DNA from: a virus
Virus record (IMG/VR): IMGVR_UViG_3300049324_000016
Location: 1-43,816 of that record
Strand: one strand, 5' to 3'
DNA length: 43,816 nt
A program made the position numbers and the translations under genes. Positions 1 to 43,816 of this stretch are shown in pieces. Every line of letters starts with the position of its first letter. Positions within the stretch are counted from its first letter, which is position 1. The notes under the pieces are model-generated. The model searched no databases. It was not told the origin of the DNA and saw only the letters and a list, made by a program, of their open reading frames with translations.

Positions 1-201
1 GGCATATTCCGGGACGCCACCAATGAGGACGTCGCTGACCGTTTGTTCCATGCGTTCGATGGGTGGGTGGCACCGGAATGGGAATCGTGGGGTGGTGACT
101 ACAAACTGGCCGCTGTCCACCTCGACGTGATGGGTGTGTTGGATGACATCGGCCATGACGATTCCACCACCAGGTACACCACGGCGAGAGGCCCCGAGTG
201 A
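1..201 (+). CDS. C-terminal end of an unidentified upstream gene
   Basis: An open frame enters from the left edge and codes for the last 66 residues of a protein, ending in TGA at 199-201. The visible part is rich in Trp, Asp and Gly (for example DGWVAPEWESWGGDYKL) and I do not recognise it. Its stop overlaps the GTG start of queD (GTGA), so it is probably co-transcribed with the 7-deazaguanine genes. queC and a DNA transglycosylase (dpdA) would be expected partners nearby, but nothing visible shows that this is either of them. Confidence 0.6.
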   Translation, partial: GIFRDATNEDVADRLFHAFDGWVAPEWESWGGDYKLAAVHLDVMGVLDDIGHDDSTTRYTTARGPE

Positions 202-611
202 GCGCGTTCATAGCGGTACGGCACAACATTGAGGTAGCCCACCGGTTGCACCTGCTACCGGGGAAGTGCGAGAACATCCACGGCCACTCGATGTGGGTCC
301 AGTTGGAGCTCGCCGGGCAGCTCGATCACCGGGGTCTGCTCGATGGCCTGGACTTCGGTGCGGTCAAACGCGAATACCGGAAGCACCTGGACACCAGGTA
401 CGACCACCGGCTGCTGCTGGATGTGGATGACCCGCTGACGTCGGTTGGTGCGGTGAAGCTACCGGGGTTGCGGCCTACGGCTGGGCAGCCGACCACGGAG
501 AACATCGCCCGGTGGGTCGGGGAGTGGGCGGTGGAGAACTTCCCGTCCGCTACCGGTGGGACGGTCACGGTCCATGAGACCCACGTCAACCAGGCCGGGT
601 GGTTGTGGTGA
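198..611 (+). CDS. queD: 6-carboxytetrahydropterin synthase (QueD-like)
   Basis: QueD converts 7,8-dihydroneopterin triphosphate to 6-carboxy-5,6,7,8-tetrahydropterin, the second step toward 7-deazaguanines. The 137-residue protein has the family's usual length. The zinc-binding histidines are visible as AHRL (H15) and IHGH (H28, H30), the catalytic Cys is C24, and the later YDHRLLLD and VHETHVNQ segments match the conserved Asp/His and Glu regions. The GTG start overlaps the upstream stop by four bases. The stop lies just inside the start of queE, so the three pathway genes form one translationally coupled operon. QueD and eukaryotic-type PTPS share a fold; the queE and folE neighbours favour QueD. 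Confidence 0.92.
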   Translation: MSAFIAVRHNIEVAHRLHLLPGKCENIHGHSMWVQLELAGQLDHRGLLDGLDFGAVKREYRKHLDTRYDHRLLLDVDDPLTSVGAVKLPGLRPTAGQPTTENIARWVGEWAVENFPSATGGTVTVHETHVNQAGWLW

Positions 612-1327
612 CCGACGACCGGCTGCCGATCTCGGAGATCTTCGGGCCCACGATCCAGGGTGAAGGACCGGCCGCCGGGCAGTGCGCGACGTTCGTCCGG
701 TTCATGGGCTGCAACCTGTCCTGCTCGTGGTGCGACACCGCATACACCTGGGACGGTGACCGGTTCGGTTTACGCGTCACCACCAATTGGTGGACACCAA
801 CCCAGATCCTGACCGAGGTAGCCAACAGATCAGACACCGGCATCGTTGTCGTCACCGGTGGCGAGCCACTGCTACGCCAAGACCACCCCGCATGGTCGGA
901 GCTGCTGACCGGGTTGATGGATGGCGGGTGGCGCCTGCACATCGAAACCAACGGCACCCTGGTCCCCACTGCGGAGACCTTGGCCGCCGCTGAGTTGATC
1001 TGCGTATCCCCGAAACTGGCCAACGCTGGGGAGCACCGGGGCCACCAGAACCCCACACCGCGCGCGGAGTTCGTGGACCTCGCCCACGCCCACCAATGCC
1101 TGCACCTCAAGGTCGTGTGCCAGGACGAGGGTGACGTGGAGCGCGCCGCACGCATGGCCCTGGCCCTGCGTTGGCCCTGGGACCGGGTGTGGGTCATGCC
1201 GGAAGGCACAACCACGGAGGTCCTGAACCGCCGCTGGCCGGTGATCGCCAGTACCGCCGCCCGACTGGGCATCAACGCAACCCACCGACTGCACGTCCTG
1301 GCGTGGGGTGACGAAAGGGGCCACTAG
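608..1327 (+). CDS. queE: 7-carboxy-7-deazaguanine synthase (QueE-like radical SAM)
   Basis: QueE is a radical-SAM enzyme that rearranges 6-carboxytetrahydropterin to 7-carboxy-7-deazaguanine. Close to the N terminus is the Fe-S cluster motif GCNLSCSWCDT with C35, C39 and C42 (CxxxCxxC). The preceding FGPTIQGEGP is a QueE hallmark, and VVTGGEPLL further on is the glycine-rich SAM-contacting segment. GTG at 608 is preferred because it overlaps the queD stop as GTGA; an in-frame GTG at 599 would add three residues. The stop shares one base with the folE start. The 239-residue length fits the family. Confidence 0.92.
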   Translation: MTDDRLPISEIFGPTIQGEGPAAGQCATFVRFMGCNLSCSWCDTAYTWDGDRFGLRVTTNWWTPTQILTEVANRSDTGIVVVTGGEPLLRQDHPAWSELLTGLMDGGWRLHIETNGTLVPTAETLAAAELICVSPKLANAGEHRGHQNPTPRAEFVDLAHAHQCLHLKVVCQDEGDVERAARMALALRWPWDRVWVMPEGTTTEVLNRRWPVIASTAARLGINATHRLHVLAWGDERGH

Positions 1328-1878
1328 TGGACGCTGAGCATTACGCGCGGAAGCTGATCGAGGCCCTGGACATCCAGGAAACGGAATCCACGAAGGACAC
1401 ACCCCGACGCCTGGTGGCTGCGCTCGAGGAAATGACCGCCGGTGTCCGCTTGGACCCCGCCCGGCACCTGGCGGTGACGTTCCCCGCTGAGTCCCCCGAT
1501 CCCGGCATGATCGTGGTGACCGGTATCCCGTTCATCAGCCTGTGTGAGCACCACATGCTGCCGTTCACCGGGACCGCGACCGTGGGGTACTTGCCGGCGC
1601 CCGCTGCCAGGATCGTGGGGTTGTCGAAGCTGGCGCGGGTGGTCCAGGAGTACGCGGCTAGGCCGCAGGTCCAGGAACGCTTGGGTGACCTGATCACTAG
1701 GGCGATCACCACCAACCTGGAGACGCTGGGGGCTGCGTGCGTGATCCGCGCACACCACTCCTGCCTGACGTTGCGTGGGGCTAGGGCGACCGGCGCGAGC
1801 ATGGTCACGTCGCACCTGTCGGGGCGGTTCCGGGATGAGCCGACTGTGCGCGCGGAGTTCCTGTCGCTGGCCGTCTAG
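1327..1878 (+). CDS. folE: GTP cyclohydrolase I
   Basis: FolE opens and rearranges GTP to 7,8-dihydroneopterin triphosphate, the substrate for QueD. The conserved zinc-site sequence SLCEHHMLPF gives C73 and H76, and the second Cys is C146 in AHHSCLTLRG. GYLP and VGLSKLARVV are typical of the active-site and assembly regions. The 183-residue protein is full length without an N-terminal extension. Its GTG start shares a base with the queE stop. A phage-borne FolE next to QueD and QueE indicates supply of precursor for DNA (or tRNA) 7-deazaguanine modification rather than folate synthesis. The stop overlaps the stop of the convergent lipoprotein gene. Confidence 0.93.
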   Translation: MDAEHYARKLIEALDIQETESTKDTPRRLVAALEEMTAGVRLDPARHLAVTFPAESPDPGMIVVTGIPFISLCEHHMLPFTGTATVGYLPAPAARIVGLSKLARVVQEYAARPQVQERLGDLITRAITTNLETLGAACVIRAHHSCLTLRGARATGASMVTSHLSGRFRDEPTVRAEFLSLAV

Positions 1879-2144
1879 AACGGCTCAAAGCCGCCGGGTG
1901 GTGGATAGGCCGGGGCGCCGGGGCACACCCCCGGTTTTCCCCCTGAGCACGGTGGCGGCACCCTGTCTTGCCCGTGCTGGTCATTGGTCGAAGCTGGCAC
2001 CGGGACCACCGGGGTTGGGTTGTCGAAGCAGACCACACCAGGGTTAGCGCCAGGGCAGTGGACCTTCTCCGTCCCTGGTTGGCAGCCAGCGACCGTGGCC
2101 GCGAGCAACGCCACCACCGCAAGCGGTGCCGCACTGATCATCAT
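1875..2144 (-). CDS. Small predicted lipoprotein on the opposite strand
   Basis: This 89-residue protein begins MMISAAPLAVVALLAATVAGC: a hydrophobic signal followed by a lipobox-like VAGC, with the acylated Cys predicted at about residue 21. The mature part is Pro/Gly/Cys-rich with paired cysteines (KVHCPGANPGVVCF, PPPCSGGKPGVC), which could form disulfides outside the cell. A GGAGGA ribosome-binding site precedes the ATG at a good distance. The gene is transcribed against folE and terL, and its stop overlaps the folE stop. Phage lipoproteins encoded apart from late operons often act in superinfection exclusion; that role is only a guess here. Confidence 0.7.
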   Translation of the reverse strand: MMISAAPLAVVALLAATVAGCQPGTEKVHCPGANPGVVCFDNPTPVVPVPASTNDQHGQDRVPPPCSGGKPGVCPGAPAYPPPGGFEPF

Positions 2145-2225
2145 GTTTTCCTCCGTGTCGTAGGCGTTCCCTGCCCTGAGTATCGCCCTGGCCACCGGAA
2201 GTGTTACGCGACTGGGGGTAGGCCG

Positions 2226-3740
2226 GTGACAGCGACGATTACCGGCCTTGACCTCGCCGCGTGGTCCAGTGCCTTGGACCGGTTGGACCCACCACAGATC
2301 GATGTGTTCGACAAACTGGATTACGTCCCGACACCCAAACAGCAAATGTTCCATGACGCTACCGAGTTCGATGTGCTGTTCGGTGGGTCCCTCGGTGGTG
2401 GCAAAACCCGCGCGTTGACGATGGAAGCGATTAGGGCGTGCATCCGGTATCCCGGTATCCGGGTGGGGGCGTTTCGGCGTACCTACGGTGAGCTGAAAGA
2501 GTCGTTGCTGGCTGAGCTGATGCAAATCAACTACGCGGCAGCGGTGCGCGCGAAGTGGAACGGGTCGGATTATGAGCTGCGGTTCCCTAACGGCTCACTG
2601 ATCATGTTCCGGTATGCGGAGTCCATGCAAGACGCCACCCGCCGCCAAGGTGGCCAGTACCAGTTGCTGATCTTCGATGAGCGGACGTTGACGCCACCGG
2701 ATGTGGTCAGCTTCCTGGAGTCCCGGCTGCGGTCGGGCCGCAAGACCATCCCGGTGCTCGGTATCCGATCGAGCGCGAACCCCGGTGGGCCTGGGCACGG
2801 TCGGGTGCGCGTGAAGTACGTCGATGCCACCAACTACGGCACGAAGATCGTCCACGACGAACGCGGCCGGACCATCCGGTTCATCCCGTCACGCATGGAG
2901 GACAACCCCCACCTGAACCCCGAGTACGAGAACGACCTCCTGGCGCTGCCTGAGGTGTTGCGGCGTGCCCTGCGTGAGGGCGACTGGGGTGTGTTCTCCG
3001 GTCAGGTGTTCTCCGAGTTGTCCCGTGACCGCCATGTGGTGGCACCGATCAACCTGCCGTTGTCGTGGCTGCGGTACAACGGCGTGGACTGGGGTTACGC
3101 CAAGCCGTGGGCTGTGCTGTGGGCTGCCGTTGATGAGGACGGCAGGGTGTGGATCTACCGGGAGTTGTACGCCACCGGTGTTGGGGAAGCGGAGCAGGCC
3201 AGACGCATCCTGGCCGCTGAGGCTGACGATGAGAAAGTCGCTGTCAGGTACGCGGACGATGCCATGTGGGCGACCCGTGGTGACGCCAAGCCGATCTCCG
3301 ACATTTACGCCGAGAACGGTGTCCATCTCACGGAGGCCGGCAAGGGCGCCGGGTCGCGGATCATCGGCTGGCAACGCATCCACTCCTACCTGGACAACGG
3401 GCCCGCGTGCCCCCACCACCGTGCCTTGGGGTGGACGGAGTGCCCGATGCTCCACATTTTCGACACGGTGGAGAACCTGTGGCGTGAGCTGCGGGACCTA
3501 CCGCACGCCACCAAAGGTGACCCTGAGGACGCGGACACCACCGCATCCGATCACGCCGCTGACGGCCTGCGCTATCTGCTGATCAACCTGGGGACCGCGC
3601 CACGGTTCCACTTCCCGCCCACCAAACCGGAGGTGACGGTGCTTGACCCCACCGCCACCGGCCCCAGACCACCGCAGCCATTACCGACGATGTACGGCGG
3701 GTTCCCCGTCGCAACTGAGGGGACGTCGATATGGGGCTGA
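2226..3740 (+). CDS. terL: Terminase large subunit
   Basis: TerL is the ATPase-nuclease that packages DNA into proheads. The Walker A motif is GGSLGGGKTR (residues 53-62), Walker B is LLIFDE ending at D151/E152, and the C-terminal RNase H-like nuclease domain starts at GVDWGYAKP (D288), with further acidic positions in VRYADDAMW and SDHAADGLRY. The GTG at 2226 follows a GGGGGT ribosome-binding site; an in-frame longer reading upstream runs through the antisense lipoprotein gene and has no good start. The product is 504 residues, normal for the family. No separate small terminase was recognised in the window. The stop overlaps the portal start by ten bases. Confidence 0.93.
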   Translation: MTATITGLDLAAWSSALDRLDPPQIDVFDKLDYVPTPKQQMFHDATEFDVLFGGSLGGGKTRALTMEAIRACIRYPGIRVGAFRRTYGELKESLLAELMQINYAAAVRAKWNGSDYELRFPNGSLIMFRYAESMQDATRRQGGQYQLLIFDERTLTPPDVVSFLESRLRSGRKTIPVLGIRSSANPGGPGHGRVRVKYVDATNYGTKIVHDERGRTIRFIPSRMEDNPHLNPEYENDLLALPEVLRRALREGDWGVFSGQVFSELSRDRHVVAPINLPLSWLRYNGVDWGYAKPWAVLWAAVDEDGRVWIYRELYATGVGEAEQARRILAAEADDEKVAVRYADDAMWATRGDAKPISDIYAENGVHLTEAGKGAGSRIIGWQRIHSYLDNGPACPHHRALGWTECPMLHIFDTVENLWRELRDLPHATKGDPEDADTTASDHAADGLRYLLINLGTAPRFHFPPTKPEVTVLDPTATGPRPPQPLPTMYGGFPVATEGTSIWG

Positions 3741-5389
3741 GGTCGTTCGTGCGGGAGGTGTTCGGCCGCAGCGAGGTGCAGGAGAAGCCCGCCGCTAAGG
3801 CACCGGTCCTGGAGCCACCATCGCCCAAGCAAGCCAAGCGCGCCGGTTTCGAGTACGGCATCCCACTGGGTAACGGTGGTGGTGGCCTGGATGTGTCCCG
3901 CCAGGTGTCGGCCAGCGCGGAACGCCAACAGACCCTGGCGCAGCTCCACCAGCTCTACATGACCTGCGACTGGGTTTCCAGCTCCGTGGATGTGGTGGCG
4001 AGGACGGTCACTGCCGGCGGCTTGCAGGTGGTGTCAGAGTCCGACGTCCCGGAAGGTGAGCAACCCGCTGACCCCCCGGAGGTCCAGCGCCTCAAGCGGT
4101 TGATGAAGTTCTGCAACCCGCGTGAGGACATGATTCAGTTACTGCGCAACGTGGTCACGGATCTGGAGCTGTTCGGGGACGCCTACCTGGAGATCGTGGT
4201 TCTGCTGGGTGAGCCGATCGCCCTGTACACGCTCGACGCCACCACGATGACGGTGCTGTCCGATGAGCATGGGGAGGTCAACGGATACCACCAGGACGTT
4301 GACGGTGTCCGCACGGCCACGTTCAACCCCGACGAGGTTATCCACTTCTCGTTGGACGCCCCCCGTGGTGGTTTGTACGGTGTCGGCCCGGCACAGAAGG
4401 TGCTGTTCCCGGCTACGGCGTGGCTGTTCGCCATGGCAACCCTCAAGGAATGCTTTAGGCGCGGTGACCCCCCGCGTATCCACGTTGACCTGGGTCATTT
4501 CCAGGACGGTGACGTGCAGCGGTGGCGTGAGCAGTACATGGTCAACAACTTGGGGCCCAAGGCTGTCGGCACCCCCATTTTGACCACCGGTGGTGGCGGG
4601 GTGCAGGTCCTCGATCCCCACAAGGTCGGGGATTACCTGGAGGCGTGCCGCAGCCTGCGGGATGAGATCGTTTCCGCGTTCGGTGTGCCCCCCGCGAAGG
4701 TGGGCATCATTGAGACCGGCAACCTCGGTGGCGGTACTGGTGAGGCACAAGACAAAACGTTCCGCATCAACACCATCATCCCCATTACCGCGATCATTCT
4801 GGAGAAGCTGAACTTCCACCTGTTGCAGGTCGGTTTCAAAATAACCAATTACGTCCTGGAGTTCAAAGAGATCGACTACCGGGATTCAGAAGTGGTGGAG
4901 AAGATCCGTGACATGCGTTTGCGGAACGGCTCCTACACCCTGAACCGGTACCGCGATGAGATCGGTGAACCACCCGTTGATGGTGGTGATGACGCTGTCC
5001 TGGTCGACCGCACCCACATCGTGGCGTGGGTCGATATGGAAGCGATGTCCAAGGCGACCATCGCGACCGCTGTGGCGCCGTTGGTCACGGCCGGTGTCAA
5101 CGGGTATGTGCCTGGTGTGCCGGACGCGGAGGAACCGGAACCACCGGCCCCGCTGGCTGGTGTCCACCCTGCCGCGCTTGCTGACCCCAAGGCCACACCG
5201 GGTGGCGCTAAGGACGCAACGCAGGGCAAGGCACCACCGGAAGGCAAGGACAGTCAAGGCAAGGCACCGAAGGAAACGCTGGATGTGCGTGATCAGCGCC
5301 GGTTGTCGGAGTCGTGGCAGCGGGCCTACCGTGCGCGCCGGGCCAAGGCGTTGCGGGACCTGCCAGAGCGGGAGTTGATCGACGCATGA
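3731..5389 (+). CDS. Portal protein
   Basis: Directly after terL and overlapping it by ten bases, this 552-residue protein has the length and character of a siphophage portal, the dodecameric ring at the DNA-entry vertex. Segments typical of the HK97/SPP1-type portal core are visible: a DWVSSSVDVVARTV helix region, FGDAYLEIV, YTLDATTMTVLSDE, IHFSLDAPRGGLYGVGP and SAFGVPPAKVG. The C-terminal 100 residues are Pro/Lys/Ala-rich and end in a basic helix (QRAYRARRAKALRDL). A GAGGGGAC ribosome-binding site precedes the ATG. Position and motifs make the call firm; the C-terminal tail is variable in this family. Confidence 0.88.
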   Translation: MGLRSFVREVFGRSEVQEKPAAKAPVLEPPSPKQAKRAGFEYGIPLGNGGGGLDVSRQVSASAERQQTLAQLHQLYMTCDWVSSSVDVVARTVTAGGLQVVSESDVPEGEQPADPPEVQRLKRLMKFCNPREDMIQLLRNVVTDLELFGDAYLEIVVLLGEPIALYTLDATTMTVLSDEHGEVNGYHQDVDGVRTATFNPDEVIHFSLDAPRGGLYGVGPAQKVLFPATAWLFAMATLKECFRRGDPPRIHVDLGHFQDGDVQRWREQYMVNNLGPKAVGTPILTTGGGGVQVLDPHKVGDYLEACRSLRDEIVSAFGVPPAKVGIIETGNLGGGTGEAQDKTFRINTIIPITAIILEKLNFHLLQVGFKITNYVLEFKEIDYRDSEVVEKIRDMRLRNGSYTLNRYRDEIGEPPVDGGDDAVLVDRTHIVAWVDMEAMSKATIATAVAPLVTAGVNGYVPGVPDAEEPEPPAPLAGVHPAALADPKATPGGAKDATQGKAPPEGKDSQGKAPKETLDVRDQRRLSESWQRAYRARRAKALRDLPERELIDA

Positions 5390-5583
5390 TCGAGGAACCG
5401 GGATGCCCGGTGCCGGGGTGCTTGTGGACGTGGAAGGCCCCGTCACCGGTGGTCGCGGTCGACGCTGAGCACGGTGACATCCGTGCGGCGATCGTCCGGG
5501 ACTACGAGGCTGCTGGGCGTGCGGTCACTGAGCACGTGATGGACCACGCGATGGGGACGGTGGGCGATGACCAGGCACGTTGA
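5386..5583 (+). CDS. Small hypothetical protein with CxxxxC motif
   Basis: A 65-residue protein whose ATG overlaps the portal stop (ATGA). It begins MIEEPGCPVPGCLWTW, a compact Cys pair that might bind metal but lacks a second pair, followed by an acidic helical segment ending in GTVGDDQAR. No family is recognised. It overlaps the next gene by 17 bases, so it sits within the same coupled run of head genes. Confidence 0.6.
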   Translation: MIEEPGCPVPGCLWTWKAPSPVVAVDAEHGDIRAAIVRDYEAAGRAVTEHVMDHAMGTVGDDQAR

Positions 5584-5881
5584 CCAGGCCATGCCAGTCC
5601 ACCACCCTGGTGTGCCCAGTGTCCAGGCTGCGGTACGTGCCGACCTGGTGGTCCGGGAGGGGGTGGGTGTCGAGCGGTACGGCACCCCACTCCAGCCGTT
5701 CAACGGACGCAACCCGCTGAGGGATGCCTACGAGGAGGCGTTGGACTTGGCGTGCTACCTCAAGCAAGCGCTGATTGAGCAGGAGATGAGGGCAAGTGAT
5801 GGTGGGGACACGGTCGTGTGGTGTGGCACCGCTGGTGATCACCCCGGTGCGGGAGGTGCCGGCGAGCCCGTGGCCGGATGA
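5567..5881 (+). CDS. Conserved small phage protein (RYGTPLQPFNGR motif)
   Basis: A protein of 104 residues starting ATGACCAGGCAC inside the end of the previous gene. Its centre, RYGTPLQPFNGRNPLRDAY followed by EEALDLACYLKQALIEQE, matches a motif I know from many actinophage proteins near packaging or DNA-metabolism genes, often named only as hypothetical. The C-terminal 30 residues (from about residue 78) are low-complexity and overlap another small ORF, so the true conserved domain ends near the glutamate-rich helix. Function unknown. Confidence 0.65.
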   Translation: MTRHVDQAMPVHHPGVPSVQAAVRADLVVREGVGVERYGTPLQPFNGRNPLRDAYEEALDLACYLKQALIEQEMRASDGGDTVVWCGTAGDHPGAGGAGEPVAG

Positions 5882-5951
5882 GTCACCGAGCCCAGCGTTC
5901 CGGGACTGGTACCTGACACGTTTCGATCATGAACGGGAGGCGGATTCATGA
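5799..5951 (+). CDS. 50-residue hypothetical protein overlapping its neighbours
   Basis: An ATG at 5799 preceded by GAGGG at six bases opens a frame coding MVGTRSCGVAPLVITPVREV and ending in a charged segment DWYLTRFDHEREADS. It overlaps the tail of the preceding gene by 83 bases in another frame, and its stop overlaps the next start as ATGA. The C-terminal part, which lies outside the overlap, reads like normal protein, and the ribosome-binding site and junction support translation. No family recognised. Confidence 0.45.
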   Translation: MVGTRSCGVAPLVITPVREVPASPWPDESPSPAFRDWYLTRFDHEREADS

Positions 5952-6016
5952 ACGAGCAAGGCCACCCCACCAGGGCCCAGGACGTCACACAGTTGATCCA
6001 GAAGCGCATCGGGTAA
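5948..6016 (+). CDS. 22-residue mini-protein
   Basis: An ATG overlapping the previous stop, with an excellent GGGAGG ribosome-binding site, opens a frame of only 22 codons (MNEQGHPTRAQDVTQLIQKR then IG). The strong initiation signal is the main evidence; it may be a real short polypeptide or the remnant of a longer gene. The hairpin at 6045-6091 follows. Confidence 0.35.
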   Translation: MNEQGHPTRAQDVTQLIQKRIG

Positions 6017-6044
6017 TTCCCCCCTAGATCCCACCCAATGAATA

Positions 6045-6091
6045 GGGGTGTGGCGCGGTCCGGTGCACCGGGTCCAGCCGCGCCACACCCC
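6045..6091 (+). terminator. Strong hairpin, possible terminator or processing site
   Basis: GGGGTGTGGCGCGG (6045-6058) is perfectly complementary to CCGCGCCACACCCC (6078-6091), a 14-bp stem. The 19-base loop itself contains the palindrome CGGTGCACCG. No T-tract follows, so it is not a classical rho-independent terminator. It separates the early head genes from a group of small membrane ORFs. Confidence 0.5.
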
Positions 6092-6108
6092 ACCTAAGCT
6101 GCCTGGCC

Positions 6109-6186
6109 GTGGCCGGGTGGGTTGTGCTGTGGGTGGGACTGGTCGCCGGACTGGCAGCGGCCCTGTGGTGGCAAGCCACCCGGTAG
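6109..6186 (+). CDS. Possible 25-residue single-span membrane peptide
   Basis: A GTG-initiated frame codes for VAGWVVLWVGLVAGLAAALW then WQATR, one hydrophobic span followed by a short polar end. No clear ribosome-binding site is visible, so this is tentative. It would be the first of several membrane ORFs between the hairpin at 6045-6091 and the 2H-MuF gene. Confidence 0.22.
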   Translation: MAGWVVLWVGLVAGLAAALWWQATR

Positions 6187-6196
6187 CTTCACCGTC

Positions 6197-6502
6197 GTGC
6201 TCCCGGCGTTGACCGACTGGCCGCTGTGGGTGTTCGTGATCGGCACCGTCGTCGCGGTGTGCCTATGCCTGGGGGAACCGGATGGTGACGGAGGCGTTCT
6301 GCCTGGCGTGGTCCCTGCTGGTGTTCTCAACGATCGGACTGGGGTGGCTGACGTGGACCCTGCTAGCCATGGCAATCCCTCGCCCGCGTGGATCGAAACG
6401 ATGATGCAGTGGATCAACAAACCGTCAATGGTGGTGGCGTTGGGTCTGCTGGCGCTCGGTGTGGTGCTGATCATCGTGTTGCGGCCCCGTGACCGCCGGT
6501 GA
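6197..6502 (+). CDS. Small membrane protein, two predicted spans
   Basis: Read from GTG 6197 this frame gives 101 residues with two hydrophobic spans (around LWVFVIGTVVAVCLCL and VVALGLLALGVVLIIVL) and a basic end RPRDRR. The middle third is glycine/proline-rich and has fewer G/C third-position codons than the competing frame at 6285-6404, so the region may really encode separate short proteins: an N-terminal piece, the 6285 frame, and a 33-residue protein from ATG 6401 (overlapping the stop of the 6285 frame as ATGA). The function of such proteins near phage head genes is unknown. Confidence 0.4.
   Translation: MLPALTDWPLWVFVIGTVVAVCLCLGEPDGDGGVLPGVVPAGVLNDRTGVADVDPASHGNPSPAWIETMMQWINKPSMVVALGLLALGVVLIIVLRPRDRR
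6285..6404 (+). CDS. Alternative 39-residue membrane peptide in another frame
   Basis: A GTG with a GGGGGAA ribosome-binding site opens a frame coding a hydrophobic peptide (VTEAFCLAWSLLVFSTIGLG then WLTWTLLAMA) with a basic tail PRPRGSKR. About three quarters of its codons end in G or C, more than in the overlapping frame. Its TGA overlaps an ATG of the 6197 frame (ATGA). This favours it as a real gene inside, or instead of, the middle of that frame. Confidence 0.42.
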   Translation: MTEAFCLAWSLLVFSTIGLGWLTWTLLAMAIPRPRGSKR

Positions 6503-6746
6503 CCGCTCCCAGGGTGGGTGGTTGTTCACCACCGTGGGCGGTGAGCTGTTCATCCCCTGGCCCGTGTCCAGCCTCAAAGCTGAACGCCTCGCCGATGACT
6601 TCTGCCAGCGCGTCGGGTGGCCCTCACCATCCACACAACGGTTCCTGATCCCAGCGCCGGTCAAGGCGACCAAACCGAAAGGAACCAGCAGTGAACGGCG
6701 GAATGATCGCGCTACTCCCCGAGGACCCGGCCGCGCTGGTCGTTGA
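6489..6746 (+). CDS. Hypothetical protein, 85 residues
   Basis: The GTG at 6489 lies just before the preceding stop. The product starts MTAGDRSQGGWLFTTVGGEL and continues through FIPWPVSSLKAERLADDF, a plausible small folded protein. The last 19 residues overlap the next gene in another frame and are Arg/Pro-rich. No family recognised. Confidence 0.5.
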   Translation: MTAGDRSQGGWLFTTVGGELFIPWPVSSLKAERLADDFCQRVGWPSPSTQRFLIPAPVKATKPKGTSSERRNDRATPRGPGRAGR

Positions 6747-8208
6747 CAGTAAGAACGCGGAACCGGCCTCGGAAATACACCTGACGCTGGTCTATCTGGG
6801 TGATGACTTGACCGGGTGGGACGACGCCAAACAGGAACGGTTCATCACCCACATCTCCAACGCTGTCGACGGTGCCGGCGCCATCGAGGCGCGGGTCATG
6901 GGCCACGCCACGTTCAACCCCGATGGCGGCCCAGACGGTGACCGCGAAACGTGCGCTGTGCACCTGGTAGGGGACAGCACCGAGCTCTACCCCCTCCACA
7001 AGGCACTGGCCGACACCAGCCGGGCGCTACTCGGCGCGGACTTCCCCCAACAGCACCAGCCGTTCCTGCCCCACATCACCGCCGGGTACGGGCTGGCCGC
7101 TGGGGATTTGACCTACACCGGGCCGATCGTGTTCAACCGTCTAGTGGTGGCGTTGGCCGGGCGGTGGGCGGAGATCTCCCTGGTGCCCCCACCGGGTGAT
7201 GAGGCGATCGCCCCCTACGCCCGCACCGCCTACGCCCAGGGGTGGGCCGCATCCGGGGGACCGATGACCGACCGGGTCCGCGCTGGGTGTGTGGCCGCTG
7301 TGGAGATGGCCATCACCCACGCCGACCGGCCGGGCATCCTTGAGGCCACCATGCAGCTCGGCAAGCTGGAAGGCACGTGGGCTGCGGTGTACGCCCGCCG
7401 GGAGGCCCTGGTAGCCAAGCACCTGCCGGTGGTGCTGGCAGCGTGGCGCCGCGCCGCGCACATGCTCAACGTCAACGCAGCCATCGACCGGTACCGGCAA
7501 TCCCTCGGTGTCACAGAGGCCGTGGACATCGACAACACCGACCACCGGCGCATGGTCGCCAACAGCATCGCCCAATCCGTGGCGTCGGCTATCGCTGGAC
7601 CTGATGCGCTGCCGGCCGACCGGGAAACGATCGTGATGGCCGTCGCTGACGCGCTCCGCGACGCGCAAGCGGAGGGCACCGCCGGGGCGATCGTCGCTGG
7701 CGCGGATCAGCTCGGTGTGGCCGGGACATCATTCGACCTTGCGTTCGCTGACGCCCACCAGGCCCTCGGGGATCTGGGTAACTACTGGGGTCAGGGCAGT
7801 GGGTGGGTGGACCGCATGGTGTCCGGTACCGCCACAGACCTGGGTGGCCGGTTGTCGACGCTGGCCGCTGACAAAGCCAGCTACGACGAGATGCTGACCG
7901 CTGCCATGGACGTCATCGGTGGTGACGACATCCGATCGGTGGAGACCATCCTGGATTTGGCGATGGGCCAGTCGTTCAGCCGTGGCGCGCTGGCACTGTA
8001 TGGGCGTGAGGGTGTGACCCAGGTCGATTACGTGACCGCTGGTGGCACCAACGTGTGCCAGTTGTGCATGAACGCCGAGTCGGGGAGCCCGTGGGATCGG
8101 ACGTCGGCGCCGGTGCCACCGCTGCACCCCTACTGTCGGTGCAACCTCCAGGCCACCAACCCCATGCAGGGCCTGACGGGGTTACTGACCCAATACCTGG
8201 CCAGCTAG
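6691..8208 (+). CDS. 2H phosphoesterase domain fused to MuF-like minor head protein
   Basis: The 505-residue product combines two parts. Residues 1-175 show a 2H (LigT/2'-5' RNA ligase-like) phosphoesterase with both catalytic motifs: HLT at H30-T32 and HIT at H128-T130 (FLPHITAGYG). Residues ~200-505 resemble the SPP1 gp7/MuF minor head family, ending with the diagnostic Cys/His cluster (NVCQLCMNAES, then PLHPYCRCNL). MuF-type proteins are few per virion and sit at or near the portal. A phosphoesterase in the same chain would therefore be packaged and could be delivered with the DNA; 2H enzymes are known to cleave 2'-5' or cyclic oligonucleotides used in immunity. GTG at 6691 follows AAAGGAACC. 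Confidence 0.82.
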   Translation: MNGGMIALLPEDPAALVVDSKNAEPASEIHLTLVYLGDDLTGWDDAKQERFITHISNAVDGAGAIEARVMGHATFNPDGGPDGDRETCAVHLVGDSTELYPLHKALADTSRALLGADFPQQHQPFLPHITAGYGLAAGDLTYTGPIVFNRLVVALAGRWAEISLVPPPGDEAIAPYARTAYAQGWAASGGPMTDRVRAGCVAAVEMAITHADRPGILEATMQLGKLEGTWAAVYARREALVAKHLPVVLAAWRRAAHMLNVNAAIDRYRQSLGVTEAVDIDNTDHRRMVANSIAQSVASAIAGPDALPADRETIVMAVADALRDAQAEGTAGAIVAGADQLGVAGTSFDLAFADAHQALGDLGNYWGQGSGWVDRMVSGTATDLGGRLSTLAADKASYDEMLTAAMDVIGGDDIRSVETILDLAMGQSFSRGALALYGREGVTQVDYVTAGGTNVCQLCMNAESGSPWDRTSAPVPPLHPYCRCNLQATNPMQGLTGLLTQYLAS

Positions 8209-8216
8209 GGGGTCTC

Positions 8217-8462
8217 GTGGGCACGATGCGGGAGCGCATGATGGCCCGCCGGGCCGCTGAACGCGACCAGGACGAGACCGATGCGCTGGCCGAGGTCATC
8301 ACCGATGTGGTCGCTGAGATCTTCGATGAGCTGCTGATCCAAGCCCTGAAACAACCGGACATCCGCACCGCCATCAGCAACCTGGTGTCGGCCAGCAAAC
8401 GCCCCTCGGCTACCCGGATACCGGCGCGGGCTTCTGCGGTGAAGGCGGCGCGGCACCGGTAA
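8217..8462 (+). CDS. Small helical hypothetical protein
   Basis: The 81-residue protein starts at a GTG preceded by GGGGG and codes VGTMRERMMARRAAERDQDE then a helix ending IFDELLIQALKQPD. It is highly charged and helical, with a basic C terminus (ASAVKAARHR). It sits between the MuF-like gene and the protease-scaffold gene, and its end overlaps the convergent small gene at 8410-8574. Function not recognised. Confidence 0.6.
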   Translation: MGTMRERMMARRAAERDQDETDALAEVITDVVAEIFDELLIQALKQPDIRTAISNLVSASKRPSATRIPARASAVKAARHR

Positions 8463-8574
8463 CCGGGTGGTTCTTAGCGCGTGTGTAGATCACCAAACGG
8501 ATCGATGGCCATCCCCCCACGCGGTCGGTCTCAACGAAAACGATCCTGCGGCGAAGGTTGCTGATCAACGTCAT
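8410..8574 (-). CDS. Small minus-strand basic protein
   Basis: A minus-strand ATG with a strong AGAGGGGA ribosome-binding site opens a 54-residue frame: MTLISNLRRRIVFVETDRVG, then GWPSIRLVIYTRAKNHP and a Pro-rich tail. It is convergent with and overlaps the 3' end of 8217-8462 by 53 bases. It lies within the otherwise rightward head operon, so it needs its own promoter in the 8575-8799 gap. Function unknown. Confidence 0.5.
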   Translation of the reverse strand: MTLISNLRRRIVFVETDRVGGWPSIRLVIYTRAKNHPVTGAAPPSPQKPAPVSG

Positions 8575-8694
8575 GGTGGTCCCCTCTGTGGCGGCGTTCG
8601 AGTAATTCGACGTGCAGCCAGCCGGGTCGGGACCAGACAGTGCCAACCGTAGACCCGTGGGTCGCGTCGTGGGTCCGACTGACCGTGGTGGTAA

Positions 8695-8721
8695 GCGCCC
8701 AGCGGGGTCCGGGCTGGGCGC
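8695..8721. other. Hairpin in the gap before the capsid protease gene
   Basis: GCGCCCAGC (8695-8703) pairs with GCTGGGCGC (8713-8721) across a nine-base loop. The 225-base gap 8575-8799 also holds the palindromic run GACCCGTGGGTC near 8652. No T-tract follows on either strand. The gap is bounded by the divergent starts of the minus-strand gene (8574) and the capsid protease (8800), so these symmetries may belong to promoters or operators. Confidence 0.4.
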
Positions 8722-8799
8722 CGAACCAACGTAACGCCCCCATCCGTCAAGACACACCGCCGGACGGCTACTGATCCGTAACCCAAAGAGGAGACCACC

Positions 8800-10617
8800 G
8801 TGGCTGACGGCACGATCGCGACGATCAACGGCACGATGCTGGTGCCCGGTGTGTCCCTGAACCGTCGCCTGTACACCCCGGAGCTGATCGAGAAGACCGT
8901 CAAGCGCATGCAAGCGCGCATCGCTGACCCTGACGGGCTGCCGATCGTGATGCGCACCCACCACGGTGCCGGTGATGACTCCAAGCTGATCGTGGGACGG
9001 ATCGCTGACGTGCGCCTCGGTGAGGGTGGGGCAGCGAAGTACAAAGCCGACCTGTATGACACCAACGCCGGGCGTGACATCGCCGCGTTGGCCACCCCGA
9101 ACAAACCGGCCTTGCGGTCGACCAGCATCCACGGGTACTGGCTCGGTCCGGTGACGACAGTCGACTACGACGGCCAGCGCGTGGAGACAGCCGATGACCT
9201 GGACATCGACGCGATCGACTTCACCCACACCCCCGGCGTGACCGGTGCGGTGCTGGACCTTGCCCCTGCTGGTGCTCAGGAATCGGTCGCTGTGCGGACC
9301 CCGATCCAGGAGACGGTGGATGCCACGGTTACACCGGCGGTTAATGAGATCGGTGAGGCGATTATTGAGGCCAAAGACCCCAAGAAACCGTATGGGGATG
9401 TCCAATACGCCGATCCTGGTTATCAGAAGGACGGCAAGAAACGGTACCCGCTGGACACTAAAGCTCATATCCGTGCCGCGTGGAGCTATGTTAACCAGGC
9501 CGATAACGCCAAGCAGTACACCCCTAAGCAACTGGCCCGCATCAAAGCAAAGATCAAAGCGGCCATGAAAAAGATCGGAGCGGATGTGGCGAAGGAAACC
9601 GAAACAACCCGGTGGGGTGAATTGCGGGAGTACTACCCTGATGGTCCCGATGGTCAGGCCGGGTTCTGTGTGGACGCCTATAACGGGCCCATTTCGTTGA
9701 CGGTGCGCGCGTACTCGGTTGACCCCTCTGATTTGCGGTCCGTCGCTAGTGCCGCGATGACAGCGGCGTGTGATGCGTTGCAGGCACTGGACCCCGATAT
9801 GGACGGTGACATTGACGTCGGCACCGGGGAGGCCACACCGGACGGTGAGACGCCAGCGACGGAGGCCGTCCACATCCAGGCGTCGGGCACTGTGACCACC
9901 GGTCAGGAGCTGGCCGAGGCGGTCCAAGACAACCTGACGCGCGCGGCGCCAGTCACCGAAGCGCAGGCGCCACCCGCTGACCCGGTCGCACCACTAGCAC
10001 CGGCGCCCACCACTGAAACGTCCCCCGCCCACCCGGTCGAGGGCAGCACCAACACCGAGAAGGAGCCCGCCGTGAGCGAGCCAACCCAGGCGGCCGAAAC
10101 CACGGCAGCCCCGACCCGCACCCTGACCGACGCTGACGTTTCGGCGATCGGTGAGACCATCGGCGCGGCTTTCGCTGCCGCGTTGAAGGCGAACACCCCA
10201 CCGGCCCCGGCGCCCGCCGCCGCTGTCGCACCGGCCCCAGTCACCGCACCAGCGACCGAGACCGCTCCCCCCGCCACCGAGGCTGCACCGAAGGTGGACG
10301 CTGGGCAGGCGTTGAAGGAAACCGCTGCCGCTGCAATCGCTGAGGCCACCGCAGGGCTGCGCACCGAGCTGACCACGTCAGTGCAGGAGACTGAGGGTCG
10401 CATCATGACCGCTGTGCGGGAGGAACTGCAACGCCTCGGGATTCGCCCGTCGCGTCAGGGCTTCCGTGTCCACGAGAACGACCAGGTGGACCCGACGCCT
10501 GCCGCAGCGTTCGAGGACCGCGCCAACATCCTGTTGGGTGACTTCGCTAAGACCCCAGTGCCGCACGCCGGCACCGGCATCGCCCCGGCAGCTACTGGGG
10601 TCACCGCCACGGGCTGA
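8800..10617 (+). CDS. Capsid maturation protease fused to scaffold
   Basis: The 605-residue product starts at GTG after a strong AGAGGAGA ribosome-binding site. Residues ~1-175 look like a phage prohead protease: NRRLYTPELIEKTVKRMQ, IVMRTHH (candidate catalytic His), RSTSIHGYW (candidate Ser) and DAIDFTHTPG. Residues ~200-270 carry a Lys-rich module (VQYADPGYQKDGKKRYPLDT, then a helix of repeated IKAKIKAAMKK). From ~360 on the chain is Ala/Pro/Thr-rich with a helical segment before VREELQRLGIRP, as expected for scaffolding. It lies just upstream of the major capsid gene. An apparent internal start at 10072 would yield the scaffold alone. Confidence 0.82.
   Translation: MADGTIATINGTMLVPGVSLNRRLYTPELIEKTVKRMQARIADPDGLPIVMRTHHGAGDDSKLIVGRIADVRLGEGGAAKYKADLYDTNAGRDIAALATPNKPALRSTSIHGYWLGPVTTVDYDGQRVETADDLDIDAIDFTHTPGVTGAVLDLAPAGAQESVAVRTPIQETVDATVTPAVNEIGEAIIEAKDPKKPYGDVQYADPGYQKDGKKRYPLDTKAHIRAAWSYVNQADNAKQYTPKQLARIKAKIKAAMKKIGADVAKETETTRWGELREYYPDGPDGQAGFCVDAYNGPISLTVRAYSVDPSDLRSVASAAMTAACDALQALDPDMDGDIDVGTGEATPDGETPATEAVHIQASGTVTTGQELAEAVQDNLTRAAPVTEAQAPPADPVAPLAPAPTTETSPAHPVEGSTNTEKEPAVSEPTQAAETTAAPTRTLTDADVSAIGETIGAAFAAALKANTPPAPAPAAAVAPAPVTAPATETAPPATEAAPKVDAGQALKETAAAAIAEATAGLRTELTTSVQETEGRIMTAVREELQRLGIRPSRQGFRVHENDQVDPTPAAAFEDRANILLGDFAKTPVPHAGTGIAPAATGVTATG
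10072..10617 (+). CDS. Nested scaffolding protein from internal in-frame start
   Basis: Inside the protease gene an in-frame GTG at 10072 is preceded by AGAAGGAG at six bases, as good an initiation signal as any in the window. The 181-residue product begins VSEPTQAAETTAAPTRTL and is Ala/Pro-rich with a coiled-coil-like stretch before EGRIMTAVREELQRLG, typical of scaffolding proteins. The arrangement is the same as lambda C/Nu3, in which the protease gene contains the scaffold gene. Translation from this site is an inference from the sequence. Confidence 0.62.
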   Translation: MSEPTQAAETTAAPTRTLTDADVSAIGETIGAAFAAALKANTPPAPAPAAAVAPAPVTAPATETAPPATEAAPKVDAGQALKETAAAAIAEATAGLRTELTTSVQETEGRIMTAVREELQRLGIRPSRQGFRVHENDQVDPTPAAAFEDRANILLGDFAKTPVPHAGTGIAPAATGVTATG

Positions 10618-10642
10618 CCGCTAGGCACCACCCATCACCCGT

Positions 10643-10673
10643 CCCGCCATGCTGTGAGTGTGGCGGGTTTTTT
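10643..10673 (+). terminator. Rho-independent terminator before the capsid gene
   Basis: CCCGCCA (10643-10649) pairs with TGGCGGG (10661-10667), followed at once by TTTTTT (10668-10673). It lies between the protease-scaffold stop and the capsid ATG. Partial termination here would change the ratio of upstream proteins to capsid protein, unless a separate capsid promoter exists. Confidence 0.8.
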
Positions 10674-10693
10674 CATGCCAAGAAAGAGCCACA

Positions 10694-12052
10694 ATGCCTA
10701 GTGAACTCCAGGAGGCACTGACCACCGCAGGGTCAGTGACCCCCTTTATCCCAAAGTCTATTGACCCGGTGCTCCTTGAGTACCAGCGTCGGTACGCGCC
10801 ATTGCTGGCCGCTATCCCAACCAAGCAATGGAACAGCACCCAGTACTTCTTCAACCGTCGTGTCGCGCGTCCCGATTCCGGTGGTGTCGTTGACGGTGGT
10901 GCTAGGCCGATCGGTAACAGCGTTTACGAGCAGGCAGTGTTCAACATTCGCCTGTTCCAGGCCGTGGGTTCGGTGACCGGGTTCGCCCAGACCGTGACCC
11001 GTGACCTTGTCGGTGACCTCCGTCAGATGGAACTTGACGGAACTGTCACCAGCATGATGTGGACGCTGGAGAACACCCTGATCTGGGGTCACGACGGTGC
11101 CACCGTCGCCGGTCAGTACCCGATCTGCTCCGGCCTGGACTACCTGGTGTCCAACTGGGTCGCCGGTTCCGGTTCCAATGCGTTCGTCAACTCCATTGAC
11201 CAGGCCGGTGGCACTTTCGTGCTGCGGTACCTGGACCAGTTGATGGACATTGTGGAAACCAACGCCGCGATGCCGGTGGGGTCATCCCACATGTTCCTGA
11301 TGTCGCCGCGTATGGCGTCGTCGGTGTCGCAGGTCCTGATGGCACAGCAGCGTTTCGAGGCACCCACCACCACCATCGGTGCCGGCCTGAACGTGCCGAC
11401 CTACCGTGACGTGCCGATCGTGAAGACGTCGTTCCTGTCTCCGCGCGCGAACCAGCAGGGCACCGTCACCACAGGCACCGCGACCACCGGTGGGACGTTG
11501 GCCGCTGCCACGTACTCCTACAAAGTGGCGGCAGTGATCGCCCGGTTCGGTGAGATCCAGGCCAGCGTTGAGGTGTCCCAGGCGACCACCGGTTCCACCT
11601 CCACCGTGACCCTGACCGTGGCTGCACCGGCGAACATGCCTGATGGTGCGGCCCCGATCCTGTACAAGATCTACCGCTCCACCTCCACCGGCGCGGAGAC
11701 CCTGCTCGGTGTTGTGGATGCGTTCGACACCACCGGTGCCGCTGTCACCACCATCACCGACACTGGCACCAACCTGCTCACCAACGGTTCAGGCAACACC
11801 GGCCCGGCTGCCTACCAGGGCACCAACGTCGGCGCGCTGCCGCGCACTGGGGTCCATGAGGACGTCTACCTGGTGCCACGGGACCCGAACTTCCTTGTTC
11901 GCCCCTACACCCGCGACATGCAGATCATTCCGCTGTCGCCCACGGTGACCGCCCCGGACACCCTGCCGTTCGCCGTCTTGACGGACACGTGCCTCGCGGT
12001 TCGTGCACCCAAGTACGTCGGCCGGTTGTCCCGTGTGATCGCCAGCCTGTAG
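10694..12052 (+). CDS. Major capsid protein with inserted beta domain
   Basis: The 452-residue product following the protease-scaffold gene is the expected HK97-fold capsid protein. N-terminal SIDPVLLEYQRRYAPLLAAI and QWNSTQYFFNRRVARP, and the C-terminal segment EDVYLVPRDPNFLVRPYTRD, followed by RAPKYVGRL, are typical of actinophage capsids. Residues ~255-375 form a Thr/Gly/Val-rich insert (TYSYKVAAVIARFGE, ILYKIYRSTSTGAET) that looks like a fibronectin- or Ig-like domain placed near the C-terminal part of the fold, probably exposed on the shell. The ATG at 10694 follows AAAGAG. An upstream in-frame ATG runs through the terminator and is rejected. Confidence 0.88.
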   Translation: MPSELQEALTTAGSVTPFIPKSIDPVLLEYQRRYAPLLAAIPTKQWNSTQYFFNRRVARPDSGGVVDGGARPIGNSVYEQAVFNIRLFQAVGSVTGFAQTVTRDLVGDLRQMELDGTVTSMMWTLENTLIWGHDGATVAGQYPICSGLDYLVSNWVAGSGSNAFVNSIDQAGGTFVLRYLDQLMDIVETNAAMPVGSSHMFLMSPRMASSVSQVLMAQQRFEAPTTTIGAGLNVPTYRDVPIVKTSFLSPRANQQGTVTTGTATTGGTLAAATYSYKVAAVIARFGEIQASVEVSQATTGSTSTVTLTVAAPANMPDGAAPILYKIYRSTSTGAETLLGVVDAFDTTGAAVTTITDTGTNLLTNGSGNTGPAAYQGTNVGALPRTGVHEDVYLVPRDPNFLVRPYTRDMQIIPLSPTVTAPDTLPFAVLTDTCLAVRAPKYVGRLSRVIASL

Positions 12053-12068
12053 TTCCACCCCGTTGTCT

Positions 12069-12110
12069 CCCAGGGGGCGTGGCCTACCGCGCTCGGCTGC
12101 GCCCCTTGGG
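12069..12110. other. Intergenic hairpin after the capsid gene
   Basis: CCCAGGGGGCG (12069-12079) pairs with CGCCCCTTGGG (12100-12110) in an 11-bp stem with one G-T pair and a 20-base loop. There is no T-tract. It lies 17 bases after the capsid stop and could slow polymerase or protect the abundant capsid message from 3' decay. Confidence 0.5.
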
Positions 12111-12137
12111 TCCATCTCACCGGAGACGAGGTTCCTT

Positions 12138-12455
12138 GTGTTCGCTGCCCGTTCAGTGATCATCCCCAGTAATCACAAGGCCGTGGAGTTGACCGCCGGA
12201 CTGGACACCACCGGCAAGTACACGATGCTGGTGCGGTTGCGGCCGACCACGACCAGCGGCAACGGTGTGTTCGTCGGGGGCCCTGATGTGGGCATGAACC
12301 ACGGGTTCCTGCTGTCAAATGACTCCTCAGTGGATTCAACGATCACCCCCAACCCGCAAGTCACCGCCACATTGCAACCCGGTGAAACGGTGTGGGCCGC
12401 CCAATTCACTGGCTCCCAGCAGATCGTTGACGTCTTGGTGTATTCCGCCGACTAG
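12138..12455 (+). CDS. Beta-rich head protein, possible decoration protein
   Basis: A GTG with a GAGACGAGG ribosome-binding site starts a 105-residue protein (VFAARSVIIPSNHKAVELTA) rich in beta-prone and Gly/Thr residues, with GVFVGGPDVGMNHGFLL and LQPGETVWAAQF. Size, composition and position immediately after the major capsid gene fit a capsid decoration or head-fibre component, but no specific family is recognised. Confidence 0.65.
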   Translation: MFAARSVIIPSNHKAVELTAGLDTTGKYTMLVRLRPTTTSGNGVFVGGPDVGMNHGFLLSNDSSVDSTITPNPQVTATLQPGETVWAAQFTGSQQIVDVLVYSAD

Positions 12456-12471
12456 CAGATAAGGATTCGCC

Positions 12472-12798
12472 ATGGGTGCACCTGCTGTGACCCTCGTTGA
12501 TGCCGGTGGGTTCCCCGTGTCGGCATCCAGCTCCGGTGTCGTCGCCGCTGGTGTCGGCACGACCGTTATCAAGAACGGGCCTGGGCGTTTGGGGCGTGTG
12601 ACCGTCACCGGTGCAGTACCGACCGGTGCCCTGACGTTCTACGACAACGCATCAACCGGTTCTGGCACTGTCCTGGCCATTATCCCGGCTAGTGGTGTCA
12701 CCTCCGGTCAGACCTTCGATGTCCAAATGCCAGCAGCGAACGGGATAACAGCCGTAGGCGCTGCTGGTTCCGCTGCTGTGACCGTCAGCTACAGCTAA
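12472..12798 (+). CDS. Second beta-rich head protein, possible decoration protein
   Basis: This 108-residue protein (MGAPAVTLVDAGGFPVSASS) is almost entirely small, beta-prone residues and ends AAVTVSYS. A TAAGGA ribosome-binding site precedes the ATG. Like the preceding gene it lies between capsid and connector genes, a position where phages encode decoration or head-spike proteins. The two products do not look alike in sequence. Function not recognised. Confidence 0.65.
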   Translation: MGAPAVTLVDAGGFPVSASSSGVVAAGVGTTVIKNGPGRLGRVTVTGAVPTGALTFYDNASTGSGTVLAIIPASGVTSGQTFDVQMPAANGITAVGAAGSAAVTVSYS

Positions 12799-12818
12799 AC
12801 GGAAAGAGAGATCACACC

Positions 12819-13154
12819 ATGTCGGTTTGGTTGAAGAAGCGCACCGCCGGTTCCGCTCCCGGTGTGGAGTGGACCAAAGACGGAGACGTGCAGGAAGTCA
12901 AGGATGAGGACATGGCCCGGGAGCTCCTGGACCGTGGTGATGGGGAGTTCACCGAGGCGAAGCGCCCGGCAGGTGCCCGCCCGTCCGATGAGGCCAAGGC
13001 TGATCGTGTCGGCCGGGAGGTCTCAGAGACCGGGACAGGGAACGCCGCGAAGGCCGACGCCGGTCCGGCGGCCACCCCAGTCAAGGCCACCACTGGTGCC
13101 GTGATTCCGGGTGACACCACCACCAACCCCACCAGCACCAAGGCCGGGAAGTAA
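12819..13154 (+). CDS. Small acidic head-module protein
   Basis: The 111-residue product begins MSVWLKKRTAGSAPGVEWTK, then DGDVQEVKDEDMARELLDRG, followed by a long disordered Ala/Thr/Gly tail. The N-terminal segment (WxKDGDVxEVxDExxAxxLLxxGxGEF) is a pattern seen in small proteins between capsid and adaptor genes of actinophages. A GAAAGAGAGA ribosome-binding site precedes the ATG. The function is unknown; a structural or assembly role is inferred from position. Confidence 0.62.
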   Translation: MSVWLKKRTAGSAPGVEWTKDGDVQEVKDEDMARELLDRGDGEFTEAKRPAGARPSDEAKADRVGREVSETGTGNAAKADAGPAATPVKATTGAVIPGDTTTNPTSTKAGK

Positions 13155-13179
13155 CCGCGCGGCGTCCAGGGGGTGACGT

Positions 13180-13842
13180 ATGAGCCTTGACCAACCGATC
13201 CCCCTGGCCACCGCAGCCCAGCTCACTGAGGGCCCGTTCGCCAACCTGGTTCAGGGGTTCACCGCCCAAGCACTGACCAACCTGATGCTGACGGCCACCA
13301 GGTCGTGTGAGTCGGCGTGTGACCGGCGGCTGGTGCCATTCACCGGGCTACTGGAGACGATGCGCGCGGAGTCCGTCGACGTTGAGGACGCGATCGACGC
13401 CTACGTGCCGTTGGACCCCACCGCCCAGCTCGGTGCGTCCCGTGCGGCGTCACTGGGGTCCACGCTGCTGGTGCGGCACTTCTGGGTCCGGGAGTACCCA
13501 CCCCGGTACCCCGAGTTGTGGACCGGCGCGATCCAGTCGATCAACCTTTACCGGTCGTTCGCTGGTCAGCAGGCCGTCCAGACGTCCACGATGCAGTTCG
13601 AGCCGGACACCGGGCACCTGCGTTTCCAGCTTGGGACGTTCGTGCCCCAGGGCACCACCATCGCCATCGCCTACTCCGGTGGGTACGGCACCATCCCAGC
13701 GGATCTGGTGGAGGCTGGCCGGTTCATGGCCGCTTCGATCGCGGTCAAGCAACTCGATCCGGTGGATGGCCGGTCCGGCCACGATCCGGATGCGTTGCGG
13801 GCTGAGGCGATGGAGATGTTGGCGCCGTACGTCCGGCGGTAG
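13180..13842 (+). CDS. Head-to-tail adaptor protein
   Basis: A 220-residue mostly helical protein (MSLDQPIPLATAAQLTEGPF) whose last third, IAYSGGYGTIPADLVEAGRF followed by a helix ending EAMEMLAPYVRR, matches the gp6-like adaptor family that docks under the portal. It follows a GGGGGTG ribosome-binding site. It is the last rightward head gene before the accessory island, whose first minus-strand gene ends one base beyond this stop. Confidence 0.78.
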   Translation: MSLDQPIPLATAAQLTEGPFANLVQGFTAQALTNLMLTATRSCESACDRRLVPFTGLLETMRAESVDVEDAIDAYVPLDPTAQLGASRAASLGSTLLVRHFWVREYPPRYPELWTGAIQSINLYRSFAGQQAVQTSTMQFEPDTGHLRFQLGTFVPQGTTIAIAYSGGYGTIPADLVEAGRFMAASIAVKQLDPVDGRSGHDPDALRAEAMEMLAPYVRR

Positions 13843-13843
13843 G

Positions 13844-15214
13844 TCACCGACCGAGCTGAAACGGCAGCACCGGCCACGAGCGCACGTCGGGGTCCGGTCG
13901 GCAGTGGGCGCCATCGATGGTGGTGCGGTAGGTCCACGTCGGCCCATCGGTGGTGATCATGTCCAGGGCGGTCACCAGCAGCAGGACGTCATCGACGGTG
14001 GTGCCCAACCCGGCCGACATCCTCACCATCCCCGGTATCTGGGTTTCGATGCCGGCGCGGCGTGTGGCGGCTATGTACGCGGCCTGGTCGGGGGTGACCC
14101 CCATCAGCTCTGTGACCAAGGGGTGAGCGCAGAAGCACCCGTGCCTGGTGGCGATGCCCCATTCCGCTGACAAGACGGTAGCCAGCTTGGCGTACCCGAT
14201 GCGTTCTGAGGTGAACGGCACTACCGCGATACGCGGATACCCCGCTGGCCACATCCGGGGCAGCGTCACACCATCAACATCACCGAGCCCGGCGAGTGCT
14301 TTCTCGAGGATTTCCGCCTCGGCGAGCGCGATCCGGTCCATGCCGGCGCCCCGCAGCGTGTCACAAGCGACGCCCAACGCGACCGCACCGACCACGTTGG
14401 GTGATCCGGCTTCCTGACGGTCCGGGAGCGCGGCCCACTGGACGTCACCGACGCGCACGAACTCCACGGCGCCACCCCCGGCGAGATAGGGGGTGCCGGT
14501 GGCCAGCCAGTCACACGGGCCGATCAGCGCACCGCACCCGAACGGTGCGTAGAGCTTGTGCCCGGACAGCGCCACGTAGTCGACGTAGTCGGTGACCATG
14601 TCGATCCGGTGGTGCGGGGCGAGCTGTGCGGCGTCGAGAGCGAGACGCGCGCCGTAGCGGTGGGCCAGCTCCCCCATCGCCACATAGGGCCAGATCTCGC
14701 CGGTGACGTTGCTGGCGCCAGTCACGGTGACCAGACCTACCTGTTGGGCCCGCAGTGCTTCCTCCAGCGCCTCCAGTACCTCACCGGGGGTGCGGGGTAT
14801 CGGCAGAACCACCACCTCACCCCGGTACCAGGGCAGCAGGTTGGCGTGGTGCTCCGACGCGAACACCACCACGGCGGTGCCCGCTGGGACCGCTGACGCC
14901 AGCAGGTTGATCGCGTCGGTGGTGTTGCGGACGAACAGCACACAGTCATCTGGGCGGGCGTTGACGAACCGTGACACCGACACCCGCGCACCCTCATACG
15001 CCTCGGTCGTGACCTGCGATTTCCATCCCGCGCCACGGTGGACGCTGGAGTACCAGGGCAGTAGCGCGTCCACAGCGGTTTTTACCACCCGCAGGCATGG
15101 TGCGCTGGCTGCGTAATCGAGGTTGGTGTACCGGACGGTCCCACCGGTCACCAGGGGCACCGGAGTGTCGGCACCGATGAGGGATAGGTCGACGGTGAGT
15201 GATAGCGCGCTCAT
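13844..15214 (-). CDS. Class V aminotransferase / cysteine desulfurase-like enzyme
   Basis: A PLP-dependent fold-type I enzyme of 456 residues. Visible motifs: the cofactor-stacking region SEHHANLLPW (H122/H123), the conserved LALDAAQLAPHH, the PLP-binding lysine in ALSGHKLYAPFG (K220), the AGSPNVVGAVALG segment, and RHGCFCAHPL, where C362 aligns with the active-site Cys of SufS/CsdA desulfurases. These support release of sulfur from cysteine (or a related elimination), with the Cys loop intact. The chosen ATG gives MSALSLTVDLSLIG; the frame stays open upstream but overlaps the divergent gene. The gene is inserted in reverse between adaptor and connector genes. Sulfur use for nucleotide or tRNA modification is possible but no acceptor protein is seen. 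Confidence 0.85.
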   Translation of the reverse strand: MSALSLTVDLSLIGADTPVPLVTGGTVRYTNLDYAASAPCLRVVKTAVDALLPWYSSVHRGAGWKSQVTTEAYEGARVSVSRFVNARPDDCVLFVRNTTDAINLLASAVPAGTAVVVFASEHHANLLPWYRGEVVVLPIPRTPGEVLEALEEALRAQQVGLVTVTGASNVTGEIWPYVAMGELAHRYGARLALDAAQLAPHHRIDMVTDYVDYVALSGHKLYAPFGCGALIGPCDWLATGTPYLAGGGAVEFVRVGDVQWAALPDRQEAGSPNVVGAVALGVACDTLRGAGMDRIALAEAEILEKALAGLGDVDGVTLPRMWPAGYPRIAVVPFTSERIGYAKLATVLSAEWGIATRHGCFCAHPLVTELMGVTPDQAAYIAATRRAGIETQIPGMVRMSAGLGTTVDDVLLLVTALDMITTDGPTWTYRTTIDGAHCRPDPDVRSWPVLPFQLGR

Positions 15215-15244
15215 GGCGTGAGCATCCCACCAGGGGGGTCTGGT

Positions 15245-15898
15245 GTGACCAAACGTAAGGGGCACGAGCTCAGCGCGGCGACGAAAGCGAAGATCTCCGC
15301 CAAGCTCAAAGGCAAGAAGCACCCTGGGCACAAAGGCACCCACAAAGGTCACCCGATGTCAGCGGCGACCAGGGCGAAGATCTCAGCGGCGCTCAAGGGG
15401 CGCCACACCGCAGGCCATAAGGGCCACGCGATGTCCTCGGCGACCCGCGCGAAGATCTCGGCAGCGTTGAAGGGGAAACACCACGCCGGGCACGCGATGT
15501 CAGCAGCGACGAAGGCGAAGATCAGTGCCGCGCTGAAAGGCAAAACCCACAAGGGCCACCCGCTGTCCGCTGCGTCACGGGCGAAGATCTCCGCTAGCTT
15601 GCTGGCCCGCCACGGCCGCACAACCCCGCTGCATCCCGTCAACCACACACCGGGGGCGAAACGGGCACGGACCACTCACCACGGGACCAAGACCGGGGCG
15701 CACAAGCAAGCGTCACTGCACCGTCCCGCGCACCCGAAGTCCCGCACCGGTGGGCGTCGCGGGCTGATCTCCGCGCACACCCGGCGTCACCTCAAGGGGT
15801 TCCTGCACAAGGGGATTCGCCATCACCGTCACCGTCCGGTGTTGCGCCGCCGGGCGCGGGCTCACCGGGTGTGGAAGCGACGGAGGCGGTCACGGTGA
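15245..15898 (+). CDS. NUMOD3-like repeat protein with basic tail
   Basis: The 217-residue protein is built from about five repeats of the form LSAATKAKISAALKGKxxxGH (for example AMSSATRAKISAALKGKHH and AMSAATKAKISAALKGKTH). This is the signature of NUMOD3, the modular DNA-binding helix found beside homing-nuclease domains. No GIY-YIG or HNH nuclease is present. The remainder is extremely basic and His/Arg-rich (for example TRRHLKGFLHKGIRHHRHRP), ending RRRRSR. The GTG at 15245 follows AGGGGGG; an in-frame GTG at 15218 lacks such a site. Only 30 bases separate it from the divergent desulfurase-like gene. A DNA-binding, DNA-condensing or site-recognition role is inferred. Confidence 0.75.
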   Translation: MTKRKGHELSAATKAKISAKLKGKKHPGHKGTHKGHPMSAATRAKISAALKGRHTAGHKGHAMSSATRAKISAALKGKHHAGHAMSAATKAKISAALKGKTHKGHPLSAASRAKISASLLARHGRTTPLHPVNHTPGAKRARTTHHGTKTGAHKQASLHRPAHPKSRTGGRRGLISAHTRRHLKGFLHKGIRHHRHRPVLRRRARAHRVWKRRRRSR

Positions 15899-16187
15899 GG
15901 TCCCCGATGGTCTCCGGGGTGTGATCCAACGGCTGGGGGTTCTCCGGCATCGGCTGGTCACGCCACTCATCACGATCGGTGATCAACCTGTCCACGTAGT
16001 GGGGGTCCAGGCCGGTCGCACGGACACCAACGAACTGGACCTCCCCACCGGGGTTGAGCCCTGACACGTAGGCCCACGTCATGGCCTCCGCGAAGGTGTC
16101 GGCTTCGGTGTTGAGCCCACCGAGCCACTGAGGCCCGTCAGGGTGGTCGATGTCGACGAAAGACATGTGCCAGTAGGTCCGTGTCAT
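15792..16187 (-). CDS. Hypothetical minus-strand protein
   Basis: From ATG 16187 the frame encodes 131 residues beginning MTRTYWHMSFVDIDHPDGPQ. The first 90 residues (including FAEAMTWAYVSGLNPGGEVQ and RLITDRDEWRDQPM) read as a compact acidic domain. The last 40 are Pro/Gly/Thr-rich and overlap the end of the convergent NUMOD3-like gene by 107 bases. An ATG at 16166 is an alternative start. No strong ribosome-binding site is visible and no family is recognised. Confidence 0.55.
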   Translation of the reverse strand: MTRTYWHMSFVDIDHPDGPQWLGGLNTEADTFAEAMTWAYVSGLNPGGEVQFVGVRATGLDPHYVDRLITDRDEWRDQPMPENPQPLDHTPETIGDLTVTASVASTPGEPAPGGATPDGDGDGESPCAGTP

Positions 16188-16220
16188 CCGATGATCGTAG
16201 GCAGTAACGAGGAGGAACCG

Positions 16221-16484
16221 ATGGCCAGCGAAGACAACGACGCCCACCCCAACCCTGGGGCGGTCGGTCACGAGCACCAGGTGGCTGTCCACGCCGGGCA
16301 TGACCAGGAGACGGAGCTGGAGCTGGCCCGCCGTGCCACCGCTGAGGGCCTGATCGGTGACGGTGGCGACAAGGACCCCGAGGGGTACCCCGTCCACGCC
16401 GGGCACGCGCACGTCGCGGGTATCGACGGCCCCCAGGGTGATGAACCGGGCGCTGACGACGACACCGGCCACAACCAGGACTGA
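16221..16484 (+). CDS. Small acidic hypothetical protein
   Basis: An ATG with an ideal GAGGAGGAA ribosome-binding site starts an 87-residue, strongly acidic and His-rich protein (MASEDNDAHPNPGAVGHEHQ). Two similar segments, VAVHAGHDQE and YPVHAGHAHVAG, suggest a short internal duplication. Probably disordered; possible metal binding through the histidines is only a thought. It resumes rightward transcription after the accessory island and is followed by a stable hairpin. Confidence 0.6.
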   Translation: MASEDNDAHPNPGAVGHEHQVAVHAGHDQETELELARRATAEGLIGDGGDKDPEGYPVHAGHAHVAGIDGPQGDEPGADDDTGHNQD

Positions 16485-16493
16485 CCTATCGAG

Positions 16494-16534
16494 CGACGGC
16501 CCGATCCTCCCCTACTCCGGGGGTCGGGCCGTCG
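16494..16534. terminator. Perfect 11-bp hairpin
   Basis: CGACGGCCCGA (16494-16504) is fully complementary to TCGGGCCGTCG (16524-16534), with a 19-base loop, ten bases after the previous stop. There is no T-tract. It may be an attenuator separating the accessory island from the tail connector genes. Confidence 0.5.
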
Positions 16535-16554
16535 CCGTACCCAGGGGGTGATCG

Positions 16555-17046
16555 GTGAACACCGCTGACGCATGTGACCGGGAAGCGGCGTGGCTGTCGA
16601 CGGCCGATGATGGCCTGCCGACGTTGCCCGCCACCGCCGGTGGCCCCTTCGGGTTGATCCAGGCTTACTGGCCCCGGACCCCCGGTAAACGCAACGCCGG
16701 TCAGTTGTATGTGCTGCGCAGGACGATCGAGGAGAAGCGGTTCGCTAACCAGCGGCGCATGGCCACCCACCACCTGGTGCTCAAGCTGGTCTGGCCGCTG
16801 ACGTCGGGGTCCGGTAACGCTGAGGCCGATCAGCGTGGTTTCGATGCGGCGATCGATCTGGTCATTACCCGCATTGGTGGGTTCATCGGTGACAAGACCC
16901 ATGGTGGCCGGTTCCTGTCGGTCGCTGAGGGCGACCACTCCGGTGTGACGGTCCATTTCGATGACCCGGCGTCCACGTTGCCGCCGGGAGCGGAGTTCCG
17001 CGCGGAGATCATGTACTCCGCTGATGATCAAGACTTCACTGGCTAG
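16555..17046 (+). CDS. Head-tail connector / tail terminator candidate
   Basis: A 163-residue protein with a GTG start after GGGGGTGATC. The central stretch (NQRRMATHHLVLKLVWPLTS, FDAAIDLVITRIGGFIGDKT) and size resemble the stopper or tail-terminator proteins that lie between the adaptor and the major tail protein. The assignment rests mainly on gene order. Its end (RAEIMYSADDQDFTG) is beta-like. The gene restores the structural order broken by the accessory island. Confidence 0.6.
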   Translation: MNTADACDREAAWLSTADDGLPTLPATAGGPFGLIQAYWPRTPGKRNAGQLYVLRRTIEEKRFANQRRMATHHLVLKLVWPLTSGSGNAEADQRGFDAAIDLVITRIGGFIGDKTHGGRFLSVAEGDHSGVTVHFDDPASTLPPGAEFRAEIMYSADDQDFTG

Positions 17047-17067
17047 CTCGCTCCACCCCCCATTTCC

Positions 17068-17086
17068 CACCCGGTGCCGCCGGGTG
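17068..17086. other. Short intergenic hairpin
   Basis: CACCCGG (17068-17074) pairs with CCGGGTG (17080-17086) over a five-base loop. It lies between the connector and the next small gene, with no T-tract. Confidence 0.35.
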
Positions 17087-17116
17087 CTCCCGCGCGCTCC
17101 CGGAAGGCGAATCGCC

Positions 17117-17425
17117 GTGCTCCAACGAAACACCAGCGGATACCCCATCGAACTGCCCACGCTCGGCCTTGGTCGCCAGATCCACCCCGGTGAGGACTTC
17201 GACCACGAGGAGCGCCTGGCCGGGTTCACCCCGGTTGAGGAGCTGGACCAGGCCGACGACACCGACGCGCAGCCGGACGCCGAGACAGCGCCCACCGGTG
17301 ACTGTGGCGAGGCACCCGCCAGCGACGACGCACCGCAGCTCGACGCGCAGCCGTCCCCGGTGCCAGTCGCAGTCGACTCCATCCCCGTCCGCGACACCAC
17401 CCAGCAGCACGCCGAGGAGGCGTAA
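17117..17425 (+). CDS. Small acidic hypothetical tail-module protein
   Basis: The frame from GTG 17117 (GGAAGG nine bases upstream) gives 102 residues, VLQRNTSGYPIELPTLGLGR, then GEDFDHEERLAGFTPVEE and a long acidic, Pro/Ala-rich tail. The N-terminal 45 residues look folded and the rest disordered. It directly precedes the major tail protein, four bases away, and may be a small connector-associated protein; function unrecognised. Confidence 0.58.
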   Translation: MLQRNTSGYPIELPTLGLGRQIHPGEDFDHEERLAGFTPVEELDQADDTDAQPDAETAPTGDCGEAPASDDAPQLDAQPSPVPVAVDSIPVRDTTQQHAEEA

Positions 17426-17428
17426 CCG

Positions 17429-18598
17429 ATGACCGCTCTTTCACGCCTCGCGCACCTGGGTATCGCCAAGGAATCCGTGATCGGCACCTACCTGGCGCCC
17501 ACCGTGTTCGTGCCGTTCACCAAGGCCGACTACGAGGACATGTACACCGAGATCAAAGACGAGTCGATCCGCGCGAACGACTCGGTGTTGCAGGGCATGT
17601 ATCAGGGCCCTGTGGAGGCCGACTGGTCGATTGACCTCATGGCCTACCCCGATGTTGTCGGCCACTTCCTACGCGGCTCCATCGGCCCCGACACCGTGGC
17701 TGCTGGGGTGTCCACCACCGTGGCCACCGGCGGGTCAGCGATCGGTGCCACCACCCTGCCGTCCACGGCCACCATCCCGGCGCTGTCGTACATCAGCATC
17801 GGCACAGGCGCCACCCAGGAGTACGCCTACGTCACCGCAGTGACCGGGTCCGGCCCGTTCAACTTGACGGTCACCACCGTGGTCGGTCAGGCCATCGGTT
17901 TGACCAAAGCCCACCTCGCGACCGAACCTCTCGTGTCCCAAACCACCCACACTTTCAAGCAGTCACCGTCAGCGGCCAAAGCCACGTACTCCCTGACGGT
18001 GTACGACACCTCCAGTGGCACCCCGACGCTGGGGTATGTCGGTGCGGCTTTCTCCGATGTGGGAGTCAAGATCGACCCCAAGGGCTCGGTCAGCCTGACC
18101 ACCAAACTCAAGGCGCTGCCAGGGGTAGCGCAGTCCACCCCGACACCGACCTACACCGCGCTGCCGCCGGTGCTGGGTTGGCAGTGGGTGATGACCAACG
18201 CCGGTGGTGCTTCCACCCGTGGCCTGTCCCTGGATCTGAGCATCAAACGCGCGGTGGAGGCGATCCACTCCAGCAACGGGTTGCAGGCACCACGGGAGAT
18301 CTTCCAGGGCGCTCTGGATGTCGACGGCACGTATAAGGCGATCTTCGAGAACCTGACGGACCTGAACCTTTACACCAACTACACCCAGACCCCGACTACC
18401 GCGACGCTGCTGCAACCAGCGGTGTTCGGTGGAGCGTCACTGGCATTGAACCTTTCCCAATCAGGGTGGTTCAAAGGAAAACGCGACATCGGCTCCGCAT
18501 ACGTCCAGGCGGCATTCAGCCTGGCTGGTATTTACAACGCCACTGACGCCGGTTCGGTTAGCGCAGTGTTGAAGAACTTCCAAACGGCCAGCTACTGA
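17429..18598 (+). CDS. Major tail protein
   Basis: The 389-residue product forms the tail tube. Its beginning, LAHLGIAKESVIGTYLAPT, then FVPFTKADYEDMYTEIKDES, is a classic start for actinophage tail-tube proteins. An Ala/Thr/Gly-rich insert occupies ~90-150 (an Ig-like or loop domain), and the C-terminal half continues with beta-strand patterns and GWFKGKRDIGSAYVQAAF. A GAGGAGG ribosome-binding site precedes the ATG. The following gene pair with a programmed frameshift and then the tape measure confirm the position. Confidence 0.85.
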   Translation: MTALSRLAHLGIAKESVIGTYLAPTVFVPFTKADYEDMYTEIKDESIRANDSVLQGMYQGPVEADWSIDLMAYPDVVGHFLRGSIGPDTVAAGVSTTVATGGSAIGATTLPSTATIPALSYISIGTGATQEYAYVTAVTGSGPFNLTVTTVVGQAIGLTKAHLATEPLVSQTTHTFKQSPSAAKATYSLTVYDTSSGTPTLGYVGAAFSDVGVKIDPKGSVSLTTKLKALPGVAQSTPTPTYTALPPVLGWQWVMTNAGGASTRGLSLDLSIKRAVEAIHSSNGLQAPREIFQGALDVDGTYKAIFENLTDLNLYTNYTQTPTTATLLQPAVFGGASLALNLSQSGWFKGKRDIGSAYVQAAFSLAGIYNATDAGSVSAVLKNFQTASY

Positions 18599-18636
18599 GC
18601 TGGGTCGTCCCTTTCGAGCGCAAGGGGTGATCCCTG

Positions 18637-19116
18637 ATGGGTTACGCCAACACCGTCGTGCATATGGACTTCTCTGACCTCAGCGAAGACCCAGTGAACG
18701 ATCCGATCTGGATTTCGGTCCGCAACTTCAAAATGATGAGCCCAGGTGAATTGGCACCACGGGACATCCCGCTGGACTCTGACGGCAAACCGAAAGACCC
18801 AGAGCAGGCACAGCAGGCCATGTTCGAGGTCCTGGCGAAGACAATCATCGGGTGGCGTGTGTATGACGCCAACTCTCTGGAAGTCGACCCCGAGACCGGT
18901 TCACCGCTACCGATGCGGCGACTGGAGTCACCCCCGACACCGGCACGGGTGGCGTGCCTACCCGTTGAGATCATCAACCGGTTGTCGGATGAAATGGCCA
19001 GAGCGGTAAACCCTCCCTCGGACTCGGCGAGCCCTATTACGAAGACGTCATCCTCGTTGCCGAGTCCATCTACGACGGAACATGGGGAGGCGCAGGTGCA
19101 GTCCCTGGCGAGCTAG
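18637..19116 (+). CDS. Tail assembly chaperone, unshifted product
   Basis: This is the gpG-type chaperone that coats the tape measure during tail assembly. The unshifted frame gives 159 residues; the first ~125 (MGYANTVVHMDFSDLSEDPV, PGELAPRDIPLDSDGKPKDP) are the shared part. The last 30 residues after the slip site are Ser/Thr/Pro-rich, as is common for the non-shifted tail. It sits between the major tail protein and the tape measure, the conserved place for this pair. Confidence 0.8.
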   Translation: MGYANTVVHMDFSDLSEDPVNDPIWISVRNFKMMSPGELAPRDIPLDSDGKPKDPEQAQQAMFEVLAKTIIGWRVYDANSLEVDPETGSPLPMRRLESPPTPARVACLPVEIINRLSDEMARAVNPPSDSASPITKTSSSLPSPSTTEHGEAQVQSLAS

Positions 19117-19274
19117 TCGACTTCGAGTTGATGCGCCAAATGAGGTGGTCGTGGCCGGAACTCCGGGCGTGCCCGATTTACGTGCGCCGGTACGTGTGGG
19201 ACTTCCTGGAGATCCGGGCACAAGCAGAACGCGACGCCGCCGAAGACCAACGCCGGAGAAACAGTCATGGCTGA
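18637..19274 (+). CDS. Tail assembly chaperone, -1 frameshift product (gpGT-like)
   Basis: A slip at the heptamer A AAC CCT (19008-19014) would move ribosomes to the -1 frame, giving a 212-residue fusion: 126 residues of the first frame, then SLGLGEPYYEDVILVAESIY and on to AEDQRRRNSHG with TGA at 19272-19274. The shifted part contains MRWSWPELRACPIYVRRYVW and a Glu/Arg-rich end, as expected of the T domain. The shifted frame has no good start of its own, which supports frameshifting. The coordinates span both frames. Confidence 0.78.
19008..19014 (+). promoter_or_regulatory. Programmed -1 ribosomal frameshift site
   Basis: In the reading frame of the chaperone gene the bases are gtA AAC CCT, a canonical X XXY YYZ slippery heptamer (AAACCCT). 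The -1 frame immediately downstream is open for 86 codons. The site is 102 bases before the zero-frame stop. Confidence 0.75.
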
Positions 19275-19713
19275 GCTGTTGCCTGGTGTCTTGCCGGCCA
19301 TGTTGACGCGGATCGCAGCGGTCAGCGAAGTGAAGTCCCGATCGGCGTTGACTGCGGTCGCGTTGGCCGTGGAGAAGCAAGCGAAGATCAACGCCAGTAG
19401 CGGTCAACACCGGCGTGGCACCAAGACACCAGCGTCACGTGGGTCCGGTCCGGCCCGGATCTCCGGGACCTTGGTCAGGTCAATCACCCACACCCCTGCT
19501 GTGATGGGCCTGGGCGGGTGGGAGACCCGCGTCGGGGCCGCCGATGGGTTGTTCTCGCCGTACAACCACCGGACCCAGTCCAGCACCTACGGGAAGTATT
19601 TGGAAACCGGATTACGCGGCGGCAGCAAATACCCATTCCTGGGACCTGCTTTCCACATGGTGTCCAGCATCTCTATTTACACGATTTTCAAGGCTGTGTT
19701 CTCGCTGGGCTAA
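19267..19713 (+). CDS. HK97 gp10-like tail protein
   Basis: The 148-residue protein starts inside the end of the frameshift product. The pattern ALAVEKQAKINASS, then GPARISGTLVRSITHTP, and finally YGKYLETGLRGGSKYPFLGP, is that of the HK97 gp10-like family: an amphipathic N-terminal helix, a 'tgxLxxSI' strand and a 'YaxxxExG...PFLxPA' end. Members act at the head-tail joint or tail completion. Finding it after the chaperones rather than before the major tail protein is slightly unusual. Confidence 0.65.
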   Translation: MAELLPGVLPAMLTRIAAVSEVKSRSALTAVALAVEKQAKINASSGQHRRGTKTPASRGSGPARISGTLVRSITHTPAVMGLGGWETRVGAADGLFSPYNHRTQSSTYGKYLETGLRGGSKYPFLGPAFHMVSSISIYTIFKAVFSLG

Positions 19714-19734
19714 TGGATGGGGGCTTGCCGGGTC

Positions 19735-22700
19735 ATGCAACTCGATGAGCTTTACATCCTGATGCGGTTGGACAACCAGCAGGTTAACGCCGGGTTCGTG
19801 GAGTCCGGTGCCGCTGGGGACGCCATGGCGGTCCAGGTCGCGACCGCGATGAAGGAAATTGAGGCGTCGGTCGCGAAGGTCGCCGAGTCCACCCGCATGG
19901 TGACCACCGCCGGTGACGAGATGGCAGTGGCGTGGGAACGCGACATCGCCGCGATGCGCGCCGAGACAGCCACCCTGGCCGAGGGCATGGCCGCAGCGGA
20001 AGCCAAGGCCACCGCCAGCACCGCTGAGATGTCCGCTGCCATGGACGCCCAGGCCGCTAAGAGCTCCGGTCTGGCGGGGGCACTGGGCGTCAGCAACGCG
20101 GCCCTGATGGGCGCTGGTGTCGTCGCGGCCGGTGCGGGCATCGAGTTCGCCAAGATGGCCGGTGACTTCAACATGGCCACCACGCGGCTAGTCACGTCCG
20201 CTGGTGAGACCCAATCGAACCTGCAAATGGTTCGTGACGGCATCCTGGCCATGGCGGGGTCGGTTGGTTACAGCTCCGATGAGCTGGCCGCTGCGATGTA
20301 CAAAGTGGAGTCCGGTGGCCAGCACGGCGCGGCCGGGCTCAAAGTGCTCCAGGCTGCCGCCCAGGGCGCTAAGGCCGAAAACGCTGACCTGACCACCGTG
20401 TCGGATGCCCTGACCAGCGCGATGGTCGACTACAAAGTGCCGGCGGATCAGGCTGCCACGGTCACCAGCAAGCTGGTCGCGGCGACAAGCCAAGGCAAGA
20501 TGACGTTCGAGGAACTAGCCAGTTCCATGTCAGCCATCCTGCCGGTTGCCTCAGCGAACCACGTGTCGCTTGACGACATTCTTGGTGACTTGGCGAGCAT
20601 GACGGTGCACGGCATGTCCGCCCAGCAGGCCACACAGAACCTCGCGGACGCTATCCGGCACATGGCGGCACCGACCCAGGTGCAGGCCAAGGAACTGGCT
20701 TCACTCGGTATGAACGCCACCGAGGTGTCGAAGTCGCTGGGCGAACAGGGCCTTTCCGGGACAATCAACGAGATCTCTAACCGGATCACGTCACAAATGG
20801 GTCCTGACGGAATGGTCGTCCTGAACCTGACTAACGCACTGAAAGGAATGTCACCGGCGGTCCAGGACCTGGGTGCGAAAGTGCTTGACGGGTCCATGTC
20901 GATGAAGGACTTCACTGCCTCAGCCAAAGGCATGGATGTTATTAACGCCAAGCAGGTGACTAGCTTCGCCGCGCTTGCCGGAACAATGCACGGTATCGGT
21001 ACCGAAGCGAAGTCCGGTGCTGACGTCTATCAAACGTATTCCCAGGCCATGCAAAGGGCCATGGGTGACGCCACCGGCATGAACGTGGCGTTGATGATCG
21101 GTGGGGAGAACGCCACCACCACCGCCAACGCCATCAAGGTGGTGTCTGGGGCGACCGCTGACGCGAGTGGCAACGTCAAGGGGTTCGCTGAGATCCAGCA
21201 GGAGTTCAACTTCAAACTGGCAGCAGCCAAGGACGGGCTCGGTGCGCTGGCTATCAGCATCGGCGAGAAGCTATTGCCGGTCCTGACCCCGCTGGTGGGG
21301 ATGTTGGCGACTGGCGCCACCTGGCTGGCCAACCACCAAGCAGCGGCCACCACCTTGGCGTTCATCATCGGTGGTGTTCTGGTCGTCGGCCTGGTGGCTG
21401 CCACCGTGGCCACGTGGACATGGTTCAGCGCGCTGATGGCGACCAACCTGGCGCTGATCGGCATCGAGGCACCGCTGTGGATCGTGATCGGTGTCGTCGC
21501 CGCGCTGGGGTTCATCGTTTATGAGGTAATCCAGCACTGGCAAGGGGTCGCTGACTTCTTTAAGGGCCTCTGGAAAGACGTTGTCGCGGTATTCGAGGGC
21601 GCCAAGAACCTGATCATGGCACCGATCCATGCCATCGAAGGGGCGTGGGACTCGTTCGTTGGTGGGTTCACCAACCCGGCAGCTAAACTGGCCGACTCGG
21701 TGAAGGGCTTCGACCGGTTCTTCCTCGACATGGGTGCGTCCGTCAAACGCGGGTTCGATGCGGTTCTCAAGTTCTTCACCCAATCACCGGCCCAGATGGC
21801 GTTCGAGTTGGGTCAAGGTCTCGGTAAGGCGACCCGCGCTGTGGTCGATTTCGTCACGTCACTACCACAGAAAATTGGGGACCTGGGGCATCTTCTGGCG
21901 CAGAAAGGCAAAGACCTCCTCACTGGGATGCTGCACGGCATCGAAGACGGAGGCAAAGCCGTTGGCTCGTTCTTTATGGCCCTTCCAGGTAACGCCGTCC
22001 GTTGGGTCGGCAACGCCGAAAGCTGGCTTGTGCAGAAAGGCAAGGACGCTCTAGTCGGGATGCTGCACGGAGCCGAAGACGGCGCTCAAGCCGTTTGGGA
22101 TTTCCTGAAAGCACTGCCCGGTCACGTCATCGACTTCTTTGTGGCCGCACCGAGCTGGCTCTATGACGCAGGAGCCAACATCCTCAAGGGGTTGTGGAAC
22201 GGCTTTACTGGGTTCGTGGGCACCGTTTATGACGGTGTCAAGAACTTCATCAGCAACTTCATCAGCGGATTCATGTCCGGTTTCGCGATGTCGTCCCCCT
22301 CCCAAGTGATGATGAACATCGGCGGGAACATCATCCAAGGCTTGTGGAATGGTGTAGTCGAACGGTGGAACGCATTCTGGGGTTGGGTTGGCGGTATGCC
22401 CGGCTGGATCGGCAACATATTCAGCAACTCGGCTAGCTGGTTGGTCAGTGCTGGGTACAACATCGTGGTGGGTTTGTGGAACGGCATCGCGTCCGGGTGG
22501 AGCTGGCTTAGCGGTCAGGTGTCCAACCTGGCCAGCTCACTGCTCGCCACGGCCAAGGGCGCGCTGGGGATCTCCTCACCGTCGAAGCTGTTTGCCACTG
22601 AGGTCGGTGCGTGGATCGCACCCGGTCTCGCCGAGGGCATCGCCGCGACCACCAAGGTGGCCACCGGTGCGGCAACCAAGCTGGCCCAGGACGTCACCAA

Positions 22701-22932
22701 GGCAGCGCAGGGCACGACGGTGGGTGGCCTGGCAGTCGGCTCCGGTGGTGCCGGCGCGATGTTCGCCCTCGGTGGTGCTGGTGCTGCCGGTGCCGTTGGT
22801 GGAGTGAATATCCACCTCAACGTCAACGGCAGCGTGTGGTCCACCGGTGACCTGGTGAAGGAAGTCCAGCAAGCGATGCTGCGCCACGGCATCCGCAATA
22901 ACAATCCCGGAATCAATTACGCCTACGCCTGA
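19735..22932 (+). CDS. Tape measure protein
   Basis: The longest gene of the tail module encodes ~1065 residues, the ruler that sets tail length. The N-terminal third is Ala-rich and helical (coiled-coil-like). Residues ~140-430 match the phage tape-measure domain (KMAGDFNMATTRLVTSAGET, then SVGYSSDELAAAMYKVESGG). Residues ~534-598 hold strongly hydrophobic spans (LAFIIGGVLVVGLVAATVAT, LWIVIGVVAALGFIVYEVI). Two adjacent repeats follow at ~720-790 (KGKDLLTGMLHGIEDGGKAV and KGKDALVGMLHGAEDGAQAV). ATG 19735 is preferred over the in-frame ATG 19717, which lacks a usable ribosome-binding site; the choice changes only six residues. Confidence 0.9.
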   Translation: MQLDELYILMRLDNQQVNAGFVESGAAGDAMAVQVATAMKEIEASVAKVAESTRMVTTAGDEMAVAWERDIAAMRAETATLAEGMAAAEAKATASTAEMSAAMDAQAAKSSGLAGALGVSNAALMGAGVVAAGAGIEFAKMAGDFNMATTRLVTSAGETQSNLQMVRDGILAMAGSVGYSSDELAAAMYKVESGGQHGAAGLKVLQAAAQGAKAENADLTTVSDALTSAMVDYKVPADQAATVTSKLVAATSQGKMTFEELASSMSAILPVASANHVSLDDILGDLASMTVHGMSAQQATQNLADAIRHMAAPTQVQAKELASLGMNATEVSKSLGEQGLSGTINEISNRITSQMGPDGMVVLNLTNALKGMSPAVQDLGAKVLDGSMSMKDFTASAKGMDVINAKQVTSFAALAGTMHGIGTEAKSGADVYQTYSQAMQRAMGDATGMNVALMIGGENATTTANAIKVVSGATADASGNVKGFAEIQQEFNFKLAAAKDGLGALAISIGEKLLPVLTPLVGMLATGATWLANHQAAATTLAFIIGGVLVVGLVAATVATWTWFSALMATNLALIGIEAPLWIVIGVVAALGFIVYEVIQHWQGVADFFKGLWKDVVAVFEGAKNLIMAPIHAIEGAWDSFVGGFTNPAAKLADSVKGFDRFFLDMGASVKRGFDAVLKFFTQSPAQMAFELGQGLGKATRAVVDFVTSLPQKIGDLGHLLAQKGKDLLTGMLHGIEDGGKAVGSFFMALPGNAVRWVGNAESWLVQKGKDALVGMLHGAEDGAQAVWDFLKALPGHVIDFFVAAPSWLYDAGANILKGLWNGFTGFVGTVYDGVKNFISNFISGFMSGFAMSSPSQVMMNIGGNIIQGLWNGVVERWNAFWGWVGGMPGWIGNIFSNSASWLVSAGYNIVVGLWNGIASGWSWLSGQVSNLASSLLATAKGALGISSPSKLFATEVGAWIAPGLAEGIAATTKVATGAATKLAQDVTKAAQGTTVGGLAVGSGGAGAMFALGGAGAAGAVGGVNIHLNVNGSVWSTGDLVKEVQQAMLRHGIRNNNPGINYAYA

Positions 22933-22979
22933 CCATTCCAGGCCCCGGTTCCCGTTACTGATAGAGGAGTCGATTCACC

Positions 22980-23363
22980 ATGCCCATTATTCACCTGGGT
23001 AATTCCCAGGCCGTCCATCACGTGGTCGGTGCGTCCGGGGAGGCGGAGCGGACACCACTGGAAGGCGACCAGGTCACGGAAATCAACCTGCCTGACGGGG
23101 TGTACACGCTGCGGGAGCAGATCCGCACGGTCACCCACCGCGATGGGATTTGGCCCGCGCATTCCGACGCTGACCGCCCGTCGTGGGTCCACTGCTCGGA
23201 CCCCGAGCTGGAGGCCGCGCTGATGGATTACTGGGGGTGCCGTGCCGGCGGCCCCGATGACTTCATGCACCGGCTCGATGAGCTGCACCTGGTTCCGCGC
23301 CGCGACCAGCCGTCGTCCGAGCTGACCGAGGGTCCCGGCAGTAGCGAAGGAGGCGATGCGTGA
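22980..23363 (+). CDS. Hypothetical tail-module protein
   Basis: A protein of 127 residues after a GAGGAG site, starting MPIIHLGNSQAVHHVVGASG. The middle section (LPDGVYTLREQIRTVTHRDG, DRPSWVHCSDPELEAALMDY) looks folded and the last 20 residues are low-complexity. It lies directly behind the tape measure, where distal-tail-type proteins usually begin, but it is too small for one. Its stop overlaps the next GTG start. Confidence 0.55.
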   Translation: MPIIHLGNSQAVHHVVGASGEAERTPLEGDQVTEINLPDGVYTLREQIRTVTHRDGIWPAHSDADRPSWVHCSDPELEAALMDYWGCRAGGPDDFMHRLDELHLVPRRDQPSSELTEGPGSSEGGDA

Positions 23364-23992
23364 TGCGCGTTAACAAGGGCGCTGACATGCAGAGCGCTGA
23401 GATCGGTGGTGGTGTTTATGGGATTGGTGGCACCGCTACCGCCACCTCGGCGACCAGCCTGACCGCTACTGGCACCCCGTTCGTGGCCAGTGCACTGATC
23501 GGTCAGATCGTGGCGGCCGGTTCCGTCTACGGCGTGATCCTGTCCAACACCACCTCGGTGTTGACCGTGGACCAGTGGTACAACCCGGCCAGCCCGAACT
23601 CCACACCGGGCTCGACTCCTAGCTCCACCGTTGTGTACTCGGTGCTGCCTGGTGCGGCCCCTGCGATGTTCATGGCGATCACTACCGACGCTGCCGCCGC
23701 ATCGGCCACGGACACGGTCTTGGCGTCTGAGGGTTCCACTGCGGGGTCCGGGATGCTGCGGAAGCCTGGGACGTACGCCCACACCACCAGCGCCACCAGC
23801 TACACGATGGCGGTCACGTACACCTACACCAGCACCGACAACGGGACCACACGGGTGTTCGCCAAGATCGGCATGTTCAACAGTGTTGTTCCGGTCACCG
23901 GGATTATGCAGTTTGAGACGCTGATGAACTTCACTGCTTCTCTGTCGATTACTGGTGACGCGGTCACGGTCACCCAGACCGTCACCGAATAA
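23360..23992 (+). CDS. Beta-rich virion tail protein
   Basis: A 210-residue protein starting at GTG 23360 (AAGGAGG upstream; ATG 23363 is an alternative). Sequence such as IGGTATATSATSLTATGTPF, then GQIVAAGSVYGVILSNTTSV, is Thr/Ala/Ser-rich with alternating hydrophobics, typical of tail or fibre beta-sandwiches. C-terminal FAKIGMFNSVVPVTGIMQFE and TVTQTVTE resemble phage virion proteins that carry one jelly-roll. No receptor is indicated. Confidence 0.58.
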   Translation: MMRVNKGADMQSAEIGGGVYGIGGTATATSATSLTATGTPFVASALIGQIVAAGSVYGVILSNTTSVLTVDQWYNPASPNSTPGSTPSSTVVYSVLPGAAPAMFMAITTDAAAASATDTVLASEGSTAGSGMLRKPGTYAHTTSATSYTMAVTYTYTSTDNGTTRVFAKIGMFNSVVPVTGIMQFETLMNFTASLSITGDAVTVTQTVTE

Positions 23993-24004
23993 GGGGGCTG
24001 CGGG

Positions 24005-24553
24005 ATGAGCCTCCAAACGTGGAGCGAGACGCTGATCTCCTCCCAGGTCGACGGCACAGCAGTCACTGGCACGACTGCTGCCGCTGTTGAGCCACCAGCA
24101 GCGCGCTTCACTTTGCCAGCGAACTTCTTTGTGCCCGGCAAGGTGCTGCGTCTTAGTGCGTGGGGCCGGATCTCCAACATTGTGACCACACCCGGCACGT
24201 TGACCCTCGATGTTCGTTTCAACACGAGCACCGTGGTCTTCAATGGTGGGGCGTTCAGCCTCAACACGACGGCGAAAACGAACGTCGGTTGGCGGCTTGC
24301 GATGCTGCTTACTTGCCGGACTATCGGCAGTGTCGCGGTGGCCACCATCCTCGGTCAGGGTGACTTCACTTCTGAATCAGTGGTCGGCTCTGCGGCTGGC
24401 GTTGCTAATGACGCGCTGCTTCCGGCCAGCGCACCCGCAGTGGGTACCGGTTTCGATTCCACGGTCGCCCAGACAGTGGATCTGTTCGCCACGTTCTCAC
24501 TGACCGGTAACAGCCTCACGAGCCACCAGTACACGTTGGAGAGCATGAACTAA
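24005..24553 (+). CDS. Beta-sandwich minor tail or virion protein
   Basis: The 182-residue product (MSLQTWSETLISSQVDGTAV, RFTLPANFFVPGKVLRLSAW) has the feel of a jelly-roll virion protein: a conserved 'lpaxxfxxGkxlrlxaxGxxs' strand pair followed by FNTSTVVFNGGAF and a C-terminal FATFSLTGNSLTSHQYTLE. Similar domains occur in actinophage minor tail proteins. It is flanked by other beta-rich virion genes. Confidence 0.6.
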   Translation: MSLQTWSETLISSQVDGTAVTGTTAAAVEPPAARFTLPANFFVPGKVLRLSAWGRISNIVTTPGTLTLDVRFNTSTVVFNGGAFSLNTTAKTNVGWRLAMLLTCRTIGSVAVATILGQGDFTSESVVGSAAGVANDALLPASAPAVGTGFDSTVAQTVDLFATFSLTGNSLTSHQYTLESMN

Positions 24554-24572
24554 TCGACGGGGCGGATTCGCT

Positions 24573-27500
24573 ATGCCGATCAGCATTGACCTAGCGAATT
24601 CACCTCCCGTCGTTGAAGTCACCGGCAGCGCTGGCACAGCCACCTCGGCGTCATTTACGCCCAAGGCCGGGCAGCTTGTCGTAGTGATGGTCGCGGCAGG
24701 CTGGTGTGCCACGCCACCGGTCACCATCGCGTGTAGTGACTCAGGGCTGCACACCTGGATAGCTTCCTCGCCAGCCACTGGTGTGACTACTAACAATGGT
24801 GGCGCAGCGCAGGTATTCTGTTGCTACTTTCCCACGTCGCCCGGCGCTATCACGGTCACGCTCACCTATACCGGTTTGGGTACCGGCGGTGGGAAGTTCG
24901 CCGACATTCTGTTAGTGAACCGCGCCAACGCAGTGCAACCCGGCGCCAGCGGCACTAACGTCACGGTTAGCAGTACGGTCGGATCTGTCTCGATCACGCC
25001 CACCCAGCTCCGGTCGTGGATATTCGGGGTAACGGACAGTAGTTCTAACTCCACCTCGACATGGGCAGCCAATGCCAGCACCACTCAAGACGTCAACTGG
25101 GTCAACGCCACTGACGGCGTGGTTATGGTCGGGTGGCTTAACGCCTTCGACCTGCCACCCGGTACACCCGCGACGTTGGGTGGCACGTTCTCTGCTGCCG
25201 TCACCGCCAACATCGCGGCAATGGAGATCGTCGCCGCGCCTGATGTGGGTTTCAAATCCACTTCCTGGCACCCAGGGAAAGGCCCTAGCAAACGGGCGCG
25301 GTTCTATAAGACTGCCCGTGATACGACTGCCGTTGCCGCGTCCAACGTCAACCTGATCGCTGCTGTCAGCGACAACGCACCGGCGTCGGACACGGTCGCG
25401 GCCAGCGCGGTCATCACCACCCGCGCGGTCTCCGACGTCGCCCCGGCTAGCGACGCGGTCGCCACATCCGCAGTGGTGGTTTCCCGGACCTGCTCGGACG
25501 CTGCCGGCGCCAGTGACGCGGTTGTCCGGTCCACGGTGGCCACCAGCAGGACGGTCACCGACACAGCGCCAGCCAGTGACGCGGTCACTCGTGGGGCCTT
25601 GAGCTTCACCCGTGGGGCCTCGGATTCGGCCCCGGCTAGCGACACGGTTACCCGTGGGTCGGTTGTGGTGTCCCGGTCGGTCAGCGACACAGCGTCGGCG
25701 TCCGATTCCGTGGCGCGCGGTGTGGTGTCGGTGTCCCGCACCGTGGCCGATACCGCAGCGGCCAGCGACACGGTGGTGCGCTCGGTGGTGGCGCGGGCCC
25801 GCACGGTCAGCGACACAGCAGCAGCGTCGGATGCGGTCACCCGCTCCGTGGTGGTCGTTTCCCGGTCGGTCAGCGATGCGGCCAGCGCGGCTGATTCGGT
25901 CACCCGCAGTGTGGTCGCCCCGGTCCGGGTGGTCGCTGATTCGGCACCGGCATCCGATGTGGTCGCGCGCGGCCCGGTGTCGTCCACACGGACCGCCACC
26001 GACAACGCACCGGCCAGCGACACGGTTAGCCGGGGGATCACGGTCGGCCGGGCAGCGGCTGACTCAGCGCCAGCTACCGACACCGTGGCCCGGTCGGCCC
26101 GGTCGTCAACACGGGTTGTCGCGGATACCGCCAGCGCGGCCGACAGTGTTGTGCGCGGTCTGGTGGTGGTGGCGAGGTCGGTCACTGACGCGGCCTCAGC
26201 GGTCGACTCAGTGGCGCGCGGTGCCCAGTCCAGCACCAGGACGGTGGCCGACCTCGCACCAGCGGTAGACGCGGTCACCAGGGTCCAGGTCCTGGCTGGT
26301 CGCACCGTGGCCGATTCGGCGCCCGCCTCAGATGCGGTCTCGCGTGCACCCGTGGCGCGGGCTCGCACCGTGGCTGATGCCGCCTCAGCTAGCGATGTGG
26401 TGGCCCGTGGGTTGGTGGTGGTGTCACGGTCGGTCGTTGACACGGCTGGGGCAGCAGACGCGGTCACACGGGCCACGGTCGTGGTGTCGCGGGCAGCGGC
26501 CGACACAGCACCGGCCGTTGACGCGGTCACCGTGGTGGCTTCTCACCGCGCTGTGGTCACCGACTCGGCACCAGCGGCCGATGTGGTGGTGCGGGCAGCC
26601 CAGACCAGCACCAGGGCTGTTGCTGACACTGCGACGGCCAGTGATGTGGTGGTTCGTGGGGTGTTGGCCCCGTCCAGGGTGGTCACCGACACCGCAGCGG
26701 CTAGCGATGTGGTGTCGCGGACGGTTTTGTCTCTTACCCGCACGCTAAGCGACAACGCACCAGCCAGTGACGTGGTGGTCCGTGCGATCACCTCGGTGTC
26801 CCGGTCGGTCACGGACACCGCGCTGGCATCCGATGTGGTGGCCCGTTCCGTGGTGGCCGGCATCCGGGTCGCGGCCGACACAGCACCGGCCAGCGACGCG
26901 GTCACCAAGGGCGTCCAGGCCCTCACCAGGACCGTGGCCGACACCGCACCAGCTACGGATGCGGTCACACGGGCTGGTGTGGGTTTGCCCCGGACCGCCA
27001 CCGACACGGCACCTGTCAGCGATGCGGTCTCGAGAGCGCCCGTCGCACGGGCACGGACCGTGGCGGATCTGGCGCCAGCCCTCGACACGGCCAGCCCAGG
27101 CAACGTCACCGCGATCACCGACAGCGCACCAGCTAGCGATGTGGTGGCACGAGCACCGGTGTCTCGGCAACGCACAGCCGCTGATACAGCGTCGGCCGCT
27201 GACGTGGTGGCCCGTGGGCCCCGTCTGTCGCTGCGTCTGGTGTCGGATACCGCGTTGGCCGCTGACGCGGTCACACACAACATCGCGGTCCTGCGGGCCT
27301 TGGCTGACTCAGCGCCAGCGTCCGACGTTGTCACACGGGCGTTCGGGTGGACCCGCACCGCCACCGATCTGGCCACCGCCAGCGACCTGGTGACCCGTGG
27401 GCTGATCAACGAAGGCCGGACCGCAGCCGACACCGCCCACGCGGTCGATGGCATCGCCGGTCGGTTCGTGTTGTTCGTGCGGACCGTCATCGACTCCGTA

Positions 27501-27749
27501 CCGGTCAGTGACATCGCCACCAGCAGCGAAGTCGAAGTCGCTGCGGTGTGGCCACCGGCGGTACGCGGTGCGGTGATCACCGGTGCGATAGCGGCGACCA
27601 GCGCCACGGTGGCCAGCGCCATGTCCGGGGTCACCGGGATGGTCACCGGACCCGCGTCGGGGGTCTCCGGGGTGGTGGTGACGCCAACGACTGCCACCGA
27701 TGGGTCGGTCACCTCCACGAGCACCGCGACCGGCGGGTCCGTCCACTAA
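24573..27749 (+). CDS. Giant repeat-containing tail fibre-like protein
   Basis: A 1058-residue protein in three parts. Residues 1-~240 form a beta-rich head domain (SASFTPKAGQLVVVMVAAGW, CCYFPTSPGAITVTLTYTG). Residues ~264-985 consist of about 35 tandem 21-residue units with consensus VxDTAPASDxVxRxxVxxxR. The C-terminal ~70 residues are Gly/Thr/Ala/Val-rich and end in TSTATGGSVH. Such periodicity suggests a long rigid stalk or fibre projecting from the tail tip. The unit spacing is 63 bases with only a few one-residue shortenings, and the units differ by many substitutions, so the expansion is old or diversified. Position among tail genes supports a virion role; no sugar-binding domain is recognised. 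Confidence 0.7.
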   Translation: MPISIDLANSPPVVEVTGSAGTATSASFTPKAGQLVVVMVAAGWCATPPVTIACSDSGLHTWIASSPATGVTTNNGGAAQVFCCYFPTSPGAITVTLTYTGLGTGGGKFADILLVNRANAVQPGASGTNVTVSSTVGSVSITPTQLRSWIFGVTDSSSNSTSTWAANASTTQDVNWVNATDGVVMVGWLNAFDLPPGTPATLGGTFSAAVTANIAAMEIVAAPDVGFKSTSWHPGKGPSKRARFYKTARDTTAVAASNVNLIAAVSDNAPASDTVAASAVITTRAVSDVAPASDAVATSAVVVSRTCSDAAGASDAVVRSTVATSRTVTDTAPASDAVTRGALSFTRGASDSAPASDTVTRGSVVVSRSVSDTASASDSVARGVVSVSRTVADTAAASDTVVRSVVARARTVSDTAAASDAVTRSVVVVSRSVSDAASAADSVTRSVVAPVRVVADSAPASDVVARGPVSSTRTATDNAPASDTVSRGITVGRAAADSAPATDTVARSARSSTRVVADTASAADSVVRGLVVVARSVTDAASAVDSVARGAQSSTRTVADLAPAVDAVTRVQVLAGRTVADSAPASDAVSRAPVARARTVADAASASDVVARGLVVVSRSVVDTAGAADAVTRATVVVSRAAADTAPAVDAVTVVASHRAVVTDSAPAADVVVRAAQTSTRAVADTATASDVVVRGVLAPSRVVTDTAAASDVVSRTVLSLTRTLSDNAPASDVVVRAITSVSRSVTDTALASDVVARSVVAGIRVAADTAPASDAVTKGVQALTRTVADTAPATDAVTRAGVGLPRTATDTAPVSDAVSRAPVARARTVADLAPALDTASPGNVTAITDSAPASDVVARAPVSRQRTAADTASAADVVARGPRLSLRLVSDTALAADAVTHNIAVLRALADSAPASDVVTRAFGWTRTATDLATASDLVTRGLINEGRTAADTAHAVDGIAGRFVLFVRTVIDSVPVSDIATSSEVEVAAVWPPAVRGAVITGAIAATSATVASAMSGVTGMVTGPASGVSGVVVTPTTATDGSVTSTSTATGGSVH
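25362..27530 (+). repeat. About 35 tandem 63-bp coding repeats
   Basis: Each unit encodes roughly V-S/A/T-D-T/S-A-P-A-S-D-x-V-x-R-x-x-V-x-x-x-R-T/S. I counted 35 copies by the D-x-A-x-x-x-D-x-V core; most are 21 codons, and copies 11, 19, 28, 31, 32 and the last are one to three codons shorter. The high G+C, repeated codons leave long open frames in other frames and on the other strand, which are artefacts. Confidence 0.85.
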
Positions 27750-27765
27750 CTAAAGGGGGGTGGCC

Positions 27766-28155
27766 GTGGCGTTAATTGCCGCGTCGATTCTGCAACTGAA
27801 CCTGAATTTCAAGCAGGGCGCGGACGCGCTGGTGGCCTTGACGGTGGTCGACGCCAACGGTGCGCCGATCACCAACCCCACCGGCTACTCGGTACGCGCC
27901 CAGATCCGGGTCACCCCCTCCGGGCCGGTGCTGTTCGAGTGGAACACCACCCCCGGTGTTGGGATCGGAACCGCCACGATCACCTACACCGAGATGACCC
28001 AAACCACGACCGTCGCCCTGGTCCTGACCAAGGCCCAGTCAGCGCTGTTCACGTGGGGTTCCGCGCTGTGGGACTGCGTGGTGACCAGCCCAGCCAACCA
28101 AACCGCGTGCATCGCTGAGGGAACCGTGGCGATCGACCCAGCAATCACCTACTAG
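27766..28155 (+). CDS. Small tail/baseplate-type beta protein
   Basis: A 129-residue protein starting at GTG 27766, six bases after AAAGGGGGG. LQLNLNFKQGADALVALTVV, DANGAPITNPTGYSVRAQI and FTWGSALWDCVVTS form the pattern of a small beta-sandwich that follows fibre genes in many siphophages and often begins upper-baseplate proteins ('n...GdtxxxxxxvxDxxGxPxdLtGxtxxxqIR'). A virion or fibre-assembly role is inferred. Confidence 0.6.
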   Translation: MALIAASILQLNLNFKQGADALVALTVVDANGAPITNPTGYSVRAQIRVTPSGPVLFEWNTTPGVGIGTATITYTEMTQTTTVALVLTKAQSALFTWGSALWDCVVTSPANQTACIAEGTVAIDPAITY

Positions 28156-28169
28156 CCGGGGAGGTGTCT

Positions 28170-30767
28170 GTGGCCACGGTCTTGGCTAACCCCAACTTCC
28201 CCATCGGATCGTTTGAGGTGGACTTCGGGTCCGCGAACGGCCCCCCGGACACCCCCACCACCGGCCGGTTGAGCATCAACGCCGCGTACCGGCGGCTGGC
28301 CGTGCGGGAGTTCTCCGTCGACCGTGGCCGGCAGTACGAGCTCGACCAGATCCAGGCCGGGACGTTGGTCGCTAACGTGTTCGATCCCCTGGAGCTGTTC
28401 AACGTCGCCAACGCGTCCAGCCCGTTCAACACCGGCGGCAACATCGTCACCCCGTACCGGCCGGTGTGGAACTGGTGGATGTGGCCTAACCAGCCAGGGT
28501 CAGGGAACATCATCAACACCGGTGTCCACACCGACTATGACCCCTCTTTCGAGCTGAACCCCGATAGCGCACTCGGGTTGTGGGTCGCCGCCGGTGGCAC
28601 CACCACCCTCGCGCGGTCCACAGTGCAGCACTTCGACGGCACCCACGCGCTGCTGATCACCCAGTCCGCTGCCGGTGCCGGGTTCGGGGCACAAAACACC
28701 TTCCGGACCGCCCCGGACCTGACCTACACGTTCTCCTGCTACGTGTTCCTCACCGCCCAGACCGGCCTAACGGTCACAGCGCGTGTCGTGGACGCCAACG
28801 GTGCCATCCACACCTCGACGTCCACGAGCACCCAAGGATCGTGGGTGCGCCTGTCGGTCACGTGGAACACCGTGGACACCCTGGAGCCGGTCACCGTCTA
28901 TGGGACTGGTGTCGCGGCCCCGACGTTCTACCTCGACGCCACCATGTTGGAGTTCGGGGCAGCCGTCAATGCGTTCACCACCACCGGGCCGACCCTGTAC
29001 GTCCTTTACTCGGGGTGGGTGGAGAGGTTCCCCACGACCTACGACATGTCGGGGTTCCGCGCCACCAGGCCCCTGGCTGCGGTTGATGCCCTCGCGATCC
29101 TGTCCCGGACCGCCATCTCCCAGTCGTACACGGCGACGATCACCGCTGACGCCCCAGTGGCGTACGCACCGATGAGCAACAGCAAGCCCGCCACCTCCGG
29201 TGGTGCGCTGTCCACCGGCAGCGAAACCGCGAAGATCACCGGCAGCAACATCACCGGTAACCCCATTTACCACCCGTCCGACTCAGGAACAATCAACTGG
29301 GGTGGCGACTCCCAACCAGACGGCACCACCTCCGTGGTCCTTCAACAAAACAACCCATACAACCCGCCCAAGGTCGGTCACACGGTCGGCACATACCCCG
29401 ATGAGCAACAAACCGTGTTCGATGTGATCCCAGCCGGCATCACCGTGGCTAACACAGCCGCGACAATCGAAATGTGGGTGAAGTTCTCCCAGGGCGTTGC
29501 GCTGTTGATGCAGCTCCTTTCCACCGCAGTCCACGGTGGTGGATTGAACACAGAATTGGGGTTCTTCGCGACCAATTCCCAGAACCACCTGGAGCTTTAC
29601 ACCTCCGGCGGGAAACTCCTATTCCATATTGTGGATGCGGTAGCGGGGTACGCCAACCTGTTTGACGTCGCCAACTTCACCATTCCCGGTGCCGGGTTCC
29701 CTGATGAACAATGGCATTACTACGCGATCACGTTCTACAACGCATCAGGGTCGCCAGGTTTGGCGTTGACCTATGACGCTGTTGAAACTGACGTGGTCGC
29801 ACCCACAGGGGTCAGGAACTACGGGTTCACGAACCTGCACCACGAAGCGACCACCGACTACGGCGACGCCCAATCCCAGGCCAGCATCGCCCGGTTCGCT
29901 GTATACAACCGGGACATCGGGGCCGCCGCACGCCAAGCACACTTTCAGCGCGGCGTGGGGTGGATCAATGAGATCTCCGGGTCGCGGGTCGCGCGACTGC
30001 TGGCCCTGTACTGGGGTGGTGGTGACACGTCGGTCGCCCCTGGGGTGATGGCGTTGGCCCCGGACTTCGAGTACGACCCCGGCGACGGGTCCCAGGCCAG
30101 GGTGATGCTCGACATACTCCAAGAGATCCAGGAGTCCGAGCGGGGTTTGGTGTACGCCGCGAAAGACGGAACGGTCGTATTCGAGGACCGCACCAGCCGG
30201 TACACGGCAGGTCAAACCGCTTTGTGGGTGTTCGGGGAGAACCCCGCTGGTTCCAGCCCAGTGGAGTACCCCTATTTGGATTACGCCGAAGATGTCGATC
30301 CCACCTACACGTTCTCTCAGGCGAACTTGTCTCGCCCGGCGAACAATAACTTCACGCCGATCGTGAATGCCACGACCCAAGCGAAGTACGGGCAACGGAT
30401 TCTGACCCAGACGGTGCAGTGCAACACCGATGAGGATTTGACCCAGGCTGGGATCTTCTACACCAGCCGGTATGCCACGCCGTTGCCACGGATCGCGAAG
30501 CTGACGCTTAACCCGGCAGCGAATCCGGTGTTGTGGCCGGTGGTGTTGTCTTTGGAGATCTCCCAGCGGGTCACGGTGAAGCGCCGCAACGCCGGGTTGA
30601 CGGTGTCGCGGGATTACTACATCGAGAAGATCTCCCACAAGGTCAACTCTGACGACGGAACATGGATAGTTGATCTCCAATTGTCGCCGGTGTTCGTCAC
30701 GTCAGCGTGGGTGCTGGCCGACGCCACTTATGGGGTGCTGGGGACCACGACCACGCCTGTCTACTAG
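28170..30767 (+). CDS. Large minor tail protein with carbohydrate-binding-like and LamG domains
   Basis: An 865-residue protein starting at GTG 28170, five bases after GGGGAGG. The N-terminal ~120 residues look like a tail-tip hub segment. Residues ~124-263 form a carbohydrate-binding-like beta-sandwich (FDGTHALLITQSAAGAGFGA, GSWVRLSVTWNTV). Residues ~430-535 are a LamG/concanavalin-like jelly-roll (ATIEMWVKFSQGVALLMQLL, DEQWHYYAITFYNAS). The C-terminal part (LDILQEIQESERGLVYAAKD, GTVVFEDRTSRY, TVKRRNAGLTVSRDYYIEKI) is a baseplate-hub-like region common in actinophages. It probably binds the cell envelope. Confidence 0.78.
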   Translation: MATVLANPNFPIGSFEVDFGSANGPPDTPTTGRLSINAAYRRLAVREFSVDRGRQYELDQIQAGTLVANVFDPLELFNVANASSPFNTGGNIVTPYRPVWNWWMWPNQPGSGNIINTGVHTDYDPSFELNPDSALGLWVAAGGTTTLARSTVQHFDGTHALLITQSAAGAGFGAQNTFRTAPDLTYTFSCYVFLTAQTGLTVTARVVDANGAIHTSTSTSTQGSWVRLSVTWNTVDTLEPVTVYGTGVAAPTFYLDATMLEFGAAVNAFTTTGPTLYVLYSGWVERFPTTYDMSGFRATRPLAAVDALAILSRTAISQSYTATITADAPVAYAPMSNSKPATSGGALSTGSETAKITGSNITGNPIYHPSDSGTINWGGDSQPDGTTSVVLQQNNPYNPPKVGHTVGTYPDEQQTVFDVIPAGITVANTAATIEMWVKFSQGVALLMQLLSTAVHGGGLNTELGFFATNSQNHLELYTSGGKLLFHIVDAVAGYANLFDVANFTIPGAGFPDEQWHYYAITFYNASGSPGLALTYDAVETDVVAPTGVRNYGFTNLHHEATTDYGDAQSQASIARFAVYNRDIGAAARQAHFQRGVGWINEISGSRVARLLALYWGGGDTSVAPGVMALAPDFEYDPGDGSQARVMLDILQEIQESERGLVYAAKDGTVVFEDRTSRYTAGQTALWVFGENPAGSSPVEYPYLDYAEDVDPTYTFSQANLSRPANNNFTPIVNATTQAKYGQRILTQTVQCNTDEDLTQAGIFYTSRYATPLPRIAKLTLNPAANPVLWPVVLSLEISQRVTVKRRNAGLTVSRDYYIEKISHKVNSDDGTWIVDLQLSPVFVTSAWVLADATYGVLGTTTTPVY

Positions 30768-30782
30768 CTGGGGGTGCCGCCG

Positions 30783-31340
30783 GTGACCATGCCCACGTTC
30801 ACTGACGGCACCATTCCCACCGCCGCGAACTTCAACGCCATCGCGGCCGGCATCAACAACCTGGGGACCTTGCTCACTGGGATCGCCGCCACGAGGCAGT
30901 TCATTCCCTCGGCGTCCGCGTACATCAACACCACCCACCCGATCCCCACCTCAGCGGACACCATCGTCAGCTTCGACACCACCACCATCAACGATGACTA
31001 CCTGTGGGTTCCCTCCGTGGGTCACCCCGTCGTCAACACCGCCGGGAACTACATCTGCTGGGCGCAAGTCAACTTCGACTACAACGCCACCGGGATCAGG
31101 GCCGCGCACCTGCTCCTCAACGGCACGTCCGTGGGCTCCAACTCGATCGCCGCCGGGTCCGGTAACCCCGCCAACGTGGTCGGCAATATCGGCACCGCGT
31201 TCCTGTGCATCAGCCCACCACTGGCCCTGGCTGCCGGCGCGAACGTCTACCTGTCGGTGTTCCAAAGCTCCGGGGGGCCACTGAACTTGATCCCCAACGA
31301 GTCCGGGACGTCGCTGTCGCTGATCAGGATCGGTGACTGA
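30783..31340 (+). CDS. C1q-like tail protein, paralogue 1
   Basis: The first of three tandem paralogues (185 residues). Residues ~50-185 have a C1q/TNF-like jelly-roll pattern: DTTTINDDYLWVPSVGHPVV, TAGNYICWAQVNFDYNATGI, HLLLNGTSVGSNSIAAGSG, GANVYLSVFQSSGGPLNLI and SLSLIRIGD. A short N-terminal segment (MPTFTDGTIPTAANFNAIAA) is shared and probably attaches to the tail or to the trimer. The GTG at 30783 aligns with the ATGs of the other copies and follows GGGGG. Such domains are commonly receptor-binding or trimeric tip domains. Confidence 0.72.
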   Translation: MTMPTFTDGTIPTAANFNAIAAGINNLGTLLTGIAATRQFIPSASAYINTTHPIPTSADTIVSFDTTTINDDYLWVPSVGHPVVNTAGNYICWAQVNFDYNATGIRAAHLLLNGTSVGSNSIAAGSGNPANVVGNIGTAFLCISPPLALAAGANVYLSVFQSSGGPLNLIPNESGTSLSLIRIGD

Positions 31341-31900
31341 TGACGACACCGATGCCGACGTTCGTTGATGCCACGATCGTCCACCAGTGGCAACTCAACC
31401 GTCTCGCCAGCGGTATCTCGAACCTGTCCCTGCTGCTTAACGGGGTCGCCCCGCCGCGCACCTACATCCCGGCCGTGTCCGCGAATATCAACGCTTCACA
31501 GTCCATCCCCAACGCAGCGGACACCACCGTCGTGTGGAACACCACCGGCATCAATAACGACGCCATGTGGGCTTCCGCGCTTGGGTCCCAACTGACCCTC
31601 CAAACCGGTGGGGTGTACATCGCGCGGGCACAAACCCATTTCGCGATCAACGCTACCGGCACCCGCGCCTGCCACATCATGCTCAACGGGACCAACATCA
31701 TCGCCAACTCGGTGGCGGTCACCGCAGTCAACGCTGTCGGGGTCAGCGCCGACACCCTTTTCACCGCCATGACCCCACCGATGCGCCTCGCACCCGGCGC
31801 GACTTTGTACTTGTCGGTGTTCCAGAACTCCGGTGGAGCATTGAACCTCATCACGACCCTTTCCGGGACGTCCCTGTCTCTGATCAGGATAGGGAACTAG
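31340..31900 (+). CDS. C1q-like tail protein, paralogue 2
   Basis: The second paralogue (186 residues): MTTPMPTFVDATIVHQWQLN, TGINNDAMWASALGSQLT, GVYIARAQTHFAINATGTRA and GATLYLSVFQNSGGALNLI. The ATG shares its A with the previous stop (TGATG), so translation is coupled. Its N-terminal attachment segment and beta core match copies 1 and 3, while surface-loop positions differ, as expected for proteins diversifying their binding faces. Confidence 0.72.
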   Translation: MTTPMPTFVDATIVHQWQLNRLASGISNLSLLLNGVAPPRTYIPAVSANINASQSIPNAADTTVVWNTTGINNDAMWASALGSQLTLQTGGVYIARAQTHFAINATGTRACHIMLNGTNIIANSVAVTAVNAVGVSADTLFTAMTPPMRLAPGATLYLSVFQNSGGALNLITTLSGTSLSLIRIGN

Positions 31901-31903
31901 CCC

Positions 31904-32458
31904 ATGACGATGCCCACCTTCCTCGACGGGGTCCTAGTCCACGCCGTATCCCTGACGTCCCTCTCATCAGGGGTGAACGCCCTCAACTCCCTGCTGACAG
32001 GTGCGGTCGCACCCCGCGCCTACGTACCAACCTCGACAGCCCACATCAACGCCCTGCAATCGATCGCGAACAACACCAACACCGTGGTGACCTGGGGCTC
32101 CGCTGGGCTCAACAACGACGCCATGTGGGCTTCCGGTTCGCCCACGTTGTTCACCGTCAAAACCGCTGGGGTTTATATCGCGTGGGCACAAACCCATTTC
32201 AGTGCCGCAGCCGGTGGGGTCCGGGCCTGTTACATACTCCTCAACGGCACCAATATCGCCACCAACACTGTGGCCTCCGCGTTCCGTAACCCCCTGAACG
32301 CCGGTGACGGCAACTTCTTTTGCTGCGTCACCCCACCGATGCAGCTCGCTGTCAATGCGACGTTGGCCGTCGCGGTGTATCAAAACACCGGCGGTTCGCT
32401 GAACTTGGACAACACCGACTCCGGGGCGTTCATGGGAGTCACCCGTATCGGCAGCTAG
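31904..32458 (+). CDS. C1q-like tail protein, paralogue 3
   Basis: The third paralogue (184 residues): MTMPTFLDGVLVHAVSLTSL, AGLNNDAMWASGSPTLFTV, GVYIAWAQTHFSAAAGGVRA and LAVAVYQNTGGSLNLDNTDS. It begins three bases after the previous stop. Copies 2 and 3 are closer to each other (DAMWAS, YIAxAQTHF) than to copy 1. All three end in a similar LxRIG motif. Confidence 0.72.
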   Translation: MTMPTFLDGVLVHAVSLTSLSSGVNALNSLLTGAVAPRAYVPTSTAHINALQSIANNTNTVVTWGSAGLNNDAMWASGSPTLFTVKTAGVYIAWAQTHFSAAAGGVRACYILLNGTNIATNTVASAFRNPLNAGDGNFFCCVTPPMQLAVNATLAVAVYQNTGGSLNLDNTDSGAFMGVTRIGS

Positions 32459-32470
32459 GGAAGGACCTTT

Positions 32471-32953
32471 GTGCTCGCCATTCGCGTAACCGTGTTCCCC
32501 GACGTCGGCGGGTTCCCGCCCGCGTCATTCGACCATTTGCGGCACCTGGAAGTGCACCTGCCCGGCTTGGACCCAGGATGGGCACACACCCTCGTTGACG
32601 CCCAGGTCGCCGCTGGGGGTGGCAGCGCGGACCTGACCTTGCATTCCCAACCCCGAGTGGGTGTGGCCCTGGACCGTGGGTTGCGGATCGTGACGTGGCA
32701 ACCGGCCGCGCACATTCGCGCGCTCGCCGAGGACGGCACTGAACTGGCCGTGACCAAACTCGATGCCCCCCTCCAGGTCGGCCAGCGCGTTGAGGTCGCC
32801 GGTGAGCGTCACAGGGTGGTGGAGGAGTCGTGGCCGGGCAGGCACCCACGTACAGGGGTCTGTCATGAGGGCCTGGACTACCAGCACGTGACGTTGGTCC
32901 CGGACCCAGAACCGCTACACCACCCCGCTGCGGTGAAGGAGCAGGCACAGTGA
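32471..32953 (+). CDS. Hypothetical tail-region protein
   Basis: A protein of 160 residues with a GTG start after GGAAGGACC, beginning VLAIRVTVFPDVGGFPPASF. It combines an N-terminal segment (FDHLRHLEVHLPGLDPGWAH) and a later beta-rich region (VGQRVEVAGERHRVVEESWP), then DYQHVTLVPDPEPLHH. No family is recognised. It ends the tail gene group, and its stop overlaps the start of the following membrane-protein gene. Confidence 0.55.
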   Translation: MLAIRVTVFPDVGGFPPASFDHLRHLEVHLPGLDPGWAHTLVDAQVAAGGGSADLTLHSQPRVGVALDRGLRIVTWQPAAHIRALAEDGTELAVTKLDAPLQVGQRVEVAGERHRVVEESWPGRHPRTGVCHEGLDYQHVTLVPDPEPLHHPAAVKEQAQ

Positions 32954-33369
32954 GCCATTCAACGGAACAACCCGAGCTGACCAAGGCCGAACGCCTCCCG
33001 ATCCCCACCCTGTGGGTCACAGCGGTCCTGTTGGCGTTCGGACTGGCGTTGATCTTCCAGTCGGATCGGTGGACCAAGACACCGGCCTACGGCAACTTGC
33101 TGTCCGTGTTCAGCGCTGACACGTGGGGATACATCTACGTCGGTGGAGCGGTGTTGATGGCCGCAGGGTTGGCGTGGCGCAAGACCAGGCCCATCAGCGT
33201 AGCCGCGCACGCCGTGGCTTTCGCGTTGTTCATGGGCTGGGAGTTCGGTTTCGACGTCCGGTACATCACCGACAAATCCACCACCATCGCCAACGTCATC
33301 GCGTGGCTGACATACGCCGGTTTGGTCCTGTGGTCCGGGCAACTAGTCGATCGGCACGATAAACGGTGA
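32950..33369 (+). CDS. Membrane protein with four predicted spans
   Basis: A 139-residue protein whose GTG overlaps the preceding stop. Predicted spans: IPTLWVTAVLLAFGLALIF, GYIYVGGAVLMAAGLAW, SVAAHAVAFALFMGWEF and ANVIAWLTYAGLVLWSGQL, with a polar N terminus and a basic C terminus (VDRHDKR). It begins a run of small membrane proteins before the lysin-like genes; a holin or antiholin role is possible. Confidence 0.65.
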   Translation: MSHSTEQPELTKAERLPIPTLWVTAVLLAFGLALIFQSDRWTKTPAYGNLLSVFSADTWGYIYVGGAVLMAAGLAWRKTRPISVAAHAVAFALFMGWEFGFDVRYITDKSTTIANVIAWLTYAGLVLWSGQLVDRHDKR

Positions 33370-33731
33370 GCGCCACCCTTGATACGATCCTCGGTCTTAT
33401 CGTCGCCGCTATCGGGACAATCGCATACCCGATGTGGCGCAACAGGAAGAAAGATCAAAACGCTGCCATTGAGAAGGACGCGTTGGACTCCCGCTCGGTG
33501 GCTGGGATGTTCAAAGAAGAACGGGATCGGCTGCAAATTCGGTTGGACACTACGGCCGCAGCCCACCAGCGGCAGATCCACGACTTGCGTGTGGAGTATG
33601 ACGAAGCGCTGGCCAGAGCCGAAGCGAAGTGGAAAGTCCAGCACGACGCAGACCAGGCCCAGATCGCCGACCTGCGTACGGAGGTCTACGGGTTGTACCG
33701 GCAGCTCAACCAGCATCGTCCGGGGACGTGA
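33366..33731 (+). CDS. Membrane-anchored coiled-coil protein, spanin- or holin-like
   Basis: The 121-residue product has one N-terminal span (TLDTILGLIVAAIGTIAYPM) followed by a basic stretch WRNRKK and a long coiled coil (KEERDRLQIRLDTTAAAHQR to YGLYRQLNQHR). The layout resembles inner-membrane lysis proteins or holin-associated chaperones in actinophages. GTG 33366 overlaps the previous stop. Confidence 0.6.
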   Translation: MSATLDTILGLIVAAIGTIAYPMWRNRKKDQNAAIEKDALDSRSVAGMFKEERDRLQIRLDTTAAAHQRQIHDLRVEYDEALARAEAKWKVQHDADQAQIADLRTEVYGLYRQLNQHRPGT

Positions 33732-34534
33732 GCGTTGGTCTGCTGGGGGGTTTGCTGCTGGCGGTGTCACTGGTCAGTGTTTTGACGTACATGGTGGCGC
33801 TCGGTCAGCTCCTCAGCGGGCCCCGGCGTCCGGGGTTGGTGCGCACCGGGTTCTGCCGGTTGGCCGCTGCCCTGCTGTACGTCGGGGTGGGCCTGTTGAC
33901 GTTGCACACCCACACCCAGGGCCCCCTGGTCGGTCTCGGTGTTTTCACCATTGTCCAAATCATGTGGCAAGCCAACTCGGTCGCTGATGTCCGGCTAGCG
34001 CGACGGTCCAGGAGGGAAGCGATGAGCGATCCATTCGACGGTTTGGGTGTCACTGATCCGGTGCCGAATTATGCGACGCCGATGCCTGCCGAAGTCGTTG
34101 CCGCTGAGATTGACCGGCTTTCCTCTGACTTGGGCAAAGTAAAGCGGGCAGTGGAATCACTGAATCAGGCGAAGGTCGCGGTGACCAACGCGCAACGATA
34201 TGCGGTCGGGGCGCTCGCCCTGGCCATGGTCCTCGGGTTGACCGGTGTGATCTTCGGGCTGGTGGTGTTCAACCGCGCGGACTCCGCTGTCGCACTGGCC
34301 AACCAGAACGCGATCATCATTCAGCAGCTCAAGGACACCCAGACCCAACTTGCCAAGTCGATCCATGGGCAGTGCAGCACCTACGGCCTCCTGATCGGCA
34401 CGTACAACGTCAAGTCCCGCGCGACGTACGCCCAGGGTGGGGAGACCGCCTACGACGACGCGTTCCGCAACATGCTGGCGGAGGCCAACGCCCTCAACTG
34501 CGGTATCCCCACGCCGAAGGACCTGCCGAAGTGA
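33728..34534 (+). CDS. Membrane protein with internal second start
   Basis: The full frame from GTG 33728 gives 268 residues. The first 98 contain three hydrophobic spans (LLGGLLLAVSLVSVLTYMVA, RLAAALLYVGVGLLTL, LVGLGVFTIVQIMW). The rest begins at M99 with a soluble segment, a short coiled coil (AAEIDRLSSDLGKVKRAVES), one span (YAVGALALAMVLGLTGVIFG) and an outer domain with two Cys (GQCSTYG, ANALNCG). A very strong ribosome-binding site stands before M99, so a shorter protein is likely also made. Lysis-cassette position suggests a holin/antiholin-type or spanin-like role. Confidence 0.62.
   Translation: MSVGLLGGLLLAVSLVSVLTYMVALGQLLSGPRRPGLVRTGFCRLAAALLYVGVGLLTLHTHTQGPLVGLGVFTIVQIMWQANSVADVRLARRSRREAMSDPFDGLGVTDPVPNYATPMPAEVVAAEIDRLSSDLGKVKRAVESLNQAKVAVTNAQRYAVGALALAMVLGLTGVIFGLVVFNRADSAVALANQNAIIIQQLKDTQTQLAKSIHGQCSTYGLLIGTYNVKSRATYAQGGETAYDDAFRNMLAEANALNCGIPTPKDLPK
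34022..34534 (+). CDS. Shorter product from internal start
   Basis: An in-frame ATG preceded by AGGAGGGA with four bases spacing starts a 170-residue version, MSDPFDGLGVTDPVPNYATP onward, with a single membrane span. The signal is stronger than that of the longer form. There is no stop between the two, so either both are produced or two former genes have fused. Confidence 0.6.
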   Translation: MSDPFDGLGVTDPVPNYATPMPAEVVAAEIDRLSSDLGKVKRAVESLNQAKVAVTNAQRYAVGALALAMVLGLTGVIFGLVVFNRADSAVALANQNAIIIQQLKDTQTQLAKSIHGQCSTYGLLIGTYNVKSRATYAQGGETAYDDAFRNMLAEANALNCGIPTPKDLPK

Positions 34535-34555
34535 CCACACCTGGAGGTGGTTGTC

Positions 34556-35551
34556 GTGGCCCAGATGGGAGTTGATTACGCCGGGGGCCGACCGAGCCCG
34601 GCCGCGTTGGTGGCGCACGGGTACTCGTTCGCTTGCCGGTACCTGTCACCTGGTGGCCCGGCGCTGCCGGGGAAGCTGCTGACCCCTGAGGAGTACATCG
34701 CGTTGACCGCCGCTGGTGTCGCTGTGGTCGCGAACTGGGAGACCGTCAGCGACCGGATGCGGGGGGGCCGGGACGCTGGTGTGTCTGACGCGGTCAACGC
34801 CACAGCGGCGCTGATCAAGGTGGGGCACCCGTTGGACCGGCCGGTGTACTTCTCCGCTGACTTCGATGCCACACCGGGTGATCAGGTCGCGATTGACGCC
34901 TACCTCGGTGGTGCCGCGTCGGTGATCGGCCTGAACCGCACCGGGGTCTACGGGGGGTACTGGGTGGTGAAGCGGTGCCTGGACAACGGGACCGCGCGCT
35001 GGGCGTGGCAGGCGACCGCGTGGTCCGGGGGGCAAGTCGACCCGCGCGCGCACATGCTCCAGCACGTCGCTGCTGTCGTGGTCGACGGCGTGGAATGCGA
35101 CGTCAATGAGGCGCTTCAACCTGACTACGGTCAGCACCCCACCGCGACTCCCCGTGCCCACTGGAAGGAGCACCAGGTTATGGACCTGTTGCCTGCCACA
35201 CCCACACCGGCAGACCCAAAGAGCGACCCCAAGACGTGGCCGCAACGCAACTTCGACGTCGGTTTCGATGTCGCCGGTGGCTGGGAGGGTGACTTCGCGT
35301 TCGAGTTCGGTGTCCAGGACTTCGGTGGGCGCGCATCAGATGATGTACGCGGATTCCTGTACCTGGCGTCCTGGCATACACCTTCTGGGTTGGTGCCGGC
35401 CGACCCGGTGTACACCGTCGCTGGTGGTGGCCGGGCGATCCACAACCACGCCCCCACGGTGTCCCTGGTGGCCCCGAAGGGTGCGACAGCGTTGACGCTG
35501 AACTACGCCGCACCGGGTGGCGCCTATGTCACCGAGGGCCGCTCCGCGTGA
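34556..35551 (+). CDS. DUF1906 glycoside-hydrolase-like protein, probable endolysin component
   Basis: The 331-residue product starts at GTG 34556, eight bases after GGAGG. Residues 1-~190 match the DUF1906 (Rv2525c-like) TIM-barrel: GVDYAGGRPSPAALVAHGYS, FACRYLSPGGPALPGKLLTP, YIALTAAGVAVVANWETVSD, PVYFSADFDATPGDQVAIDA and GVYGGYWVVKRCLDN. A linker leads to a beta-rich C-terminal domain (FDVGFDVAGGWEGDFAFEFG) that may bind the cell wall. Placed between small membrane proteins and a peptidase-like gene, it is a good candidate for a peptidoglycan hydrolase. DUF1906 activity is not well established, so the activity is inferred. Confidence 0.72.
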   Translation: MAQMGVDYAGGRPSPAALVAHGYSFACRYLSPGGPALPGKLLTPEEYIALTAAGVAVVANWETVSDRMRGGRDAGVSDAVNATAALIKVGHPLDRPVYFSADFDATPGDQVAIDAYLGGAASVIGLNRTGVYGGYWVVKRCLDNGTARWAWQATAWSGGQVDPRAHMLQHVAAVVVDGVECDVNEALQPDYGQHPTATPRAHWKEHQVMDLLPATPTPADPKSDPKTWPQRNFDVGFDVAGGWEGDFAFEFGVQDFGGRASDDVRGFLYLASWHTPSGLVPADPVYTVAGGGRAIHNHAPTVSLVAPKGATALTLNYAAPGGAYVTEGRSA

Positions 35552-35649
35552 CCGAGCCGTTCACCCCGACGCCGCTGTCTCGTGTCGTGGGTGGCGTCGT
35601 GTGGGCGATCGTCATCATCGTAATGATCAACCTCGTGTTCGTCCTCTGA
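35548..35649 (+). CDS. 33-residue single-span membrane protein
   Basis: GTG overlaps the preceding stop (GTGA) and encodes VTEPFTPTPLSRVVGGVVWA then IVIIVMINLVFVL, a short soluble end and one membrane span. Small one-span proteins inside lysis cassettes can act as holins or holin regulators. The tight junctions on both sides favour real translation. Confidence 0.55.
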   Translation: MTEPFTPTPLSRVVGGVVWAIVIIVMINLVFVL

Positions 35650-35658
35650 GGAGACCCC

Positions 35659-36651
35659 ATGCCTGAATTGATCACCAACAGCTTGCCGATGGGGCGGTTG
35701 GCGCCGTACCCCGAGGAGACCCACGCGCGACTGCACTTCGGGGAGTTCCTGACCGCGACAGCCACGATCAGCGTGCCACCGGTAGTGGACTACCTGTTCT
35801 CGGTGCCGTCGTTCCCGATGTTCGGCAATGACACACTGTCTGACTGCACCGCTGCCGCTGCCGCGCACCTGCGGGAGGTGTGGACCGCCTACGGCCAGGG
35901 CGCCGCGTCGGTCACCAGCGAAGCCGACGTGATCAAGTTCTATGAGGTGTGCTCGGGATACAACCCCGCCAACCCCGCCACCGACCGTGGTGCCGTCATG
36001 CAGGACTGCCTCGACGCGTGGCGCAAGACCGGCCTGGCCGGTGACAAGATCCTGGCGTTCTTCCAGATCAACCCCACCGACCTGGCAGAGATCAAGGCCG
36101 CGCTGTACATGCTCGGCGGTAACTACGTGGGGGTGAACTTCCCCCGGTCCGCGATGGCCCAGTTCAACGCCGGTCAGCCGTGGACCTACGACCCGCGCGC
36201 GGACAACACCATCATCGGTGGGCACTGCGTGCACCTCGGTGCCATCGACTCCAACGGGCTGATGAAGGTCACCACGTGGGGCAGGACCCAGGTCGTGACC
36301 GCTGACTGGTGGAACCGGTTCGTGGAGGAGTGCTGGGGTGTGGCGTCCAGCGACTGGATCAAGAACTCCCAGGCGCCCAACGGCTTGGACACCGCCAAAC
36401 TCAACGCCGCGTTCTTCCAGATCACCAAGGGGCAGCCCGGCCCGTTCCCGGAGGCTCCCGCACCGGCGCCCGTGCCGGCGCCACCTGTCCCGGTGGACCA
36501 CAACCGGGAGCTGTGGACGGTCGCCCAGCCGTGGACCCAGCGGTGGCACGTCCCCAACTCAGACACCTCCCGTGTGTCTGACGCGCTCAAGGCGTGGGGG
36601 GATGCGACGTTCCCGAAAGGTATTGACACCAACCAGGAGGAAGCACGATGA
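35659..36651 (+). CDS. Papain-like cysteine peptidase candidate
   Basis: The 330-residue product after a TGAGGAGA site shows a papain-like arrangement: FPMFGNDTLSDCTAAAAAHL with C63, then NTIIGGHCVHLGAIDSNGLM with H189, and KVTTWGRTQVVT. Residues ~270-290 are a Pro/Ala linker (APAPAPVPAPPVPV), and the remaining ~45 residues form a small end domain. Position in the lysis module suggests peptidoglycan peptide cleavage, but a virion-protein role cannot be excluded. Confidence 0.65.
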   Translation: MPELITNSLPMGRLAPYPEETHARLHFGEFLTATATISVPPVVDYLFSVPSFPMFGNDTLSDCTAAAAAHLREVWTAYGQGAASVTSEADVIKFYEVCSGYNPANPATDRGAVMQDCLDAWRKTGLAGDKILAFFQINPTDLAEIKAALYMLGGNYVGVNFPRSAMAQFNAGQPWTYDPRADNTIIGGHCVHLGAIDSNGLMKVTTWGRTQVVTADWWNRFVEECWGVASSDWIKNSQAPNGLDTAKLNAAFFQITKGQPGPFPEAPAPAPVPAPPVPVDHNRELWTVAQPWTQRWHVPNSDTSRVSDALKAWGDATFPKGIDTNQEEAR

Positions 36652-37145
36652 CCACCGCTACAGAGGCGCCGAAGGACAAGGGCCGGGCCGACTCGGCTCC
36701 GGCCGCTGACGCCATCGTTACCGAGCGCGGGAAGCGTTTCGAGGAAGACCAGGACGCCAGCGCGCGTTCCGGCGTCGGCCGCCATGAGGGGCCCAGCTCC
36801 GGCCGGGACGCTGAGGACACCGACGCCGAGGGCACAGAGGCCCGTGAGGAGGAGGGCCCCACTGAGGAGGACCGTGATGCGAAGCGCCTGCGGTTGTCCA
36901 ACGTCCACCACGGTCACGTCCTGACTCACCTGCGTCTGCTGTACAAGAACACCGGCGAGGACGGCACCGTGTCCCGTGGCGAGCTCGGCGAGCTGCTGGA
37001 GCTGATGGAAGCCGCGCACTCCAACCCCACCCCGCAGCCGCCGTCCGGCTCGGTTGTCCACGGCACCGCCGGTCCTGGTGCGCCACCGGACATCCACCAC
37101 ACCCCGTTCTCCCACACTGAGCGCAAGCGCCTGCCGGGCCAGTAG
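36648..37145 (+). CDS. Acidic hypothetical protein
   Basis: A 165-residue, highly charged protein (MTTATEAPKDKGRADSAPAA). The first 80 residues are Glu/Asp-rich and likely disordered. A helical segment follows (HHGHVLTHLRLLYKNTGEDG, RGELGELLELMEAAH), then a Pro-rich end. The ATG overlaps the preceding stop by four bases. No family is recognised; it may be a small partner of the neighbouring lysis proteins. Confidence 0.55.
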   Translation: MTTATEAPKDKGRADSAPAADAIVTERGKRFEEDQDASARSGVGRHEGPSSGRDAEDTDAEGTEAREEEGPTEEDRDAKRLRLSNVHHGHVLTHLRLLYKNTGEDGTVSRGELGELLELMEAAHSNPTPQPPSGSVVHGTAGPGAPPDIHHTPFSHTERKRLPGQ

Positions 37146-37663
37146 TGGACGACGACATGCGGCCGGTCGACGGCCTGACACCACCACCACGTCCTGACCC
37201 CAAGCACGTCGCGTTGGGGTTCGCGTTGGAGATCCACCGGCCGGACGGCCATGGGTACGCCGACACGGACGCAGTCTTGGCGACCGCTGACAAGATCACT
37301 GAGTGGTTCGCCAAACCGGAGCAAGGCACCTCATTCGGGTCGACCCCGCTGTGGGCGCTGCATCTCCAAAGAATGGTCCAGCAGGTACTCAACAAACTGG
37401 GAGTAGAGATGGCAACGCTTGCCGATGTTCAGAACACCGTGGCTGAGGTCGCCGCTGAGGACGGGGTGATCATCGCGTCGCTGGACAAGCTGCGCGCGAT
37501 CATCGACGGTGGTGGAACGATCACTGGCACCGACCTCGACAAAATCAACACCGACATCCAGGCGGAGCTGACCAAGCTCCAGGACGCCGTCAACCGTGAC
37601 GACCCGGCGCCTGCACCGGCCCCGGCGCCCGTCGACCCAAACCCGTCACCCACCGGGCCGTAG
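37145..37663 (+). CDS. Hypothetical protein with helical C-terminal region
   Basis: The GTG shares its G with the preceding stop. The 172-residue protein starts VDDDMRPVDGLTPPPRPDPK and has a compact N-terminal half. From about residue 88 (MATLADVQNTVAEVAAEDGV, IIASLDKLRAIIDGGGTI) it resembles the coiled helices common in small phage minor proteins, ending in a Pro/Ala-rich tail. No clear function. It lies immediately upstream of the holin. Confidence 0.55.
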   Translation: MDDDMRPVDGLTPPPRPDPKHVALGFALEIHRPDGHGYADTDAVLATADKITEWFAKPEQGTSFGSTPLWALHLQRMVQQVLNKLGVEMATLADVQNTVAEVAAEDGVIIASLDKLRAIIDGGGTITGTDLDKINTDIQAELTKLQDAVNRDDPAPAPAPAPVDPNPSPTGP

Positions 37664-37671
37664 CCGATCCG

Positions 37672-37902
37672 GTGTTCACCACCGCGTTCTGGCTCGGCGC
37701 GCTGGACAGGGCCATCAAGTCAGCGGCCACCATGGCGCTGATGCTGCTGCTGGGCAACGGCCCGTTCAACGTGCTGCACACGGACTGGCAGTCGATCCTG
37801 GGCTTGACCGGTGGTGCCGTGCTGACGTCAGTGCTGACGTCGTTGGCTAGCACACCGTTCGGTGACAAGGGGACCACCAGCATGATCCCCGGCGCACGGT
37901 AA
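37672..37902 (+). CDS. Holin
   Basis: A 76-residue protein VFTTAFWLGALDRAIKSAAT followed by MALMLLLGNGPFNVLHTDWQ and ILGLTGGAVLTSVLTSLAST. The 'FWxxalxRAxkTxaqxxxaxl...v...W...l...g.aallSvltsla' pattern is that of small actinophage (r1t-like) holins, with two membrane helices separated by a short loop. It sits at the end of the rightward operon, right before the terminator. The ribosome-binding site is weak. Confidence 0.82.
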   Translation: MFTTAFWLGALDRAIKSAATMALMLLLGNGPFNVLHTDWQSILGLTGGAVLTSVLTSLASTPFGDKGTTSMIPGAR

Positions 37903-37933
37903 CCTCCTGGCGTCTGTCGAAAGGACGCACAGC

Positions 37934-37981
37934 AAAGAACCGGCCCACCTTCCCTTCGGGGTTGGTGGGCCGGTTCTTTTT
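37934..37981 (+). terminator. Strong rho-independent terminator ending the late operon
   Basis: A 16-bp perfect stem, AAAGAACCGGCCCACC (37934-37949) with GGTGGGCCGGTTCTTT (37964-37979), followed by T residues. The A-run on the other side makes it also usable for the minus-strand TROVE gene, whose stop is 14 bases away. Confidence 0.9.
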
Positions 37982-37994
37982 GCGTTCCGGGGGT

Positions 37995-39659
37995 CTACCC
38001 GGCTGCCACCGGGGTGCGGCGATGGGTGAACACCGCGTGCCAGTCCGCGCGCTCCCCGGCCTCAATCAACCGGATCACGTCGAACATCGAGTCGGTCAGA
38101 CCACCGAAGCAATACCGGTTCGGGCCGGTCGGTGCCTGACCGTGCCGGTACCCCGCCAGGTTCAGGGTGTACATCGGCACCTGCGGTGGGATCGAACGGT
38201 TGACCTCGATCGGATCGTCACCGGCCTGCTCATCGGTGATCAGCACAACCCGGTCGTGGGTGGTGTACCGGGCCCGCAGCGACCGTGCCGTCTCGGTGCC
38301 GCCTTCCAGGAAGTACCCACCATCACGCCACCGCGTCAACGCCGTCAGCAACGACTCCCCGGCGCGCGGCAAGAACTCCTGGCTGCGCTCCCCCGGCTGC
38401 TCATGGAAGTACTTCTGGGCACTGGAGTACGACACCAGATCCACCCGCGCGCACCGCCGCGCCAACGCGATCCCGAACAGTGCGGCCGCATCCCACCGGC
38501 GCATGGTGCCGTCCTTGGAGAACGGATCGTTCATCGAGGTGGACGTGTCGACCATGACCAGGTTGTGGCCGTCCAGCTCCGGGACGTTGTCCAGGGAGTA
38601 CCCCAGTGCCTGCTCCAGCGGCCACGACCACCGCAGTGACGGCGCAGCCCGGTACGCGGCGAGGAACTGCAACGGGCGCACACGGGACTTCCGCACGTTG
38701 TCCGGGTCGGCCAGCACCTCACTGACGCGCGCGGCGACCTTGTCGGACACACCGGCCTGGTCGAAGTTCCGCAGGTTCATCAGCAGCGCGGTGTACCCCA
38801 TGTTCGGGATGCACGCCGACCACGCGGCAGCGTCCATCGGGCCTTCCAGCCACCCACCGACAGCCTGATGGGTCATGCCGGCTGCCTTGAGGACAGTCGG
38901 GTCCAGGTGCAGGCGACGGTTCCCGTGCGCGACGTCCATCAGGACATGGCGTGCCCGAAGCATCCGCAGCTCATCCGGGATGAACTCGCCACCGCCCTCA
39001 CGGCGCCGCCGCAGGTGGTCGTACAGCGCCGCACGCCACGTGCCGATGATCGGCTTGGTGCCCTCGGTGTCGTGCAGGGAACCAGTCGGCCGCACCATCG
39101 CGATGACGTCAGCGAACCGCACCGGCTTATCCGGGGAGTCGTACTTGAGCACCGACCACTCCGAGTACAGGCGCCACACCGCGTCAGCCAACCCACGCTT
39201 GACCGGCTTGGGTAGCGTCCCGCGACCGAACGTGGCCCACCAGTACGCCAGGAACTCACCCGGCTCATCAGCGCGCTGCAACACCGCATCCACCATCTGG
39301 CGGGTGGCGCCATGCTCACCGGCCTCCAGGCGTGCGCGCGCGGCCTCAGCGGCAGCAACGATCGCACCAGAGCGCATCCCGGTGTCGAGACGTAGGTAGG
39401 TCAGGAAGTCGACCAGCCACTCCGGGTGGGTGATCGCGACGTCCTTGACTAGCTCAATGAACCGCTGGTCGCGCGCCACACCCATCTCGTGGTGGGCGTT
39501 CTCCTCCGGGACGTACGTGACGGCCAGCAGGAACAACTCTGACGGCTTGTCACGGGCATATCCGGGGTGACCGAGCGCTGTCCGGCCGGTCGGGAATCGT
39601 TCGGTGGTGACCGGGCCGCGCGCCGCGCCGGCAACAGTCCCACGGTTGTACTTGGTCAT
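37995..39659 (-). CDS. Ro60-like TROVE/vWA protein
   Basis: The 554-residue product is a Ro60 (Rsr) homologue. Residues ~1-350 form the TROVE ring of helical repeats (YARDKPSELFLLAVTYVPEE, WLVDFLTYLRLDTGMRSGAI, ACIPNMGYTALLMNLRNFDQ). Residues ~360-550 form a von Willebrand A domain with an intact MIDAS: NLVMVDTSTSM (D371, S373, S375), GGTETARSL and VVLITDEQAG. Ro60 proteins bind Y RNAs on the ring's outer face and the ends of misfolded RNAs in the cavity. The ATG at 39659 follows GAGAGGGA. The tandem Y RNA-like units lie directly upstream on the same strand. Confidence 0.93.
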   Translation of the reverse strand: MTKYNRGTVAGAARGPVTTERFPTGRTALGHPGYARDKPSELFLLAVTYVPEENAHHEMGVARDQRFIELVKDVAITHPEWLVDFLTYLRLDTGMRSGAIVAAAEAARARLEAGEHGATRQMVDAVLQRADEPGEFLAYWWATFGRGTLPKPVKRGLADAVWRLYSEWSVLKYDSPDKPVRFADVIAMVRPTGSLHDTEGTKPIIGTWRAALYDHLRRRREGGGEFIPDELRMLRARHVLMDVAHGNRRLHLDPTVLKAAGMTHQAVGGWLEGPMDAAAWSACIPNMGYTALLMNLRNFDQAGVSDKVAARVSEVLADPDNVRKSRVRPLQFLAAYRAAPSLRWSWPLEQALGYSLDNVPELDGHNLVMVDTSTSMNDPFSKDGTMRRWDAAALFGIALARRCARVDLVSYSSAQKYFHEQPGERSQEFLPRAGESLLTALTRWRDGGYFLEGGTETARSLRARYTTHDRVVLITDEQAGDDPIEVNRSIPPQVPMYTLNLAGYRHGQAPTGPNRYCFGGLTDSMFDVIRLIEAGERADWHAVFTHRRTPVAAG

Positions 39660-39719
39660 CGTGTCGTCCCTCTCGTCAGAGGGGAGCTGTGCTGCACCTG
39701 TAGCGACCCGAGGTCAAAC

Positions 39720-43816: not shown

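Follow-up and report, generated by a model that had tools for sequence, protein, structure and literature searches.

The gene at positions 15245–15898 (plus strand) of the analysed stretch of DNA, a 43,816-nt high-GC tailed-phage record from IMG/VR that is hereafter called the window, was revealed to encode a polybasic 217-aa protein built of NUMOD3 repeats without any nuclease domain, and, judging from gene order among its relatives, this gene is a fixed member of the head-tail gene block in a family of actinobacterial phages. Our best reading, held with about even confidence, is that the product would be a late-expressed, low-specificity DNA-binding protein of the histone H1/protamine type that acts on phage DNA in packaging or in the virion. 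The repeat modules make binding to DNA appear very probable, and the position of the gene makes it seem moderately probable that the protein acts at packaging or within the virion and not elsewhere.

The open reading frame starts with GTG and stops at 15896–15898. AKISA was found at residues 15, 44, 69, 91 and 113, with spacings of 29, 25, 22 and 22 residues, and only 37 of 20,000 shuffled versions of the protein contained at least one AKISA. The NUMOD3 profile search proposed in the preliminary description of this DNA gave a strong match (PF07460, E=6.8e-22, 77.5 bits against a cut-off of 20.4), and Pfam and NCBIfam scans detected no nuclease family in the protein, bearing out its account of five AKISA repeats without a nuclease domain. 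Centred on AKISA and each approximating KGHxxSAATRAKISAALKGK, the five repeats correspond to modules at 15266–15319 (ELSAATKAKISAKLKGKK), 15353–15406 (PMSAATRAKISAALKGRH), 15428–15481 (AMSSATRAKISAALKGKH) and 15494–15547 (AMSAATKAKISAALKGKT) and to a degenerate fifth module at 15560–15613 (PLSAASRAKISASLLARH), all on the plus strand; they are followed by an Arg/His-rich tail, the conserved C-terminal part of which (RGLISAHTRRHLKGFLHKG...RAHRVWKRRRRSR) occupies 15758–15895 on the same strand.

The coding status of this frame was supported by a third-position GC content of 0.80, compared with 0.63 and 0.60 at the other positions, which is the codon bias of a gene. The dN/dS values were 0.05–0.10 against the relatives L003, L004 and L005 and 0.25 against L006, with an overall range of 0.05–0.26 comparable to those of the structural neighbour genes, and the array gene is under purifying selection. 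A chance or wrong-frame open reading frame was ruled out by these values together with the conservation described below. Identical residues are encoded by differing codons among the repeats (for instance AAGATCTCCGCC, AAGATCTCAGCG, AAGATCTCGGCA and AAGATCAGTGCC); since the synonymous sites differ, the repeats are old and kept at the protein level, not the product of a recent tandem duplication of DNA. A GTG at 15218, 27 bases upstream, is a possible alternative start, and the array start in L004 and L006 is at the position equivalent to 15245, not at this GTG. On the minus strand, an open reading frame at 15792–16188 (MTRTYWHMSFVDIDHPDG...), present in L004 as well, runs antiparallel to the array gene and overlaps its 3' end.

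With a K+R+H content of ~39%, a single acidic residue, a pI of ~12 and a charge of about +56 to +58, the protein belongs by composition with the histone H1/protamine class, being highly basic, nearly free of acidic residues, repetitive and with little fixed fold. An AlphaFold prediction (15 rows) placed a short helix at each of the five repeats (residues 11–23, 40–56, 65–76, 87–99 and 109–124) and another near the C-terminus; there was no compact fold (mean pLDDT 62.6, pTM 0.21), the helix blocks reached a pLDDT of ~77–88, and the linkers between the helices were flexible in the model. The sole PDB match of the array-family profile, a weak one (E=0.35), was the I-TevI DNA-binding domain (1i3j) at the HKHSDITKSKISEKMKGKK helix, and the minor-groove helix of I-TevI is what we take to be the counterpart of NUMOD3. 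Such a minor-groove-binding helix is part of the I-TevI DNA-binding domain (PMC1564403).

The gene order of the window was determined to be terminase (1968–3740, Pfam), portal (3731–5389, Pfam), major capsid protein (10658–12052, Pfam), head-tail adaptor or connector (13180–13842, plus strand; phrog_442, 9e-7), SufS-like cysteine desulfurase (13844–15214, minus strand; Aminotran_5, 1e-67), array gene, tail-terminator-like protein (16555–17046, plus strand), major-tail-protein-like gene (17429–18598, plus strand; phrog_290, 8.4e-18) and tape measure (19717–22932). The adaptor, which served as the synteny anchor, is the conserved upstream neighbour of the array gene, and the putative tail terminator is the conserved downstream neighbour, its assignment resting on synteny with L006, L009 and others and on the same position in Thermoanaerobacterium phage THSA-485A. 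Searches with the major tail protein and the major capsid protein yielded only weak matches, to THSA-485A and to the Leptospira phages LE3/LE4, respectively. Downstream of the array gene, a small acidic 87-aa open reading frame with HAGH motifs (16221–16484, plus strand) was found in L004 and not in L006, and its product is a possible partner of the basic array protein. Elsewhere in the window, genes for a QueD-like protein (PTPS, 2.7e-22), a radical-SAM QueE-like protein (4e-11) and GTP cyclohydrolase I (2.6e-53) stand in a row at 198–1878 and make up a preQ0/7-deazaguanine pathway, which suggests modified phage DNA; a 554-aa open reading frame at 37995–39659 (minus strand) has a partial match to TROVE, the Ro60-type RNA-binding family (5.2e-10).

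The desulfurase gene starts at 15214 on the minus strand, 30 bases from the array start at 15245, so that the short divergent region noticed earlier indeed exists. The idea that the two genes form one cargo unit, however, did not hold. Relative to L004, the segment 13847–15229 (~1.38 kb) carrying the desulfurase is an exact insertion with flanks 93–96% identical, and in L006 the desulfurase is likewise absent and the array gene, whose product is 60% identical to that of the window, directly follows the adaptor; in both relatives the array starts 3–18 nt past the adaptor stop codon. L003 and L005 keep a desulfurase that is 70% identical in amino acids to that of the window, while their array genes and flanks are nearly the same. 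Since such a divergent allele occurs between otherwise near-identical phages, the desulfurase exchanges independently.

To define the distribution of the array, the adaptor alone was used as the bait, which gave 39 viral loci, seven bacterial contigs (Streptomyces, Kitasatospora and Catenulispora) and further distant loci, made non-redundant by clustering the adaptors at 95% identity. A very basic repeat protein was located in the slot beside the adaptor in 38 of 41 adaptor-anchored non-redundant phages and prophages of Streptomyces, Kitasatospora and Catenulispora, where host names are limited to sequenced species, the viral contigs are often fragments and connectors were retrieved by peptide patterns. 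When all loci were counted, 69 of 72 connector lineages carried the slot protein, 63 between the adaptor and the terminator and 6 just after the terminator, in a sample biased by the inclusion of loci retrieved by way of the array. L001, a fragment of the window's own genome, is not part of this count, whereas L090, which had not passed the frame filter, was added separately. The array is thereby conserved, nuclease-free and confined to one place, which lends support to the earlier suggestion that it may be a DNA-binding, nucleoid-like phage protein. The position was constant among lineages with connectors down to ~40% identity, and the array start mostly overlapped the adaptor stop codon or lay within ~20 nt of it. 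The slot proteins range from 73 to ~370 aa and contain 32–64% K+R+H (median 40%) and almost no D or E (median 0.4%); they have no Cys and carry a charge of +27 to +89, the unrelated protein of L043 excepted.

Three clusters were without the array. In L016/L050 the slot holds another gene (258 aa in L050), in L043 it holds a different 123-aa protein, and in L068/L149 it is closed and no coding-like basic gene was found in the surrounding 20 kb. Because of these three lineages, the array gene is not indispensable. In a phylum-wide sample of 396 genomes the adaptor gave only two matches, indicating that a given genome seldom holds such a prophage. No cultured-phage relatives were detected by tblastn for the arrays of the window, L071, L034 and L032 or for the adaptor, a search in which low-complexity masking may hide some.

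While the slot and the extreme charge persist across these sequences, the repeat type is changed among NUMOD3, STPR-like and HYLKH, as assigned by regular expressions. NUMOD3 repeats are the majority type. The slot proteins of L022, L028, L030, L034 and L042 carry 23-aa STPR-like repeats of the kind MTAAQRAARKAKMSAAIKRRNAN; that of L034, the only one of the five above the cut-off, passed the Pfam STPRs threshold at 7.5e-11, and the array protein of the window gave no match to this Pfam profile (PF21107). STPR repeats are known to bind DNA in silkworm FMBP-1 (PMC4821344). HYLKHKRH repeats are found in the slot proteins of L019, L029, L041 and L051. The adaptor tree demands four changes for the HYLKH type, with well-supported branches enforcing at least three of them, and one or two for the STPR type. 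HRVWKRRRR, the motif at the C-terminus, is shared by proteins from either side of the deepest split when the tree is drawn with a midpoint root, and this suggests one ancestral slot protein. In the slot proteins of L070, L071 and L072, NUMOD3-like stretches are accompanied by Trp-rich repeats of ~50 aa (MSPxxQAxxRAKLxARWxxMDPxKRDKVIxYLxWKxxxKTGxWxHPKWS), and the three share the conserved C-terminus DGDNSTFNSGGW.

NUMOD3 modules have been described in homing endonucleases (PMC1564403, PMC11878797), namely those of the GIY-YIG and HNH classes, and it was considered whether the array is a relic or the recognition half of such an enzyme, its nuclease lost or encoded separately. In phage collections NUMOD3 arrays are mostly parts of homing endonucleases, and tblastn with the arrays of L095, L098 and L112 matched mainly these enzymes. 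Among the best 80 viral matches to the array profile, however, ~62 were in the adaptor slot (counting L033, L123, L144 and L076, in which the adaptor is near or beyond the contig end), and Pfam detected a nuclease domain in only three: L137 and L142, which join GIY-YIG to NUMOD3, and L147, in which the array (3341–4336) is fused to a DUF559/MTES_1575 nuclease domain and not to GIY-YIG or HNH. L134 resembles GIY-YIG by eye, and L140 was counted in no class. The remaining 13 were nuclease-free arrays outside the adaptor slot; these include arrays between the terminase (TerL) and the portal in L095 and in L141 (terminase confirmed, same gene order), before or beside a Neck1 protein in L081 and after another adaptor in L139. 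Two stand-alone arrays were outside any evident head block, L112 and L101, the latter (3986–4336, 116 aa) lying directly after QueC-, QueD- and QueE-like genes identified by eye.

Several results speak against a homing-endonuclease origin of this kind. Pfam found no nuclease in the slot homologues tested, and among the scanned window proteins the terminase was the only member of a nuclease family. The D+E content is 8–11% in the nuclease-bearing arrays, compared with close to none in the slot arrays, which moreover remain at the same site down to ~40% connector identity under purifying selection. Homing-endonuclease mobility would be seen as varied sites, association with introns or inteins and sporadic presence; instead the same slot was occupied in 69 of the 72 lineages of the array-biased sample, and no Rfam family, and with that no group I intron, passed the threshold in the window. 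A split or broken nuclease was thus rejected: neither the recognition half of a split nuclease nor a longer nuclease gene broken in this phage, both raised by the preliminary description, finds a counterpart among the homologues, and we regard a relic of a homing endonuclease as highly improbable.

In the mechanism that we propose, each of the five NUMOD3 modules would place a short helix in the DNA minor groove, as in I-TevI, and flexible Gly/His linkers would let the modules follow the double helix, while the Arg/His tail would add charge and its conserved HRVWKRRRR end probably anchors the protein. The array protein would be translated with the head-tail adaptor and, for that reason, would be present at head filling and head-tail joining. 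Its binding to double-stranded DNA would be multivalent and of low specificity, supplemented by the electrostatic grip of the tail, and packaged phage DNA is the most likely target, either for partial condensation or for holding the DNA end at the neck. A 44-kb genome has ~88,000 phosphates, and at ~+57 per copy their neutralisation needs ~1,500 copies; full protamine-like coating is thus unlikely, and the protein more plausibly acts on part of the DNA or locally. This reading gains support from the STPR-like repeats, which bring another kind of DNA-binding repeat into the slot, and from the nuclease-free arrays that adjoin head genes in other lineages. Against it, a virion protamine would be unusual, given the description of tailed phages as using a motor, and no basic arms of this kind, to pack their DNA (PMC7096446). 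Gene position speaks indirectly for a virion role; unrelated genes, such as the desulfurase and, in L050, the gene of 258 aa, can occupy the slot region too. A bolder version, possible though doubtful in our estimation, would be that NUMOD3 repeats were domesticated into a widespread virion-associated protamine-like family that coats or clamps packaged DNA in motor-packaging tailed phages, with selection on charge and repeat architecture outweighing that on sequence and with several origins of HYLKH repeats at this one site.

The main rival is nucleoid remodelling or DNA shielding in the infected cell, where the protein would late in infection coat host or replicating phage DNA, shutting off transcription or protecting the DNA from host nucleases or restriction. 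The same modules, charge and low specificity would be expected of such a protein, and both the lineages that do without the array and the L101 and L112 arrays away from head genes would fit it. The tight coupling with head-tail genes, seen in 69 of the 72 lineages of the array-biased sample, and the location of arrays in unrelated lineages near terminase, portal and neck genes nevertheless point to assembly or packaging, and host-takeover genes usually reside in early regions; an intracellular role is thus somewhat unlikely. The order adaptor, array, terminator would also accord with a structural protein that binds the neck or adaptor and whose basic repeats grip the packaged DNA end so that it does not slip out ahead of tail joining, its main role being structural rather than condensing; the HRVWKRRRR end could then be a docking site, and the matching slot of THSA-485A holds an HK97-gp10-like protein. 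Unlike typical neck proteins, however, the array protein has little predicted structure outside its helices, it varies from 73 to ~370 aa and is absent in three lineages, and a gp10-like gene, recognised by eye, apparently lies further downstream in the window (19267–19713), which makes this mainly structural role unlikely. A low-specificity protein acting on packaged DNA accordingly remains our preferred reading.

In the open-access literature searched, no phage head-tail module was described as containing a stand-alone NUMOD3 protein, and we know of no need for a histone- or protamine-type protein in tailed phages. According to the usual view, they neutralise their packaged DNA with small cations and depend on a motor, and they have neither basic arms nor core proteins like those of many other viruses (PMC7096446). 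What appears to be new here, against the known NUMOD3 of homing endonucleases, is a vertically conserved nuclease-free array within the head-tail block; if the reading is true, it would represent a new fate for homing-endonuclease modules and possibly a phage chromatin protein, directly testable in that prophages with the array gene exist in cultured Streptomyces and Kitasatospora. The GIY-YIG homing endonucleases of the I-TevI type are likewise phage-encoded and have the same helix module, S-x-x-T-[KR]-x-K-I-S-x-x-[LM]-K-G-[KR], in tandem arrays. In contrast to them, the array protein has no catalytic domain, near-zero acidic residues and a polybasic tail, and it resides at a fixed head-tail site with no sign of homing. 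The STPR proteins (FMBP-1, PF21107) have tandem 23-residue basic helical DNA-binding repeats, which resemble those of five slot relatives, whereas the window protein has NUMOD3 repeats of 22–29 aa, and FMBP-1 is a sequence-specific eukaryotic transcription factor, unlike the low-specificity protein proposed here. The HK97 gp10-like neck protein of THSA-485A occupies the same position between the adaptor and the tail terminator but is unrelated in sequence and composition. Finally, histone H1 and H1-like proteins, protamines and viral core proteins (adenovirus VII/V and baculovirus P6.9) are very basic, repetitive and of low complexity like the array protein, a likeness in composition without demonstrated sequence homology, and by analogy they would share with it a non-specific binding of genome DNA.
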